64,000 nucleotides of DNA from Spirochaetales bacterium (GTDB lineage Bacteria; Spirochaetota; Spirochaetia; DSM-2461). Where the stretch lies: NCBI GenBank assembly GCA_028533045.1, contig JAQQAP010000037.1, forward strand, positions 62,001 to 126,000. The letters are read 5' to 3'. The number at the start of each line of letters is the position of its first letter. Positions within the stretch are counted from its first letter, which is position 1. This document shows, in pieces, positions 1-64,000 of this stretch. A program made the position numbers and the translations under genes. The notes beneath the pieces were generated by a model. That model ran no database searches, was not told the origin of the DNA, and saw only the letters and a program-made list of their open reading frames with translations.

Positions 1-62
1 TAAGCACAAAACGGCACTATTATATTGTGAAATAGTTGAAAACAACATAAACAGGGGATAAA

Positions 63-1115
63 ATGGCAATCATGAAAATTCTTGTTACCGGAATGGCGGG
101 GTTTATCGGATTCCATACGGCAAAAAGACTGGTCAGCGACGGTCATCAAGTGATCGGTCTGGACAATATTAACGATTATTATGATGTGGAACTCAAGTTT
201 GGCCGACTGCTCGATTTGGGTTTTGCCGGTAACACCTTTGAATATGGTAAGTTGATTAGCTGTGCCCCGGGAACGTCCTTTATCAAGCTGAATCTGGAAG
301 ACGGAGAGGCCCTTCTGGAACTCTTCAAGAAGGAGAAGTTTGACGGGGTTATCCATTTGGCCGCTCAGGCGGGGGTTCGTTACAGTATTAAGAATCCTCT
401 GGCCTATGCAGAAAGCAATGTTAAAGGGACTCTGAATATTCTGGAAGCCTGTCGGCACAGCGGTACTAATAATTTAGTCTTTGCCAGTAGTTCCAGTGTT
501 TACGGATTAAACAAGAAGCAGCCCTTTAAAGAGTCCCATACAGCGGCACATCAAGTCAGTCTTTACGCCGCCAGCAAAAGAAGCTGCGAGGCCATGGCCC
601 ACTCCTATAGCCATCTCTATGGCATTTCTATCACGGGACTTCGTTTCTTTACGGTTTATGGTCCTTGGGGACGTCCCGATATGTCTCCCGTACTTTTTGC
701 CAGTGCCATAGAAGAAGACCGGCCTATTCAGGTATTCAACAACGGTGATATGGCCCGGGATTTTACCTATGTGGAAGACGTGGTGGAAGGTATTGTGCGA
801 ATAATTCAGAGCCCTCCCAAGAAAGACAGCTCCTGGGACCCGGAAAAACCCGATCCCTCTTCCAGTTCCGCTCCCTACAGAATTTATAATATTGGAAACG
901 GTGCTCCCGTTCGTTTGATGGATTTTATCGGGACTATCGAAAAAGCCATGGGTAAGGAAGCTAAAAAGGAATTTAGACCTATGCAGCCCGGTGATGTTCA
1001 GACCACTTGGGCCGATACGACTCTTTTGGAACGGGATTATGGCTATAAACCGCAGGTTTCCATTGAAGAGGGTATAGGAAAGTTTGTCGATTGGTATAAA
1101 TCGTACATAAAATAA
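63..1115 (+). CDS. NAD-dependent epimerase, probable UDP-glucuronate 4-epimerase
   Basis: This is a short-chain dehydrogenase/reductase sugar-nucleotide epimerase of 350 aa, the usual size for UDP-glucuronate 4-epimerases (CapI/LspL/GAE group). An N-terminal Rossmann motif GMAGFIGFHTAK, the SSSSVYG segment and the catalytic pair Tyr168/Lys172 (YAASK) are intact. It would interconvert UDP-GlcA and UDP-GalA in the cytoplasm, using product of the UDP-glucose dehydrogenase encoded at 2459. The start at 63 is chosen because AGGGGA at 53-58 lies 4 nt upstream; an in-frame ATG at 72 is the alternative. UDP-glucose 4-epimerase is less likely given the ugd neighbour. The family is confident, the exact substrate less so. 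Confidence 0.85.
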   Translation: MAIMKILVTGMAGFIGFHTAKRLVSDGHQVIGLDNINDYYDVELKFGRLLDLGFAGNTFEYGKLISCAPGTSFIKLNLEDGEALLELFKKEKFDGVIHLAAQAGVRYSIKNPLAYAESNVKGTLNILEACRHSGTNNLVFASSSSVYGLNKKQPFKESHTAAHQVSLYAASKRSCEAMAHSYSHLYGISITGLRFFTVYGPWGRPDMSPVLFASAIEEDRPIQVFNNGDMARDFTYVEDVVEGIVRIIQSPPKKDSSWDPEKPDPSSSSAPYRIYNIGNGAPVRLMDFIGTIEKAMGKEAKKEFRPMQPGDVQTTWADTTLLERDYGYKPQVSIEEGIGKFVDWYKSYIK

Positions 1116-1137
1116 TTGATCTTTTTTCATATACATC

Positions 1138-1166
1138 TTGAAATCTCTCTTTATGGGGGCTATATT
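1138..1166 (+). promoter_or_regulatory. Sigma70-type promoter of the mntA-hepT-regulator unit
   Basis: TTGAAA at 1138-1143 and TATATT at 1161-1166 are separated by exactly 17 bp. Transcription would start near 1173, about 25 nt before the mntA ATG. This gives the toxin-antitoxin pair its own promoter inside the polysaccharide locus. Confidence 0.6.
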
Positions 1167-1170
1167 TAAG

Positions 1171-1189
1171 TTGTTCATAAATCGAACAA
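1171..1189 (+). promoter_or_regulatory. Inverted repeat, candidate autoregulatory operator
   Basis: TTGTTC (1171-1176) and GAACAA (1184-1189) form a perfect 6-bp inverted repeat with a 7-bp spacer, right at the predicted transcription start. A partial direct repeat AAGTTGTT occurs at 1168 and 1188. The position suits a repressor site for the downstream TA or winged-helix protein; this is an inference. Confidence 0.4.
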
Positions 1190-1197
1190 GTTGTTGT

Positions 1198-1491
1198 ATG
1201 AGATTATCTGAAGAAGAACGGAACATCATAAAAAGCACACTCTATCAAAGTCTGGGAAAGAATATGGACATCTACCTTTTTGGCAGCAGGGTTGATGATT
1301 CCCGCAAAGGCGGGGATATCGATTTATTTGTTAAAGCGGGTAAGTTGATTTCTTTAAAGGATAAACTAAAAGTGCTTACTTTACTGGAAATGAGAGGGAT
1401 TGAGAGAAAAGTAGACTTGATTATTGAAAATCCCCAGAATGTGAATTCCCCTGTAGTAAAAGAGGCCATGTCAAAAGGGATTCTATTATGA
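1198..1491 (+). CDS. mntA: MntA-type minimal nucleotidyltransferase (antitoxin)
   Basis: This 97-aa protein has the MntA antitoxin signature GS-x9-DxD (Gly29-Ser30, Asp40, Asp42, within GSRVDDSRKGGDIDLFV). In characterised type VII systems MntA transfers AMP to a tyrosine of the HepT toxin and silences it. The partner overlaps by 4 bp (ATGA at 1488-1491), so the two are translationally coupled. The frame stays open upstream to 1138, but that would start inside the promoter, so ATG 1198 is preferred although no clear Shine-Dalgarno sequence precedes it. The short length fits minimal nucleotidyltransferases. Confidence 0.85.
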   Translation: MRLSEEERNIIKSTLYQSLGKNMDIYLFGSRVDDSRKGGDIDLFVKAGKLISLKDKLKVLTLLEMRGIERKVDLIIENPQNVNSPVVKEAMSKGILL

Positions 1492-1937
1492 TTCGAGATA
1501 TTATTACCCAAATTGAGTTGCTTTTTAATCGGGCAAATATTGCGTATGATGAAATTATCGAATGGGGAGAGTTGAATCCCGCTGTTTATACTGACTTTGA
1601 GAAAGTTAAAACGATTGATTCTTTTATTTTTCGTTTTATTAAAATTCAGGACCAGATAGGGAATCGGCTGTTTAAATCTTTCTTGAACGGATTGGGTGAC
1701 TATATGGATTCCATGTCTCTCCTTGATGTACTGGATAAGTTGGAAAAACTGGAAATTATCGACAGCAGTTTTGAATGGATGGAAAACAGGAAATTAAGAA
1801 ATACTTTAACCCATGAATATCCTGATAATGAAGCGGAGATTATAGAAGGGATAATAAGGGCTCTTGACGCTTATAACGAAATGGCTAAGGTTTTCCAAAA
1901 AATTAAAAAAATAACTATCAAACGGAATCTTATTTAA
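1488..1937 (+). CDS. hepT: HepT-type HEPN ribonuclease toxin
   Basis: This 149-aa, probably all-helical protein carries the HEPN/HepT motif R-x4-H-x-Y at Arg104, His109 and Tyr111 (RNTLTHEY). In the known family Arg and His form the RNase active site and Tyr is the residue AMPylated by MntA. All three are intact, so the toxin looks active. It starts within the stop codon of mntA. The order is antitoxin first. Its place in a polysaccharide locus may stabilise the locus. Confidence 0.85.
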   Translation: MIRDIITQIELLFNRANIAYDEIIEWGELNPAVYTDFEKVKTIDSFIFRFIKIQDQIGNRLFKSFLNGLGDYMDSMSLLDVLDKLEKLEIIDSSFEWMENRKLRNTLTHEYPDNEAEIIEGIIRALDAYNEMAKVFQKIKKITIKRNLI

Positions 1938-1940
1938 GAT

Positions 1941-2462
1941 ATGGATAGAGAAAAAGAAACCATCATTTTAGAACAGCTTTCTCAAAACAAGGAGCCCGTC
2001 AAGCAAAGGGAGTTGGCCCAAATAGCCGGTCTTTCCCTAGGGATGACCAATGGACTGCTAAAGCGCATGGCCGATAAGGGCCTACTTATGATGGAAAAGG
2101 TAAATTCCCGCAATATCAAGTATATCCTCACCCCAGAAGGCCGCAAAGAACTTAATCGGCGCACCCAGAAGTATATGAAACGGACAATTAAAAACGTGGT
2201 ATACTATCGGGAAGCGGTGGAAGAGCTTGTGCGAAAGGCTTCGGAAGAGGGCTATGAAGGGATAAGCCTGATGGGGAAGTCCGACTTGGATTTTATCCTT
2301 GAGTGGGCCTGTCAGCATTATGGAATGGAATTTACCAGGAATGAGATAAAATCGTCCTTTTTTACTGTTTTTTCGGAAAAAGGACTGGAATATACCGAAG
2401 TTGAGCCGGATAAAGCCGCTTACTTGGGGAAATTGGAAATTAAAGGAGAAGTCAGTTTATGA
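1941..2462 (+). CDS. Winged-helix (MarR-like) transcriptional regulator
   Basis: This 173-aa protein has an N-terminal winged helix-turn-helix (about residues 5-75, with the QRELAQIAGLSLGMTNGLLK recognition region) and a basic linker. A C-terminal domain of about 90 residues is not recognised by me. It resembles the MarR-type regulators often encoded inside exopolysaccharide loci. It begins 3 bp after hepT and its stop overlaps the ugd start (ATGA, 2459-2462), so it is cotranscribed with both. Likely roles are control of the polysaccharide operon or of the TA promoter at 1138; which one cannot be told from sequence. Confidence 0.7.
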   Translation: MDREKETIILEQLSQNKEPVKQRELAQIAGLSLGMTNGLLKRMADKGLLMMEKVNSRNIKYILTPEGRKELNRRTQKYMKRTIKNVVYYREAVEELVRKASEEGYEGISLMGKSDLDFILEWACQHYGMEFTRNEIKSSFFTVFSEKGLEYTEVEPDKAAYLGKLEIKGEVSL

Positions 2463-3796
2463 ATATTGCCGTAATTGGAACCGGTTATGTAGGATTAGTA
2501 TCGGGAGCCTGTTTTGCCGAAGTAGGTAATCGTGTCACCTGTGTTGATGTGAATCAGGATAAGATTGATAAGCTTAAAGAGGGCATTATTCCTATTTATG
2601 AACCGGGCCTGGAAGAAATGGTTCTGCGCTGTCATAAACACGGAGATCTCCAGTTTTCCACCAGTTTAAAAGAGGCTATTCAGAATGTGGAAGTCGTTTT
2701 TATCGCCGTGGGAACTCCCATGGGAGACGACGGAAGCGCCGATTTAACCTATGTTCTGGGTGTGGCTAAAGAGATTGGCCAGGCCATGAAGAAGGAACTT
2801 ATCATTGTAGATAAATCTACCGTTCCCGTAGGTACGGCGGAAAAAGTAAAAGCTGCCATTGCCGGTGAATTGGCAAGCCGTGGCGCCGATATTCCCTTTC
2901 ATGTCGTATCAAACCCGGAATTCCTCAAGGAAGGAAATGCCGTACGTGACTTTATGTATCCCGACCGCGTTGTTATCGGGGCCGATTCGGAAGAGGCTGC
3001 CAAAAAAATGAAAGCCCTTTACGGTACATTTACTTTTAACCATGATCGGGTTATTACCATGGACATCAAGTCTGCAGAGATGACCAAGTACGCCGCCAAC
3101 TGTATGCTGGCTACCAAAATCAGCTTTATCAATGAAATTGCCAATATCTGTGAGCGTGTCGGGGCCGATGCGAACAAGGTACGCTTGGGAATCGGTTCGG
3201 ACGGAAGAATCGGCTACTCCTTTATCTATCCCGGTGCGGGATACGGCGGTTCCTGTTTTCCCAAGGATGTTAATGCCTTAATCAAAACCAGCCGGGATTA
3301 CGGTTATACCAGCCGGATTCTCGAAGCGGTAGACCAGGTGAATCAGGATCAGAAAAAACTGATCCCCGCCAAGGTGGTTAAGCGTTTTGGAGAAGATCTT
3401 TCCGGAATGACCTTTGGTCTTTGGGGGCTGACTTTTAAGCCTAACACGGACGATATGCGTGAAGCGCCTTCTATTACATTAATCAAGGAACTCACTTCTC
3501 GTGGGGCAAAAGTTCAGGCCTATGATCCTGAGGGACGGGAGCAGTCTGAAGGGTATTACTTGAAGGATGTAAAAGGCCTTGAATACTGTGAAAGCAAGTA
3601 CGATGCTCTTAAGGGGGCGGAGGCTATGATTCTTCTGACCGAATGGAAGGAATTTCGTTCACCTGACTATATAGAAATGGAGAAGCTTCTGAAGAATAAG
3701 GTGATTATTGATGGAAGAAACCAGTACGATCCGGAAGCGATGAAAGAATGGGACTGGGAATATCATTTTGTGGGTGAGCCTGGGGAAAATGCATAG
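2459..3796 (+). CDS. ugd: UDP-glucose 6-dehydrogenase
   Basis: This 445-aa enzyme oxidises UDP-glucose to UDP-glucuronate with two NAD+. The N-terminal nucleotide-binding motif [17 protein letters not shown] begins at residue 7. The catalytic cysteine is Cys266 in [12 protein letters not shown], and the C-terminal UDP-binding domain has the [13 protein letters not shown] motif. Length and motifs are standard. AAAGGAG at 2443-2449 is a good Shine-Dalgarno for ATG 2459, which overlaps the preceding stop. The product feeds the epimerase at 63 and presumably uronic acid transfer to the surface polysaccharide. Confidence 0.96.
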
Positions 3797-3797
3797 G

Positions 3798-4883
3798 ATG
3801 AAGAAAGCTTTAATTACTGGTATTACTGGGCAGGATGGGTCATACCTCGCAGAGTTTCTTTTAAAAAAAGGTTATGAGGTTCACGGAATTAAAAGAAGAG
3901 CTTCCAGTTTTAATACAGATCGAATTGATCATATATATCAAGATCCACATGCAAAAAAAGCTCGTTTTTTTCTTCATTATGGGGACCTAACTGATTCTAC
4001 TAACCTGATTCGAATCATTAAAGAGGTAGAACCTGATGAAGTTTATAACTTGGGTGCTCAAAGCCATGTTCAAGTTAGCTTTGAGGTTCCCGAGTATACC
4101 GCAGATTCCGATGCGGTGGGTACTTTACGATTATTGGAAGCTATTAGGTTATTGGGAATGGAAAAAAAGATTAGATTTTATCAGGCATCCACTAGTGAGC
4201 TTTACGGTAAGGTACAGGAAGTTCCCCAAAGTGAAACAACTCCGTTTTATCCCCGTAGTCCATATGGTGTGGCAAAGTTATATGGTTTTTGGATTGTCAA
4301 GAATTATAGGGAATCATATGGGATGTATTCTTGTAACGGAATCCTTTTTAACCATGAATCGCCCCGTCGTGGGGAAACTTTTGTAACCAGAAAGATTACT
4401 AGGGCGGCAGCACGGATTAAACTTGGACTTCAGGATAAACTTTACCTGGGGAATATGGATTCTTTAAGGGACTGGGGATTTGCCGGGGATTATGTAAAAG
4501 GCATGTGGATGATGCTTCAACAGGACAAACCGGAGGATTTTGTACTGGCTACGGGAAAGATGACTACAGTGAGAGATTTTGTTCAAATGTCCTTTGCCAG
4601 AGCTGGAATAGAACTGGATTTCAAGGGGGAAGGTGAAAAGGAAATTGGGATTGATAGAGCGACCGGTAAGGACGTTGTCGCAGTTGATCCCCGTTATTTC
4701 AGACCCTGTGAAGTTGACCAGTTGTTAGGTAATCCTTCTAAAGCAAAAGAGTTGATGGGGTGGTCAACTGAAGTCTCTGTAGAACAACTCTGTCATATGA
4801 TGGTAGATGCCGATATGGAAGATGCCAAGCGAGATAAACATTTGGCGGAAGGCGGCTTTGAGGTTAAGGAATATAATGAATAA
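3798..4883 (+). CDS. gmd: GDP-mannose 4,6-dehydratase
   Basis: This 361-aa SDR enzyme makes GDP-4-keto-6-deoxymannose, the first step to GDP-L-fucose. It shows the [10 protein letters not shown] Rossmann motif, [13 protein letters not shown], the substrate segment [15 protein letters not shown] and the catalytic Tyr156/Lys160 (YGVAK). The start is set at ATG 3798, one base after the ugd stop; an upstream in-frame ATG at 3768 would add ten atypical residues inside ugd. From here the DNA becomes AT-richer than ugd. The next gene, fcl, overlaps by 8 bp. Confidence 0.95.
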
Positions 4884-5814
4884 ATCGGATAAAATATATG
4901 TCGCCGGTCATCGAGGACTTGTGGGTCGTGCTATATTGAAGAGCCTTCAAAGGAAAGGGTATAAGAATATTATCACTAGGACTCACAATGAGCTGGATTT
5001 GACCCGCCAGATCGATGTAGAAACATTCTTTGAAGAGCAGCAACCCGATTATGTATTTCTGGCTGCAGCTAAGGTTGGCGGAATAGGGGGGAATTCTACT
5101 TATCCCGCTGATTTTATCTATATCAACATGGCAATTGCACTAAATGTAATACATTCGGCTTATAAAGTTGGAGTAAAAAAGCTGTTGAACCTGGGATCAA
5201 CTTGTATTTATCCTAAAATGGCACCTCAACCTTTAAAGGAAGATGCACTTTTAACTGGACCTTTGGAAGTGACAAATGAAGCTTATGCTTTAGCAAAAAT
5301 TAGTGCTATTAGACTGTGTAAGCATTATAATGATCAGTACGGAACAAATTATATTTCTGCCATGCCTACTAATCTCTATGGACCGGGTGATAGTTATGAT
5401 CTGGAAACGGCTCATGTTCTTCCTACTATGATCAGAAAATTTCATGAAGCAAAGACAAATGGAGGTAAAGTTCTTCTCTGGGGAGATGGTTCACCCTTAA
5501 GAGAATTTCTCTATTCTGAAGATTTAGCAGATGCAGTTATATATCTGATGGAGAATAAAGATTATTCTGATATTGGTGAGTTTATAAATGTGGGTAGCGG
5601 TAAAGAGCTTTCTATTAAAAAATTGGCAGAGACTATTGCCCGTATTGTTGGTTTTGAGGGTGAAGTGGAATGGGATTCTTCCAAACCTAACGGGACTCCC
5701 AGGAAGCTTTCGGATATATCTCGATTGGTTGGTCTTGGCTGGAAACCGAAAGTTGAGTTAGAAACAGGTATTGCCATTTCATATGATGATTTTCAAAAAC
5801 GTTTTTGTTTATGA
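4876..5814 (+). CDS. fcl: GDP-L-fucose synthase
   Basis: This 312-aa SDR epimerase-reductase converts GDP-4-keto-6-deoxymannose to GDP-L-fucose. It has the N-terminal [10 protein letters not shown] motif, the GSTCIYPK segment and catalytic Tyr137/Lys141 (YALAK). The ATG at 4876 is preceded by AAGGA at 4866-4870 with 5 nt spacing and overlaps gmd by 8 bp, so the pair is coupled. Together with gmd it gives the activated donor for the GT10 fucosyltransferase encoded immediately downstream. Confidence 0.95.
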
Positions 5815-5833
5815 TGAAATGTTTATTTATAAT
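5805..5833 (+). promoter_or_regulatory. Candidate promoter before the GT10 gene
   Basis: TTGTTT (5805-5810), a 17-bp spacer and a perfect TATAAT (5828-5833) lie across the end of fcl. The start point would be near 5840, giving a leader of about 11 nt that barely includes the Shine-Dalgarno AGGAGA (5838-5843). The local AT-richness makes chance matches likelier. Confidence 0.4.
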
Positions 5834-5850
5834 GTTTAGGAGAAACTAAA

Positions 5851-6876
5851 ATGAAAAAAATAGCTTTCCATGTGTCAAACCTTGTTTTTGGAAATAATAA
5901 GATGTTTGAACTAGATGATCCCATTTTGAATAGGGATAATGGCAGACATCAGTTCTATGAATTAAGAAAGTGCTTTAAAGTGAATGGTTATGATTTAGTT
6001 ACGCATGATATGGTTAATCTTCATGATGTTGATGCAGTCATCTATTACAATGTTCCGAAAGAAGAAAAAGAATTGAATGATAATGAAAACAACTTACTTT
6101 TGTTTTTGGAAAGTAAACATGTTCGCCCTGATAACTATAATTTAAAAAGGCATGTTAAATATAAGCGGATATTTACTAACTGTGATGATTTTATTGACAA
6201 TGAAAGATACTATAAAGTTAATTACTCCTATGATATTCCAATTTCCATTCCTAGAAATATAGAAAATAAAACAAAAGAGTTTGCTCTAATTGCTGGTAAT
6301 AAATCACGGCTTGGAAAGAATAGTGGTTTAAAAGCGAGAAGAAATGTTCTCGATTGGTTTGAAAAATATGAACCAGGAGATATAGATCTTTATGGAAAGG
6401 ATTGGAATAAATATATATTCCCTAAGATTAAAGGAATAAGACGATTAAATCGGATAGACAAACTTCAGGAATTATTTGGACCCAATTATTCATTTTATAA
6501 GGGTATGATTGATTCTAAATATGATATTTTGACTAAGTATAAATTTTCGTTCACCTATGAAAATGTTCTAGATATAGAAGGCTATATTACAGAAAAAATA
6601 TTTGATTCTTTTTTTGCTGGTTGTGTACCAGTCTATAGAGGAGCATCAAACATAGATAAATATATTCCAGAGAATTGTTTTATTGATGAAAGAAAATTCA
6701 ATGATTATTCAAAATTGCATAAATATTTAAAGAGTATGGATGATAATCAGTATAAGGATTATTTAAATAATATTGAACTTTTTTTAAATAGCGATAAATC
6801 AGAACAATTTCGTAGTAGTTATTTCGCCAATGTTATTGTTAGAGAAACTTTAAAAATAATAAATGGTGATGATTAG
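5851..6876 (+). CDS. GT10 family fucosyltransferase
   Basis: This 341-aa protein matches the C-terminal donor-binding half of GT10 alpha-1,3/1,4-fucosyltransferases: FSFTYENV, GYITEKIFDSFFAGCVPVYR and GASNIDKYIP around residues 230-275. These enzymes use GDP-L-fucose, exactly what gmd and fcl supply upstream. No signal or membrane segment is evident, so it acts at the cytoplasmic face. The gene is strongly AT-rich (15 of 60 bases G/C at 6181-6240), unlike ugd, which suggests recent acquisition. The linkage type cannot be predicted. Confidence 0.85.
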   Translation: MKKIAFHVSNLVFGNNKMFELDDPILNRDNGRHQFYELRKCFKVNGYDLVTHDMVNLHDVDAVIYYNVPKEEKELNDNENNLLLFLESKHVRPDNYNLKRHVKYKRIFTNCDDFIDNERYYKVNYSYDIPISIPRNIENKTKEFALIAGNKSRLGKNSGLKARRNVLDWFEKYEPGDIDLYGKDWNKYIFPKIKGIRRLNRIDKLQELFGPNYSFYKGMIDSKYDILTKYKFSFTYENVLDIEGYITEKIFDSFFAGCVPVYRGASNIDKYIPENCFIDERKFNDYSKLHKYLKSMDDNQYKDYLNNIELFLNSDKSEQFRSSYFANVIVRETLKIINGDD

Positions 6877-6879
6877 CAT

Positions 6880-7857
6880 ATGAATAATCCTCTCTTTTCT
6901 GTTGTAATACCTGCATACAATAAAGCTCCTCATATTCAACGAGCTATCGAATCTGTTCTTAATCAATCAAATAAGGATTATGAGCTTATTGTTATCGATG
7001 ATGCTTCAACAGATAATAGTTTGAGCATTATTCGAGATATTCTCAAAGAAGTACAAAATGCCATTGTTTTAGAAAGGGATGAACCTGGACCAGGAGGGTA
7101 TGCGGCAAGAAACCTTGGGATTCATGAATCAAGGGGCAAGTGGATAGCTTTTCTCGATGCCGATGATGAGTGGTATCCGGGGTTACTAGATGAATACCAT
7201 CAAATCATTGAAAATAATTGCGAATGTAAATTTATTGCAACTGCACAAAAACGAGTTTCAGAAGATGGTATTGAAACGTTAGATCCTTATAGTAAAAAAA
7301 ATAAGCAAAATGACATAAAGATATTTGATCTATTAGAATATTCAATCGCAGGTGGAATGGGGCAAAATCCTATACAGACCTCTTCGGTTTGTGTAAGTAA
7401 AAATTTACTTCTAGAAATAGGAGGGTTTCCTCATAAAAGATGTGTAAGAGGAGGCGATAGGGATACTTGGTTACGATTGCTTATGGTTACTGATCTGTAT
7501 TGGACACCCTTTATTGGTGCGGTATACTATCGCGATACTGTAAATATGGTGACTATTGATACTCCAAAAAGTTTAACCCCATGTCATGAAAAGACATATA
7601 AGGACATTTTGCAGAATACCGACTTGAGGTGTAAATATGGTCGTGGATTATGTTCAATTATAAAGAAGCAATCAAATTATGAGAAAAAATCTCTTTATAA
7701 ACAAATGGTATTTCACGGTAAATTGCAGATGAGAGATTTGAAACACTTGTACAAATCTCAAGATCTTATTTTCACGGCTATATTGATTTTTTTCGCGGTT
7801 CTTCCCGGGAGATTACAAAAGAAGATTGTCAGGTTGTTCTTTTTTAAAGGTAAATAA
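6880..7857 (+). CDS. GT2 family glycosyltransferase
   Basis: This 325-aa GT-A fold enzyme has the N-terminal pattern SVVIPAYNKAPHIQRAIESV, the nucleotide-binding VIDDASTDNS and the metal-binding FLDADDEW (near residue 95). A hydrophobic stretch near the C-terminus could attach it to the membrane. It starts 3 bp after the GT10 gene, is AT-rich like it, and belongs to the same transcription unit. Donor and acceptor are unknown. Confidence 0.88.
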   Translation: MNNPLFSVVIPAYNKAPHIQRAIESVLNQSNKDYELIVIDDASTDNSLSIIRDILKEVQNAIVLERDEPGPGGYAARNLGIHESRGKWIAFLDADDEWYPGLLDEYHQIIENNCECKFIATAQKRVSEDGIETLDPYSKKNKQNDIKIFDLLEYSIAGGMGQNPIQTSSVCVSKNLLLEIGGFPHKRCVRGGDRDTWLRLLMVTDLYWTPFIGAVYYRDTVNMVTIDTPKSLTPCHEKTYKDILQNTDLRCKYGRGLCSIIKKQSNYEKKSLYKQMVFHGKLQMRDLKHLYKSQDLIFTAILIFFAVLPGRLQKKIVRLFFFKGK

Positions 7858-8997
7858 ATGAAAATACTTATTATTATTCCATCAATGACTTCGGGGGGAG
7901 CGGAACATGTTGTCGCAGATATGACGGCTCGTTGGTGTAAATCCCATGAAATCCATCTGTTGACATTTAGTAACAAAAATAAGGATTTTTATAAAGTTTC
8001 TCCATTAGTTGTAAGATACGATATGGAAGGTCGGAAACGAAAGATTTGGAACTTGAAAGCTCAATTCTCAATAATAAAAAAGATTAAGTCTGTAACGAAA
8101 AACATTCAACCAGATATTGTTATTTCATTTATACATAAGGCTAATATTTATTCAAGTTTCGCTCTTTGGGGGAGTCATATTCCCTTGGTTTTATCGGAAA
8201 GTTCGCTAATCAACAGGAGTGATGTCCCGGTACATATTTCTTTATTAAGAAAGCTTTTGTATCCAAGAGCTTTTAAATTAGTAGTTCTATCTGAATCAAT
8301 TAAACGTGAATTACTGATGACTATCCCAAAGGTTTATGAAACTGATGTTGTTGCAATTCCTAATCCAATTGATGTTAGTGAAAAAAAAGATCAGGTGGAA
8401 CCTTTAAATGAATTTACAGGGCAGAACCTGGATGGTAAGAAGATAATAATTTCTGTTGGAAGGTTAATTCCTCTAAAATCATTTGATCATTTAATTAAGG
8501 CAATAAAAGAGGTTAAGTCTAAAGGGTCAGGTTTTCATCTTGTTATTATTGGAGAGGGTGAGGAAAGGGCTAACTTAGAATCAATAATTCAGAGGGAGGA
8601 TCTCCTTGAATGTGTTAGTTTGCCGGGTAGAACAAATAGCGTATTGTCCTACCTTGAGCAAGCTGACTTTTCAATTTCTACTTCACAGTTGGAAGGATTT
8701 GGGATGGCTGTTATTGAATCCTTAGCTGTAGGTACGCCCGTACTTGCTTATGATGCTCCTGGTGTTAGAGATTTGATTAAGCACGGGTATAATGGAGAAT
8801 TAGTTCCTTATGGTGATATACATTTACTGTCTGAACGCATTATTAGATGGTTAGAAGATGAGGATATTTGTAAGTCATATATTAAGAATACGAGGGAAGT
8901 CGTTAATCAATATTCCTGTAAAAACGTAGATTCCATTTGGGAAACTGAAGTATTTGAGCTGGTCGTAAAAGAATCGAAACTTGTTAAAAAAATCTGA
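7858..8997 (+). CDS. GT4 family glycosyltransferase
   Basis: This 379-aa GT-B enzyme has the N-terminal IIPSMTSGGAEHVVADMT acceptor-domain motif and the C-terminal donor-domain start IIISVGRLIPLKSFDHLI. The EX7E motif is EGFGMAVIE. It resembles retaining transferases such as GalNAc transferases of the PglH/PglJ/WbnK type, but the sugar cannot be assigned. It starts directly after the preceding stop, with AAAGG as Shine-Dalgarno, and is AT-rich. Confidence 0.88.
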   Translation: MKILIIIPSMTSGGAEHVVADMTARWCKSHEIHLLTFSNKNKDFYKVSPLVVRYDMEGRKRKIWNLKAQFSIIKKIKSVTKNIQPDIVISFIHKANIYSSFALWGSHIPLVLSESSLINRSDVPVHISLLRKLLYPRAFKLVVLSESIKRELLMTIPKVYETDVVAIPNPIDVSEKKDQVEPLNEFTGQNLDGKKIIISVGRLIPLKSFDHLIKAIKEVKSKGSGFHLVIIGEGEERANLESIIQREDLLECVSLPGRTNSVLSYLEQADFSISTSQLEGFGMAVIESLAVGTPVLAYDAPGVRDLIKHGYNGELVPYGDIHLLSERIIRWLEDEDICKSYIKNTREVVNQYSCKNVDSIWETEVFELVVKESKLVKKI

Positions 8998-9000
8998 AAA

Positions 9001-9028
9001 TTGTATTATGTGTCTATTAAAGCATAAT
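9001..9028 (+). promoter_or_regulatory. Weak candidate promoter in the 60-bp gap before the 9058 gene
   Basis: TTGTAT (9001-9006) and CATAAT (9023-9028) are spaced 16 bp apart. This is one of the few gaps in the locus. In AT-rich DNA the support is modest. Confidence 0.25.
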
Positions 9029-9057
9029 AGATAATGGAGCTTTGAGGTTGGTTTACA

Positions 9058-10122
9058 ATGGCATCTAAAATTTGTATTTACTATTTAGAAGATGATATAA
9101 CTCTTTTTTATACATTATATCCTCTTTTAACAATCAAAAAATATAGACAGTTATTCTATTTCACTACTGATCTTGACTATGTTCTTAATAGATCTGAGGA
9201 AGAAAGCCTTATTCTTGTTCGCTTTTTTAAAAGAAGAGAAATAGCAGAGGATCATAACATTCTACAAAGGATAAGAGACCGGTATAAAAGGGTTATTTAT
9301 CTTGATGATACGGCAAGCGCTGATGAATTGAACAATACAGTATTCCCTTTTATTGATTATTATTTGAAGAAACAGATGTATCGTGATAAAGGATTATATC
9401 TTAAGTCCGCTTATGGAAGAAGGGCTTATTCTGATTATTATCATAATAGATATCGCGTTGTTGATGATAATGAAAATATTCGAGAGCCCTTAGACGAGAA
9501 GTATTTGGAAAAAATGCATCCTTTATGGAATTTAGGTATAGGATGTTATCCTAAAGCAAAACATAGGAATGGATTAGCTCGACGAATACATCCTTATTTT
9601 GGATTGCATGGAATAAAATTGCTATACAAAAGTCCAACTAAGTATAAAAGCAAAATCCCATCAGATCATAAAATTAGTGCTCGTTACGGGATGAAGTTTG
9701 ATCGGAATACTGTGGCTTTTCACAGAAAAATTTATGAAAAGACGGTTAAAGAAAATCCACTGTTTTTAACGGGAAGGGTTCCAATTAGACAATACAACCG
9801 AGAGCTTTCAACAGTAATGGCTACTTTTAGTCCATTTGGTTGGGGGGAAGTATGTTTTCGTGATTTTGAGGCTATAATTAATAAGTCTGTTCTTATTAAA
9901 CCAAATATGTCTCATATAGAAACTTGGCCAAATCTTTATAGGGAAAATGAGACTTATTGGCCTGTTGATTGGGATAGTAGAGATTTAAAGGAAAAAAGTT
10001 TAGAATTAATGGAAAATCCTCAGTTAATTAAATATTTATCGGAAAATGCATTGGATGTGTATCTTTCAGCTTTTACACAACTTGAAGAGAAGGTTTCTTC
10101 TGTTTTGGAATTAATTAGTTAA
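9058..10122 (+). CDS. Uncharacterised putative glycosyltransferase, paralogue 1 of 3
   Basis: This 354-aa cytoplasmic protein has no signal or membrane segment. It shares a full-length pattern with the products at 14281 and 20120: an N-terminal tyr-thr-leu-x-pro-leu region, an SDYYHNRY block, and a C-terminal block SPFGWGEVCFRDFEA followed by SHIETWPN and a WD-x-x-DL motif. The C-terminal block resembles the donor-domain region of GT-B enzymes, so a glycosyltransferase role is inferred. This copy is the most divergent: it has DDTASAD where the other two have FNGNAGG. GAGG at 9044-9047 is a plausible Shine-Dalgarno. Confidence 0.55.
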   Translation: MASKICIYYLEDDITLFYTLYPLLTIKKYRQLFYFTTDLDYVLNRSEEESLILVRFFKRREIAEDHNILQRIRDRYKRVIYLDDTASADELNNTVFPFIDYYLKKQMYRDKGLYLKSAYGRRAYSDYYHNRYRVVDDNENIREPLDEKYLEKMHPLWNLGIGCYPKAKHRNGLARRIHPYFGLHGIKLLYKSPTKYKSKIPSDHKISARYGMKFDRNTVAFHRKIYEKTVKENPLFLTGRVPIRQYNRELSTVMATFSPFGWGEVCFRDFEAIINKSVLIKPNMSHIETWPNLYRENETYWPVDWDSRDLKEKSLELMENPQLIKYLSENALDVYLSAFTQLEEKVSSVLELIS

Positions 10123-10124
10123 TC

Positions 10125-11918
10125 ATGAAAAATTTTAAATCATTTTATAGGCTAATTTCAACAATACAATCTCTTTTTACGAAGAGGGAAAAGAGAAGCT
10201 ATCATATTCTTTTAATTATTATGGTAGCAAATTCATTCCTTGAAATGCTGGGGGTTGGCGCTATTTCACCTCTTTTATCGGTTGCTGTAGGTAATGTCTC
10301 GTCCAGGCCTGTTCAGATAATTTCAGATTTAACTGGCTTTACTTCTACCAGTTTATTACATTTGGTGGCAATTGGTTTTATTTTTTTAACAATAGGAAAA
10401 AATTGCTTTAGTTTATTTACCTTTGCTCAAACAACGCGTTTTTATACAAGAATCTATAGATCAATGAGTACACGTCTATTACAAAGTTTTTTATCTCAAG
10501 AATACACTTGGTTTGTTAATCGAAATAGTTCAGATTTTCCAAGACTCATTATTCAAGAAGTTATTTTTGTTGCAAGAGGGATAATTTATAACTTACTTTT
10601 GACGTTTACAAATTCTGTTCTTGCATTAGGTCTTGTTATTCTATTAGCTCTTGAAAGCTGGAAGGCTGCATTAATAATGTTGTTTGTTCTTGGTGGGTTA
10701 TATTTTCTTATGTATTTATTCTTTAGACAGAGATTAAGATTTTTAGGTAAAAAGAGATTCCGCTTGGACAAGTCTCGTTTCACTCTTCTAAATAATATTT
10801 TTGGTGGAATTAAAGAAGTCAAAATACGTGAAAAGGAAGAGTATTACTTAGAACGATATAAAAAAGTAGCATTGGAGGTTGCCAGAAATACATTTCGGTC
10901 AGATGTTTATGGCGTTATACCTCGTTACTTTGTTGAAACATTCCTCTTTGTTATATTTGGCATAATGATAATATTGCTGAATTCGACTGGTATTAATATT
11001 CAGGAGCTTCTTCCAAGTATTTCGTTGTATGCTTTTGCCGGTTATCGCTTAATGCCAACATTACAAAAGATATCGCGTTCCGTAAATGCAATTACAACTA
11101 AAATGGAATCTCTTGAAAAACTTAAGTATAGTCTACAGACATATTCATACGAAGAAAAAAAAGATCATGGTATTATTCATCTCAAAGATAAAATCAATAT
11201 TGAACAAGTATCTTTTGCCTATCCCGAATCAATCGATGTTGTTTTAAATAGGTTTAGTCTGGAGATTAAGTCATGCGAAAAAATTGGTCTTGTTGGATTT
11301 TCCGGATCAGGAAAAACAACATTGCTAAATCTTCTTATGGGGCTTCTTGAACCAGATTCAGGTTATATTTCCATAGATGGTTGTAAACTGACTAAAGAAA
11401 ACATATCCGGATGGAGAAAAAACCTTGGGTTAGTATCTCAGGATGTATATCTTCTCGATGGTACTATTGCTGAGAACATTGCCTTTGGTATCAAACCTTC
11501 TGAAATTGACCAAGAACGCTTAGAGGCTGCTGCTCGCTCAGCAGAAATCCATAATACCATCATGAATATGCCTGAAGGATATAAAACACAAGCTGGTGAG
11601 AGGGGCGTAAAACTCTCCGGGGGACAAGCCCAACGAATCGTTATCGCGAGAGCTCTTTATCATCAACCTGATGTTTTGATTTTTGATGAAGCAACAAGCG
11701 CCATGGATAATCTCACTGAAAAGGCCATTATGGATTCTATCAACCGCTTATCCGGTGAAAAAACACTGATAATTGTGGCCCATAGACTCTCAACTGTTAA
11801 AGACTGTGATAGGATTATCCTCATGAAAGATGGAAAAATTCTAAATCAAGGAAACTACGATTTTCTTATTGAGAATGAACCCGAATTCAAACGTCTTGCC
11901 ATGGAGACAGATGCTTGA
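10125..11918 (+). CDS. ABC transporter, PglK/MsbA-like lipid-linked oligosaccharide flippase
   Basis: This 597-aa half-transporter has about six membrane segments in residues 20-325 and a C-terminal ATPase domain. Walker A is GFSGSGKTTL (about 390), the signature is LSGGQAQR (about 497) and Walker B is LIFDEATS. The N-terminal region, with LEMLGVGAISPLL, resembles PglK-type flippases, which move lipid-linked oligosaccharides across the inner membrane. It is the only flippase candidate in the locus; no Wzx is present. The first two thirds are AT-rich like the upstream genes, while the end is richer in G/C. Its stop overlaps the next gene as TTGA. Confidence 0.85.
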   Translation: MKNFKSFYRLISTIQSLFTKREKRSYHILLIIMVANSFLEMLGVGAISPLLSVAVGNVSSRPVQIISDLTGFTSTSLLHLVAIGFIFLTIGKNCFSLFTFAQTTRFYTRIYRSMSTRLLQSFLSQEYTWFVNRNSSDFPRLIIQEVIFVARGIIYNLLLTFTNSVLALGLVILLALESWKAALIMLFVLGGLYFLMYLFFRQRLRFLGKKRFRLDKSRFTLLNNIFGGIKEVKIREKEEYYLERYKKVALEVARNTFRSDVYGVIPRYFVETFLFVIFGIMIILLNSTGINIQELLPSISLYAFAGYRLMPTLQKISRSVNAITTKMESLEKLKYSLQTYSYEEKKDHGIIHLKDKINIEQVSFAYPESIDVVLNRFSLEIKSCEKIGLVGFSGSGKTTLLNLLMGLLEPDSGYISIDGCKLTKENISGWRKNLGLVSQDVYLLDGTIAENIAFGIKPSEIDQERLEAAARSAEIHNTIMNMPEGYKTQAGERGVKLSGGQAQRIVIARALYHQPDVLIFDEATSAMDNLTEKAIMDSINRLSGEKTLIIVAHRLSTVKDCDRIILMKDGKILNQGNYDFLIENEPEFKRLAMETDA

Positions 11919-13009
11919 CCCTCATCGCCATCTACATCAGCAAAAACTACCGCACCGGTGGTCAAAAACGCTATCTGGAAGTATTAATCGGTTTGGCCCA
12001 AAGAAACCATACGGTGCATCTCTTCCATAGAGAGGAAAGAGATTTCCCCTTTGACTTACCGTCAAATATAATTCTCCATCCTTTAGAAGTCGAAAATAGT
12101 TACTCCCAACAAAGGGCTTTCACTAAAGCACTCAAGAACCTCAATTTAGAAGAACTAAAAAGTATCAATGCAAATAAGATCCTTCTCTTTGGCGAAAGCT
12201 CCCTCTCCTGTGGTATATACCTGAAACGGGTCTTAAATATTCCTCTCATTGTGGCGTTACGTAACAATAATTATGTGGCAAATCGTATCACGCGTAATAA
12301 ATCCCCAAAGAATATAATTAGCGATTTACGAAATCGCTACCGTGAACTACAGCTGACTCTCAATGTGGATCACTTAGTATTTCAAAGCGCCTTTGACCGC
12401 GACTCTGTTTGTAGTAGAAATGGATTTAAGAAATCCAGAACTATTCTCATTCCCAATAGTGTTAAAGCCTCATGGTTTCTAGATGAATGGCGGGGGAAGA
12501 ATCAGTCAAATGAGCTGAAAAAGATACTTTTTGTGGGAAGTGATGATAAGAGGAAGGGATTCTTTATTCTTCTAAAGGCTTTGAAGGAAATGAGGGCAAA
12601 AGGCCATAAGTTTTCCCTTACTCTCATTGGTGATTTTCCCAGAACCGATATAACTGAGTTACCCGATTGGGTTGATTTTAAAGGTCGTATTGATACCCCC
12701 CTGGAAACTCTTTCTAAAGGAGATCTACTCATCGCTCCCTCTCTATACGACAGTTTTCCCAATACGGTCCTTGAGTCTCTTTTCGTGGGAACACCGGTGA
12801 TTGGAACCGATGTGGCGGGGATAAAAACTATGCTGCACCATGAGGAGCTCCTATTTCGGGGGGGAAGTGTGGAAGACTTATGCCGATGCCTTGAGCCTTT
12901 ATTTGATACTGTTAACTATCAAGAAGCTAAAGGCCTATGCAACGAAAGATTGACCCATTTTGACTTTGACTGGATTGAGCCCTGGGAAAAGCTTCTTATA
13001 GAACCATAG
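11915..13009 (+). CDS. GT4 family glycosyltransferase (TTG start)
   Basis: This 364-aa GT-B protein has the donor-domain start KILFVGSDDKRKGFFILLKA and a variant EX7E motif in which the first acid is Asp (DSFPNTVLE). The start is TTG 11915, overlapping the ABC transporter stop as TTGA, with GGAGA at 11903-11907 seven nt upstream. No ATG fits the protein, and the N-terminal beta strand begins at once (TLIAIYISKNYRTGGQ). G/C content rises here compared with the genes before it. The sugar specificity is unknown. Confidence 0.82.
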   Translation: MTLIAIYISKNYRTGGQKRYLEVLIGLAQRNHTVHLFHREERDFPFDLPSNIILHPLEVENSYSQQRAFTKALKNLNLEELKSINANKILLFGESSLSCGIYLKRVLNIPLIVALRNNNYVANRITRNKSPKNIISDLRNRYRELQLTLNVDHLVFQSAFDRDSVCSRNGFKKSRTILIPNSVKASWFLDEWRGKNQSNELKKILFVGSDDKRKGFFILLKALKEMRAKGHKFSLTLIGDFPRTDITELPDWVDFKGRIDTPLETLSKGDLLIAPSLYDSFPNTVLESLFVGTPVIGTDVAGIKTMLHHEELLFRGGSVEDLCRCLEPLFDTVNYQEAKGLCNERLTHFDFDWIEPWEKLLIEP

Positions 13010-13036
13010 ACACTACTATGTGAAGGAATCTATTAA

Positions 13037-14275
13037 ATGAATAAGCGTGTAACACTACTTTTAAATACCTTTCCCTCCCTTTCAGAGACCTTTATTCTGA
13101 ATCAGGTTGTCGGTCTTAAAAAGAAGGGCTGGGAGGTCCAGGTCATCTCCTTTAAAAAGCCAAATATGAACCGTGTTCATCCCGATTTTTATAATTTTAA
13201 TTGCGAGGAGGCCTGGACGGTGATTGGTTTGCCCTCTTCTTTATCAAAGAGAATGGTAAAAGGATTGGGGCTTTTTTTAAAGCTCTTTGTAAAAGCACCT
13301 TCACTATGCCTTCGTGCTTTAAATAAAAAGAAATATCGCACAGCCGCAAGTTCTTTGAAGAACCTTTTTATTTTAGATAAACTGGTAGGGCAGGAAATCC
13401 CTCTCCTCCATGCCCATTTTGGACCTAACGGTTTAGTTGGTTCTTTCCTTAAAGATGTAGGAATTGTTGATAAACTGATTGTTACCTACCATGGTTCGGA
13501 TATTAATAGTTATCCACGACGTTACGGGCACGATGTTTATCATCATCTCTATAAAAAAGCCGATTTGATAACGGCTAATACCTCCTTTACAAAAGGGAAA
13601 ATTACTAATAATGGGGCTGATCCTGATAATATTGCTATTTTACCGGTTGGCTTGAATACGACCGATTATCCCTTAAGAGAAGACCCTCCCACTGAGGGAC
13701 TGAACGGGCTTCGCATATTAACCGTAGGCCGTTTGGTCGAGAAGAAAGGTTATCCCTGGGCTATAGAAGCGGTAGGTTTATTACAGGCTGAATTCCCAGG
13801 ACTCACCTATCATATTGTGGGGGATGGGCCTATGAAGGAGCAGTTAAAAGCACTGGTAAGTGAAAAAGGTCTCGAGTCGGTGATAAGCTTTTGCGGCTCA
13901 CTTAACGCCGATGAAGTCAGACAGGAATTCAGCCAGGCCCATGTTTTTGTGCTGGCAAGTGCTATTTCCGCCGACGGAGATATGGAAGGGCAGGGACTGG
14001 TCTTGCAGGAAGCCCAGTCTATGGGAGTCCCGGTGGTTTCTACCCTGCATAACGGGATCCCCGATGGAGTTTTGGACGAAGAGAGCGGCTTTTTGGTTCC
14101 CGAGAAGAATAGTCAGGCTCTCGCCGATAAAATCAGCCTTCTCCTTAAGGACAGGGATTTGCGAGTCTCTATGGGAAAAGCAGGTAACAGCTTTGTTCGG
14201 GAGAATTATGATATGTCCGTTTTAACGGATAAGCTTGAAAAACTGTATAGTTCCGTAACGGGAGAACAAGGATAA
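13037..14275 (+). CDS. GT4 glycosyltransferase, WcaL/AmsK-like
   Basis: This 412-aa GT-B enzyme has the N-terminal LNTFPSLSETFILNQV typical of colanic acid/amylovoran transferases (WcaL, AmsK). It also shows HAHFGPNGLVGSFL, the donor-domain start RILTVGRLVEKKGYPWAIEA and an EX7E motif (EGQGLVLQE). AAGGA nine nt before ATG 13037 supports the start. The homologous enzymes add sugars to exopolysaccharide repeat units, consistent with a cytoplasmic role in this locus. Confidence 0.87.
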   Translation: MNKRVTLLLNTFPSLSETFILNQVVGLKKKGWEVQVISFKKPNMNRVHPDFYNFNCEEAWTVIGLPSSLSKRMVKGLGLFLKLFVKAPSLCLRALNKKKYRTAASSLKNLFILDKLVGQEIPLLHAHFGPNGLVGSFLKDVGIVDKLIVTYHGSDINSYPRRYGHDVYHHLYKKADLITANTSFTKGKITNNGADPDNIAILPVGLNTTDYPLREDPPTEGLNGLRILTVGRLVEKKGYPWAIEAVGLLQAEFPGLTYHIVGDGPMKEQLKALVSEKGLESVISFCGSLNADEVRQEFSQAHVFVLASAISADGDMEGQGLVLQEAQSMGVPVVSTLHNGIPDGVLDEESGFLVPEKNSQALADKISLLLKDRDLRVSMGKAGNSFVRENYDMSVLTDKLEKLYSSVTGEQG

Positions 14276-14280
14276 TAACC

Positions 14281-15351
14281 ATGGAAAAAATAACCGTACT
14301 GTCAATTTACGATAGAATCTCCGTATATCACACCCTTAAACCTTTCTTGTATTCCAAGCATAGAAAGAATCAGTTTGATTATACAAGCGACCCTGAATAT
14401 GTTTTAAATAAGGATAAGAATGAAGTACTTATCATGCTTAGGTGGTTTCTTAAACCCGATAAGGTTGATATAGAATTTTTGAAAGCTGTCCGCAAAAAGT
14501 ACAGACGTATCGCTTTTTTTAACGGTAATGCCGGCGGCTCCATCATTCGCCCGGAAGTTTTGCCCTATGTCGATCTCTTCTATAATAAATCTCTTTTTGT
14601 AGATCGAGAAAATCATAAGAAAATATTCTACGGGGATGAGCTTTTTTCCCAGTACTATCATGATAATTATGGAATAACCGATGACTATCCACGGGATAGA
14701 AGCTTACCTCAAAATGATGAAGACCTTAAAAAGCTAAGAATCTCCTGGAATATTGGTGTTGCTGATTTTCCCAACGCCCGTTATGCACAGCGAGCTGGAG
14801 TGGCTTTATCAAGAATCTTCCATGTAAAGCTGGGAAAAATATTTTACCATAGAAATTTTTGGAAGGGTGCTGCCAAAGCTGATGATCCCAAACCTATGGC
14901 TATAAATGCGAGAATGGGCTTTCCCCCTCCTGCGTCCATTCATTATCAGAGGAAGATGATTGTTGAGTTAATCAAGGACCATCCCGATTTTCTCTACGGA
15001 CGGGTTTCCCAGCATCAGTTTAATAAGGAAATAAAGAAGTCTAAAATCATTTTAAGCCCCTTTGGTTGGGGTGAATTGTGTAAGCGTGACTTTGAAGCTG
15101 TCTATAATCGCTCTCTTCTTCTCAAACCGGAGATGTCCCATATAGAAACCTGGCCTAATATATTCAAGCCCGAAGAGACTTACATACCCTTTAAATGGGA
15201 CTGTTCCGACCTGATCGAAAAGGGAGAATACTGGTTGGCCCATGAGAAGGAGCGACTTGAGGTCGTAGAGAATGCCTTTGAAAGCTATAAAACTCAAATA
15301 AATGCCCTTGATGATAGGTTTGAGGCAATCATTACAGAAATCCTGGGGTGA
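14281..15351 (+). CDS. Uncharacterised putative glycosyltransferase, paralogue 2 of 3
   Basis: This 356-aa protein is closely related to the product at 20120 and more distantly to that at 9058. Shared blocks are DRISVYHTLKPFLY, FFNGNAGG, PEVLPYVD, NARMGF, ILSPFGWGELCKRDFEA, SHIETWPN and ETYIPFKWD. There is no signal peptide or membrane helix. The C-terminal third resembles a GT-B donor domain but I cannot identify an EX7E motif. The gene lies 5 bp after the WcaL-like gene and 4 bp before a P-loop kinase, within one transcription unit. The function is inferred from context and fold-like motifs only. Confidence 0.55.
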   Translation: MEKITVLSIYDRISVYHTLKPFLYSKHRKNQFDYTSDPEYVLNKDKNEVLIMLRWFLKPDKVDIEFLKAVRKKYRRIAFFNGNAGGSIIRPEVLPYVDLFYNKSLFVDRENHKKIFYGDELFSQYYHDNYGITDDYPRDRSLPQNDEDLKKLRISWNIGVADFPNARYAQRAGVALSRIFHVKLGKIFYHRNFWKGAAKADDPKPMAINARMGFPPPASIHYQRKMIVELIKDHPDFLYGRVSQHQFNKEIKKSKIILSPFGWGELCKRDFEAVYNRSLLLKPEMSHIETWPNIFKPEETYIPFKWDCSDLIEKGEYWLAHEKERLEVVENAFESYKTQINALDDRFEAIITEILG

Positions 15352-15355
15352 TTAA

Positions 15356-16054
15356 ATGATATTTGAATTCACCGGTCTCCCCGGTTCTGGAAAATCAACC
15401 ATTTGTGAGGATTTAGAATCCTGGTTAAAAGAACAGGGTTATGAGGTTGTAAATTGGCTCTACCATACGGCCCGCTGGAATAAATGGCACAGAATCGCCC
15501 ATAAGTTAAAGTTGATTTTCAAGTTTCAGTTTGCCCATCCTATCCTTTTTCAATTAGCCCGGCGTATTGTTAAGAGGTCGAGGCAAAAGGGAATGAAAGA
15601 TAGTTTATCACAATATCTGAATATTCTTTATGTAGGGGCCCTCTATTGGCGCTATAATAAAGATCGCTACCATAATAAAATTGTCCTTTTTGACCAGGGA
15701 AAGCTTCAGGCGCTTACTTCTCTGATTTTTCGTTCCGAAGAGAAGGATATAGCCCTATTGATTCCTCCTTCCCTTAGAGAAGAGCATCCCAATGATGTTA
15801 TCATTCACATTGATGTAACTCCCGAAGAGATTCTTTCCCGCTTGGAAAAACGGACGGGGACTCAAAGCCGTATAGAACGAATGAATCCGGAAGACAGACT
15901 GGCAGCTTTACAAAAATTTGAAAAAGCCGAAGAGAGTGTTTTGGAAAATGAGTTTCTCTATAAAACGCTTTTTCGTATTGATGGGAAAGGCTTGGGGAAG
16001 CAAGAACTACTTAAAAAAGTTAAGCAGGTTTTTCAAGATAACAAATTTCTGTAA
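15356..16054 (+). CDS. P-loop kinase-like protein
   Basis: This 232-aa protein has a Walker A motif at residues 7-15 (GLPGSGKST). A C-terminal IHIDVTPEEILSRLEKRTGT segment resembles the lid region of thymidylate/adenylylsulfate-type small-molecule kinases. It probably phosphorylates a small molecule, sugar or polysaccharide end, but the substrate is unknown. Its last 22 bp overlap the 3' end of the convergent GT4 gene at 16033. It is the last forward gene of the first block. Confidence 0.65.
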   Translation: MIFEFTGLPGSGKSTICEDLESWLKEQGYEVVNWLYHTARWNKWHRIAHKLKLIFKFQFAHPILFQLARRIVKRSRQKGMKDSLSQYLNILYVGALYWRYNKDRYHNKIVLFDQGKLQALTSLIFRSEEKDIALLIPPSLREEHPNDVIIHIDVTPEEILSRLEKRTGTQSRIERMNPEDRLAALQKFEKAEESVLENEFLYKTLFRIDGKGLGKQELLKKVKQVFQDNKFL

Positions 16055-17136
16055 ACTTTCAGAATAGTATCGGCACTCTCTTCCCAGGAAAAACTTGCCG
16101 CTCTTTTCAGGCCTTTTTCTATTAGCTCCGATTTTTTGTTTTCATCTGCCAAAACCTGAGTCATAAGTTTTGTAAGCCTTTCCGAATCCAGGGGATCATC
16201 AAGAACCATAGCCGCATCACCCACAATTTCCGGCAGGGCAAAAACATTACTGGTAATCACGGGACAACCGCAAGCCATGGCTTCAACGTTAGGCATCCCG
16301 TACCCTTCGGCCAGTGAGGGAAAGAGGAACAGTTCGGCTAAATTAAAAAGCCCTACGGCGTCCTCTTCCGAGATAAATCCCGGAAAAACGACTCTTTCTG
16401 AGATATTCAGTTTAGCTGCATAGGCTTTTGTCTCTTCATTACCCCAGCGATTACCGGCCAGGACAAGTTTATAATCATCAAACCCCGGTTCTTTTAGAAG
16501 GGCTGCAAAGGCATCCATCATCGTCCAGGGATTCTTTCGTTCGCCGTAATTACTTATATGAAGAATGAATCGTTTCCCTGTGTTTAGTCTTTCCCGAACA
16601 TCACATTTTTCTTGGTCTATGATTTTGTAGTTGGGGTTGACCGCATTGTAGCATATGGAAAATCTCTCTTTGGGAATATGATAATTCTTGGAAAAGTAGT
16701 TCCGGCTTGTTTCTGAAACGGTAAAGATATGATCCATATGTCTACTGAGAAGGGGTTTCGTAACTCGTGAATGAAACCTTGCTTTAAACGGGTACAGATG
16801 GGGAAGGAGGTCCGGTTCCGCCCCGTGTATGGTTCCTACTTTTTTGGATTTTACACCCCAAATAGGGGCGTAAGGAGTCAAAGGACTATAATGGAGCAGG
16901 TCAAAGTTATGTTTTCGAAGAATGGCGGAAGCCTTTAGCGGGTTTCTGGGAAGGATTAGTTCCTTCGTCTCTTGATAAATCGGTTTATCGTTTTTGACGT
17001 AGTGGAGAAGATGAATATCAAACTCATCGTTATTTTGCTTTAAGAGGTGTGTAACGATCTCCAAAAGGTGGTGACCGCTACCGCTATATCCTTGATCTAT
17101 AGGTCGTGTAAAGATACCGATTTTAGGCTTTTTCAT
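16033..17136 (-). CDS. GT4 family glycosyltransferase, reverse strand
   Basis: This 367-aa GT-B enzyme has the N-terminal IGIFTRPIDQGYSGSGHHL, the donor-domain start RFILHISNYGERKNPWTMMD and an EX7E motif (EGYGMPNVE). It resembles mannosyl/rhamnosyl transferases of the WbdA/WbpX kind, without a secure substrate. No Shine-Dalgarno precedes ATG 17136; a GTG lies one codon upstream at 17139. A -10 box ends 7 nt before the ATG, so the message may be leaderless. It and the next membrane gene form a reverse-strand island inside the forward-reading locus. Confidence 0.85.
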   Translation of the reverse strand: MKKPKIGIFTRPIDQGYSGSGHHLLEIVTHLLKQNNDEFDIHLLHYVKNDKPIYQETKELILPRNPLKASAILRKHNFDLLHYSPLTPYAPIWGVKSKKVGTIHGAEPDLLPHLYPFKARFHSRVTKPLLSRHMDHIFTVSETSRNYFSKNYHIPKERFSICYNAVNPNYKIIDQEKCDVRERLNTGKRFILHISNYGERKNPWTMMDAFAALLKEPGFDDYKLVLAGNRWGNEETKAYAAKLNISERVVFPGFISEEDAVGLFNLAELFLFPSLAEGYGMPNVEAMACGCPVITSNVFALPEIVGDAAMVLDDPLDSERLTKLMTQVLADENKKSELIEKGLKRAASFSWEESADTILKVYRNLLS

Positions 17137-17143
17137 CACAAAT

Positions 17144-17172
17144 ATAATAGCATATTGCTAACTTTTTGTATA
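17144..17172 (-). promoter_or_regulatory. Candidate promoter of the reverse GT4 gene, leaderless spacing
   Basis: Reading the reverse strand, TATACA (17172-17167), a 17-bp spacer and TATTAT (17149-17144) are followed after 7 nt by ATG 17136. The transcription start would fall at or next to the start codon. Confidence 0.4.
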
Positions 17173-17188
17173 TGAATGAGTGAGGCGC

Positions 17189-17899
17189 TTATTGTTGGTA
17201 TTCAAGTTTTGCCATACTAATATTGAATGATTCAAACTTCAAAGCAATATAATCAAGTAGGGTTGAGATAAAAATAATAATGCTGGACATTTCCAGTAGT
17301 TCTTCAATGGTATAGGTTAAGTAAAAGAGAAATGTTTCCTTATTGGCATTGCCGTGGATAAAAGCTTCATTCCCTTGTATCATCTCGAGTCCCATGGCTC
17401 CAAAAAGGAATAGTCCGGCACAAAGAAAGAAGCGGTTTCTGGTTTTTGGGGGTAGATTAAGTACAAATCTTAGATACACCAATCCAACTGTCAATACTAG
17501 TACCGCATAAGGAATAATCCAGGCAAAATAGAGAAGTCCACCAGTTCCCAAATAGTCTCTCGTTGGTTTGGAAAAATGTTCATGGATACAAATGAACTCA
17601 TCGGCACAGAGAAAGTAAAAAATCAATGCAAGACCGGCCCAAGAATGGTAGGCTTCTTTTTTTTCTCTGTGTAAATAAGCGATAACTGTTAGGAGTACAG
17701 CGCTGGCCAAAAGATTTATAGAAGAAAAGAAGGTGGGGAAATTCTTTTCCGTACCAAAGTCCCATTTGGAGAACATTGAATAAATATAGCTTTCAGTGCC
17801 ATATTTTACTTCCACAAATATGGAAGCCAGATGGGCAACGAATAGAAAGGCCAGTGTATAAAAGAGAAATCGAGCGACGTTTTTAGATTTTACTATCAT
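17189..17899 (-). CDS. Conserved-looking polytopic membrane protein of unknown function
   Basis: This 236-aa protein has about six membrane helices. Acidic/histidine pairs lie in or next to the membrane: CADEFICIHEHF after helix 3 and a Glu-rich EELLEMSS in the last helix. Such D/E/H sets recall membrane hydrolases (CREST-type), but this is only a resemblance. ATG 17899 is preferred over GTG 17908 because AGGAT lies 10 nt upstream of the ATG and only 1 nt from the GTG. It is encoded upstream of the reverse GT4 gene with a 50-bp gap. I do not recognise its function. Confidence 0.6.
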   Translation of the reverse strand: MIVKSKNVARFLFYTLAFLFVAHLASIFVEVKYGTESYIYSMFSKWDFGTEKNFPTFFSSINLLASAVLLTVIAYLHREKKEAYHSWAGLALIFYFLCADEFICIHEHFSKPTRDYLGTGGLLYFAWIIPYAVLVLTVGLVYLRFVLNLPPKTRNRFFLCAGLFLFGAMGLEMIQGNEAFIHGNANKETFLFYLTYTIEELLEMSSIIIFISTLLDYIALKFESFNISMAKLEYQQ

Positions 17900-18026
17900 T
17901 TCAATCACATCCTGATCATAATTTAATAGAAAATTATCATGGATGTGTATGAGAGCATATAAACGAAATATAACACTTTTATAAACGAGTTACTTTGATC
18001 TATTGTAAGATTGGTTAAATTAGTAA

Positions 18027-18055
18027 TGGTCATATAAATTATTATTTGTTATAAT
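18027..18055 (+). promoter_or_regulatory. Promoter of the second forward polysaccharide unit
   Basis: TGGTCA (18027-18032), a 17-bp spacer and a perfect TATAAT (18050-18055) lie in the roughly 200-bp divergent gap 17900-18108. The start would be near 18062, giving a leader of about 47 nt to the ATT start at 18109. Confidence 0.5.
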
Positions 18056-18062
18056 TGGATTA

Positions 18063-18095
18063 GTTGGTTTTCCAACAATGAATAATCCTGAGTAA
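18063..18095 (+). promoter_or_regulatory. Leader hairpin and five-codon upstream ORF
   Basis: GTTGG (18063-18067) and CCAAC (18072-18076) form a 5-bp stem with a TTTT loop at the predicted 5' end of the mRNA. An ATG at 18078 opens a five-codon ORF ending TAA at 18095, without a Shine-Dalgarno. Either could affect translation of the following gene; the evidence is weak. Confidence 0.25.
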
Positions 18096-18108
18096 AAAGG
18101 AATGCCTT

Positions 18109-19242
18109 ATTAAAAAAATAGCCCTAATCAGCAATACCGGATGGAGTTTGTTTAATTTTCGAAAAAATCTGATAGAAGCATTGGTCGAAAAGGGAAATGA
18201 CGTCATTGCTATTTCTCCTTCCGACGAATATACATCACAACTTCCTGTAAGACATATTCCCCTGGATATCAGCAGGAAGGGGATAAACCCCCTTGGTGAG
18301 TTAAAGCTTGTTAAGCAACTAAAAGAAATCTACCTTCAAGAAAAAGTAGATGTGGTTTTACACTTTACGACTAAGCCTAATGTCTGGGGTACCATCGCCG
18401 CGTCCTTAATCGGAAAGAAGAAACGACCTTTGGTTATTAATAATATAGCCGGTTTGGGTATTGTATTTGCCAAAAAAGGACCGGTTCGATTGATTCTCGA
18501 AAACCTTTATCGTTTTAGCCAATCCCGGGCAAATAAGGTTTTTTTCCAGAATCCCGATGACTATGGGCTATTCACGACGAAGGGACTTGTTCCTAAGGAT
18601 AAAACAGCCATTCTTCCCGGTTCAGGAGTGGATTTAAAGCGATTTCCCCACGTTCCTTTGGAAAAGAGGAAAGGATCGGAACTCTCTTTTATCATGTCTG
18701 CCCGTTTGCTTAAGGAGAAAGGGGTCGTGCAATATGTAGAGGCGGCTCGATCTCTTAAAAAAGAGTTTCCCCAATTATCATTCCTTCTCTTGGGAAAGGT
18801 CGACCCGGGTAATAAAACATCGGTGAGTCAAGCTGAATTGGATAGTTGGGTTAAAGAAGGAATTATTGAATGGATTTCCTGGTCTGACAATGTTTCCGAG
18901 CTACTCAGAAGAGCGGACTGTGTCGTCCTCCCTTCATTTTACAGGGAAGGAACTCCCCGTTCTCTTTTAGAAGGAATGGCCTTGGGAAGACCGATTATTA
19001 CGACCGATTCTCCCGGTTGCCGTGAGACAGTTGATCACGGTATAAATGGTTATATGGTAGAACCCCGTTCTACGGAAGCTCTTAAGAAAGCTCTTCGGGA
19101 CTTTATCAATCTATCTGAAGAGGAACGGGATTCAATGGCTTTCGCATCACGGAAAAAAGCGGAAGAAAAATATGACGAAAACATTGTTATTAATTGTTAC
19201 ATAAGTACAATTTTAGAATTAGAGGTAAATAGGAATGGTTAA
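18109..19242 (+). CDS. GT4 family glycosyltransferase with apparent ATT start
   Basis: This GT-B enzyme of about 377 aa resembles PglA/WbpT-like GT4 transferases. It has HFTTKPNVWGTIAASLIGKK, VINNIAGLG, the donor-domain start SFIMSARLLKEKGVVQYVEA and EX7E (EGTPRSLLE). The expected N-terminus (KKIALISNTGWSLFNFRKNL) lies in frame from 18112, but there is no ATG, GTG or TTG before it; the only close CTG is at 18088. AAAAAGGA at 18094-18101 is a strong Shine-Dalgarno seven nt before ATT 18109. A TTG at 18148 would delete the first beta strand. Either ATT is used, or one extra T after 18104 has shifted an original ATG (18102) out of frame. Confidence 0.8.
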   Translation: MKKIALISNTGWSLFNFRKNLIEALVEKGNDVIAISPSDEYTSQLPVRHIPLDISRKGINPLGELKLVKQLKEIYLQEKVDVVLHFTTKPNVWGTIAASLIGKKKRPLVINNIAGLGIVFAKKGPVRLILENLYRFSQSRANKVFFQNPDDYGLFTTKGLVPKDKTAILPGSGVDLKRFPHVPLEKRKGSELSFIMSARLLKEKGVVQYVEAARSLKKEFPQLSFLLLGKVDPGNKTSVSQAELDSWVKEGIIEWISWSDNVSELLRRADCVVLPSFYREGTPRSLLEGMALGRPIITTDSPGCRETVDHGINGYMVEPRSTEALKKALRDFINLSEEERDSMAFASRKKAEEKYDENIVINCYISTILELEVNRNG

Positions 19243-20035
19243 ACGAACTTTTATATTGGTATTATTGGCATTTACTTTGGCTCTTCATGGGCTTCCCACT
19301 TTTAATGAATTGGCGGTAAAGCTTGGAAGTGAAGATTTTGCCCATATTGAAAAAGAAGGTGATTGCCATCGTGAATCCTCTCCGGAAGAGGGACTTATTT
19401 GGTTACCCGATCATTACCTGGCTTCCAAAATGAAGAATATCTACCGTCAACTGGAGCCGGGGATGGCCGTTGAAATTGTCAATTTTATCCCTCTGGAAGA
19501 AGGAGTCTCATCGGACCCGGATTTTTTGCGTCAGGTTATGAATCAGTTTCTCAATGTGTCAGCTCAAAAGGGGATTCGTTACTACTCATCTTCAAGGAAA
19601 AAAGATCTGGTTCTTATCGAAGATTCCTTTACCGTAGAAGAATCGGGAGATAAAAAGGCTATAGAAGACTTCCAGTTCGATTCAGCCCCCGGTGTAGCCG
19701 ATGTGGTTATTTACCAGAAGGATGTGAATTTTGGGGGTAACTATTTTGATTATCACTGTGAGTTATTCGCAGATGGGGCTTTGCTCACAACTACCAACAG
19801 AACCAATCTTACGGTTATGAAGTTTTTCACTGTTGCCAAGCCCGATGAAAACATCATGGCCTACCTTGTTATCCCCTGCGAAGAGGGACTGTATGTTTAT
19901 ACCGGTGTATTTGTTGCCGATCCTCCCACTCAGGAAAAGATTCTGGGGGTGTCCGTTAATATTCAGGGCTTTTTTAGAAAAAGAGTGACAAAAATACTTG
20001 AATGGTTTAAGGAAAGCTTCGCATTTCAGAGTTAA
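19235..20035 (+). CDS. Secreted protein of unknown function (DUF6675-like)
   Basis: This 266-aa protein has an N-terminal signal peptide (MVKRTFILVLLAFTLALHG) and no further membrane segments, so it should be periplasmic or surface-exposed. The rest has alternating beta-type sequence and only a few cysteines. The overall look, with an N-terminal helical repeat and a beta-rich C-terminal half, reminds me of a family of exported proteins labelled DUF6675; I am unsure. It overlaps the preceding GT4 gene by 8 bp and is therefore part of the polysaccharide unit, which suggests an envelope role. Confidence 0.55.
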   Translation: MVKRTFILVLLAFTLALHGLPTFNELAVKLGSEDFAHIEKEGDCHRESSPEEGLIWLPDHYLASKMKNIYRQLEPGMAVEIVNFIPLEEGVSSDPDFLRQVMNQFLNVSAQKGIRYYSSSRKKDLVLIEDSFTVEESGDKKAIEDFQFDSAPGVADVVIYQKDVNFGGNYFDYHCELFADGALLTTTNRTNLTVMKFFTVAKPDENIMAYLVIPCEEGLYVYTGVFVADPPTQEKILGVSVNIQGFFRKRVTKILEWFKESFAFQS

Positions 20036-20056
20036 GTTTACATAGTTTAACAAAAA

Positions 20057-20073
20057 ATAAACAAAATGTTTAT
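20057..20073 (+). terminator. Possible AT-rich hairpin terminator
   Basis: ATAAACA (20057-20063) and TGTTTAT (20067-20073) form a perfect 7-bp stem with an AAA loop, followed by ATTTTCTT. It follows the secreted-protein gene by 21 bp. The stem is purely A/T-rich and therefore weak. A possible promoter TTAACA-N18-TATATT (20047-20076) overlaps it. Confidence 0.3.
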
Positions 20074-20079
20074 ATTTTC

Positions 20080-20117
20080 TTGATAGTCCGCCTATATTGT
20101 TGTGGTCGGACTATCAA
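20080..20117 (+). promoter_or_regulatory. 11-bp perfect inverted repeat just before a start codon
   Basis: TTGATAGTCCG (20080-20090) and CGGACTATCAA (20107-20117) are perfect inverted repeats with a 16-nt loop. They end 2 nt before ATG 20120. No T-run follows, so this is not a standard terminator. The hairpin would occupy the ribosome-binding region, where no Shine-Dalgarno is visible, or act as a protein-binding site. Confidence 0.55.
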
Positions 20118-20119
20118 AG

Positions 20120-21175
20120 ATGCACATAACTATACTAACATTATTTGACAGAATTTCTCTGTATCATACTTTGAGCCCTTTTCTTAAATATGGAAAGGGC
20201 CTCAAAATTACCTATACCGATTCTACAAAATACTGCCTTGAAAAAGATCGCAATGATACTCTTTTCATGGTCCGATACTTTCTTAAACCCGATTTTGTAG
20301 ATATTAAGCTTCTGGAAAAACTTAGAAATAAATACAAAAAGATCGTTTTTTTTAACGGTAATGCGGGGGGAGGAATCCATCGTCCGGAAGTCCTTCCCTA
20401 TGTTGACTTTTTTTTTAATAAATCCCTTTTTCTGGACAGAAGAATCTATGGCCGGGAACTTTATGGGGGCGAACTCTATTCTGATTATTATCATAAAAAA
20501 TATTCCATAGAAGACGGGGAAGAGAAAGTTACACCTCCTATTCTAAACCATGAGGATTTTGCCAAACTTCGCCTTTCCTGGAATGTAGGTATTGGTGAAT
20601 TTCCCCGCCATAAATATCGTCAACGTTTTGGTGTCGCCGCTGCCAGGATGGTAGGTATTCATGGGGCCCGTCTTTTTATGAGGGAGAATCGTTTAAAAGA
20701 ACCCCGTAATAGGGGTGAATATCCTATGAACGCCCGCCTGGGATACCAATCGCGGGAAAGCATTACCTATCAGCGCAGGCTTCATATGGAAAAATTGGAC
20801 AGTTTGGACGGTGTTCTAACGGGAAAGGTTAATCAAAAACAGTTCAACAGGGAAATTTACAATTCTCAAATCATTTACAGCCCTTTTGGTTGGGGTGAGC
20901 TATGCTTTAGGGATTTTGAAGCCCTTATGAGCGGCGCTTTGCTTATCAAACCGGATATGTCTCATCTTGAAACATGGCCGGATATCTTTATTCCTTTCGA
21001 AACCTATGTTCCCGTTCGATGGGATGGAGAGGATTTAGTAGAAACCTGTAAAAAATATCTTTCCAACAAAAAAGAACGAGACCGGATAACCCGCAATGGC
21101 TGGAATCACTATCTAAAACAGGAAGATCAGTTGCCTTTGCGGTTCAAAACCGCCATGGAAGAAGTACTATCATAG
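20120..21175 (+). CDS. Uncharacterised putative glycosyltransferase, paralogue 3 of 3
   Basis: This 351-aa protein aligns throughout with the product at 14281: DRISLYHTLSPFLKY, FFNGNAGGGIHRPEVLPYVD, SDYYHKKY, NARLGY, SPFGWGELCFRDFEA, MSHLETWPD and ETYVPVRWDGEDL. There is no signal or membrane segment. ATG 20120 is preferred to GTG 20102 because the family N-terminus begins there and the GTG lies within the loop of the inverted repeat. It is followed 10 bp later by a GT2 gene. As with its paralogues, the role is inferred. Confidence 0.55.
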   Translation: MHITILTLFDRISLYHTLSPFLKYGKGLKITYTDSTKYCLEKDRNDTLFMVRYFLKPDFVDIKLLEKLRNKYKKIVFFNGNAGGGIHRPEVLPYVDFFFNKSLFLDRRIYGRELYGGELYSDYYHKKYSIEDGEEKVTPPILNHEDFAKLRLSWNVGIGEFPRHKYRQRFGVAAARMVGIHGARLFMRENRLKEPRNRGEYPMNARLGYQSRESITYQRRLHMEKLDSLDGVLTGKVNQKQFNREIYNSQIIYSPFGWGELCFRDFEALMSGALLIKPDMSHLETWPDIFIPFETYVPVRWDGEDLVETCKKYLSNKKERDRITRNGWNHYLKQEDQLPLRFKTAMEEVLS

Positions 21176-21185
21176 GAGAATGAAT

Positions 21186-22025
21186 ATGCCCAGAGTAACC
21201 GTATTAACATCTGTCTATAACGGGGAGCCCTATATAGACAGGGCCGTTCCCAGTATCCTTAATCAGACCTATACCGATTTTGAATTTTTGATTGTAGACG
21301 ATGGATCTACCGATGGAACTGCCCCTTTTCTCGAAAAAGTAGAAAAAGAGGATCCCCGTGTCAGAGTTATCAGGAACGGTCGAATGGGCTTTTCCAAGGC
21401 TCTTAATTACGCTTTGGCCCAGGCTAAAGGGGAATATATTATACGTCAGGATTTTGACGATGTAAGTTATCCGGAAAGAATTGAAAAGCAGGTTGAATTT
21501 CTGGATGCTAATCCGGGAGTAGGCCTGGTGGGGACCTGGTATGTTTTGGAAGATCATAATCGGAATGAGAAATACATAAGAAAGTGGCCCACCGACCATG
21601 ACTCAATCAGGAAAACTATGTCAAAGGCCATTCCCTTTGCTCATACTCAAGTGGCACTGCGTAAAGAGGCTCTTGTTGCGGCGGGAGGTATTGCGGATGT
21701 GAAGAACATAACCGATCTGCGAACTTGGATAAGCGTAGGGAAACAGGGGTGGAAATTCGCCAATATACCGGAAGTCCTTGGGGTTCATTATGTCTATAAG
21801 GACAGCTTTTGGCATCAGAATTTCAAATACCATAGGCGTCAAAGGGAACTGGCATTTGTTCAGTGTAAAGCTATATTAGGGTTAAACCTGGGTGCTTGGC
21901 GTTTTATTTTCCCTTTGGCACGAATCTTTTACTCCTATATGCCCTTCTGCTTCAAAAAATGTCTAAGAAGATCTCTCACCAAAAGCCGTGAAGAAGACCT
22001 TCCTACTGCAAAAATTGCCAATTAG
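21186..22025 (+). CDS. GT2 family glycosyltransferase
   Basis: This 279-aa GT-A enzyme begins with VTVLTSVYNGEPYIDRAVPS and has LIVDDGSTDGT and the metal-binding QDFDD. It is a standard inverting GT2 that extends polysaccharide chains in the cytoplasm. Two in-frame ATGs exist; AGGAG at 21174-21178 sits 1 nt before ATG 21180 but 7 nt before ATG 21186, so the second is the start. The C-terminus is basic with one hydrophobic stretch that could contact the membrane. Confidence 0.88.
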   Translation: MPRVTVLTSVYNGEPYIDRAVPSILNQTYTDFEFLIVDDGSTDGTAPFLEKVEKEDPRVRVIRNGRMGFSKALNYALAQAKGEYIIRQDFDDVSYPERIEKQVEFLDANPGVGLVGTWYVLEDHNRNEKYIRKWPTDHDSIRKTMSKAIPFAHTQVALRKEALVAAGGIADVKNITDLRTWISVGKQGWKFANIPEVLGVHYVYKDSFWHQNFKYHRRQRELAFVQCKAILGLNLGAWRFIFPLARIFYSYMPFCFKKCLRRSLTKSREEDLPTAKIAN

Positions 22026-22027
22026 TT

Positions 22028-23221
22028 ATGGGAAAAAGAACAACCGTTTTATACGATCTTATTTCAACACAGCCTACGGGGAGCTCTCCTGTCAGCGGTG
22101 GAGGGAGCTATGCCAAACGGGTATATTTTAGGATAATTGAGCGACTGGACAAGTTTAATGAGGGAAACATAATCGCCGCACTGGCTTTGAGGGGCAGAGC
22201 TCTGGACCCGGTATTGTCGGGATTGTCCGATGAAAAGGGTATCACAATACACTTCATTGAAGATTCCGGAACCGAACTCTTGCCTTTTATCGAAAAACTC
22301 AAGGTAGATGTTTTTTATAGTGCCCTTCCTCTCAGATATAAGTCCCTCAAATTTCCCTCCCATGTAAAATTTATATTTACCATCCATGGTTTACGCCCCT
22401 TGGAGCTCCTTGGCGATAAGTATGAACCTCTTTTCTTTTATTCCCTCCGTTCCATCCTCAAATACGGGATCACACGTCTTTTCCCCAGAACGTACTTAAG
22501 AAAGAGGCATAACGACTTTCTGCAACTTCTCAATGCTGCAGAAAATTACCATGTAATTACCGTTTCTGAGCACTCCCATTATGCCTTACTCTCCGAATAT
22601 CCCACACTCAATCCTTCTTTAATCAGTACATTTTACTCCCCCGCAGAAATTCGGGATACCGAGCCGGATAATTCCGTCCTTGAGGAATATGAATTGGATG
22701 AGGAGGGCTATTTTATGCTGATTTGCGGCAACCGCTGGGCCAAGAATCCCTATCGGGCTCTTAAGGCTTTGGAAAATCTTTATGGTAAAGGACTATTAAA
22801 TAAAAAAGTCATAATAACCGGTAAGGGAAAGGCAAAATATCTCAAGGCTTATGAAGCTAGGGAGAATTTTATTGTTGCCGATTATCTTAGTATAGAAAAG
22901 CTGACGTCTCTCTATAAGAATGCCTATACCTTTATTTTTCCCACACTAAACGAGGGTTTTGGCTATCCTCCTTTGGAATGTATGAGGCAGGGGACTCCTG
23001 TTATCACAAGTCCCATAAATTCCTTACCGGAACTTTTGGGAGATGCTGTCCTATGGGCTAACCCTTACTCTGTTCAGGAGTTGGAAGGGCGTATATTAAG
23101 GTTGCAAAATGATTCTGAATTGCATTGTGAGCTTACAAAGAAAGGTTTAAATCGGGAAAAAAAGATTCGTGACAAGCAGATTCGGGATCTTGATGAACTG
23201 GTAAATCTTATTCTGGAGTAA
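22028..23221 (+). CDS. GT4 family glycosyltransferase
   Basis: This 397-aa GT-B protein has the donor-domain phrase FMLICGNRWAKNPYRALKAL and EX7E (EGFGYPPLE), then GTPVITSPINSLPELLGDA. The N-terminal acceptor domain begins with TTVLYDLISTQP and contains a Gly/Ser-rich loop. It starts 2 bp after the GT2 gene and is the last forward gene of the locus; its 3' end faces the convergent beta-helix lipoprotein gene 15 bp away. Confidence 0.85.
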   Translation: MGKRTTVLYDLISTQPTGSSPVSGGGSYAKRVYFRIIERLDKFNEGNIIAALALRGRALDPVLSGLSDEKGITIHFIEDSGTELLPFIEKLKVDVFYSALPLRYKSLKFPSHVKFIFTIHGLRPLELLGDKYEPLFFYSLRSILKYGITRLFPRTYLRKRHNDFLQLLNAAENYHVITVSEHSHYALLSEYPTLNPSLISTFYSPAEIRDTEPDNSVLEEYELDEEGYFMLICGNRWAKNPYRALKALENLYGKGLLNKKVIITGKGKAKYLKAYEARENFIVADYLSIEKLTSLYKNAYTFIFPTLNEGFGYPPLECMRQGTPVITSPINSLPELLGDAVLWANPYSVQELEGRILRLQNDSELHCELTKKGLNREKKIRDKQIRDLDELVNLILE

Positions 23222-23236
23222 CCTGGGCGGGAGTCT

Positions 23237-24265
23237 TTAATTTAGCTCAATGATTTCCAGTGATTTATTACGGGGAATCTTGTTAAAGGGGCTTCGGCCA
23301 AAATCATTATCTTTAAAGGTAACAGAACCGCGGGGCTTATTTTGGAGTTGGGTCAGATTTATGCCAATACCCAAAAGATTTTTCCGGCAATAATTCCCCT
23401 CGAAATAGAGGTCCAGAGGCCGTGTTGTCTCGTCAAATTGTTTGAGGTAAATATGGATTCCCGGTCCTCTGTTAGAAATAAAGTTCGAGTCTATCACCCG
23501 GCAATTAATCAGCCTTTCCGAAGGATTGTTCGGTTCAAAATCGATCCCCGCCTTGGGGAGTGTTCCACGGGTGTCCCGACATGTGACATTCTGGATAAGG
23601 AGATTTTCGGCAGAGATCACACTGATGCCCTGCCGTCTGTTATCGCTTATCAGACAGTCGCGTATAACCGTATCCAGGCAGTAATTGTTGGAGCCCATTG
23701 ATCTGGAAAGGCCCAGATAAATTCCGTCGCCCCCGGAAGAGGAGAGGGTAAGACCTTCGACAATAATCTTCTCTGTACTGCGCAGGCTTAAACAGTGCCG
23801 CCATTCGCTTTCCGGGTAGGGGAGATGGGAATAGTCCTTTTTGCGCATATAGAGGCCCTCGCCGGCGCCAAAACCCTTAAGGGTAATATTCTTTCTGTCC
23901 CTTACAGTTATGAGGCAGTCGTTTCGTCCTTGAAAACCCTCTTTTATCGCCTCTAACCGGGCGTCCGGTTCAAAAAGGATTGTCAGGTTATCCCGATTAA
24001 TAAAAAGGGGGCCCGTTGTCCATGGACCGGGTTGTGCCGGAATAATAAGAACGCCTATTTCAGAGTCCAGAAGGGACTGAATGTACTCTGTATTGTCCTC
24101 TTTATGAAGTTTAGGATCCAGCCGGGCTATAGATGATTCAGCCAGGTCTAAGAGATAGCCTTGATAGGCCGATTGAGCTTGCTCGTAAGTCATGAGTGAG
24201 GACTGACTGATTGAATGACATCCTGTTATGCCTATTATGGCCATGGTTAAGATAAAATATTTCAA
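23237..24265 (-). CDS. Lipoprotein with right-handed parallel beta-helix
   Basis: This 342-aa protein has a lipoprotein signal with the lipidated cysteine at residue 16 (IGITGC). Residues 100-320 contain repeated short beta segments such as DGIYLGLS, QGISVISAENLLIQNV and GPGIHIYL, typical of pectate-lyase-like helices. Such proteins bind or cleave polysaccharides at the cell surface. The start is TTG 24265, with AGGAGG nine nt upstream. It lies 22 bp after the Wzi-like gene and is cotranscribed with it, which suggests a role in exporting, holding or trimming the locus polysaccharide. Confidence 0.75.
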   Translation of the reverse strand: MKYFILTMAIIGITGCHSISQSSLMTYEQAQSAYQGYLLDLAESSIARLDPKLHKEDNTEYIQSLLDSEIGVLIIPAQPGPWTTGPLFINRDNLTILFEPDARLEAIKEGFQGRNDCLITVRDRKNITLKGFGAGEGLYMRKKDYSHLPYPESEWRHCLSLRSTEKIIVEGLTLSSSGGDGIYLGLSRSMGSNNYCLDTVIRDCLISDNRRQGISVISAENLLIQNVTCRDTRGTLPKAGIDFEPNNPSERLINCRVIDSNFISNRGPGIHIYLKQFDETTRPLDLYFEGNYCRKNLLGIGINLTQLQNKPRGSVTFKDNDFGRSPFNKIPRNKSLEIIELN

Positions 24266-24287
24266 TTTGCCAGTCCTCCTTGCCTTC

Positions 24288-25976
24288 TTACAAACTATAA
24301 CTCATAAAACAGTTCCATTCCACGCTATCCAGGGTTCCCGAATAGGTCTCGTCATCGTCGGACATGAAAAGGGCTTCCGGATTATCCTTTAGGTACAAGG
24401 CAACTCCCGCGCCAACAGAGAGCTGTTCGCTAAGTGTTTTTTCCCCGTCCAGGGCAAACTTCCACTCATATTCGGCATCTCCCGTGGGAGTCAGATTATC
24501 CAGGTCCGCATCGTCATTACCAAAGGGGTAGACCGTTTCAATGGTGTTTTCCCCGCTAATGGTGTAACGGACTTCTCCTGTCAGAGACCACTCCCGGGGA
24601 ACCTCATAGGCTCCATAGAGAGAGAAAACAATCGTATCGGGACCCTCCGAATAGCCCAGAGGTGTCTCTATTATATAACTTGTATCGGCCGAATAGAATT
24701 GGCCGTTGGTGGGGCGATTGTAATAATCGTCATAGGTATAGAGATAGGGAGAGGTATAAACGAATTCAAATCCTGAGTGAAAGTAGCCGGACTTGGCTCT
24801 GTGGGTTGATTCATAACCGGCCATAAATCCATAAGCCGCCGGTTCATCGGCGTTATCCGGGTACATTAGGCTTTCCGCAACAGATTGATATTGGTCCAGG
24901 CAGATTTGTGTATAGAAACGGTAGTTGGGGATGGTATAATCTACTTCCAGGCTGTGGTAAGAGTTGCCGTAGTTACCGGTGAACCAGTTATGGTAGAGCA
25001 TCATGGGATTGAAGTGATAAAGGGTTAGCTGAAAGTCTTCTCCCCCCATAATCAGTCCTTCCACAAATGATATGCGTAGTCTTTTGGAGGGATTGAATTC
25101 AAAGCGGTGGGCAACCAGGGATTTGCTCCCGGACCAGCCACCCGAATCGTAGCTTACGCCGCTGCTGTCTATTTCACCATCACCATCGGTGTCTATATCT
25201 TCAACTCCTACACGGGACTCCAAAGAGGCAAAAATATAGGTAAAGGTGAATTTATCCATAAGGGCGGCAAAGCGGAAATGATCTATATAGTCACTGTTGG
25301 GAGAGAGGAACATATTGCCCGTCCGGCCATTTCCCCAGTCTTCGGCAAATCGGCCTAAAGCCACATTCCACTGTTCTCCGCCGTAACTAACATAGGCCCG
25401 TTGGGGGAACATAAAGTCCATATCGTAGGCTTCGGAGGGGAGGTTGGTGTAATTATCCTCATTTTCCAGGTCTAAAACGGGTGTTTCACGCAAATTGATG
25501 CGGCTTTCCATATATAGATTGTCAAAATAGGAGATATGAAAGGGAATCTCCAACAAATTCTGATGATCCTGGGTCGCATATTCCACGGGATAAAGGTCGG
25601 GAACATCGCCTTCGGAGTAGAGGATTTCGTGGTCAAAATACTCCAGGGAGAGGGCCATATCCATTCTGAAGGCGAAACCTTCCCACTCCTTAGAAGGTTC
25701 AGGATTATTAAGCTGACTTAATTCGCCCATCAGCTGGAGGGAGGGCAATGAGAGTTTATCGGCGGGTAATCGGTCAAGAAGGTTATTAAGTTCGGCCCTG
25801 GTCCAGGGGCGGGCCAGTGTGGGAATGATCAACCCCGCTTCTTCGTAGAGAAGCTCTGTTAATTCATATAGTTCGTCGTCCAGGGGAATGAGTTCCTGAT
25901 CCCACTGGGCGCTGAGTGAAAGGTTTACTAAAAGGAGTAATACCGCTGAGATGATAGACAACTTTAATTGATTCAT
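24288..25976 (-). CDS. Wzi-like capsule assembly outer-membrane beta-barrel
   Basis: This 562-aa protein has a signal peptide (NQLKLSIISAVLLLLVNLSL, cleavage near SLSA|QW), an N-terminal helical part with ARPWTRAELNNLL, and a long barrel-type region of alternating aromatic strands. The phrase ALGRFAEDWGNGRTGNMFLS matches the capsule assembly Wzi family. Wzi-type proteins anchor capsular polysaccharide to the outer membrane. A calcium-loop-like DIDTDGDGEID lies in a predicted loop. ATG 25976 is chosen at the signal peptide; no Shine-Dalgarno precedes it and a TATAAT box ends 6 nt upstream, so the mRNA may be leaderless. Confidence 0.75.
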   Translation of the reverse strand: MNQLKLSIISAVLLLLVNLSLSAQWDQELIPLDDELYELTELLYEEAGLIIPTLARPWTRAELNNLLDRLPADKLSLPSLQLMGELSQLNNPEPSKEWEGFAFRMDMALSLEYFDHEILYSEGDVPDLYPVEYATQDHQNLLEIPFHISYFDNLYMESRINLRETPVLDLENEDNYTNLPSEAYDMDFMFPQRAYVSYGGEQWNVALGRFAEDWGNGRTGNMFLSPNSDYIDHFRFAALMDKFTFTYIFASLESRVGVEDIDTDGDGEIDSSGVSYDSGGWSGSKSLVAHRFEFNPSKRLRISFVEGLIMGGEDFQLTLYHFNPMMLYHNWFTGNYGNSYHSLEVDYTIPNYRFYTQICLDQYQSVAESLMYPDNADEPAAYGFMAGYESTHRAKSGYFHSGFEFVYTSPYLYTYDDYYNRPTNGQFYSADTSYIIETPLGYSEGPDTIVFSLYGAYEVPREWSLTGEVRYTISGENTIETVYPFGNDDADLDNLTPTGDAEYEWKFALDGEKTLSEQLSVGAGVALYLKDNPEALFMSDDDETYSGTLDSVEWNCFMSYSL

Positions 25977-25998
25977 GGGGCGATTATAGTCTATAATC
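25968..25998. promoter_or_regulatory. Palindromic divergent promoter (rnhA / Wzi-like gene)
   Basis: GATTATAG-T-CTATAATC at 25982-25998 is a perfect 17-bp palindrome containing a TATAAT box on each strand (forward 25992-25997, reverse 25988-25983). The forward box has TTGATT (25968-25973) 18 bp upstream and ATG 26005 seven nt downstream. The reverse box has ATG 25976 six nt downstream, with only a weak -35. Both starts lack a Shine-Dalgarno, so both messages may be leaderless. Confidence 0.6.
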
Positions 25999-26004
25999 CA
26001 CAAA

Positions 26005-26457
26005 ATGAACATAAACAAGACTATAATTTACACCGACGGCGGCTGTACCGGTAACCCCGGTCCCGGCGGTTGGGCTGCCGTTATTCTCACCGAAGGGAAA
26101 GAGTACCGTCTTTCCGGGGGAGAGCCGTCCACCACTAACAATAAAATGGAGCTGAATGCGGTTATTCAGGCTCTGAAATTTCTCCTGGCTAACGATATTC
26201 CCCGGGCGAGTATTGAGATGCATACCGACTCCCAATATGTCCAGAAGGGAATCACCCAGTGGGTCGACGGCTGGATTAAGAAAGGTTGGGTAACTGCGGC
26301 CAAGAAGCCTGTAAAGAATAAAGAGTACTGGCAGGAGCTCAAAGGCTTGGACGATGAACTCAAGCCGGAATGGAACTGGGTCAAAGCCCATGCGGGTAAC
26401 CATTATAATGAAGAGTGCGACTCCATGGTGGAAGCGGAGCGTTTGAAGTTTAAATAG
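26005..26457 (+). CDS. rnhA: Ribonuclease HI
   Basis: This 150-aa enzyme cleaves the RNA strand of RNA-DNA hybrids. The four catalytic acids are present: Asp11 (YTDGG), Glu49 (NNKMEL), Asp75 (HTDSQY) and Asp139 (EECDS), with the conserved His129 in the KAHAGN loop. The basic handle region (about residues 80-105) is present. No Shine-Dalgarno precedes ATG 26005 and a TATAAT lies 7 nt upstream, indicating a leaderless transcript. The 3' end overlaps the convergent HAD gene by 8 bp. Confidence 0.95.
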   Translation: MNINKTIIYTDGGCTGNPGPGGWAAVILTEGKEYRLSGGEPSTTNNKMELNAVIQALKFLLANDIPRASIEMHTDSQYVQKGITQWVDGWIKKGWVTAAKKPVKNKEYWQELKGLDDELKPEWNWVKAHAGNHYNEECDSMVEAERLKFK

Positions 26458-26959
26458 TCAAGGCTCCCAGCAGTTGCTGTAGCTGATTAAGGGATTCCTC
26501 TGCGGAGAAGTGGAGGATGAACTGGCCCCCCGACTCTTCCCAGGGGAACTTGAGGTTGAGTCGGTCGTCTATGAGGATGGGGGTGGCGTGGCTCAGGTCA
26601 TTTTCGTGAAGCCAGTCCCATGCGAGAAGATGTTTTTCTTTGGACTTTCCACAAATGACGGGGATATCTTCTCCCAATTCCCGGCGGCACCACTCACGTT
26701 TTTGCGGTTCCGCCCATTTTCCCAATGGGAGGCCGGTAATAATTACCGGATCGAGGATGCGGGTTTTTTCCCATAAGTCCTGCCCGTCTTCGGTCCAGTC
26801 CAGTTTGGCGTAGAAGTTTTTTACGTGGGAAAGGACGGACCACATCTGTTTGGGAGTTTGATCCTCCGGGCTTTTTCCCGTGTAAAAATGCACTCCCCGG
26901 TTGAAGTCCACCATAACTCCGTCCAAATCCAGGAATAATTGATAGGCTTGATCTTCCAT
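26450..26959 (-). CDS. HAD-superfamily 5'-nucleotidase (NT5C-like)
   Basis: This 169-aa protein has the HAD motif I LFLDLDGVMVDFNRG, motif II with Thr in VIITGLP, a Lys in GKSKEKHLLAW and the acidic motif LIDDR. The set resembles 5'(3')-deoxyribonucleotidases (NT5C) and phage-type nucleotidases, which dephosphorylate nucleoside monophosphates. ATG 26959 is chosen because AGGAGGG lies just upstream; an earlier ATG at 26983 lacks this. Confidence 0.75.
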   Translation of the reverse strand: MEDQAYQLFLDLDGVMVDFNRGVHFYTGKSPEDQTPKQMWSVLSHVKNFYAKLDWTEDGQDLWEKTRILDPVIITGLPLGKWAEPQKREWCRRELGEDIPVICGKSKEKHLLAWDWLHENDLSHATPILIDDRLNLKFPWEESGGQFILHFSAEESLNQLQQLLGALTI

Positions 26960-27093
26960 AGGGTTCCCTCCTGTTTCATACAATAAGTTGGCAAAACAAT
27001 TTTATAGCTGTGGGGCAACTGATTTTAATATATCTAAATATTGATGTTTTTCCTATTAAAAAAACAAGTTCTTTAAAGTTTGGTCTAAATATT

Positions 27094-27145
27094 TTGCACT
27101 CTTTTTCATTTTAGTATATTCTTTACTTTATTCATTTAGTATATT
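27094..27145 (+). promoter_or_regulatory. Upstream region of transketolase with direct repeat
   Basis: CATTTTAGTATATT (27107-27120) recurs as CATTTAGTATATT (27133-27145), a direct repeat with a period of about 25 bp. Each copy contains a TATATT -10 candidate; TTGCAC at 27094-27099 is 15 bp before the first. The repeat could mean two alternative promoters or a repeated regulator site. The rest of the 225-bp gap shows nothing clear. Confidence 0.35.
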
Positions 27146-27184
27146 GAGTGTCGCAATATAATAGCGATTTAAGGAGTAAAAAAA

Positions 27185-29176
27185 GTGAAAAGTTCAATGC
27201 AGGCTAATGCCCTGAGAATTTTAGCCATGGACGGAGTTCAGAAAGCCAAATCGGGACACCCCGGCGCTCCCATGGGAATGGCCGATATGGCCGAAGTTCT
27301 TTGGAGAAGGAATCTTAAACATAATCCGGCCAATCCTCACTGGTTTAACCGGGACCGTTTTGTCCTTTCCAACGGACACGCTTCCATGCTCATATATTCC
27401 CTCCTTCACATGACCGGTTACGATTTGAGCCTGGAGGACTTGAAAAACTTTCGCCAGCTCGGTTCCAAAACTCCCGGTCACCCGGAATACGAAGATGTTC
27501 CCGGTGTAGATACGACTACCGGCCCTCTGGGACAGGGAATCACCAATGCCGTCGGTATGGCCCTGGCCGAGAAGATCCTGGCCGCCCGCTATAACAAAGA
27601 CAATTTTTCCGTTGTGGATCATCACACTTACTCCTTCCTGGGTGACGGCTGTATGATGGAAGGTATTAGCCACGAAGCCGCTTCTTTTGCCGGTACTCAT
27701 AAGTTGGGTAAGCTGATTGCCTTTTACGATGACAACGGTATTTCCATCGACGGCGAGGTGGAAGGCTGGTTTACCGACGATACGGGCAAACGATTTGATG
27801 CTTACGGCTGGCAGGTCATCGGTCCTATCGACGGTCATGACGGCGATGCTATTCAAAAGGCCCTTTCCGAGGCTAAAGCCGACGAAGAGCGACCTTCCCT
27901 TATTATCTGTAAAACCACAATCGGTTACGGTTCTCCCAACAAGGGAGGCAAGGAAGATTGTCACGGCGCTCCTTTGGGGGATGATGAGTGTAAACTGGTT
28001 CGTAAGGAACTGGGTTGGGAACATGAAGAGCTTTTTTATGTGCCCGAAGAACTTTATGCCGACTGGAACGCCAAAGAGAAGGGGGCCAAGGCCGAAGTCG
28101 AGTGGGACTCTCTTATGGCTGAATATGCCAAGGTTTATCCCGCCGAAGCCAAGGAGCTGACTCTCCGTATGGAAGGAAAGCTTCCCGAAGGATGGGAAGC
28201 GGAATATAACAAGTACGTTAAGGGGCTTATGACCGATGCCAAGGCTATCGCCTCCCGTAAGGCCTCTCTCCTGTCTCTCGAAGAGATGGGTAAGCTGGTT
28301 CCCCAGTTGGTGGGTGGTTCGGCCGACCTGGCTCCCAGTAACCTCACTTTTTGGTCCGGTTCCAAGAGTATTACCGCCGACGATGCGGACGGTAACTACA
28401 TCCACTTTGGGGTAAGGGAATTTGCCATGACCGCTCTGGTTAACGGAATGGTTCTTCACGGCGGTTTCCTCGCTTACAACGCGACCTTCCTTATCTTTAA
28501 GGATTATGCCCAGAACGCTATTAGAATGGCCGCTCTCATGAAGCAGCAGAGCATTCTTATCTATACCCATGACTCCATTGGGGTAGGGGAAGACGGTCCC
28601 ACCCACCAGCCCATCGAACAGGTGCCCACTCTGCGGCTCATGCCCGGTGTTCAGACCTGGCGTCCGGCGGACTGGATGGAAACGGCTATTGCCTGGCGGG
28701 AAGCTGTTAAGTACACCAGAGGCCCCAGTGCTCTGGCCCTTTCCCGTCAGAACCTTGAGCCCCTTCCCAGAACGGAAGCGCAGGTGGAAGACATTGCCCG
28801 GGGCGGTTATGTTTTGGAAGATTGTCAGGGCCATCCCGATATCATTCTAATTGCTACCGGTTCTGAAGTGAAACCCTGTGTGGACGCGGCGAAAATTATC
28901 CGTGCCAAGGGTAAGAAAGTGCGTGTGGTTTCCATGCCCTGTACGGAGCTCTTTGACGCTCAGAATGATGACTACCAGGAAGACGTACTTCCCCTGTCTG
29001 TAAAGAAGCGGGTTGCCGTGGAAGCCCAGAAGGGTGATATGTGGTACAAGTATGTGGGCCTTGAAGGGGCTGTTATCTCTATGGAAGGTTACGGCGCTTC
29101 CGGTCCCGGGGGAGAACTGTTTAAGCACTTTGGTTTTACAGCAGAAAATATTGCGGCCAAGGCCCTGCAGTTGTAG
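27185..29176 (+). CDS. tkt: Transketolase
   Basis: This 663-aa thiamine diphosphate enzyme of the pentose phosphate pathway moves two-carbon ketol units. It shows [18 protein letters not shown] near residue 20, TPP-binding [13 protein letters not shown] with [10 protein letters not shown], the pyrimidine-domain [18 protein letters not shown] and a C-terminal transketolase domain. Length is standard. The start is GTG 27185 because AAGGAG at 27171-27176 is 8 nt upstream; ATG 27197 would be 20 nt away. It is monocistronic, with its own upstream region and a strong terminator. Confidence 0.96.
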
Positions 29177-29206
29177 AACTTGAGAGTGCCGATTCGGCCA
29201 TAAGAG

Positions 29207-29249
29207 AAAGGGCAGCCCCTGTCAGATGACCGAGGGCTGCCCTTTTTTT
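29207..29249. terminator. Bidirectional intrinsic terminator
   Basis: AAAGGGCAGCCC (29207-29218) pairs perfectly with GGGCTGCCCTTT (29234-29245) across a 15-nt loop, followed by a T run (29243-29249). It sits between the convergent ends of transketolase and the 1877-aa lipoprotein. The complementary A-rich 5' side gives it some function on the reverse strand as well. Confidence 0.9.
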
Positions 29250-29261
29250 GTTTCCTTTTTT

Positions 29262-32200
29262 CTATTCTTCCTGAAGGTAAACCAGTTCGTAGCGGTCGGA
29301 CAGGTAAGAAATGGCTATGGAGCCGGTCCAGACGCTGCCCTTGTTGTACTCTATACAGGTTCGGGCGTCTTCTACTGTCTCTTCGGCGGGGACGATCATG
29401 TACTCCCAGACCGTTTCCGAGTCCACTGTGGTTTGGTAGGCGTATTTAAGACCGTCCACGGTGCTGGCCTTGTTCAGGTAGCGGTAGGAGACATGGGGTT
29501 CATCACCGTTAAGGATGAGGTCCGCCCCTTCACCGGAAGCTCCCTGGGTATCAATGGCTACGGCGTAGTCAAAGCTGTAGTTGCTGGTGCCGTCTGCGTC
29601 GGAAGCGTAAAGATAGAGAAGGTCGTTGTCTCCCGTATTGTAACAAACGGCATGGATATTACCGCTTGAATCTATCTTCATCATAATGTGGGTTCCCGAC
29701 TGGAGGGCGTAATCGTCGTCGGACTGGAAAACGGTCTGTCTGGTCCAGTTATCCGCTTCAGTCGTATCGGCGGAGCGGCTCCAGGCCAGTTTAAGGGTGC
29801 TGTTTTCGTTATCGTAGTACATGACTACCGGGTATCCCTCTTCGTCCAGGTCAATAGAGATGTATTCTCCGGCAGCGCTGGATTGGGTTTCTCCGTTGCT
29901 GACCACTTCATCGTCTTCCGAATCATAACCGCCGTCCAGTACAACCCAGCCTTTTTCGTTTGAATTGTTATTATTACTTACTGCTCCGCTTCCGTCGTCG
30001 TCAAATTGGGAATATTTGGCTGCTCCCGTATATTCGTCATAATAGACTACGTGGATTGAATCATCCTGTTCGGCAATACGGGGCTGCTGGAACTGAAGAA
30101 GTCGTTCATCATCACGAAGAGATTCAATTCCGTAATAGTAGTAATCGATGCTGCTGAAGCTTACACTGTTAGGAGCGTTTGCTGTGTAGACAGCCATCCA
30201 GCCCCATTGGCTACCGGACTGGTAGTTAGTTAAATAGGCAATATTCACTTCGTCGTCAGAATCAACATAGATGTCTGTATATTCGGGAGGATCGTAAGTG
30301 GTATAGAGCGATTCCTTCGTCCCGTCAATGGTATTCATCACCATCCGGTTCATACTTCGTTCGGACCAAACCGCATAGAGTTCTCCGCTGCTGTCCTGGC
30401 TCATTGAGGGGTAGCTTACGAATGTTTCATCGCTCTCGGCAAAGTAGTTCCCCGTACCCCAGACCGAGAGATAGCGGTCGTCATTCCAGAGTTCCGATTC
30501 GTCACTGCCCTCATCTTCGCTGTTGTAGGAGAGGTCATTATCGTTGCTGTTGTTAATCGATTCAATGCCGTTTACGGTCACACTTAAAGAGCCCGAGTTG
30601 CTTCCCACCGTATGGGAGGTGTTGCCATCCAGGTTAAAACCGTTCACGATGAGGATTTCTCCCGATTGAACGGGATATTTACCGTAGTGGGATCGGTTCG
30701 TATTGTAGTCTCCGTCCCGTTCCAGGGAGGTGATGTAGGGGACTATGTCTACGGTGAGGCTGTCGCTTCCATCGGAGCTGGTTCCTCCGGCGTCGCTAAT
30801 GGTAAAAGTCACCTCTACATCGTTGGCGGCTACGTCGGATATTTGGCTGGTGTCAAAGGTGAAGGTCCAGTTAAAGACATTTCCTTCCTCTTCGGTAATA
30901 AAGCCGGTGCTTCCTTCATCGGCGCTGTCCCCTTCAAGAGCGAAGGTCCAATCCCCGTCTGTGTCTGACAGAGCCCCTGTGGCTTCGTCGTAAACGTCAA
31001 AGGCCGCGTCTCCGTTATATCCGTCTATCAGGGCGGTTATGGTGGAAATCTTCTGGTTGTCCCAAGCCTTACCGTAGAAAATGACTTCTCCCGAAAGGTC
31101 TGCATCGCTTCCGTCGTGGGAGCTATCGTCGGCGTATTCCACATGTCCCATGACTTCATCATCTTCCAGGAGGATGTTGTCCGTATAGGAGTCCACGGAG
31201 GAGAGGGTTTTTGCCGAATCATCCTCTCCGTCACTGTAGAACTGACCAAAGGGGGCAATTCCCAAGGTGGGGGAGGTGTCGTCACTGTTATCCAGGTTCA
31301 TGGCCAGGGTTATGGTTTCGCCGCTATGGCCGGAAGACTGATTCAGGGCTTCCGTATCGTAGATAATAAGGCTGTAGGTGGCTCCGTTGGAGTCAGTATC
31401 ATTTCCAAAGCTGCCGATATCTATCGTTACAGAATCATCGGAGAAATCCCCGGAGAAGCTGCCGCCGCTTCCGTATGTGTCGGTTAGGGTATAGCTGACG
31501 GTGCCGTTACCGGTATCGCTCGTTTTATTGATTGTTACGGTGAGTAGATTGTTTCGTACTGTAAAGTCGGTGCTGTCGTAATCACTGGTAAAAGTCGTCG
31601 ATTCGTCCGAATCCACAGTCCCGCTGTAATCCAGGTCTGTGGCCAATTCGATGGAGGAGATGAGAGGGGGATTGTTTCCTATGAATAGTTCTTCCGAGCT
31701 GTGGCTAATATTTCCCGCTTCATCGTAAATCAGATAGTGGACAGTCATTTCCCCGTCGGGAAGGAGAGTCGAATCGATCTGGGCCCACCAGTTGTAGTCA
31801 TCCCCGCTCTGGCTCAGGCTTTCGATATAGCCGTCCCCGTCGCTGTCGGATACTCCCATTTCCGTAAAACTGTCAATGCTGATCAGGTAGTCGGAGGAGT
31901 CGGGAAGGGAAATCGATTCTACCGTATCGGAATTGTCCCGGTTTTTCACGGTGAGGCTTGTTGAGGAGCTGCTGCTGTCTCCTGTTCCCCCGTTGTAGTA
32001 GGTAGAGCTGTCTTCCAGGTAGAGGACGATTTTTTCAATCCCTTCCACTGTGCCCGAGTCGGTTCCCGTGTCGGTGGCGGTACCTGTTAGTTTATATTCG
32101 TCGCCGCTTACGTCGGTGGAGGCGGTATAGCTTCCTTCGGGGTAGTAGTTGTCCACCGAGAGTGAGACTGAGTAGTAGGTGGTATAGGGGTTGGGGTCCG

Positions 32201-34895
32201 TATTGTCGGTAGCCTTAATGTTTATGGTAAAGGTTCCCGACGTATCGGCAAAGATTCCGTCGTTTATAGTATCCACGGGAATGTGGATCTGCTTGCGCAG
32301 GTAACCGTCTTCGTCGGCCAGATCCCAGGTTATGGAGGAGTCGTCGTCAATCTGAGTCGTGCCGGAAAGGGGGCTCAGGTCGACCCGGTCTATCTGATCG
32401 ATGCCGCTCTCATCCTTCACGATGGCGTCTATCCAGAAGGAGCCGCTCACGATCATGCCGCTTTCATAGCTCTCCTCGTCGCCGCTGTCGGTACTGTCGT
32501 CAAAGTCGATTTCCACCTCTTCCACTATGGGGAGGGTGTTATCAATGGTAAGACTGACTTCGGTCCAGGAACTCTCCTTGTCGGCCGTAACGCCGTCTTT
32601 GGTATCCACCGCTCTTACGCGGAGATTGATTTCATTCTGTTCCCCTTCGGTGTCGCTGGCCAGTTCTCCGTCTTCGTTAATCGTAAAGGACCAGCTGCTT
32701 GTTCCGTCCGCTTCGTAAACGGCCGTTTCATCGTAGGTTCCGCTGCCGTCGGCATAGGCGGCTGCCGTATCGTCGTAGTCCCCGTCGCCGTTCACATCAA
32801 GCTGATATTCCACGGAATAGAGGGCGTCGTCATCGCTGGCCGTGCCGTAGACCTGTATTTCTCCGCCGGTTACCTCATCGTCTTCCGGACTGGTAATGAC
32901 AATTTCCGGCTGGTCCCCTTCCGGGTCGAGATAGAGGTAATAGTCTTCCATCACCGCTTCATTACCCACCTCGTCGATGGCGCGGACATAAATGTATAGT
33001 TCCCAGATATTACTGTCCGCCGAGGTTTCCGTAGCGTAGTCGGAAGAGGCGTAGTATTCCAGGTTGGACAATTCGTAGGTCCAGGAGTAGGTACTGTCTT
33101 CCAACAGTTCCCAGTCGTCCGTTTCCCTGTCCCCGTAATCGCCCACATAGATTTCAATGCTCTCCATGTTGGTGTTGTCGTCGCAGGCCCCGTAAATGGT
33201 TACCGAACCGTTGTGTGTGGTACCGGAAAGGGGATCGATGATTTCTATGGTGGGGGCGGTGGCATCCTTGCGGAAGTACCAGGTCTTTATGGCGCCCAGG
33301 GAGTAGACAGTTAGAGTATGGAGTCCGTCGTCCAGGGCGTCATAGTCAGTCTGAGTCAGGCCCCAGGACCAGGAGGTGCCGCTTCCCGTGGCATCGCTGT
33401 AATCGCCGTCGTCAATTTTCACCGATACGTCGTCTATGGCGTATTCGTCGATAACACCTTCCAAGGTAAGAACGACCGAGGAACTGCTGGCTCCGTAGGT
33501 CTCGTTTTCATCGGGCCCTGTGATGGCAATGGTGGGATAGTCGCCGGTCACAATGGTAAAGGGGACTTCCACAGAAGGGGCGTAGGTTTCTTCACTGTCC
33601 TGAACGGTCATAATCAGGCTGTATTCCCCTGCGTCGAAGTACTCTCCCTCATCTTGAAGGGTGAGGGAAAATGTGACAGTGCTGTCAGACGATTCTGTTT
33701 CAATACCGTCCGAATCGTCGTCTTCCGTATTTTCCAGAGTCAGGAAGGGGGTGGTTTCACTGTCTTTGTAAAAGGAGACGGAAAGGCTGTCCTCGTCGAT
33801 GGTGGTATCGCTCCCGTCTGCGGGGTTGATGTAGCCTATTACGTCGCTCTTCTGATAGAGTTCGTTATCGGCCGCATCGGCGGCAGTGCTGTCCAGGTTC
33901 TGGTAGACGATTTCCGGCTGATCGTCGGAGGAGTAGGTGAAGCCGGCAAGACTTAACTGGTCCGTCTCCGGATTGGGGTAATGGCGGTACTCTTCCAGCT
34001 GGTCGTGGCCGGTTACCAGACTTCCTTCTTCAGGGGTATCCCGGTCGGCCAGGCCGATTTCGTCCATGGAGGGGAAGGTGTCCAGGTCATCTATCATATC
34101 ATAGAAATCGTCCCGGTGGAGATAGCCTTCGTTCACATTGCCCGCCTCGTCTTCGGCGTAAACCATGTAGGTGTAAATTTCTCCGTCGGTGAGAACGTCG
34201 GAGAGGGTTTCCCCATCGCTTTCCGATTTAAGGTAGAACCGAACGGACCATATGGTGGTGCCGCTGGCCGTTTTACTTACTTCTGTGCTGTCCGAGTAGT
34301 AAAGCTGATTATCACTGCTGTCGAATAGGGCGACTTCCACGTCGCTAAGGTCAAAGTCATCATAGACTTCTCCCTTAAGATCGATGTATTTGCTTATGGT
34401 GGTGCTCTCATCATGGGATTCGTCTATGCTGGAGTAGAGGAGGGGGGAGGTGATGAGTACGGTGGGCATGGTATTGTCCACCCAGCAGGTTTTGTCCACC
34501 GTTGTCGAACGTCCCGTGGTATCCAGAGCTGTAACGCTAAAGGTTTGCTCCCCTTCGGCCATGTCCGAATCGGCTCCGCTGCCCGAAGAAAGATCTACGG
34601 ACCAGGAGGATTCATCGCTAAAAGTCGCAAAGACTGTCCAGTCGGAACCGTCGGTCCCGGTGTAGGTCAGGCTGACCGTATCAACCGTTGTGTCATCGGT
34701 AACGGTTCCGCTTACGGTGGTTGTTCCCATGACATAGAAGTTTGCTTCCTGATCAATGCTCAGGTCGGGGGCATCCAGGTCAACCGAATCGCCCAGTCCC
34801 GGGGTGAGCATATCGCAGCTTATGAGAAATGCCGTTACAAGGACCGCCCCAAAGAGGAGGCCCGTTTTTATTCTTCTATTTTTAAATCGTTTCAT
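29262..34895 (-). CDS. Giant Ig-repeat surface lipoprotein A (1877 aa)
   Basis: The lipoprotein signal ends at Cys27 (FLISCDML). A long array of Ig/cadherin-like beta domains follows, each with a start of the type PTIEIIDPLSGTTHNGSV or PEIVITSPEDDEVTGG. Aspartate-rich calcium loops include DVNGDGDYDD, DSDGDGYIES and a canonical EF-hand loop DLDYSGTVDSDE. Toward the C-terminus an IPT/TIG-like piece (SHYGKYPVQSGEILIVNGFN) is followed by a propeller-like region ending in YELVYLQEE. The protein is very acidic and rich in Asp and Ser. It starts 1 bp after lipoprotein B, with AGGGGAGA as Shine-Dalgarno. An adhesin or cell-surface matrix role is likely; no enzyme motif is seen. Confidence 0.8.
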   Translation of the reverse strand: MKRFKNRRIKTGLLFGAVLVTAFLISCDMLTPGLGDSVDLDAPDLSIDQEANFYVMGTTTVSGTVTDDTTVDTVSLTYTGTDGSDWTVFATFSDESSWSVDLSSGSGADSDMAEGEQTFSVTALDTTGRSTTVDKTCWVDNTMPTVLITSPLLYSSIDESHDESTTISKYIDLKGEVYDDFDLSDVEVALFDSSDNQLYYSDSTEVSKTASGTTIWSVRFYLKSESDGETLSDVLTDGEIYTYMVYAEDEAGNVNEGYLHRDDFYDMIDDLDTFPSMDEIGLADRDTPEEGSLVTGHDQLEEYRHYPNPETDQLSLAGFTYSSDDQPEIVYQNLDSTAADAADNELYQKSDVIGYINPADGSDTTIDEDSLSVSFYKDSETTPFLTLENTEDDDSDGIETESSDSTVTFSLTLQDEGEYFDAGEYSLIMTVQDSEETYAPSVEVPFTIVTGDYPTIAITGPDENETYGASSSSVVLTLEGVIDEYAIDDVSVKIDDGDYSDATGSGTSWSWGLTQTDYDALDDGLHTLTVYSLGAIKTWYFRKDATAPTIEIIDPLSGTTHNGSVTIYGACDDNTNMESIEIYVGDYGDRETDDWELLEDSTYSWTYELSNLEYYASSDYATETSADSNIWELYIYVRAIDEVGNEAVMEDYYLYLDPEGDQPEIVITSPEDDEVTGGEIQVYGTASDDDALYSVEYQLDVNGDGDYDDTAAAYADGSGTYDETAVYEADGTSSWSFTINEDGELASDTEGEQNEINLRVRAVDTKDGVTADKESSWTEVSLTIDNTLPIVEEVEIDFDDSTDSGDEESYESGMIVSGSFWIDAIVKDESGIDQIDRVDLSPLSGTTQIDDDSSITWDLADEDGYLRKQIHIPVDTINDGIFADTSGTFTINIKATDNTDPNPYTTYYSVSLSVDNYYPEGSYTASTDVSGDEYKLTGTATDTGTDSGTVEGIEKIVLYLEDSSTYYNGGTGDSSSSSTSLTVKNRDNSDTVESISLPDSSDYLISIDSFTEMGVSDSDGDGYIESLSQSGDDYNWWAQIDSTLLPDGEMTVHYLIYDEAGNISHSSEELFIGNNPPLISSIELATDLDYSGTVDSDESTTFTSDYDSTDFTVRNNLLTVTINKTSDTGNGTVSYTLTDTYGSGGSFSGDFSDDSVTIDIGSFGNDTDSNGATYSLIIYDTEALNQSSGHSGETITLAMNLDNSDDTSPTLGIAPFGQFYSDGEDDSAKTLSSVDSYTDNILLEDDEVMGHVEYADDSSHDGSDADLSGEVIFYGKAWDNQKISTITALIDGYNGDAAFDVYDEATGALSDTDGDWTFALEGDSADEGSTGFITEEEGNVFNWTFTFDTSQISDVAANDVEVTFTISDAGGTSSDGSDSLTVDIVPYITSLERDGDYNTNRSHYGKYPVQSGEILIVNGFNLDGNTSHTVGSNSGSLSVTVNGIESINNSNDNDLSYNSEDEGSDESELWNDDRYLSVWGTGNYFAESDETFVSYPSMSQDSSGELYAVWSERSMNRMVMNTIDGTKESLYTTYDPPEYTDIYVDSDDEVNIAYLTNYQSGSQWGWMAVYTANAPNSVSFSSIDYYYYGIESLRDDERLLQFQQPRIAEQDDSIHVVYYDEYTGAAKYSQFDDDGSGAVSNNNNSNEKGWVVLDGGYDSEDDEVVSNGETQSSAAGEYISIDLDEEGYPVVMYYDNENSTLKLAWSRSADTTEADNWTRQTVFQSDDDYALQSGTHIMMKIDSSGNIHAVCYNTGDNDLLYLYASDADGTSNYSFDYAVAIDTQGASGEGADLILNGDEPHVSYRYLNKASTVDGLKYAYQTTVDSETVWEYMIVPAEETVEDARTCIEYNKGSVWTGSIAISYLSDRYELVYLQEE

Positions 34896-34896
34896 T

Positions 34897-37800
34897 TTAT
34901 TCTCCCCTCAAGTAAATGAGTTCGAATCGGTCGGAGAGGTAGGAAATGACCACATCTCCTGTCCAGTCCGGCGTTGTTACGGTGTTATATTCGATGCTGG
35001 TCCGCTGTTTGTCTCCGGTGGAAACTTTGTTCTCTGCCGGGACAATCATATATTCCCAGACAGATTCGGAGTCAACAGTGGTTTTGTAGGCGTATTTGAG
35101 CCCATCCAGGGTACCCACACTTATGCCCAGGTAGGAAATGTGGGGATTGTCCGACGAGTCCAGTGTGATATCGGAGAGTTTACCCACAGAACCGCTGTCG
35201 TCCACCACTTCTGCCAAGTCAAAATCATAGCTGCCGTCGGCCTGCTGTTCCCCGTAGAGGTAGAGCAGTTCCCCGGTGGAGTTCTGTCTACAGAGGGCGT
35301 GGATATTGTCGGAGGAGTCGATTTTCATGGCCACGTGCTGTCCTGCCGAATCGTCCCCGTAGGGATCGGAGGAGTCAAAAACTTCCTGGCGGACCCAGTC
35401 GGAAGTGGCCGTGGGGGTCGTGTTGTCGGCATAGGCCAGGCGCAGGGTCCCACCGTCCATGTCGTAATACATAACGACCGGGTAGCCGTCGGAAGTGAGA
35501 TCGATGGCAACGTATTCTCCGGCAGAGGAGGACTGGCTTACGCTGCCCGTCCCGTCGGCCACACCGATTCCGCCGTCATCGCCCATGTTAACAAAGAAGC
35601 TGATGTCACCTGTCAGATTGGCCGTATCCGGACGGGGATCGCTGGCATCGGTAATTTCCCAATAGATGGTTCCTTCCCCGGTCCCGTCCGTATAGGACTC
35701 AATAAGGCGGGCCACATAGGTATCGTCGTCGTGAATAGTAATAATTCTTCCCACAAGGTCGCCAGAATCGAGGCCATCCAGGTTGGCGTGAGTAATATGT
35801 CTATCTCCACCGTCGTTGGATGTCGTATCCAGGTCGCTAACATTATCACCTCGAAGAGTTGTTATATCAAAAACGCCGCCTGTGTCTCCCTCATCGTAGC
35901 CGCCGTCCAGAACGATCCATCCTTCTGTTACGGTTCCCATATTATTACCGTCATCGGCCACATAGGAGTACTTTACCGCATTGGTATTTACATCGTAGTA
36001 AGCGGTGTGCATGTGGTCGCCCACGGTGGCCACTTTGGGACGGAGGAACTGCCATACGTTTTGGTCCGCTCCGGCTCCCTCGACTCCGTAACCATAAATA
36101 TGGCTCCCCGAATCGCCCGTACTGTTTTGTATACCCACTAGAGAAGCGTTCTCCCCGTAAAGAATAATCCCTCCGGAGTTGTTAATATCGTAGGGCCCGA
36201 CTCCGCAGTATGGATTCACCCCAATATGGTTCGCCAGGTAGACAACTGTGGGAATTACATCGCCCGAATCGCTTGCGTCAATGGCAATATCGGTGTAGTC
36301 CGCCGGGTCATAGGTTTTTCCGATATTTCGGGCCGAACCTGTTTCATCGTAAATATTCCAATAGGTCGTATTAATTCCGTCCTGCCAGGAACCGTACAGG
36401 GTACCGTCACTTCCCATGGTGAGGGCGGGGTAGTAGCCGCTGTCATCCGTATCTGCCAGGTAGTGGTCTGCGTCCCAGACAGAGAGGTAGCGGTCGTCAT
36501 TCCACAGAGCCGATTCGTCGCTGCCGTCGTCTTCGCTATTATAGCTCAAGCCGTTGTCATTAAGGTTATTAATCGACTCAATACTGTTGACGGTCACACT
36601 AAAGTAGGAGGAATTATCACCCACTGTATAGCTTGTGTTTCCGTCCAGATTAAATCCGTTTACAGTAATAGTCTCGCCCACTTGTACGGGATATTTTCCG
36701 TAATGGGAGCGGTTTGTGTTGTAGGTTCCTCCCCTTTCCAGGGAGGTGATGTAGGGTACTACATCAAAGCTGAGGCTGTCACTGCCGTCGCTGCTTTCGC
36801 CGCCCACATCGCTAATGTCAAAGGTAATCGTCACATCGTTGGCGGCCACGTCGGAGATTTGGCTGGTGTCAAAGGTGAAGGCCCAGTTAAAGACGTTTCC
36901 CTTGTCCTCCGTAATATAGCCGGTGCTGCCCTCGTCGGCACTGTCCCCTTCCAGAGCGAAGGTCCAATCGGTCCCGGACTGGCTTCCTCCGGCGGACTGG
37001 TCGTACACTGTAAACGCTGTATCGCTGTTGTAGCCGTCAACTGTTGCGGTAATGGTATCAATCTTCTGGTTATCCCAGGCTTTTCCGTAAAAAATGACTT
37101 CTCCCGAAAGGTCCGCATCAGTTCCGTCATGGCTGCTGTCGGCGGCATACTCTACGTGGCCCTGAACTTCATCATCGCTGTCCAGGAGGATGTTGTCACT
37201 GTAGTCTTCCACATCTTCCAAAACTTTGGCGCTCTCATCGTCGCCGTCGTCGTAGTACTGTCCGAAGGGAGCTATGGCCAGGGTGGGGGAGGTTTCGTCC
37301 GTATTGTCTAAGTTCATGGCCAGAGTGATCGATTCATCACTGTAGCCGCCGGACTGGTTCAGCCCGACCGAATCGTACACCTGCAGGGTGAACTCAGCGC
37401 CGTTTTCCGAGCTTGTATCCCCGGCAAAACTGCTCATGTCAATGCTGCTCTCGGTTAAGGTGCCGTTTTGTTCCGATCCGTCATAGTAGAGGCTGTAATA
37501 AACCGTGCCGTTACCGCCTGTGCTGTTAACTGTCACGTTGAGCAGGTTATTTCTTACGGTAAAACCGGTGGTATCGTAGTCGTCGGTGTAAGTTGTACTT
37601 TCGTCGGCATCGATGGTACCGCTAAAGTCCAGGTCCGTTCCCAGTTCAATGGAGCTGATTTCGGGATGGTCGTTCATCACAAAAAGAGAGTCACTTGAAT
37701 GGCTGATATTTCCCGCTTCATCGTAAATAAGGCTGTGTAGGGTGATTGATCCGTCAGGCAGATTTGTGCTGTCGATTTCTGCGGTCCAGTCGTAGTCGTT

Positions 37801-40800
37801 TCCCTCCTGAACAAGGCTTTCCACAAAGCCGTCTCCGTCGCTGTCGCTTGAGCCCAGCTCGGTTAAACTGTCAATGGTGATAAAGGCTGATGAGGTGGCG
37901 GGAATGGTTATGGCTTCTACAAGATCACTGTTGGCAAGGTTTTTTACTGTGAGACTGTCCGTTGATGTGGAGGTGGAACCGTCAGAAAGGTCGTAGTAGG
38001 TTCCGCTGTCTTCCAGGTAAAGGACAATTTTTTCTATACCCGCCACAGTTCCCGAATCGGTCCCCACATCGGTGGCGGTTCCGGCCAATTCAAAGCTTTC
38101 TCCGGAGAGGTCGCTCGAAGCGGTGTAACTGCCCTCGGGGTAGTAGTTGTCCGCCAGGAGAGTCATGCTGTAATAGGTCACATAGGGATTGGGACTGGAT
38201 GTATCGGTGACTTTAATACTGAGGGTGATCGAACCGCTTGTGTCTTCATAATAGTCGGCGTCGGCAGAATCAATGGGAATGCGCACCGATTTTCGTACGT
38301 AACCCCCTTCGTCATCCAGGTCGCTGGTAATGGAAGAGTCGTCGTCAATCTGCTCGGTACTGGATAGGGGGCTGCTGTTGACCTGGTCGATCTGGGCTAT
38401 GCCGCTTTCATCCTTTACTATGGCGTCTATCCAGAAGGAGCCGGAGACGGTCATACCGCTGGTGTAATACTCTTCGTCTCCCGTGTCGGTGTCGCTGTCA
38501 TAGTCGATTTTTACCTCTTCCACAATGGGAATGGTGTTGTCTATGGTCAGGGATATCTCACTCCAGAAGCTGTCCGTATCTCCTGTGGAGCCGCTGTCCT
38601 TGGAATCCTGGGCTTTCACTCTCAAGTTAATGGTACTCTGTTCACCGGAGGTGCTGCTGGCCAGTTCCCCGTCGCTGTTCAGGGTAAAGGACCAGCTGTT
38701 CGTACCGTCCGCCGTGACAAGGGTCGTTTCATCGTAGGTTCCCGAACCGTCGGGATAGTCGGCGGCCGTATCGTCGTAGTCGCCGTCGCCGTTAACATCT
38801 AGTTGGTAATAGACAGCGTAGAGAGAGTCGTCGTCGCTGGCCGTACCGTAAACGCGAACAGAACCGCCGGTCACCTCTTCGTCGGAAGGGCTCATGATTT
38901 CTATGGTGGGTGTGTCTCCGTCGGGGTCCAGATAGATGTAGTAGTCCGATTCGGTATAAACATTTCCCCCGCCGTCTTCGGCGCTGATGTAAATGGGAAG
39001 GTTCCAAACATTGCTGTCCGTTTCGGTTTCCGTGGCGTAGGTGGTATTGGCGTAGTTATCAAGATTCAGAAGTTCATATTCCCAGGAGTAGGTCCCGTCC
39101 AGAGTAATCCCTGTGTCAGTATCGGGGTCGGCATCCTTACCAAGGAAAATTTTAACGGTAGAGACTTCATTGTCATCGCTGCTTGTTCCCTTAAGTGTAA
39201 CCGAACCATTGTGACTGGTGCCGGAAAGGGGAGTAATTATGCTGATTTCCGGAGAAACCGTATCTTTAGTAAAGCGCCAGGACTCTTCCGCATCGCCTGC
39301 AGTTATCGTAAAGACGTGATAGCCGTCATCAAGGGCGTCAAAGTCGGCGGTGAGAAAGTCGTAGCTCCAGCCGGTTGTTGTTTCCGTAACCGATTCGGCT
39401 GTGCCATCGTTGAGGGATACGGTCATACTGCCCGTCGAATAATTTGAAACAGTTCCTTCCAGTGTCAAAAGAACCGTATCCGATGAGGAGGTCCAGGTTA
39501 TATTATCTTCCGGGGAGGTGATTTCCACAGATGCGCTTTCCCCGGCGGTCAGGCAAAAAAGAACCTCCTCCGTGGGAGCCGCAGTACCATCCTCGTCTTC
39601 TACAGAGAGGATCATCCGGTAATCGCCTACGGGAAAATCTTCTCCCCCGTCCTTAAGGGAGAGAGAAAAGGTGATACTGTCTCCTGTATCGGTGATATCA
39701 ATTTGATCCGAATCGTCGTCTTCCGTGTTGGAGAGAGAGACGAAGGCATCCACATCGCTGTCTTCATAAAAAAGAACGGACAGGGTAGAGCTATCTATGG
39801 CGGGACCGTTGGATACGGGATTTACCGTACCGCTTATGAGAGCGTCCACCTGGTAGATTTCATTGTCCGAGGCATCGGAGGCTTCTTTATCCAGGTTATG
39901 GTAGATAACTTCCGGCTGGTCGTCATCGGTGTAGGTAAAGCCGACCAGACCCAGTTCATCCTCTTCCGGGTCTGAGTAGTGGCGGTAGGCTTCCAGCTGA
40001 TCGTGGCTTGTTACGTCACTGCCGTCAACCGGTTCGTCCCGGTCGGCCAGGCCGATTTCATCCATGGAAGGAAAGATATCCAGGTCGGGAATCATTTCGT
40101 AAAAGTCGTCCCGGTGGAGGTAGCCCTCATTAATATTGCCCGCTCCATCTTCGGCATAGACATTAATCGTATAAAGTCTGTCACTGACCAGAACGTCCGA
40201 GAGGGTTTCTCCCTCGTCGCTGGTGGATTTAAGGTAAAAACGAGTGGACCAGGTAACGGTTCCGTCGGCGGTTTGAGTGGAAATGACAGAGTCATCGGTG
40301 GAGTCGATTAGCTCAACCGTGACTTCTCCCAGGGAGAATTCGTCGTAGATTTCCCCTTTGATATCTATGTACTTGCTCATATAGACCGCATCGTCGCTCT
40401 CATCATCCATATATTCCAGGGGTGACGTGATGAGGACCGTGGGCATAGTGTTATCCACACGACAACTATGTTCTACTGAAGTGGTTTTGCCGCCCGTGTC
40501 TGTCACGGTTATGGTTAAGGTTTGTTCCCCTTCGGCAATGGAAGCGCTGTCTTCCGTACCGGAGACAAGGGAAAGGGACCAGGAGGAGGAAGAGAAGGTA
40601 GCGTTAACAGTTTGTTCAGTATCGTCTGCTGCGGTATAGCTTACGGTAACCGAAGAGATACCCTTGTCATCGGAAAGGGTTCCGCTCAATTCGGTGGTTC
40701 CCATCACATAGAAGTTGGCCTCGTTGGAAACGGCAATTTCCGGGTCGGAAAGGTCCACATTTTCTCCCAGCCCTGAATCGAGCATATCACAACTGAGGAT

Positions 40801-40854
40801 CGTCACCATATATAAGATAAAGAGAGGCATAAGGATTTTTTTAAATGTTTTCAT
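34897..40854 (-). CDS. Giant Ig-repeat surface lipoprotein B (1985 aa), paralogue of A
   Basis: This lipoprotein has its lipid cysteine at residue 22 (ILSCDML) and the same domain order as lipoprotein A; long stretches are nearly identical, for example GKAWDNQKI, FALEGDSADEGSTG and TSQISDVAANDV. It carries the EF-hand loop DLDFSGTIDADE and DVNGDGDYDD. A segment of about 100 residues (around DVSDLD to ADGTG in the C-terminal region, genomic about 35,540-35,880) is absent from A. The start is ATG 40854, with AGGAGA six nt upstream; the frame is open to 41034, but those residues are atypical. A and B are a tandem duplication in one operon. Confidence 0.8.
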   Translation of the reverse strand: MKTFKKILMPLFILYMVTILSCDMLDSGLGENVDLSDPEIAVSNEANFYVMGTTELSGTLSDDKGISSVTVSYTAADDTEQTVNATFSSSSWSLSLVSGTEDSASIAEGEQTLTITVTDTGGKTTSVEHSCRVDNTMPTVLITSPLEYMDDESDDAVYMSKYIDIKGEIYDEFSLGEVTVELIDSTDDSVISTQTADGTVTWSTRFYLKSTSDEGETLSDVLVSDRLYTINVYAEDGAGNINEGYLHRDDFYEMIPDLDIFPSMDEIGLADRDEPVDGSDVTSHDQLEAYRHYSDPEEDELGLVGFTYTDDDQPEVIYHNLDKEASDASDNEIYQVDALISGTVNPVSNGPAIDSSTLSVLFYEDSDVDAFVSLSNTEDDDSDQIDITDTGDSITFSLSLKDGGEDFPVGDYRMILSVEDEDGTAAPTEEVLFCLTAGESASVEITSPEDNITWTSSSDTVLLTLEGTVSNYSTGSMTVSLNDGTAESVTETTTGWSYDFLTADFDALDDGYHVFTITAGDAEESWRFTKDTVSPEISIITPLSGTSHNGSVTLKGTSSDDNEVSTVKIFLGKDADPDTDTGITLDGTYSWEYELLNLDNYANTTYATETETDSNVWNLPIYISAEDGGGNVYTESDYYIYLDPDGDTPTIEIMSPSDEEVTGGSVRVYGTASDDDSLYAVYYQLDVNGDGDYDDTAADYPDGSGTYDETTLVTADGTNSWSFTLNSDGELASSTSGEQSTINLRVKAQDSKDSGSTGDTDSFWSEISLTIDNTIPIVEEVKIDYDSDTDTGDEEYYTSGMTVSGSFWIDAIVKDESGIAQIDQVNSSPLSSTEQIDDDSSITSDLDDEGGYVRKSVRIPIDSADADYYEDTSGSITLSIKVTDTSSPNPYVTYYSMTLLADNYYPEGSYTASSDLSGESFELAGTATDVGTDSGTVAGIEKIVLYLEDSGTYYDLSDGSTSTSTDSLTVKNLANSDLVEAITIPATSSAFITIDSLTELGSSDSDGDGFVESLVQEGNDYDWTAEIDSTNLPDGSITLHSLIYDEAGNISHSSDSLFVMNDHPEISSIELGTDLDFSGTIDADESTTYTDDYDTTGFTVRNNLLNVTVNSTGGNGTVYYSLYYDGSEQNGTLTESSIDMSSFAGDTSSENGAEFTLQVYDSVGLNQSGGYSDESITLAMNLDNTDETSPTLAIAPFGQYYDDGDDESAKVLEDVEDYSDNILLDSDDEVQGHVEYAADSSHDGTDADLSGEVIFYGKAWDNQKIDTITATVDGYNSDTAFTVYDQSAGGSQSGTDWTFALEGDSADEGSTGYITEDKGNVFNWAFTFDTSQISDVAANDVTITFDISDVGGESSDGSDSLSFDVVPYITSLERGGTYNTNRSHYGKYPVQVGETITVNGFNLDGNTSYTVGDNSSYFSVTVNSIESINNLNDNGLSYNSEDDGSDESALWNDDRYLSVWDADHYLADTDDSGYYPALTMGSDGTLYGSWQDGINTTYWNIYDETGSARNIGKTYDPADYTDIAIDASDSGDVIPTVVYLANHIGVNPYCGVGPYDINNSGGIILYGENASLVGIQNSTGDSGSHIYGYGVEGAGADQNVWQFLRPKVATVGDHMHTAYYDVNTNAVKYSYVADDGNNMGTVTEGWIVLDGGYDEGDTGGVFDITTLRGDNVSDLDTTSNDGGDRHITHANLDGLDSGDLVGRIITIHDDDTYVARLIESYTDGTGEGTIYWEITDASDPRPDTANLTGDISFFVNMGDDGGIGVADGTGSVSQSSSAGEYVAIDLTSDGYPVVMYYDMDGGTLRLAYADNTTPTATSDWVRQEVFDSSDPYGDDSAGQHVAMKIDSSDNIHALCRQNSTGELLYLYGEQQADGSYDFDLAEVVDDSGSVGKLSDITLDSSDNPHISYLGISVGTLDGLKYAYKTTVDSESVWEYMIVPAENKVSTGDKQRTSIEYNTVTTPDWTGDVVISYLSDRFELIYLRGE

Positions 40855-40944
40855 AGCTAATCTCCTGCTAAAATTAACCACCGACGATAAATATAGGAAA
40901 AGCAACAGGAAAGAGCGGCAGCAAAATAATGACCTAGGGTCGTT

Positions 40945-40981
40945 TGAAGAAATCAACCTTTGATTTTTAAATATTTCTTCA
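40945..40981. promoter_or_regulatory. Inverted repeat between divergent giant genes
   Basis: TGAAGAAAT (40945-40953) and ATTTCTTCA (40973-40981) are perfect 9-bp inverted repeats, 28 bp from centre to centre. A smaller hairpin, AAATCAA-CCT-TTGATTT (40950-40966), is nested inside. The 240-bp divergent gap 40855-41094 would let one regulator at this site control both giant-protein units. Confidence 0.45.
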
Positions 40982-41006
40982 CGTAAAACACATGATAATA
41001 CAAAAT

Positions 41007-41035
41007 TTGCACAAAAACAAGAAAGAATGTACAAT
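41007..41035 (+). promoter_or_regulatory. Promoter of the 1948-aa Ig-repeat protein
   Basis: TTGCAC (41007-41012), a 17-bp spacer and TACAAT (41030-41035) give a start near 41042 and a leader of about 53 nt. GAGGTG before ATG 41095 is the ribosome-binding site. Confidence 0.55.
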
Positions 41036-41094
41036 TTATGGTAAAATAAGGTTATCTTTCCTAAAGAATGCTATTTAAAACAATGAGGTGTCCC

Positions 41095-44000
41095 ATGAAG
41101 TTCAAGTTTGTCTTGATAATTTTTTTCAGTTTTACATATTTTTTATTTGCTCAGGAGGAGAACTCCTCTCCTTCTCCTTCCGAATACAGAGAGGTGGAAG
41201 GTTTGGAACAGTGGTCCTATACCTTTGACGTATCGGGTCTGAAAAAAGGTACTTACAATGTGATTATCCGGGGAACGGACAATACCGGTAATATTAGTTA
41301 TTCTAGTCCTTTGAATATTCAGGTTGATCCCGATTCGGACCTTCCCGTCAGCCATATTGCCAACCCGGAGCCGGAAATGCGCGTGGGAGGTGACCTGAAT
41401 ATTGTAGGGACCTGTGTTGATGATGATGATGTGGATTTTGTGGAGATCAAAATTGACGAGGGGGAGTATATCCGTGCCGAGGGAAGCCACTTCTGGTCCT
41501 ATTTTCTGGATACCTCAGATATGGAAGACGGATTTTATACTATTACCTCCCGGGGAACGGATATATACGGCGTAGCCGGGTTGGAAAGTAGCCTGTCTTT
41601 TCATTTGGATCGAAAAACACCGGTTAACAGTGTTAACAATTATGAGAACGGGGCTCTTGTTCATGGAAAAATAGAATTTGTGGGCACCGTTGAAGATAAC
41701 AACGGAATCAGGGAGCTTTCCTATAGTCTGGACGGAGAGAATTATGAGCCGGTAAAGCTTGCCATAAACAAGAAAGACCACTTTGCGGAATTCAAGATTT
41801 CCCTTGATACCCGGGAAACAGAAGACGGCCCCCAGATCCTCTGGTTAAAAAGCCGCGACAATATGGGTTCCGAAGGAATATCTGCCTTTCTTTTTTTCCT
41901 GGATAACAGGGCGCCGGAGATTACTATTCTCGATCCTCTTCCCGAAGAAGAGGGATTGAACGGAAAATTCACTTTGAGCGGTTCACTTTATGATGAGATC
42001 GGTATTTCCGAATTGAGCTGGGAAGCGGGAGAAGATACCGGTGTAATCGAATTGATACCGGGTAACCCCTATTGGAATCAGGATTTTGATTTTACCGGGC
42101 AGAAAAAGGCTAAAATCCTCCTCACTGCTACCGATGTCACAGGTAATATCAGTACCCTTATCGTAGAAAGGGAGCTGAATCTGGAAGCGGATCTTCCCAC
42201 TGTTACCGTGCGTACTCCTGCAGAGGGCGATATACGGGACAGTCTCTTGGTAGAGGGCTTTGTCTTTGATGACGATGCCCCCGCTTCTCTTTCCTATTCT
42301 CTGGACAAGGGAGAAGCCATCGTTATGGAGACCCGAGGTCCTTTTAGTTTTGAATTGCCGGCGGAACTTAATCCGGGAGAGCATACGATCTCCCTTAGCG
42401 CAACCGATGAAAATGGACTGGTTGGTCCCCCATCTATTGTTAACTTCAGTTATTCCGGTGAGGCACCTCAGATTAGTTTTCTCAATGTTCTTACTTACGA
42501 AGGTGAAAGCACCCCCTATTATCCGGGGATGGAACTGCTTCCTCCCACCCATAAGGAGGTGACCGGTGTTATTGATTTTACCAATCCTCCCGCTGGAGCC
42601 CGTATAGTTATCCCCGGGGGAGAAGAGATCCCGGTGGATTTGAAAAAGGCCGATGAAGAGGGAAGGGTTCCTTTTGTTATTCCCGTGGATAAGCTTCCCG
42701 CCGGATTTGTTCCGGTAGAAGTCAAAGCAGAAGACGCCTATGGAAAAGAGAAAGGGGCGGAGGCCTATCTTTCCCTGTTGGATTATAGCCGAATAATTGG
42801 GGAAGACGGTATTTACCTGCCCGAAGGTAACAGTTTTGTCCTCGATGGGAAAACACCCCTGCAAGGACGGGTTATCAGCCGTGATTTAACGGAATTGACT
42901 GTTGAAGGGGCTCGGGAGACTGTTTTTGATGTGCGTCTTAAGGAGGGGCAGTTTACTGTAACACCCTTAACTTCAGGAATCTTCAGGGGAGTCACTCTTG
43001 TCGCTCAGGACTCATTGGGCAATACTTATCGCTCCCCGGCGATAGATATCAGTTCCGACCTTCAACCGCCCCGCATAGATAAGTTAAAAGCGGAACTAAC
43101 AGGTTCCTCCTATAGGGTCAGCGGTTTGATTGAAGAAGATTGTGTTTTAGCTCTCTCCCGTCTCCTTATAGAAGAAAAGGAGTTTGACATTAACCCCGAT
43201 GAAAAGGGTGAATTCAGTCTGGAGATTCCCCTAAGTCAGCTGCCTGCCGGAGTTGCTATGGCGGAAGTGCAGGCGGAAGACTTAAAGGGTAATAGTGCCT
43301 TTTCCTATCTCCCTCTTTACAATACAAGCAGTTATACTCCCGATCCGGAAGGGAAGGAGCCGGCACCCCTTATTAGTATAACCTGGCCCCGGGCCGAGGC
43401 GGAACTTTTTGAGGGAGAAGGGCTGGCTTTTAGCGGAGAAATCGAGAATCTTTCGGGAAGTGCCACCCTCAGCGCAACAGTAGATGGTGAAGTGGTGGAT
43501 GTGAATCTCAAGGGGAATGGTTTTGTCCTCCCCCTTGAAGGGTTGGATGTGGGAGTCCACAAGGTCGTTTTAAGCGGTACTACTGAGGAAGGCAAATCTA
43601 TTAAAGCTGCTTCCCTGGGTTTTACAATCCAAAAAGCGGTAAGCGAAATCGCATGGGGAGAGGTTGAAGTTGCCGGAGAAAGGGAAGTGTTCAGCCAGTC
43701 CATAGCTTTCTTCAAGGAAGAAGGGAATCGGCTGTATCTAACCATTGGTGAGGATTCTCTCTATAGTGATTTAGCTTTGCGGATTAACGGCGCCATTGAT
43801 GTTCCCGTTGAAAGGGATAGGGAGACGGACGAGAGCTTTATCACCCTTCCCGAAGACCTTCCCTATATGGAAAACAGTCTTACCATGACCTTTAAGGATT
43901 ATCGTGGTGAGGAACGCAGGCTCACCGGGCAGTTTTTTCTCCTCCATCGTAAAGATATTGCCCCTCTGGAGAATACTCCCACCCTGCGTCTGGCCGGTGT

Positions 44001-46941
44001 GGACCTCTCTTTGGACGGGAAACTCCATCTGGCCCCGGGAGAGCGGCTTGACGGGTATTTCATCGGACGTCCTCTGGAGAGTGTAGAGTCATCTTCTGAG
44101 CTTTTGGATGTTACCCGGAAGGGACAGGAGCTTTCTCTGGAATCTTTGAAAGCCGGAAAAAGTGAAAATGTTGTCATAAAGGCCGTTACTGTGGACGGGG
44201 AGGAGTTCTCCTTGGGACCATTTATGCTTATCTCTGATAATTCAGCTCCGGGGATCACAACGAATGTGGTTCAATCCCCCTGGTGGCTCCAGGATATAAT
44301 TCCCCTTGAGGGAACTTTGACTGATGATTTAGATATTACCTCTTTTTCCTATTCCATAGATGAATCGGATCATGAAACCCCTATTGCATACGTACGTGAT
44401 GATGAAACAGGTCATTATCGATTTTCCGAGAATCTGGATATTTCCGGGCTGGAGGAAGGCCCCCATCGGGTTACCCTAAAGGCAAAAGATGAAATGGGTA
44501 ACCTGGGCAACTTCCTGTTTTCCATTGTAAAAGATACAAAAGCTCCGGAACTGGTACAATTAACCCCCGTTGCCGATGATGGGGTAAACGGTAAGATCCT
44601 CTTCTCTGTAAAAGGAGTGGATGAACGGGGTACGGACAAGATGGAATTCAGCCCGGACGGGGTAAATTACCAAACTTTGGACAACCCCTCTGTGGACGGT
44701 GTTGTGATTGATTTTACCCAGCCCGATCTGGATCTGGAGATGATGAATTTCCGTGTGTCCGACCGTTCGGGGAATCAAACCGTTCTTCACCCCCTTTCCC
44801 TTCTCGACTGGGAAGGGGATAAGCCTCGTGTTATGATACAACTCCCCGTTGAAGAGAGGGTGGTACGAACCGATTTCGTTGTTTCCGGAATGGTGCTTGA
44901 CGACGACGGTGTTAAGGAGATCTACTGGAGAATTGACCAGGGGGAATTCTACTATCTTGAGGGAAGTAATAATTTTGAAATCCCCTTTCTTCTTGATAAT
45001 ATCACTGACAATGAACACACCGTTGAAGTAAAAGCAGTGGACCTCTGGGGCACAGAGAGTGATGTGGCTTCTTTGACCTTTATGGTCTCTAAAGCGGCTC
45101 CCGTTTCAAAACTTCTCTCACCTTCCATCGAGGAAACGAATCGCGGCGTTATCCGTGTGTCCGGCGAGTCCTGGGATGCCAACGGAATCTCGGAAGTTTA
45201 TGTTTCCCAGGATAACGGAAATACCTTTAATCGGGCTGTTGGGCAGGAAAATTGGTATTACGACATCCAGAGCGAATACTTGCAGGACGGCACTCACTCC
45301 CTTCTGATTCTGGCTGTGGACAATACCGAATTGGGCGGCCTTTACAGCTCTCTTATAAATGTGGATAACCGGGCTCCCGAAATCGAACTGACCAACACCG
45401 ATGACGGCGAAAAGACTCCGGGGAAACTGGATATTATCGGACGGGCGTGGGACGGTGTGGCTCTTGAAAGCCTGGAAGCCCGGATCTCACCCATAGAAGT
45501 TTTTACCTCAACTGAAGAGGCTGGCCCCCTTGAGGGAATTGTCCAATCCCTCTCCACTGAGGGGCCATTTCAAGAGGCTTTTGATCTCTCATCCCTTCCT
45601 ACGGGATGGTACAACCTCAAAATCACAGCTGTGGACAAGGCGGATAACAGGAGTTACCTCTCCCGCAACTTTGAAAAAATAGATGAAGAGGCCGATAAAT
45701 ACATCGATATTACCTTTCCTCTGGAAGGAGAGCAGGTAAATCGGGTTCTTACCATTCAGGGTCGCGTTATCGGAACACCCCTGCCGGAAAAGGTTAATCT
45801 CTATATAAACGGCCAGGCTTCGGCCACGGTGAAGGTAAAGTCCAACGGATTTTTCTCCTATACTCTGCCGGAAGAAGAAACACTCCCCTCCGGGGATATG
45901 ACTCTTTCCGCCAAAGCTATTTTCCCCGGTGGGGAATCGGCCGCTTCCGGGGAGAGAACTATAAGCTACTCACCCGATGGACCGTGGATCGGTATCGATA
46001 ATTATCTTGCCGGGGATTTTCTCCGTGACAGACCCTGGATTCAGGGGCAGGCCGGCTATGTTATTCCTCAGGAGGAGTTGGCGGCTTTAGCTGATGATAA
46101 AAAGGCGATTAAGGCTCTGGAAGATTCCAAAGCGATTGAGGAAATTCTTATAAGTCTTGATAACGGTCGGAGCTTTGAAAAGACCGGATTCAGCAAGGGG
46201 GAATGGAAATACCGCATAGAGACAGGTTTGATGGCCGACGGCCCTCTGCCTGTTTTGGTGAGCGCCCGCTTTGCCGACGGTTCAACGGCTGTTGCCAAAA
46301 CCTACCTGGTCATTGATGAAACCCGGCCGGAAATCCATACCCTTACTCCGGAGGAGGGGATGCTTTTTAACGATTCCATCGTGATAGAAGGTAACGCCTC
46401 CGACCTTTACGGCCTTGAAGATGTTTCCGTAGCCTTAAGGCAGGGGGATAAATCCCGTTATCAGGTTCCTTCCTTTATTCAGGGACTTTATCTGGACTTC
46501 CATGCTTTTGGGGCAACCAACTTTGAAGTAGGAGCAGGGTTAACCTTCTTTGATGACAACGTCAAAATTCAGGGATCCTACGGACAGGCTCCGGCGGGAC
46601 GTTTTGACGGGGATGTTTACAGTATTAAGCTCCTGGCCAATATAGCCGTACTTCCCTTTGGCTATTATTTAGGACCGGACTGGGACTTTTATTCCATGAG
46701 CTTAGCTGTAGGGGCCGATTTTTCCTACTTCACCATGACCGGTTCCGATCATGATGATGAAGGAGCCCTTACTCTGGGTGCCCTGTTGGGACAGTGGGAA
46801 TTCGCCCGAATTACCACCAATTGGAAAACATTTAACAGTTTTGGCTTTTATGTGGAAGGACAACTCTGGTTTATCTCTTCCGACGTGGAAGGGGGAATGT
46901 CCCCAAAGATCGCCTTTGGGGTAAGGACGGATATCTTTTAG
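41095..46941 (+). CDS. Giant Ig-repeat exported protein with C-terminal barrel-like domain (1948 aa)
   Basis: A signal peptide (KFKFVLIIFFSFTYFLFA) is followed by about fifteen Ig-like repeats recognisable by phrases such as GLKKGTYNVIIRGTDNTGN, DGFYTITSRGTDIYG, EGPHRVTLKAKDEMGN and DNTAPE/DNRAPE-type starts. The last 150 residues differ: QGLYLDFHAFGATNFEVGAG, GYYLGPDWDFYSMSLAVGAD and a final FGVRTDIF look like outer-membrane barrel strands ending in Phe. There is no lipobox, unlike the divergent lipoproteins A and B. It may be an outer-membrane-anchored surface protein. ATG 41095 is chosen over 41068 because of GAGGTG and the signal peptide. Confidence 0.75.
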   Translation: MKFKFVLIIFFSFTYFLFAQEENSSPSPSEYREVEGLEQWSYTFDVSGLKKGTYNVIIRGTDNTGNISYSSPLNIQVDPDSDLPVSHIANPEPEMRVGGDLNIVGTCVDDDDVDFVEIKIDEGEYIRAEGSHFWSYFLDTSDMEDGFYTITSRGTDIYGVAGLESSLSFHLDRKTPVNSVNNYENGALVHGKIEFVGTVEDNNGIRELSYSLDGENYEPVKLAINKKDHFAEFKISLDTRETEDGPQILWLKSRDNMGSEGISAFLFFLDNRAPEITILDPLPEEEGLNGKFTLSGSLYDEIGISELSWEAGEDTGVIELIPGNPYWNQDFDFTGQKKAKILLTATDVTGNISTLIVERELNLEADLPTVTVRTPAEGDIRDSLLVEGFVFDDDAPASLSYSLDKGEAIVMETRGPFSFELPAELNPGEHTISLSATDENGLVGPPSIVNFSYSGEAPQISFLNVLTYEGESTPYYPGMELLPPTHKEVTGVIDFTNPPAGARIVIPGGEEIPVDLKKADEEGRVPFVIPVDKLPAGFVPVEVKAEDAYGKEKGAEAYLSLLDYSRIIGEDGIYLPEGNSFVLDGKTPLQGRVISRDLTELTVEGARETVFDVRLKEGQFTVTPLTSGIFRGVTLVAQDSLGNTYRSPAIDISSDLQPPRIDKLKAELTGSSYRVSGLIEEDCVLALSRLLIEEKEFDINPDEKGEFSLEIPLSQLPAGVAMAEVQAEDLKGNSAFSYLPLYNTSSYTPDPEGKEPAPLISITWPRAEAELFEGEGLAFSGEIENLSGSATLSATVDGEVVDVNLKGNGFVLPLEGLDVGVHKVVLSGTTEEGKSIKAASLGFTIQKAVSEIAWGEVEVAGEREVFSQSIAFFKEEGNRLYLTIGEDSLYSDLALRINGAIDVPVERDRETDESFITLPEDLPYMENSLTMTFKDYRGEERRLTGQFFLLHRKDIAPLENTPTLRLAGVDLSLDGKLHLAPGERLDGYFIGRPLESVESSSELLDVTRKGQELSLESLKAGKSENVVIKAVTVDGEEFSLGPFMLISDNSAPGITTNVVQSPWWLQDIIPLEGTLTDDLDITSFSYSIDESDHETPIAYVRDDETGHYRFSENLDISGLEEGPHRVTLKAKDEMGNLGNFLFSIVKDTKAPELVQLTPVADDGVNGKILFSVKGVDERGTDKMEFSPDGVNYQTLDNPSVDGVVIDFTQPDLDLEMMNFRVSDRSGNQTVLHPLSLLDWEGDKPRVMIQLPVEERVVRTDFVVSGMVLDDDGVKEIYWRIDQGEFYYLEGSNNFEIPFLLDNITDNEHTVEVKAVDLWGTESDVASLTFMVSKAAPVSKLLSPSIEETNRGVIRVSGESWDANGISEVYVSQDNGNTFNRAVGQENWYYDIQSEYLQDGTHSLLILAVDNTELGGLYSSLINVDNRAPEIELTNTDDGEKTPGKLDIIGRAWDGVALESLEARISPIEVFTSTEEAGPLEGIVQSLSTEGPFQEAFDLSSLPTGWYNLKITAVDKADNRSYLSRNFEKIDEEADKYIDITFPLEGEQVNRVLTIQGRVIGTPLPEKVNLYINGQASATVKVKSNGFFSYTLPEEETLPSGDMTLSAKAIFPGGESAASGERTISYSPDGPWIGIDNYLAGDFLRDRPWIQGQAGYVIPQEELAALADDKKAIKALEDSKAIEEILISLDNGRSFEKTGFSKGEWKYRIETGLMADGPLPVLVSARFADGSTAVAKTYLVIDETRPEIHTLTPEEGMLFNDSIVIEGNASDLYGLEDVSVALRQGDKSRYQVPSFIQGLYLDFHAFGATNFEVGAGLTFFDDNVKIQGSYGQAPAGRFDGDVYSIKLLANIAVLPFGYYLGPDWDFYSMSLAVGADFSYFTMTGSDHDDEGALTLGALLGQWEFARITTNWKTFNSFGFYVEGQLWFISSDVEGGMSPKIAFGVRTDIF

Positions 46942-46942
46942 T

Positions 46943-47434
46943 TTAGAACCAGAGGCGGAAACCAAGGGCCCCCTGTACACTCCAGGAGGGAAAGTAGATT
47001 TCCGGTTCAAAACCAAGGCCCATAGTGGGAGCTACTTCCATGAAGAACTCCATATATTCTATGGGCTTAATGGTTAAACCAACGGGAACTCTACCTCCCA
47101 GATTAATATCCCATTCATCGTCGTCAATGGTAAAGCCCGCATTAAAACCAAGGCCAATATAGATATCCAAAAGACCAGTCAGGTTTTCCTGGATAACCCA
47201 CCAGTCATCACTCAAATTAAAGTTGATGTAGTCGGAGCCGTTAAAGCCCAGTTTGATGGTTTGAACGGTTCCGGGAAAGGCGGGTGTGTTGATGGTGAGG
47301 GCCCCTCCGGAATTCATCGATTCATTATCATTATCGTATCCGTAGGTAAAGGCCGCTCCCAGGCCGGTATCGGCAAAAAGGGCTCCCGTTGCCAGGAGAG
47401 TCGTTAGGGTTGTAATAAATAATAGTCTCTTCAT
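46943..47434 (-). CDS. Small outer-membrane beta-barrel, DUF3996-like
   Basis: This 163-aa protein has a signal peptide (KRLLFITTLTTLLATGALFA) and an eight-strand-like pattern: GLGAAFTYGYD, LLDIYIGLGFNAGF, VPVGLTIKPIEYMEFFMEVA and a C-terminal GALGFRLWF with terminal Phe. The series ADTGLGAAF, IQE-LTGLLDIYIGLG and RVPVGL resembles DUF3996-type outer-membrane proteins of spirochaetes. Starts at 47464, 47443 and 47434 are all possible; none has a well-placed Shine-Dalgarno, and 47434 is chosen at the signal peptide. It lies downstream of the histidine kinase gene and converges on the Ig-repeat gene with 1 bp between them. Confidence 0.65.
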   Translation of the reverse strand: MKRLLFITTLTTLLATGALFADTGLGAAFTYGYDNDNESMNSGGALTINTPAFPGTVQTIKLGFNGSDYINFNLSDDWWVIQENLTGLLDIYIGLGFNAGFTIDDDEWDINLGGRVPVGLTIKPIEYMEFFMEVAPTMGLGFEPEIYFPSWSVQGALGFRLWF

Positions 47435-47489
47435 AATACTCATTTTTCGGTTATTAACTCCCATTTGTAAATATAAAAATATAAAATAA

Positions 47490-48893
47490 TCAGGGGAGGG
47501 TGATTTGAAAAATCGAACCGCCCCCGGGATTGTCCTTTAAGATAATGCGGCCCTTATGGGCTTCCACTACGGCTTTGACCATACTTAGCCCCAAACCCAT
47601 TCCCGGGCTGGTCCGGCTTTTCTCTCCCCGGTAGAGTCTTTTCCATACGGCGTCTTTTTCCTCTTCGGGAATACCGGGACCATTGTCGCTCACTGTTATG
47701 ACAGTTCCTTTCCCCACAGGGTTTGTCCTGATGGCAAGTTTTACAGTCCCTCCCTCAGGTGTAAATTTGACAGCATTGTCCATGAGGTTCGCCAAAGCCT
47801 GATTAAGACGAACCGGATCGGCTCTAAGGAAGACTTCATCCTCGCAGAAACAGGAAAAATTGAGCCCCCTGTCTTCGGCTACAAAACCATAGAGATCTTC
47901 AAACTGGCCGGTAAGTTCTTTCATATCAATGGGTTCTTCGGTAATCTGGATAAGACCTTTCTCGGCAGCGGAGATGTCCATTAGTGTATTGAGCATGGTA
48001 AGTATGTGACGACTCTCTTCCATGCAGACAACCAGGGCCTCTTCTTTCTCTTCCACCGTACCGTTCAGGGCCAGTTCGGCCCGGCCCATCAGGCGGGTTA
48101 AGGGGGTTCTTAAGTCATGGGCTGTGCTGTCCAAAGTACCCTTGAGCCCCTCTACCAGGTCCTCAATCCGGTCAAGCATATTATTTACCCGCAGAGCCAT
48201 GGAATCTATGTAGTCTCCCGTTCCCCGGGTGGTTAGCCTGTGGTAGATTTCTCCGGTTTCCGCAATTTGTTCAATCTCTCTGTTCAGGTGAGCAATCGGC
48301 CTGAGCGCTCGGGTGGTTACGAAAATCCCCGTAGCAAAAGCCGTAATGGTCAGGATAAGGAAGACCCGGGACGCCACACTTCGAAACCCCGCAATAAGTC
48401 TGTATTGGGAGGCGGAAACAACCCCGCACTGAAGGGTGCTTCCGTCGGAGAGGGGCAGGATGCGGGTTATGAGACTTTTAGAGGGGTCCGGTCCTCTAAG
48501 GTAGAGAATTTGACTGTGATCGTAGTTTTCGACTGCCTTGTAGAGGGGGGCATAGTTAAAGCTCTCCCATCCGGGGGGGACGTAGAAAAAAACCTCTTCC
48601 CCGGAAGCGTCATTAAAACGGAGAAAGTAGGCCATGTAGGGAAGACTTTCGTTCTCTTCCTGGGCCCGTTGGTAAAGTTCTTCTTCTCCGGCCATTTCAT
48701 ACTGGGCCTGGAACATGGCAAGCCTATTGTACATAAATTGCATTTCGTCCTTCAGCAAGGCCGTAAAGGTCGTATAAAAGACCCACAAGGTCAGGACGGT
48801 AAAAAGAATAATAAAGGCAATAGAGAAGACCAGGCCTATTTTAAAATGGATGGAGCGGAAGAAGACCGGGTTAAACCGGTTCTTTGAGAACAT
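47490..48893 (-). CDS. Sensor histidine kinase, CusS-like
   Basis: This 467-aa membrane kinase has two helices (about 20-43 and 176-193) flanking a periplasmic sensor of about 130 residues. HAMP, HisKA with the phosphoacceptor His259 (STAHDLRTPLTRLM), and HATPase_c with the N box NLMDNAVKFTPEGG and G boxes DNGPGIP and GMGLGLSMVKAVVEAHKG follow. It resembles heavy-metal-type kinases (CusS). It overlaps its response regulator gene by 23 bp and has GGGGAG seven nt before the ATG. The stimulus is unknown; the DUF3996-like barrel just downstream may be a target or partner. Confidence 0.92.
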   Translation of the reverse strand: MFSKNRFNPVFFRSIHFKIGLVFSIAFIILFTVLTLWVFYTTFTALLKDEMQFMYNRLAMFQAQYEMAGEEELYQRAQEENESLPYMAYFLRFNDASGEEVFFYVPPGWESFNYAPLYKAVENYDHSQILYLRGPDPSKSLITRILPLSDGSTLQCGVVSASQYRLIAGFRSVASRVFLILTITAFATGIFVTTRALRPIAHLNREIEQIAETGEIYHRLTTRGTGDYIDSMALRVNNMLDRIEDLVEGLKGTLDSTAHDLRTPLTRLMGRAELALNGTVEEKEEALVVCMEESRHILTMLNTLMDISAAEKGLIQITEEPIDMKELTGQFEDLYGFVAEDRGLNFSCFCEDEVFLRADPVRLNQALANLMDNAVKFTPEGGTVKLAIRTNPVGKGTVITVSDNGPGIPEEEKDAVWKRLYRGEKSRTSPGMGLGLSMVKAVVEAHKGRIILKDNPGGGSIFQITLP

Positions 48894-49557
48894 AACCGGC
48901 TCCCCGGACAGTATGAATCAACTTAGGCTCAAATTCCTTGTCTATACGGCTGCGCAGACGGGAGACAAGAACATCCACCACGTTGGTTTGGGGGTCAAAA
49001 TTCCAGTTCCATATTTTTTCCAGAATGAGAGTCTTTGTCAGAACATTGCCCTGATTACGCAGGAAAAGTTCCAGAAGGGCGTATTCTCTAGGCTGAAGTT
49101 CTATCTGCTGGCCGGCCCGCACGACTTTTCGGGAAAGGAGTTCTACCTCAAGGTCGGCGCAGCTCAGGCGGGTAACTTCCCGGCTTTCATGGCCCGATCC
49201 CGCCCGGCGTACCAGGGTTTCAATTCTCACGAGGAGTTCGGAAAAGGCGAAGGGTTTGGTCAAATAGTCATCGCCTCCTGCCTTGAGTCCGGTGACTCTG
49301 TCGTCAACGGTCTGCTTGGCGCTAAGTATCAGAACGGGAAAGTTCTTCCCTCCGTTGCGCAATTCATTCAGTACATCGAGACCTTCCATTCCGGGAAGCA
49401 TCAGGTCAAGTATAACTGCTTCATATTCTCCTGACAGACCCATCATCAGTCCGTCATCTCCCCGTTCGGCCCAGTCAAGACTGTGCCCTTCCTGTTCAAA
49501 ACCTTTCTGAATGAACGAACCGATTCCCCGGTCGTCTTCAATTAGTAAAATTTTCAA
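48871..49557 (-). CDS. OmpR-family response regulator (TTG start)
   Basis: This 228-aa regulator has a receiver domain with acidic pocket Glu7-Asp8-Asp9 and phosphoacceptor Asp51 (VILDLMLPG), KPF near residue 100, and a C-terminal winged-helix DNA-binding domain (ELQPREYALLELFLRN; VLVSRLRSRIDKEFE; TVRGAGYVL). The start is put at TTG 49557, overlapping the FHA-GGDEF stop as TTGA, with GGAGG a few nt upstream. An ATG at 49569 would place the Shine-Dalgarno inside the protein and add four atypical residues. It is coupled to the kinase gene downstream. Confidence 0.92.
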   Translation of the reverse strand: MKILLIEDDRGIGSFIQKGFEQEGHSLDWAERGDDGLMMGLSGEYEAVILDLMLPGMEGLDVLNELRNGGKNFPVLILSAKQTVDDRVTGLKAGGDDYLTKPFAFSELLVRIETLVRRAGSGHESREVTRLSCADLEVELLSRKVVRAGQQIELQPREYALLELFLRNQGNVLTKTLILEKIWNWNFDPQTNVVDVLVSRLRSRIDKEFEPKLIHTVRGAGYVLKEPV

Positions 49558-50483
49558 GTTTCCTCCCATTCAACCCGGTTTCTCCCGTTGTTTTTGGCCC
49601 GGTAAAGGGCTCTGTCCGCTGCGGCGATAAGATCTTCTGCGGTGGCACATCTTTCGCTAACTCCCGCTACTCCCAGGGAAATGGTCACCTTAACACCGGC
49701 TTCTTTAACGACATTGTCACAAATACGCTGACGGCACATGTCGGCCATGGTCAGGGCGTGGTCAGGTGTTGTTTCGGGCAGGATGAAGGCCATTTCTTCC
49801 CCTCCGTAACGGCAGAGAATATCCATATTACGGCTGGTCACTTTAAGTATTCGGGCGACAGTGCTAAGCACTTCATCTCCCTTTTGATGGCCGTAGGCGT
49901 CATTAAACTTTTTAAACCGGTCTATATCAATCATAATCAGGCTCAAGGGACGGTTGTACCGTACGGCCCGTTCAATTTCCTCTTCCAGTTTTTCATCCAT
50001 ATAACGGCGATTATAGAGCCCGGTAAGACCGTCTTTATTGGCTCTGAGAGAGAGGGATTCCCGCTTGTTGTTGAAAAATTGCTTGAGCCCCTCAATTCTT
50101 TCGGCGATACCCGGATCATCCACATCGTTCATCAGTTTGGATATCCGGTTTTCGAAAAGCATTGTGTCGCTGGGAAGAGCATCGGAAGGGGTGAGGTCCG
50201 CTTCGCGGGATACGAGCTCTAAATTACAGGATCCTATACGGAATTTTCCGTTGTCACGAAGGGGTATTTCCGTAATCCGTTCTCCCTCTACGAATGTCCC
50301 GTTGGTGCTGCCAAGGTCGCGAAGAATAAATGAGTCCCCCCGGCCTTCCAGAACAGCGTGATTTCGGGAAACCGATTTTTCAGGAAGAATAATACTGTTG
50401 TCCCAGTTTCTTCCCAGGGTGTAGGAGCGGTTGGGAGATATCTCGCTTTTCTTGTCCAGATAGTAAAGATGAAAAATCTTCAT
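49554..50483 (-). CDS. FHA-GGDEF protein, putative diguanylate cyclase
   Basis: This 309-aa soluble protein has an N-terminal FHA phosphothreonine-binding domain (residues 20-90; LGRNWDNSI, SRNHAVLEG, GSTNGTFVEG) and a C-terminal GGDEF domain (about 148-305). The signature is GGEEM at 227-231 rather than GG(D/E)EF. The inhibitory I-site RxxD is present at 218-221 (RNMD), five residues before it, and YNRRYMDEKL, DIDRFKKFND and SLGVAG are intact. It probably makes c-di-GMP under control of a phosphoprotein partner. The gene has its own promoter and is translationally coupled to the two-component system downstream. Confidence 0.88.
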   Translation of the reverse strand: MKIFHLYYLDKKSEISPNRSYTLGRNWDNSIILPEKSVSRNHAVLEGRGDSFILRDLGSTNGTFVEGERITEIPLRDNGKFRIGSCNLELVSREADLTPSDALPSDTMLFENRISKLMNDVDDPGIAERIEGLKQFFNNKRESLSLRANKDGLTGLYNRRYMDEKLEEEIERAVRYNRPLSLIMIDIDRFKKFNDAYGHQKGDEVLSTVARILKVTSRNMDILCRYGGEEMAFILPETTPDHALTMADMCRQRICDNVVKEAGVKVTISLGVAGVSERCATAEDLIAAADRALYRAKNNGRNRVEWEET

Positions 50484-50490
50484 GCTGTGT

Positions 50491-50519
50491 ATTATAGCTT
50501 ATGATCTACCGTTTAACAA
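50491..50519 (-). promoter_or_regulatory. Strong promoter with leaderless spacing (FHA-GGDEF gene)
   Basis: On the reverse strand TTGTTA (50519-50514), a 17-bp spacer and a perfect TATAAT (50496-50491) are followed after 7 nt by ATG 50483. No Shine-Dalgarno is present, so the mRNA should start at or next to the AUG. The remaining 45 bp of this gap show nothing. Confidence 0.6.
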
Positions 50520-50563
50520 TAAATGGCACTATTACAGTTTTGAAAACCCACAGTATTCATCTT

Positions 50564-53500
50564 TCAGAACGTCAGAGTTAGTTCAACACCCACTTCCGAG
50601 CCCAGGGTTGTTTCCGTTTCATCCACTTCCACGCCTGCTTTGAACCAGGCTTCCAGGGTTCCCAAGTCATCAATATAGAGTGTTGATTCATGGGTTAAGC
50701 CGATTTCGTGGGACCAGTCGTCTTCATCATCGTAGGAAAATTCATAACTTAGTTCTTCCGAGTTGGCCACATAACTCTCCTTATCCAGGATATACTGGGA
50801 GAGGGGAATCTTGCGGTAGGGTTCACGCTCTTTGTCCCAATCGTAGGAGAGGGAGAGCTGTTCCGTCGTTGAGGAACCGTCAAAATCGTAGGTCAGGTCA
50901 TTTTCTAAATTAAAAGAGGAGCCCCCTTCTCCCTGGAAACGGGTATAACTGTTCCAGGAGAAGCTTTCCCCCGCAGGATAATAGTCGTTTTTTTCTTCAA
51001 AGCTGAGCGTAAAGGAGTTGGCAATTTCCTCTGTGGTGTAGAAGTCAAAAGTCGGTTTAACCCCAAAGCTGCCAAAGAGGTTGAGGGCTCGTTGCTGGAG
51101 GGTAAAATCCCAGGTGTTTTTAAAGTAGCGTGAATCGGTTTCCCCTTCGTAGAGTCTGGAAAAGGTGGCTTGGGCCAGTGAGGGCAGGTAGAGATCTTTT
51201 GTACTGGAACCGTAGTTCCGTGTGAGGGTTAATCCCAATTCGGGGGTGTAACTGTAGGTTCCCTCTTCCGGGAGAGTGTTCATCACATCGGCGCTGTCGG
51301 CCAGCTCCCAGAAGGGGATAAAGTGGGTTAGGGGAAGGACCGGACCCACCTGTTTTCCCCAGTTTTCGTAGTCCGATGAGAAACTTCCCGAATAGTCTTC
51401 CTCTTCTGTTACGGAAAGGGTACGGCTGTATTCGGGAGTCAGAGTTATATTCTGACTTCCTCCAAAGCTGATGGGAAGGGAAAGGGTCGTGTCCAGTTCA
51501 CTCGTCTGTTCCCAGTCGGAACTGTAGTCCAAGTCGGTACTTAAACTGACGTCAAGGGAGGGAGAAAAACGTTCACCTTTGTATGTGAGGGAAAAATCTC
51601 CGTCCGTGGCCCGGTCGTCTACCTCCGTTTCATCGGGGATGAAGTAGGTCCAGGAGTCAGCCCATACGGTAAAATAGCCTGAATTGTGCTTTTCCTCTTC
51701 ATCCGATTCAATGGACCAGTCACTTTCCAGGGAACTCTTCCATTTCTCTCCGGAATAGTTTAGCTCCGCCGACCACTCCTGTTCCAGTTCTTCCTGTTCC
51801 AGTACCGCTTCATGGTCTCCCGTCAGAGTCACCCTACCGGTCGGCTTGACCGTGGCCGAAGCGGTGTGGCTCAGGAGGGGCGAGTCGCTGTCATCGCCCA
51901 GGGCAAAAGACTCTTCCACCACGACAGGGGAATCGGCGGTGGGAAATTCCAGACTGTGGCCGCCCCAAAGGGCATAGGTTCCGTCTTCGTAGCTTCCGTC
52001 TCCCTGTATCCCCACTCCCAGATACATGATGTCCACGCCGGTCAAGCCGTCGAAGGAGAGGGAGCCTTCATCGTCGGCCATTCCTCCGTTTCTCCCGGTG
52101 GCCGAAGCATAGGTGGAGAGGTCCAGTGAGTAGTTGGCCAGCCATTTGAAGCCCTTCGCTCCTGTGAGGATCTCTTCCCGGTCATATTCAAGATTTACCG
52201 TAGCCTTTCCATTGAGGGCCAGAATCGATTCCTCAAAGTAAAGTTCGTCCACATAGAAGGTTCCCGAACTTGATCCGGTCCCGCTAAAGAAGACTCGGCT
52301 GACCGATGTGACTCCCGAGTCGATATCAAGACTGATGTTTTGGGCGCCCTCATCGAAGGTGGCCCTCTCTTCGCTTAAGTCTATGGTGACCTTCTGCCAG
52401 TCCGTAACGGTCCCGTCCGCTTCCCAGGAGAGGGTAATACCTTCGTAATCCGTATCGGTGAGTTCCATGGTAAAGGTGCCCGTGCTATCTTCCGTTTTGA
52501 CAAAGAAAATAAGTTTGCCGAATTCCCGGGGATCCTGGGCGTCGATCCAGCTGACCGCTTCCCAGTCGTCGCTTGTATCCAGTCCGCTCCAGCTGATTTT
52601 GGCCACCCTTTGATCGGAATCGTCCGAGTGAAACTGGTCTATTTCGTCGGAGTAGGCCGACTCCAAATCATCGTCATCCTCTTCGCTCTGACTGACTTCT
52701 GCGTCGGTTTCGCTGCTGTTGAGGGTCATGGCGAAGGTTTGTCCCACGAATTCGACCTCACCCAGGTAGACCGTACTGTTCCCATCTTCCCAGTAGTCGT
52801 CGGCGTAGTTGTCTCCGGTAGTGCCCCCGTTGGCAAAGATAAAACGGAGGGAACGGGTGGCCGAGAGGCATTGGCGGTCGTCCGAGTCCAGTTCCCAGGT
52901 GACCTGTGTCCAGCTACTACTCAGATCAGCTGCGTCGATAATATGGGTGGCCACCAGGGAGTCGTCATAGTCTTCTATGGTGTCGTCATCGTCAAAATCG
53001 TCGTATTCACCCACCTCTCCCAGTTTGAGAACGATATCTCCGGGAGTGCCGCTGGGGACTTGTACGTAGAAGCGAACTTCCTGTAGGGTGGAGTAGTCTG
53101 CCGTACCGCTGGAGGTAAGGTGGAGGTCCGCACCGGTCCATTCCCCGTCTTCCAGGGTAAAGACCGATTCGAGCATGTAGTCGTCGATATAGGCTGTGGT
53201 CGAGTCCGCCTCAAGAGGACCGTCACCGTCGTTCATTACAATGTAATCAGCTTCGTCATAATCGTTATCCGTTTCTCCCTCTCCCGCCTTTGGTTCTGCC
53301 AGGGCTTCTTCGTAGACCGGATAGGATGAGAGAGCATCCTCCATGCCCATAACGCTCTGCAGGCCGTCGGCATCGCCCAAATCAGCTTCACCAACCAGTT
53401 CGGTGGTCAGGCTGAATGACTCGTTTGTGTGATCCCAGGTGGTTCCCAGAGAAAGGGTTCCCCCGTCGGGGGTGGAGTAGTCCGTTCCGTCGGGGAAGAC

Positions 53501-55138
53501 CCAGTTGAAGGAGGCGGCCAGTTCGATTTTGTCCTTTTCGGAGAGGGTAAAGCGGTTCCCCTGGTAAATCAGCATCTCCTGCCCTTCAAAGCTGAGGGCT
53601 TCCTGGCGGTAGGAGATGACGATGCGGTCGTCGGGGAAGATGTAGCGGTTGAAGGTGATTTCCCCTGTGTCGCCGTCCAGGCTGTAGTTGTACTCCGATT
53701 CGCCGTTTACCGTAATACTTACCGAACCGGCTACGACTCCGCTCCCCAGGGTGTAGCCGCTGGAGCTGTTTTTGGTTATGAGTTGGAGCTGTTCCGAAAC
53801 CAGATCGGAGTCGTTGTAAGGGGCGTTTCCGTAGACTTCCGGATGGGTGTCCCCCAGGGGGTAGCGGTTCAGAGCGTCCCGGTCGTCCGAATCGGAGCGG
53901 TAGAGGGTGATAATATTGTCGGAAGTGTCCGCTTCCCAGGAGAAGTCGTCGGGGGTATCCGTTTCGTCCCCGTTCCGGTCTACCAGGTTCAGGTCGTTGC
54001 GCCAGCTATCGGAAGAGAGGCTTTGGCTGTAGGAGTAGCGGCTGTAGACGGCAAAGGGGGAGAAACGGTCCGGCTCGTAGATGAGGAGACAGTCATTTCC
54101 GTCGATGCTTTCCAGGCGGGATTCGTTCCAGTTCCGGTCCAGAGTGTCGTAGGGGTCTTCTGTGGTCCAGGTAAATGCTTCCGGTGTTCCATCCACATCG
54201 GGAATACCCGTATCGAGGCCCGTGGGAGGGATGATTGAATCATCTCCCAATTCATCAGCTCCTATCTCATAAGTTCCAACCGTATAAAACACCGCAATAG
54301 GACCGTCTTCGTCATCCTCTATTGTCAGAATCCCCTTTTCGCTGTCCAAAAGGTAGTCCCCCTCTTCGGCCAGGCGATAGCTGTAGTTAGAGGTGGAGGC
54401 GTCGTAATCTCCGTCGTCATCCTGTATATAGACCAGAAGGTCCTCGGACTCCACATCGCTGTCGGGGAGGACGAATTTCCGGTTTTCCAAATAGTCGTAG
54501 AGTTCAAAGTACTCTTCATCAGCCTCAAAGGAGCCAATGTAGGTCTTGCTGTCTTCCCAGGTGCCGTCAAATCGGACCATGAATTCATTCTGCATCTTTT
54601 CCGTTTCACCTTTTATGGTGAGTCCCGGAGTATTGTATTCGGGGCTGGAAACGGAGAGGCCTGCATAGCTGTCTGTGGTTATATCCGTATTTCCGATTTT
54701 GACTGACTGGAGGTATTCATCATCGGCGCCCTGGTATCCTACGAGATAGGTATTGTAGTCGTAGTCTTCCACGACGCTGGTTTCCAAAAAATAGCGGTCG
54801 TCTATCCAGAGGGAGAGGAGAAGGTCCGGGGCCTGCTCAAAGAAAAATCCGTCGGTATAGTCCGAATAGGTGGAGCTCCAATCCATAGAACCTTCATCCA
54901 CGGAAAAGGCCAGCCCGGCGGAAAAAGTAAAACGCCAATAGCCGTCCCAGTAAAAGTCCACATTGCTGTCGTCCAGGGAATAGGACCATATATGGGAAGG
55001 GGCTTCTTCCTGAATTTCTCCCGTTTCACCTTCTTCTGTGGTTGATTCGGAAAGGCTTGTTTCTTCCGCAAAGAGAAGGGCGGAGAAAAGAAACAGGAGG
55101 AGTAGGGCAGCAAAAAAAGTGTGTGCTTTTATTTTCAC
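50564..55138 (-). CDS. Large outer-membrane protein, possibly SprA-like (1524 aa)
   Basis: A signal peptide (cleavage near Ala24, LLFA|EE) is followed by a beta-rich protein ending in GVELTLTF. The N-terminal third has phrases recalling SprA/Sov of Bacteroidota: YLVGYQGADDEYLQSVKIGN, then LLVYIQDDDGDYD, EEGDYLLDSEKGILTI and SLDGDTGEITFNRYIFPDDR. The middle contains two jelly-roll, CBM-like segments (DLSSSWTQVTWELDS; TDWQKVTIDLSEERA with GTFYVDELYFEES). The last roughly 500 residues alternate like barrel strands. The start is GTG 55138 without a Shine-Dalgarno. SprA forms the type 9 secretion channel, but the relation here is only a pattern resemblance and the protein is much shorter. Confidence 0.55.
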   Translation of the reverse strand: MKIKAHTFFAALLLLFLFSALLFAEETSLSESTTEEGETGEIQEEAPSHIWSYSLDDSNVDFYWDGYWRFTFSAGLAFSVDEGSMDWSSTYSDYTDGFFFEQAPDLLLSLWIDDRYFLETSVVEDYDYNTYLVGYQGADDEYLQSVKIGNTDITTDSYAGLSVSSPEYNTPGLTIKGETEKMQNEFMVRFDGTWEDSKTYIGSFEADEEYFELYDYLENRKFVLPDSDVESEDLLVYIQDDDGDYDASTSNYSYRLAEEGDYLLDSEKGILTIEDDEDGPIAVFYTVGTYEIGADELGDDSIIPPTGLDTGIPDVDGTPEAFTWTTEDPYDTLDRNWNESRLESIDGNDCLLIYEPDRFSPFAVYSRYSYSQSLSSDSWRNDLNLVDRNGDETDTPDDFSWEADTSDNIITLYRSDSDDRDALNRYPLGDTHPEVYGNAPYNDSDLVSEQLQLITKNSSSGYTLGSGVVAGSVSITVNGESEYNYSLDGDTGEITFNRYIFPDDRIVISYRQEALSFEGQEMLIYQGNRFTLSEKDKIELAASFNWVFPDGTDYSTPDGGTLSLGTTWDHTNESFSLTTELVGEADLGDADGLQSVMGMEDALSSYPVYEEALAEPKAGEGETDNDYDEADYIVMNDGDGPLEADSTTAYIDDYMLESVFTLEDGEWTGADLHLTSSGTADYSTLQEVRFYVQVPSGTPGDIVLKLGEVGEYDDFDDDDTIEDYDDSLVATHIIDAADLSSSWTQVTWELDSDDRQCLSATRSLRFIFANGGTTGDNYADDYWEDGNSTVYLGEVEFVGQTFAMTLNSSETDAEVSQSEEDDDDLESAYSDEIDQFHSDDSDQRVAKISWSGLDTSDDWEAVSWIDAQDPREFGKLIFFVKTEDSTGTFTMELTDTDYEGITLSWEADGTVTDWQKVTIDLSEERATFDEGAQNISLDIDSGVTSVSRVFFSGTGSSSGTFYVDELYFEESILALNGKATVNLEYDREEILTGAKGFKWLANYSLDLSTYASATGRNGGMADDEGSLSFDGLTGVDIMYLGVGIQGDGSYEDGTYALWGGHSLEFPTADSPVVVEESFALGDDSDSPLLSHTASATVKPTGRVTLTGDHEAVLEQEELEQEWSAELNYSGEKWKSSLESDWSIESDEEEKHNSGYFTVWADSWTYFIPDETEVDDRATDGDFSLTYKGERFSPSLDVSLSTDLDYSSDWEQTSELDTTLSLPISFGGSQNITLTPEYSRTLSVTEEEDYSGSFSSDYENWGKQVGPVLPLTHFIPFWELADSADVMNTLPEEGTYSYTPELGLTLTRNYGSSTKDLYLPSLAQATFSRLYEGETDSRYFKNTWDFTLQQRALNLFGSFGVKPTFDFYTTEEIANSFTLSFEEKNDYYPAGESFSWNSYTRFQGEGGSSFNLENDLTYDFDGSSTTEQLSLSYDWDKEREPYRKIPLSQYILDKESYVANSEELSYEFSYDDEDDWSHEIGLTHESTLYIDDLGTLEAWFKAGVEVDETETTLGSEVGVELTLTF

Positions 55139-55199
55139 TATGTATTATTATTTACATGAATCGAGCTAAAAATCAAGAAGTCCGACTTTGTCAGCCTTC

Positions 55200-55229
55200 T
55201 TGTTCGGCAATGCCGCCGTCAGGTATTTT
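55200..55229 (+). promoter_or_regulatory. Candidate promoter of the 310-aa gene
   Basis: TTGTTC (55200-55205), an 18-bp spacer and TATTTT (55224-55229) lie 5 nt before ATG 55235, again a leaderless-type spacing. A short palindrome CGGCA-A-TGCCG (55205-55215) lies within the spacer. The opposite gene (GTG 55138) has TAATAA about 6 nt before its start. Confidence 0.35.
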
Positions 55230-55234
55230 ATATT

Positions 55235-56167
55235 ATGAATGAGAATAACAGAATCGACAGAGAAAAGGCGCAGCAGTTTGTTATACGGCTTATGTCCAAT
55301 CCGGCCCTTCAAGGATTGGCTCCTCTGAAAAAGGAGCAGCAAATAGCCTACTTCCTCAAGGTGAATGAAGAACAGCTTCTTCCCACTCTATGTTCTCCGG
55401 CATTTTTCCCGGGTATGGACCGCAAGCAAATTAATGCCTTGCTAATAGGGGTTCTCAGGGAAATGACAAATCAAACGATTCTTCCTCCCCTTAAACAATT
55501 CATTACCGGTTCTCTCCGTCCCTCTGCTCTTAGCTGTGCGGTAAAGGATAAGGATGCGAATATTAATGCCATGAGAGAAGCCTTGTGGAAGATGACTACT
55601 TCCGTTCTTTCTTCTTCCGAAGGCCGGGACGGTCTTATTCCGGCAATTACCCTCTTTGCTTCACCCCTTTTTAACCGTTATGTTCCCCAGTTTATCACCC
55701 GTCAGAAATATATCTCTTTTGAGATACGTATGGTGCAGCGCTTTAAAGAAATTCCTGAGAATATTGTGGATATTCTAAAATTGACAGTTCTTCTCAAACC
55801 CATTGTTCATACTTTTCTTGATAATACGGGGGAGCTTATCAACGGCTGTATCTCTCTTCCCTATGCGAATCAGATTGTTCGTCAGCTTCATGAAAAATAT
55901 CCCGCCCTGCCGGAAATACTTCTTCAAGGAATCGTTCATTCCAATGTCTCCTTTGCCGAGAGCCGGGACCTTCCCGCAACAAGCCGGCTAGGTGCGATTT
56001 TTACTCAAAGGGCGATTAACTGGAATCCGGATCAGAAAATTGACCGGGGGGCGGAAAGTTCCGATAAAAGTTGGTTCAGTATTGCCCGTAAAAACTATAA
56101 ATATTACGGTTACGACATGGATATGCTCATGGAATTATATAATATTGCGGCAGAGATGGGGTGGTAG
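55235..56167 (+). CDS. Unrecognised cytoplasmic protein, coupled to a voltage-sensor protein
   Basis: This 310-aa protein is predominantly helical in appearance, with no signal peptide, membrane helix or nucleotide-binding motif. Visible features are an N-terminal helical stretch (about 8-110), ISFEIRMVQRFKEIPENIVD near residue 165, and a C-terminal aromatic segment ARKNYKYYGYDMDMLMELYN. I do not recognise the family. Its stop is 2 bp before the ATG of the voltage-sensor/HAMP-like protein, so the two are surely cotranscribed and may work together. Confidence 0.7.
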   Translation: MNENNRIDREKAQQFVIRLMSNPALQGLAPLKKEQQIAYFLKVNEEQLLPTLCSPAFFPGMDRKQINALLIGVLREMTNQTILPPLKQFITGSLRPSALSCAVKDKDANINAMREALWKMTTSVLSSSEGRDGLIPAITLFASPLFNRYVPQFITRQKYISFEIRMVQRFKEIPENIVDILKLTVLLKPIVHTFLDNTGELINGCISLPYANQIVRQLHEKYPALPEILLQGIVHSNVSFAESRDLPATSRLGAIFTQRAINWNPDQKIDRGAESSDKSWFSIARKNYKYYGYDMDMLMELYNIAAEMGW

Positions 56168-56169
56168 AG

Positions 56170-57282
56170 ATGAATAGACGATTCAATCAATTTATGGAAA
56201 ACCTGGTAATGGCCGTTATTTTTTTGGTTTTGGTTCAGACCTTTCTTTCCGATTTGGCTGTGGCTGCCGATTGGCCCTGGTCCTTTCGACAACTTATGAT
56301 CTGGACCGCTTTTGCCTTTGACCTTTTCTTTACCCTTGAATTTCTTATTCGCTTTTTTTCCGCTCTCTACAGGGGAGAGGGGGCGAAATATTTCTTTTAT
56401 CGCCAAGGGTGGGTGGATTTCATCGTTTCCGTCCCTTTGCTGCTTTTTAGTTCCACCCCGGAACTTTTTACCCTGTTAACGGGAACGGTTGTGGGCGGTT
56501 TCGGTGGTGTTCTGAACATCCTTAAGGTGGTTAAATCTATTCGAATCGCTCGGATGCTTCGGCTTTTACGTATCCTAAAAATCTTCAAGCACATCAAATA
56601 TGCCGATTCTGTCATGGCCCAGCGTCATAGTTCCCGTATCATTACCACCGTGGTGACATCTATTATTCTGGCTTTGACACTTATGTCTTTCACGGCCTCA
56701 TTTTTCTATCTGAACGATTTGGCAGGAAACTATGAGAAGGACCAGAAAGAGAATATGCTCTATCTTCTGGCCGACGGCCGACTGGAAGCGGATCATGGGA
56801 AGCTTGCTGAATTTTGCGAAACCCAAACGGACTTTCTCATCATCAAGAAAGAGGGACGTGATCTATACAGCCGTTACAGTCAGGACTACTACAACGAATA
56901 TTACGGCTTTAGCGACTACGGTTATCTTTCTGCCGGGGGATATGGATTTTATTATGACCTCAAGCCTTTGAACGTGAGCGATGGCTGGGCCAGTCTAGTT
57001 GTTTTTGTAGAAATCATTCTGGTAATACTTATTCTGATGGTTACCTACAGTCCCCATTTTGCCATTAATGTGACCGATCCCATTAATATTATGACAAAAG
57101 GGCTGAATGAAGAAGCATACAATCTTGAAGTGTCCATTCCGGAAAATTATAAAGATGACGATATATTTCGACTGGCCCGGAGCTTTAATAACGAATACCT
57201 GCCGTTAAAAGCTCGGAACGGGGAGAAGGAAAACAGACCGGCCCTGGATCTGAGTGATCTGGACGATCTGTTTAAAAACTGA
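56170..57282 (+). CDS. Voltage-sensor domain fused to periplasmic loop and HAMP-like segment
   Basis: This 370-aa membrane protein begins with a four-helix voltage-sensor (Ion_trans-like) domain: S1 at 8-32; S2 at 39-67 with DLFFTLEFLIRFF; S3 with GWVDFIVSVPLLLF; and S4 with basic residues every third position (KSIRIARMLRLLRILKIFK). No pore helix or selectivity filter follows. A fifth helix (TTVVTSIILALTLMSFTASF), a Tyr-rich periplasmic part of about 90 residues, a sixth helix (VVFVEIILVILILMVTY) and a HAMP-like segment (DPINIMTKGLNEEAYNLEV; DDDIFRLARSFNN) come next. It ends in an acidic tail with no output domain. ATG 56170 is preferred over GTG 56161, which overlaps the previous gene. Confidence 0.7.
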   Translation: MNRRFNQFMENLVMAVIFLVLVQTFLSDLAVAADWPWSFRQLMIWTAFAFDLFFTLEFLIRFFSALYRGEGAKYFFYRQGWVDFIVSVPLLLFSSTPELFTLLTGTVVGGFGGVLNILKVVKSIRIARMLRLLRILKIFKHIKYADSVMAQRHSSRIITTVVTSIILALTLMSFTASFFYLNDLAGNYEKDQKENMLYLLADGRLEADHGKLAEFCETQTDFLIIKKEGRDLYSRYSQDYYNEYYGFSDYGYLSAGGYGFYYDLKPLNVSDGWASLVVFVEIILVILILMVTYSPHFAINVTDPINIMTKGLNEEAYNLEVSIPENYKDDDIFRLARSFNNEYLPLKARNGEKENRPALDLSDLDDLFKN

Positions 57283-57295
57283 TATCTCTTAAAAC

Positions 57296-58081
57296 CTATT
57301 TGATACTGATATTGAATCCCAGAAGCTTCCAGCCTATTCCTTCATAGAAAAATTTCTGTGTGAAATATACCTTGTTCGGTTGAGAGGGAAAGTGGCCCGT
57401 AAGTACCAGGACGCCCTCTTCGGTAATAGTGGGAACTGTTGTGATGAGAGGTTCCATATTGTCTATGACAGTCAGATCCAGCCCTATATTGTAGAGGGAA
57501 CCATAGGAGTTGTCCAGGTCTTCTATGGTAAATTGCTGCTGCCATACATGGGATATATAGCTATGGAATTGGGCCATTGACTGGTCATTTACCGCCAGGG
57601 CGAATTGGTGCATGGCTTCTCTGACAAGCTCCATTTGTTCGGCTCCGGAAGGGAGAGGGTGGCTTTGTGTTTCGTCGGTTGTTTCGGTTAAGCCGGACGA
57701 TGGTTTTTCTAGGGAATATATTTTCCAATCATTCCCTTCTTTAATGAAGTTGATGGTTAAGGGGATCACCCTGCCGGAGTGGGTTGTTATGGAGCCGGAG
57801 AGGGCTTTCTGTCCTCCGCTGGCGCTACGGGAAGGCCATTGCCCCTCTTTAAAGTCAAGGAAACCCTCTTTGCTCAGGTAGTCTTCCAATTCGGAGGTTT
57901 CCGTACTGGCTTTGAAATCTTCCGAAAGGTGGGACGTCGCTTCTTCCCAATTTCCTTCTTGGGCAGCTGCGAAGAAAGAGTCGGTAATTTGAACTACCTG
58001 TGATTTGAGCGAGAATCCCCCCTCGGCAGACAGAGGAAACAGGGCCACTAAGACAAGCAAGGCTAGTAGATACTTTTTCAT
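57296..58081 (-). CDS. Exported protein with two NTF2-like domains
   Basis: This 261-aa protein has a signal peptide (KKYLLALLVLVALFPLSA) and two similar alpha+beta halves of about 100 residues. The first contains ITDSFFAAAQEGNWEEATSH and the second MHQFALAVNDQSMAQFHSYI with GIGWKLLGFNISIK. The pattern fits NTF2-like/DUF4864-type folds, which bind small ligands or mediate contacts. It probably acts in the periplasm. AAGGAG precedes ATG 58081. It converges on the voltage-sensor gene with 13 bp between the stops. Confidence 0.6.
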   Translation of the reverse strand: MKKYLLALLVLVALFPLSAEGGFSLKSQVVQITDSFFAAAQEGNWEEATSHLSEDFKASTETSELEDYLSKEGFLDFKEGQWPSRSASGGQKALSGSITTHSGRVIPLTINFIKEGNDWKIYSLEKPSSGLTETTDETQSHPLPSGAEQMELVREAMHQFALAVNDQSMAQFHSYISHVWQQQFTIEDLDNSYGSLYNIGLDLTVIDNMEPLITTVPTITEEGVLVLTGHFPSQPNKVYFTQKFFYEGIGWKLLGFNISIK

Positions 58082-58164
58082 ATTATTCTCCTTTTTGTTT
58101 GGGAGAACATTTATATCATATAATGTGTCCTATGTGTGAACTTTTATTTTTCGGGGCTTAAATC

Positions 58165-59433
58165 CTAAATCATTTGGGAAATAATTTTTTCAATGGCGCC
58201 CTGGCTCTTCTCTTCGGGGAGGAGAATCCTCACCTTACGGAGAACACCCGGGAGATTCTCCGCCGCTCCTGTGCTAAAAAGGGTTTCCATAGAGGTAAAA
58301 GGCGTGGCTTCGCCTTCTATGCGGATGGGGAGTTCTACCTCAAAGGATATCTTTTCCGGCACGTCCGCCACAATCTCTTCGGGGTGAATATCCCACCCTT
58401 CGCTCTGAAGCTTTTCTGCCAGTTCCTTTTCAAAGGCTGTTCGGCTTTCCAGATTTTCCAGGCTTAGGTGTACCGGGTTGGATTTGTCAAAATCTTTTTC
58501 CACAACGGCCTTATAGGTAAGAGGTTTTTCCGATCGTTCAATAAGTCTTTCCAGCATGGGGGAAAGTTGGCTTACTCTTAGTCTGAACTCGTCATCTGTC
58601 AGGCCGTAGAGCTCTTCACCGGTTAGTTCTCCCTGTTCCAGGGCCAGATAAAGGGCTTTTTTAACTAAAGCTGTAGAAATGCGAACATCCCGGTGCCAGT
58701 AGACCGCTTTATACATGAGATATTTAGAAAAAAGGATATTTTCCACAGCCAGGGTTCCCTTTTCAGAGAGGCTGATTCCTTCTTTAGTTGGAATGATCTG
58801 GGAGAGAACAAAGTCGGTGTCCTGCATCCCGTAGGGGACGCCGCAAAAGAAGGCATCCCGGTTAAGGTAGTCCAGTTTGTCCGGGTCCAACACGCCCGAA
58901 AGAAGGCTGCGATAGAACTGGGTTTCCCACTCTTCCGGTTCAATATGAAGACCGTGATCTACGATGGCGGCTGTCATGGTAAGGGACATGTTTTGATCTT
59001 CCCTGATGATTTCCCCAATCTCGCCTTCCAGAATGATATTCCCCGAAAGCTCTTCATGGTCAATGAGGGGAAGTTCCTTGAGGGAGTGGGTATAGGGGAA
59101 ATGGCCCAGGTCGTGAAGAAGGGCCGCATTAAGAAAGGATTTTACCCCGGTAAGAGTAAGGGCGGGGCATTCGGGATGTTCTACAATACGAAGAATGAGT
59201 TTACGGGCCATGTGGCAAACACCCAGACTATGATTGTAGCGCGTATGGGTGGCTCCGGGGTAGACATGAACCGCAGGACCGAGTTGACGGATTCGCCCAA
59301 GCTTGGCAAAATCCTTTGTTTGGATGAGGCGGCGCATAAGGGGGCTTAGATATATATTTCCCCAGACCGGATCTCGGACAGGGTCGGTAAAGTCGTTATG
59401 CAGGTAATCTATTATGTCGTTTTTTTCTATCAT
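58165..59433 (-). CDS. HD-superfamily phosphohydrolase, SAMHD1/dGTPase-like
   Basis: This 422-aa cytoplasmic protein has the metal-binding HD set: His63 and His68 in THTRYNHS, and His107-Asp108 in ALLHDLGHFPYTHS, with LDPDKLDYLNRDAFF further on. The sequence order matches the YwfO/SAMHD1-like branch of HD hydrolases, which remove triphosphate from dNTPs or hydrolyse nucleotides. The substrate is not certain. GGGGAG six nt before ATG 59433 supports the start. Confidence 0.85.
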   Translation of the reverse strand: MIEKNDIIDYLHNDFTDPVRDPVWGNIYLSPLMRRLIQTKDFAKLGRIRQLGPAVHVYPGATHTRYNHSLGVCHMARKLILRIVEHPECPALTLTGVKSFLNAALLHDLGHFPYTHSLKELPLIDHEELSGNIILEGEIGEIIREDQNMSLTMTAAIVDHGLHIEPEEWETQFYRSLLSGVLDPDKLDYLNRDAFFCGVPYGMQDTDFVLSQIIPTKEGISLSEKGTLAVENILFSKYLMYKAVYWHRDVRISTALVKKALYLALEQGELTGEELYGLTDDEFRLRVSQLSPMLERLIERSEKPLTYKAVVEKDFDKSNPVHLSLENLESRTAFEKELAEKLQSEGWDIHPEEIVADVPEKISFEVELPIRIEGEATPFTSMETLFSTGAAENLPGVLRKVRILLPEEKSQGAIEKIISQMI

Positions 59434-59520
59434 ATTTACTCCCCTTTATTTTTCGCATGGAAGGGAGGGGTATGACAAGTAGTTAAGAGGAATTCCTGGG
59501 AAGACAGGGGGCGAATCAAC

Positions 59521-59549
59521 TTGTCTTTTCTCCTTTTTGAATATATAAT
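59521..59549 (+). promoter_or_regulatory. Promoter of the 1020-aa GGDEF-EAL protein
   Basis: TTGTCT (59521-59526), a 17-bp spacer and a perfect TATAAT (59544-59549) give a start near 59556. GAGGA at 59573-59577 lies 5 nt before the TTG start at 59583. The rest of the 149-bp divergent gap holds nothing else clear. Confidence 0.6.
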
Positions 59550-59582
59550 TAGTCACACTTAAGTTAAAAACCGAGGATTTCA

Positions 59583-62500
59583 TTGGAGTCAGTCTATAGT
59601 TATTATCAGAGCCTTCTTTTCCTGATCCTGGGGTTTTCTCTCTTTACCGGCCTTGAAGTTCTCTCTACAGACAGAAAATCCACAAGGAATCGTCTACTTT
59701 TTCTTGCCAGTCTCTCTTTAAGTATCTGGATAGCCTTTATTCTTATTGCCGAAGGGGTCTCTTCCTATTCCACGGCTTTACTATGTAGAAGGATAGCTTC
59801 TTTTGGATGGTCGACTCTTTATGCCTATATTCTACATTATGCTTTTATACTTTCAAATGGTGGGAAAGTTGTCGTCCATAGAAAATCCTATTTTTTACTT
59901 TATCTTCCGGCCCTTCTTTTTTTTAGTGTTAACGGACTTATTTCTTCCCTTGCCGCAGGAGAGTATACCTTGCGATGGATTATGGGACGTTGGATATATG
60001 TTTATACGCCCACTTTCTGGAATGGGCTGTTCAAAGTCTATTACATCTCCTATTCGGCCTTAACTCTTTTTCTCATTTTTCGCTGGAGTCGACAGGGGCA
60101 GCAAAACAAGAGAGAAGCCCGCGTTTTTGGGGCTGCCTATGGTCTGGCAATTCTCCTGGGATTGGGATTTGATTTTTACGTTAACCACTATCGTCCCAGT
60201 ACGGTATTATCTCTCTATCCCGCATTTTCCGTTTTCCCTATGGCCGCCTTTTTCTGGAGTGTAAGAAGGGAGCGGGTCATGATTAGTTTGGGCTATAGTG
60301 AAATAGGGGAGGGAGATTCGGTTCTGACTATGGCCGAGAGGCGTCGTTATTATCACTATACGGGAGCTATTCTCATTTTTCTTTCTCTTCTTCATGCCAT
60401 GGCTAATTTGATGACCGATAGAATCGCTCCTCTGAGTCTTCCCCTTTCTATGGTTCTTCTCCTTTCCGGTTCTTCTCTGTTTTTCCTCCACGGTCTTGTG
60501 CATAGCAACTGGATTCGGGAAACGCTCTTGATCGCTACTTTAAATACCACCATGGTAATTGTCTTATTCTATTTTTATCGTGGTGGTCTTGATCATTTTG
60601 TATGGCCTCTCCCCGTCTTTTTTACTTTAACCTCCGTATTGTATAGACGTAAGATCATGTTGGCTTTGACCACTTTTATTTCGATTGCTGCCACTCTGGA
60701 ATATGCTCATTTTCTGGAGCGAGATATTTCTTCCGTTCTCCCTCGGATTATCTTCTATTTGGCCTTTGCCATTGTCGCAGCCTATATCCACAGGGTCTAT
60801 CTGGATAGATTAAGCATTAATGAGAAGCAGATCTATTTTCAGAGGATGGTCACTCAGATATCCTCAAAGCTGGTATCCATTAACGAAGAAAACCTGGAAG
60901 ATCGATTTCTCTCCATCCTTGAAGATCTCGGTCGTTATTTTAATTGTGACGAAACCTATCTCATTTCCTATAATCGTGATAACCGTGCTGTAAACAATGT
61001 GTTTCATTGGGGGGCCAATGAAAAATTCCTCGGTTGGGAAACGTTAAGTGATTTAAGTGAGGGCCGTTCAAACTGGATCTTAAGTCACATTCTGAATAAT
61101 AAGATTCTTATTGTAGATGATTTGAGTGAAATCCCCTCTGAAGGGGGCTGGATTGTGGAAAACTTTTCTCCCACTCTTAGGTCATTAGCAGCCGTCCCAA
61201 TTATGAGTAAAGGCAAGATCCTTGGGGTTTTGGGCCTGAATTCTACTGTATCCGGGGCTTTCTCCTCCTATCCCGACCGTGAGCGTATGTTCCGTATTCC
61301 CGCCAATCTTACTGCCGATGCACTTATTAAAATTGACAGTGAGCAGAGAATTAACTATCTGGCTTACTATGATCCCCTTACAGAACTGCCCAACCGCTCC
61401 CTCTTTTACGATCGGCTGGAAAAAGCCGCCGCCCTGGCTACCAGAACCGGTAAAAAAGCGGCTGTTATGATGATGGATCTGGATTCATTCAAGGATATTA
61501 ACGATTCCCTGGGGCATGATGCGGGGGATCTTATGCTTCGACAGGTGGCGGAACGGCTCTCTCATCGCATTCGGGAGTATGATACCATGTCCCGATTTGG
61601 AGGAGATGAATTTCTTTTCGTTCTTTCCCAGGTCGAGAACCGGGGAGAAGTAACGAATATTGCGGAAAAACTGATTAATGCTATGGCGGAACCTATCAAA
61701 GTCGCCGGAGAAAGTTTCCATATTACCGGTAGTATCGGGATAACTCTTTTTCCCGACGATGCCAAGGGCCCGGATTTCCTTATAAAGAATGCGGATATGG
61801 CTATGTACGCTTCCAAGAAAAAGGGTAAGAACTGCTACACCTTTTTTGAATCGGAGATGAAGGAAGGAGCCCATGAGAAGATTCGTCTCACCAATGAACT
61901 TTACCGGGCGCTGGAGAAGGAAGAATTTGTTCTTTATTACCAGCCTCAACTGGAGCTTGAGGGTTCCAAAATAATTGGAATGGAGGCCCTTATTCGCTGG
62001 AATCATCCGGAAAAAGGCCTTCTCCCTCCCTCTCTTTTTATTCCTTTGGCCGAAGATATCGGATTGATCGGCCCCATTGGACGATGGGTTCTTGAAACGG
62101 CCTGTTTTCAGAATAAAATGCTTCAAGAGCAGGGGTTTCCCCCTGTTAAAGTCGCTGTGAATCTCTCTATCAAGCAGTTTGCCGGAGGTGTTCTGACCGA
62201 AATGGTCCGGGAAATTCTTGTGAATACCGGCTTGGAATCGCAATATTTGGAGTTGGAAATAACCGAGGGAATTGCCATGGGAGATTCCCTGGCTGTGCAA
62301 AAAACTCTTCATGAGCTGAGTGATATGGGGATTACCATTTCCATCGACGACTTTGGGACCGAGTACTCCTCTTTGAGTCGTTTAAAGCAGATGCCTGTTG
62401 ACCGAATTAAGATAGATAAGCAATTTGTTCAGGGAATCAATTTAAGTCAGAATGATGAATCCATTACAGGATTTATTGTGGATTTGTCAAAGAGTATGAA

Positions 62501-62645
62501 TCTTAAGGTAATAGCCGAAGGGGTGGAGAATCCAGAACAGATGGCCTTTTTAGCGGATAAAGCCTGCGATGAGATACAGGGATTTTACTTTTACGAGCCC
62601 CTCTCTTTTGAGGAACTGGGAGAGGTTTTCAGCAAAAACGACTAA
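59583..62645 (+). CDS. Membrane GGDEF-EAL protein with GAF domain (TTG start)
   Basis: This 1020-aa protein has an N-terminal seven-helix sensor (about 1-240), six further helices (about 255-410), a GAF domain (about 420-590), a GGDEF domain with GGDEF near residue 673 and an I-site RxxD (REYD) five residues before it, and a C-terminal EAL domain. The EAL site is complete: EALIRW, NLSIKQF, LEITEG, IDDFGTEYSS, KIDKQF and AEGVE. It can in principle both make and degrade c-di-GMP. TTG 59583 is the start by Shine-Dalgarno position. It converges on another GGDEF-EAL gene with a 4-bp overlap. Confidence 0.92.
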   Translation: MESVYSYYQSLLFLILGFSLFTGLEVLSTDRKSTRNRLLFLASLSLSIWIAFILIAEGVSSYSTALLCRRIASFGWSTLYAYILHYAFILSNGGKVVVHRKSYFLLYLPALLFFSVNGLISSLAAGEYTLRWIMGRWIYVYTPTFWNGLFKVYYISYSALTLFLIFRWSRQGQQNKREARVFGAAYGLAILLGLGFDFYVNHYRPSTVLSLYPAFSVFPMAAFFWSVRRERVMISLGYSEIGEGDSVLTMAERRRYYHYTGAILIFLSLLHAMANLMTDRIAPLSLPLSMVLLLSGSSLFFLHGLVHSNWIRETLLIATLNTTMVIVLFYFYRGGLDHFVWPLPVFFTLTSVLYRRKIMLALTTFISIAATLEYAHFLERDISSVLPRIIFYLAFAIVAAYIHRVYLDRLSINEKQIYFQRMVTQISSKLVSINEENLEDRFLSILEDLGRYFNCDETYLISYNRDNRAVNNVFHWGANEKFLGWETLSDLSEGRSNWILSHILNNKILIVDDLSEIPSEGGWIVENFSPTLRSLAAVPIMSKGKILGVLGLNSTVSGAFSSYPDRERMFRIPANLTADALIKIDSEQRINYLAYYDPLTELPNRSLFYDRLEKAAALATRTGKKAAVMMMDLDSFKDINDSLGHDAGDLMLRQVAERLSHRIREYDTMSRFGGDEFLFVLSQVENRGEVTNIAEKLINAMAEPIKVAGESFHITGSIGITLFPDDAKGPDFLIKNADMAMYASKKKGKNCYTFFESEMKEGAHEKIRLTNELYRALEKEEFVLYYQPQLELEGSKIIGMEALIRWNHPEKGLLPPSLFIPLAEDIGLIGPIGRWVLETACFQNKMLQEQGFPPVKVAVNLSIKQFAGGVLTEMVREILVNTGLESQYLELEITEGIAMGDSLAVQKTLHELSDMGITISIDDFGTEYSSLSRLKQMPVDRIKIDKQFVQGINLSQNDESITGFIVDLSKSMNLKVIAEGVENPEQMAFLADKACDEIQGFYFYEPLSFEELGEVFSKND

Positions 62646-64000
62646 TCTAATAGTATTTCGCCCGCTTCCCAAAGCTTGATAGCCTCTTCCATGGGCAGGG
62701 GTTTGGAGTAATAGTAGCCCTGAATCAGCAGACGGCAATTTTGGCCTTTCAAATAGTCATTCTGTTCCTTAGTCTCAACGCCTTCCGCTACGATTTGCTT
62801 ATCCAGGGATTGGGCCAGGGAAATCATTGTATCCAGGACAGTGCATTTTTCTTCCCCCTCCAATATGGCGTCAATGAAGGATTTGTCGATTTTTAATGTG
62901 TCAAAGGGGAGACTCAGAAGATACTGGAGTGACGAATAGCCTGTCCCGAAGTCATCTATGGAAATGGTGAAGCCCTGTTGGGAGAGACGGCTGAGGCTGT
63001 CTATAACATCGTAGATTTTACTTACCGTAATACTTTCGGTCACTTCCAGGTCCAGTCGGGAGGGGGATATACCCTTGGATTCAACCATGTTAATGAGATT
63101 CCCTATGAAGTAGGGATCGGAGAACTGCCGGGCCGAAATATTTACGCCCACATGGAAGGATTCGAAGCCCCTCTTTTCCAACTCTTCTATAAAATCACAG
63201 GTTTTGTTAATCACAAAGTAGCCAAAATCGTTAATGAGTCCGTTTTCTTCAGCCAGGGGAATGAAGAGTCCCGGACTAATCCATTCTTCATGATTTTTAT
63301 GCCAGCGGATAAGTCCTTCAAAACCCTTTATACGGTTGTCAAAGGGGTCGACTTTGGGTTGATAGAAAACATCCAGTTCATCAAGAACCAGGGCTTGCTT
63401 TAACTGCATTTCAAGTTCGGAGTGGACCATAACGGCCTTGTCCAAATCGGAATTGAACAGGGTGTAGGAACCTCTTTTTTGGGTTTTCGTGCGTCTTAGG
63501 GCCGTTTCCGCTTTGGCGATAAGCTCCTTCTCCTCCCGACCGTCTATGGGGAAAAGGGAAAGGCCGATGCTCACGGACAGGTCCAGCGATTGTTGCCCTA
63601 GATTCAGAGGGCGGGAGACAGCTTCCCGAATCCTCTTTACCATGGGGACAATCTGAACCCTCTCGTCAAAACGGGGGGCCAATACGGCGAATTCATCACC
63701 GCCGAAACGGGAGACAATGTCTTCGGTCCTTAGCGCATTGTGTAGGCGCTTACTGAACTCTTCTATAATTTTGTCACCCGATATGAAACCGTAGGTATTG
63801 TTGATGTGTTTGAGACCGTCAATATTCAGCATCAATACGGCACAAATTTCACCGTTTCGTTCGGCCGATTTTAATTCAGTGCCAAGGATTTCAAGGAAAA
63901 AAGTGCGATTGGAAAAACCGGTAAGGCTATCGTAGCGAGACATCCATTCCAGCTCTTCCTCCTGTCTTTTTTTGTCGGAAATGTCGTGGCAAAGCCCGAT
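62642..64000 (-). CDS. PAS-GGDEF-EAL protein, 5' part beyond the window
   Basis: At least 452 residues are visible. The frame stays open through the right edge, where CHDISDKKRQEEELEW is a typical end of a PAS/PAC domain running into the linker of a GGDEF domain, so ATG 63943 is not the real start. The GGDEF domain has RFGGDEFAVLAP and an I-site RxxD (RTED) five residues before it. The EAL domain has EGLIRW in place of EALIRW but keeps NISARQF, LEVTES, IDDFGTGYSS, KIDKSF and AEGVE, so it may be an active phosphodiesterase. Confidence 0.9.
   Translation of the reverse strand: MGLCHDISDKKRQEEELEWMSRYDSLTGFSNRTFFLEILGTELKSAERNGEICAVLMLNIDGLKHINNTYGFISGDKIIEEFSKRLHNALRTEDIVSRFGGDEFAVLAPRFDERVQIVPMVKRIREAVSRPLNLGQQSLDLSVSIGLSLFPIDGREEKELIAKAETALRRTKTQKRGSYTLFNSDLDKAVMVHSELEMQLKQALVLDELDVFYQPKVDPFDNRIKGFEGLIRWHKNHEEWISPGLFIPLAEENGLINDFGYFVINKTCDFIEELEKRGFESFHVGVNISARQFSDPYFIGNLINMVESKGISPSRLDLEVTESITVSKIYDVIDSLSRLSQQGFTISIDDFGTGYSSLQYLLSLPFDTLKIDKSFIDAILEGEEKCTVLDTMISLAQSLDKQIVAEGVETKEQNDYLKGQNCRLLIQGYYYSKPLPMEEAIKLWEAGEILLD

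Follow-up and report, generated by a model that had tools for sequence, protein, structure and literature searches.

The window analysed here, a stretch of 64,000 nt, contains two tandem genes on the forward strand that are separated by 2 nt. The first (55235..56167, +) encodes P0002, a soluble protein of 310 aa that was predicted to be all-helical and belonged to no Pfam or NCBIfam family. The second, directly downstream (56170..57282, +), encodes P0001, a protein of 370 aa with a predicted voltage sensor and a HAMP domain. Its open reading frame spans 56170-57279, with the stop codon extending to 57282, and there is an alternative GTG start at 56161. The gene diverging from the pair (50564..55138, -) encodes a 1524-aa protein of outer-membrane-like composition without a Pfam match, one of a family of 1500-1700 aa proteins whose genes adjoin the pair over a large part of the class. 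It was considered as a third member of the unit and rejected: the synteny holds in much of the class and not in distant clades, which carry the pair without this gene, so it probably lies outside the core unit. On the same strand, the gene at 49554-50483 (-) combines FHA and GGDEF domains in one protein, a diguanylate cyclase under forkhead-associated control.

A preliminary description of this DNA had proposed that P0001 joins a well-formed S1-S4 voltage-sensor domain to a HAMP-like relay. In agreement with the first part, the Pfam Ion_trans family matched residues 9-180 above the cut-off (E 1.3e-7) and was found in 21 out of 22 orthologues. The AlphaFold2 model, built from a 74-sequence alignment (pLDDT 86.9, pTM 0.80), folded S1-S4 as a four-helix unit, followed by an S5-like helix, a periplasmic domain, a transmembrane helix (265-313) and a second HAMP helix (331-354). 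Conservation was assessed in alignments of 22 and 74 family members. S1 (residues 3-32; 56176..56265, +) carries a conserved acidic residue near its outer end, D28 (68 D and 6 E among 74 homologues). S2 (37-67; 56278..56370, +) contains D51 and the charge-transfer-centre signature F54xxE57xxxR61, S3 (80-104; 56407..56481, +) the invariant D83, and S4 (114-139; 56509..56586, +) the series K119, K122, R125, R128, R131, R134 and K137, with K140 and K143 lying past the predicted helix. While at least five basic residues at three-residue spacing had been claimed for S4, nine were found (residues 119-143), seven of them conserved. When P0001 was shuffled 20,000 times, the longest run of this kind was seven, obtained once, and nine was never reached. 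D51, F54, E57, D83, R125, R131 and R134 were unchanged in all 74 homologues, K119, K122 and R128 in 73 each, K137 was K in 72 and R in two, and R61 deviated in at most two; the gating residues were thus invariant or nearly so in an alignment with a mean column identity of 39%. Finally, a PDB profile search matched S2-S4 to Kv3.1 (E 9e-4) and Kv1.2 with each gating charge in register, and F54xxE57xxxR61 and D83 lined up with the voltage sensors of both channels, confirming the charge-transfer-like motif that had been noticed in S2.

Downstream of the sensor come the near-invariant S4-S5 linker motif MAQRH (149-153; 56614..56628, +) and the S5-like transmembrane helix (148-178; 56611..56703, +). 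The Ion_trans match covered profile positions 4-156 of 241, stopping after S5, whereas a complete Ion_trans protein elsewhere in this genome, used as an internal control, aligned over 3-237/241. No K+-type filter motif was present in any of the 74 homologues. Where a channel has its pore helix and filter, the model placed an alpha/beta domain in the periplasm (about 184-263; 56719..56958, +), composed of a helix (184-202), two strands, a helix and two further strands in a PAS/Cache-like order. The earlier view that a periplasmic loop replaces the pore therefore held as regards the pore, while the loop has to be redrawn as a folded domain, since AlphaFold2 gave this region an alpha/beta fold. 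A fold search of the full model against the PDB returned nothing significant, WalK being the top match (E 0.23).

The last transmembrane helix (265-313; 56962..57108, +) continues into the first helix (AS1) of the HAMP domain (about 299-352; 57064..57225, +; DPxxVMxRG ... YNLEV ... DDIFRLAxxYN), whose region was modelled as two helices in the P0001 monomer. The Pfam HAMP profile gave a single-sequence match at residues 308-341 that fell below the cut-off (E 0.45). Profile-profile comparison supported HAMP: the C-terminal profile of P0001 matched that of 30 HAMP sites of the same genome with a probability of 93.2% in the expected register, and with 65% when the soluble part alone was used. Other segments did not exceed 2.4%, nor column shuffles 2.1%. 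These results bear out the HAMP-like segment proposed after the last helix. P0001 terminates about 18 residues past HAMP, in a conserved acidic and hydrophobic tail (LSDLDDLFKN; 57247..57279, +) that is kept where the partner is present and is a candidate docking motif; a covalent output domain behind HAMP, as in MCP or histidine kinase receptors, is absent. Three outcomes contrary to the preliminary interpretation (a pore helix and filter after S4, no VSD-like four-helix bundle, no HAMP fold after the last helix) were looked for and none was found in the predicted structure and profiles, which supports that interpretation.

The 310-aa protein had been named as the obvious candidate for the output, and the neighbourhood survey in spirochaetes strengthened this proposal. 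At 74 of the 80 named loci the partner gene was immediately upstream of the sensor gene, with a contig end accounting for two of the other six, and the spacing lay between -30 and +60 nt in 72 of the 74 adjacent pairs. The pair persisted between clades whose other neighbours all differ. In a sample of 393 Spirochaetota genomes, the partner profile matched 117. Eighteen of these lacked a sensor match: lineage-specific queries revealed a divergent sensor in 16, and the remaining two were fragmented drafts. Partners truly without a sensor were thus very rare, seen only as a second copy in genome G074 and in one genus, in which the gene (L203:2624-3535, L207:2580-3491) follows directly after the export genes fliP-fliQ-fliR. 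A second partner-family gene (L206:6577-7503, E 4.5e-44; the genome's other copy is at L209) diverges from a 1578-aa gene and has no adjoining sensor. The AlphaFold2 model of P0002 was all-helical (pLDDT 94.7), and searches against Pfam, NCBIfam and PDB profiles gave no convincing match. The top hit of its fold search, the HD-GYP protein Bd1817 (E 0.84, TM 0.31), was not significant, and we claim no such identity. A mirror-distance test detected no more co-divergence between sensor and partner than with an unrelated neighbour, that is, nothing beyond shared phylogeny.

Of 61 related genomes, 36 contained an orthologue of P0001, at about 40-50% identity. A wider scan, covering the genomes of 84,980 prokaryote species, yielded 97 relatives, and the 80 listed were all from Spirochaetota. 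Among the 393 genomes sampled from the phylum, 141 matched the sensor profile, a figure that includes some ordinary channels, and 71 of these matched strongly. The A3 match in G076 (L204) was rejected as a family member, being an ordinary K+ channel with a pore, and other weak A3 matches were left out of the membership.

Individual modules have been lost in several lineages. Family f66 lacks the periplasmic domain and retains the voltage sensor, HAMP and the partner. The sensor stops just past the last transmembrane helix in L150 and L199 (both f35) and in L200 (f33), and its HAMP is degraded in L149 (f34); none of these four genomes has the partner, so that HAMP loss or degradation and partner absence coincide in three families (f33, f34 and f35). 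HAMP is present without the partner in f39/f57, f64 g159, f37 and f69, where the tail is gone too except in f64 g159. At the other end of the protein, Borreliaceae-like homologues keep HAMP and the partner, with S4 reduced to three arginines and the S2 glutamate missing, and Brachyspira-like genomes retain the pair with HAMP and have lost S4. This pattern also shows that the predicted voltage sensor is degraded in some host-associated lineages and, given what these genomes keep, that it is dispensable there. The label Borreliaceae-like is our inference from a 0.9-Mb chromosome and gene order. In these genomes the degenerate pair is convergent to cheA-cheW-cheX-cheY (L141:9922-11828, L142:8981-10884, L201:7271-9174). 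By its gene order the pair may be BB_0674/BB_0675, on which a literature search returned nothing relevant. The overall pattern of losses fits a relay from the membrane domain to HAMP and the tail and on to the partner.

The domain make-up, the conservation of the gating residues, the lack of a pore, the HAMP domain and the two-gene unit are established at the level of sequence comparison and structure prediction, and the architecture and partner pairing are well supported. Its near-constant adjacency to one soluble partner makes the protein look like a dedicated, putative membrane-voltage sensor. We consider it probable that P0001 is a pore-less membrane-potential receptor that relays through HAMP to the separate 310-aa protein; voltage-driven S4 movement, dimerisation, the direction in which the signal travels and a physical contact with the partner are what we infer from this arrangement. 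A change in membrane potential would move the S4 charges through the charge-transfer centre formed by F54, E57 and D83. This movement would reach S5 and S6 via the conserved S4-S5 linker (MxQRH); these two helices carry the small periplasmic domain, which may be a second input. The S5/S6 pair would then act on the cytoplasmic HAMP, which would relay the state, probably as a dimer, to the 310-aa helical protein docked on HAMP and/or on the conserved acidic C-terminal tail.

The same layout could also be read from its other half. The S1-S4 bundle might be a structural or stimulus-integrating module, with the periplasmic PAS-like domain as the true input and any voltage dependence incidental. S5, periplasmic domain, S6 and HAMP do form a classical receptor layout, WalK was the top, although non-significant, fold match, and the Borreliaceae-like and Brachyspira-like homologues hold the pair despite a degraded S4. 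However, wherever the bundle is intact, the charge-transfer centre and the S4 charges are all fixed or almost fixed, and f66 has dispensed with the periplasmic domain while keeping the voltage sensor, HAMP and the partner. We therefore regard this explanation as unlikely. It is quite improbable that a separate channel owes its voltage dependence to P0001 as an auxiliary or silent subunit: in f64 g159 the next gene does encode an Ion_trans channel, but the other lineages examined have no adjoining channel gene, and HAMP and the 310-aa partner would be left unexplained. A proton path through S1-S4 of the Hv1 type, with HAMP and the partner as regulators, would need no separate pore and could draw on the conserved acid D28 of S1, and yet appears very improbable. 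D28 is predicted towards the outer end of S1 rather than mid-helix, S4 of P0001 contains no W, so that the Hv1-type combination of a mid-S1 aspartate and the RxWRxxR tryptophan of the eukaryotic proteins is missing, and prokaryotes are without Hv channels according to a 2023 review (PMC10377628). That P0001 is a functionless, decayed channel that has lost its pore would agree with its Ion_trans ancestry, but hardly merits consideration in view of the strong conservation among 74 sequences, the open frames and the stable two-gene unit.

Taking P0001 as a putative voltage receptor, we compared it with known systems. The voltage-sensing phosphatases (Ci-VSP) likewise have a pore-less S1-S4, with the F/E of S2, the D of S3 and the charges of S4, and link it to a signalling module in the cytoplasm. 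However, they are eukaryotic and carry a PTEN-like enzyme on a single polypeptide, whereas in P0001 no enzyme domain is attached, and HAMP follows two additional transmembrane helices that enclose a periplasmic domain. Hv1 and TMEM266 also consist of S1-S4 without an S5-S6 pore, TMEM266 being a voltage sensor whose output is not known, but both are eukaryotic and lack HAMP and the periplasmic domain. In the sperm Na+/H+ exchanger SLC9C1 a voltage sensor likewise governs something besides a pore, although there the output is a transporter within the same chain. Among bacterial proteins, the 6-TM channels (NaChBac, NavAb, KvAP and bacterial CNBD channels) are homologous to P0001 over S1-S4 and S5 (Pfam Ion_trans); P0001 differs in lacking the pore helix, filter and channel S6 and in having an 85-residue periplasmic domain and HAMP. 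Its second half, from S5 to HAMP, shares the layout of TM-PAS/Cache-TM-HAMP chemoreceptors and sensor kinases such as WalK, from which it departs by the voltage sensor added in front and by the lack of a kinase or MCP signalling domain after HAMP. Among the papers searched, none described a voltage sensor joined to HAMP, in keeping with the initial remark that this layout was not known as a characterised system. If voltage is sensed, a bacterial receptor would convert membrane potential to a signal via the HAMP device of chemoreceptors. The 2023 review states that every voltage-sensing domain known from prokaryotes comes with a pore for K+, Na+ or Ca2+ (PMC10377628); the P0001 family, kept across much of the phylum, is a counterexample.

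As to the output, FliG was present in 131 out of 134 carriers of sensor and/or partner (checked by eye), the three exceptions being incomplete drafts (73-88%), and both sensor and partner were absent from 40 of the 43 FliG-less genomes. The association (Fisher p 2.5e-5) is confounded by phylogeny, since most of the listed aflagellate genomes fall in one family, f9. Family f25 is flagellated yet has no sensor gene, and the sensor is therefore not required for motility. For these two reasons motility, our leading guess, is a plausible but weakly supported output. Goulbourne and Greenberg (J Bacteriol 1981 and 1983, as cited in PMC4841586) reported that membrane potential is involved in chemosensory transduction in Spirochaeta aurantia and that voltage clamp inhibits its chemotaxis. 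A dedicated membrane-potential pathway in flagellated spirochaetes, running from the voltage sensor through HAMP to the 310-aa protein and acting on motility or chemotaxis, is a tentative and rather doubtful proposal. If true, P0001 would be the first non-channel prokaryotic voltage receptor, and the sensor implied by the reports of 1981-83 might be a protein of this kind; in any case, the sensor and partner genes provide a concrete pair for this old question on S. aurantia membrane potential.

Two other gene arrangements were seen among loci without the partner. In f64 g159 (L107:1268-3810, L195-L198), the gene next after the sensor encodes a 446-aa channel with Ion_trans and cyclic-nucleotide-binding domains, and in another clade (L108:4360-7721, L109 and L188-L192) the sensor gene follows a gene for a caspase-domain protein (Peptidase_C14) and precedes one for a polysaccharide deacetylase.
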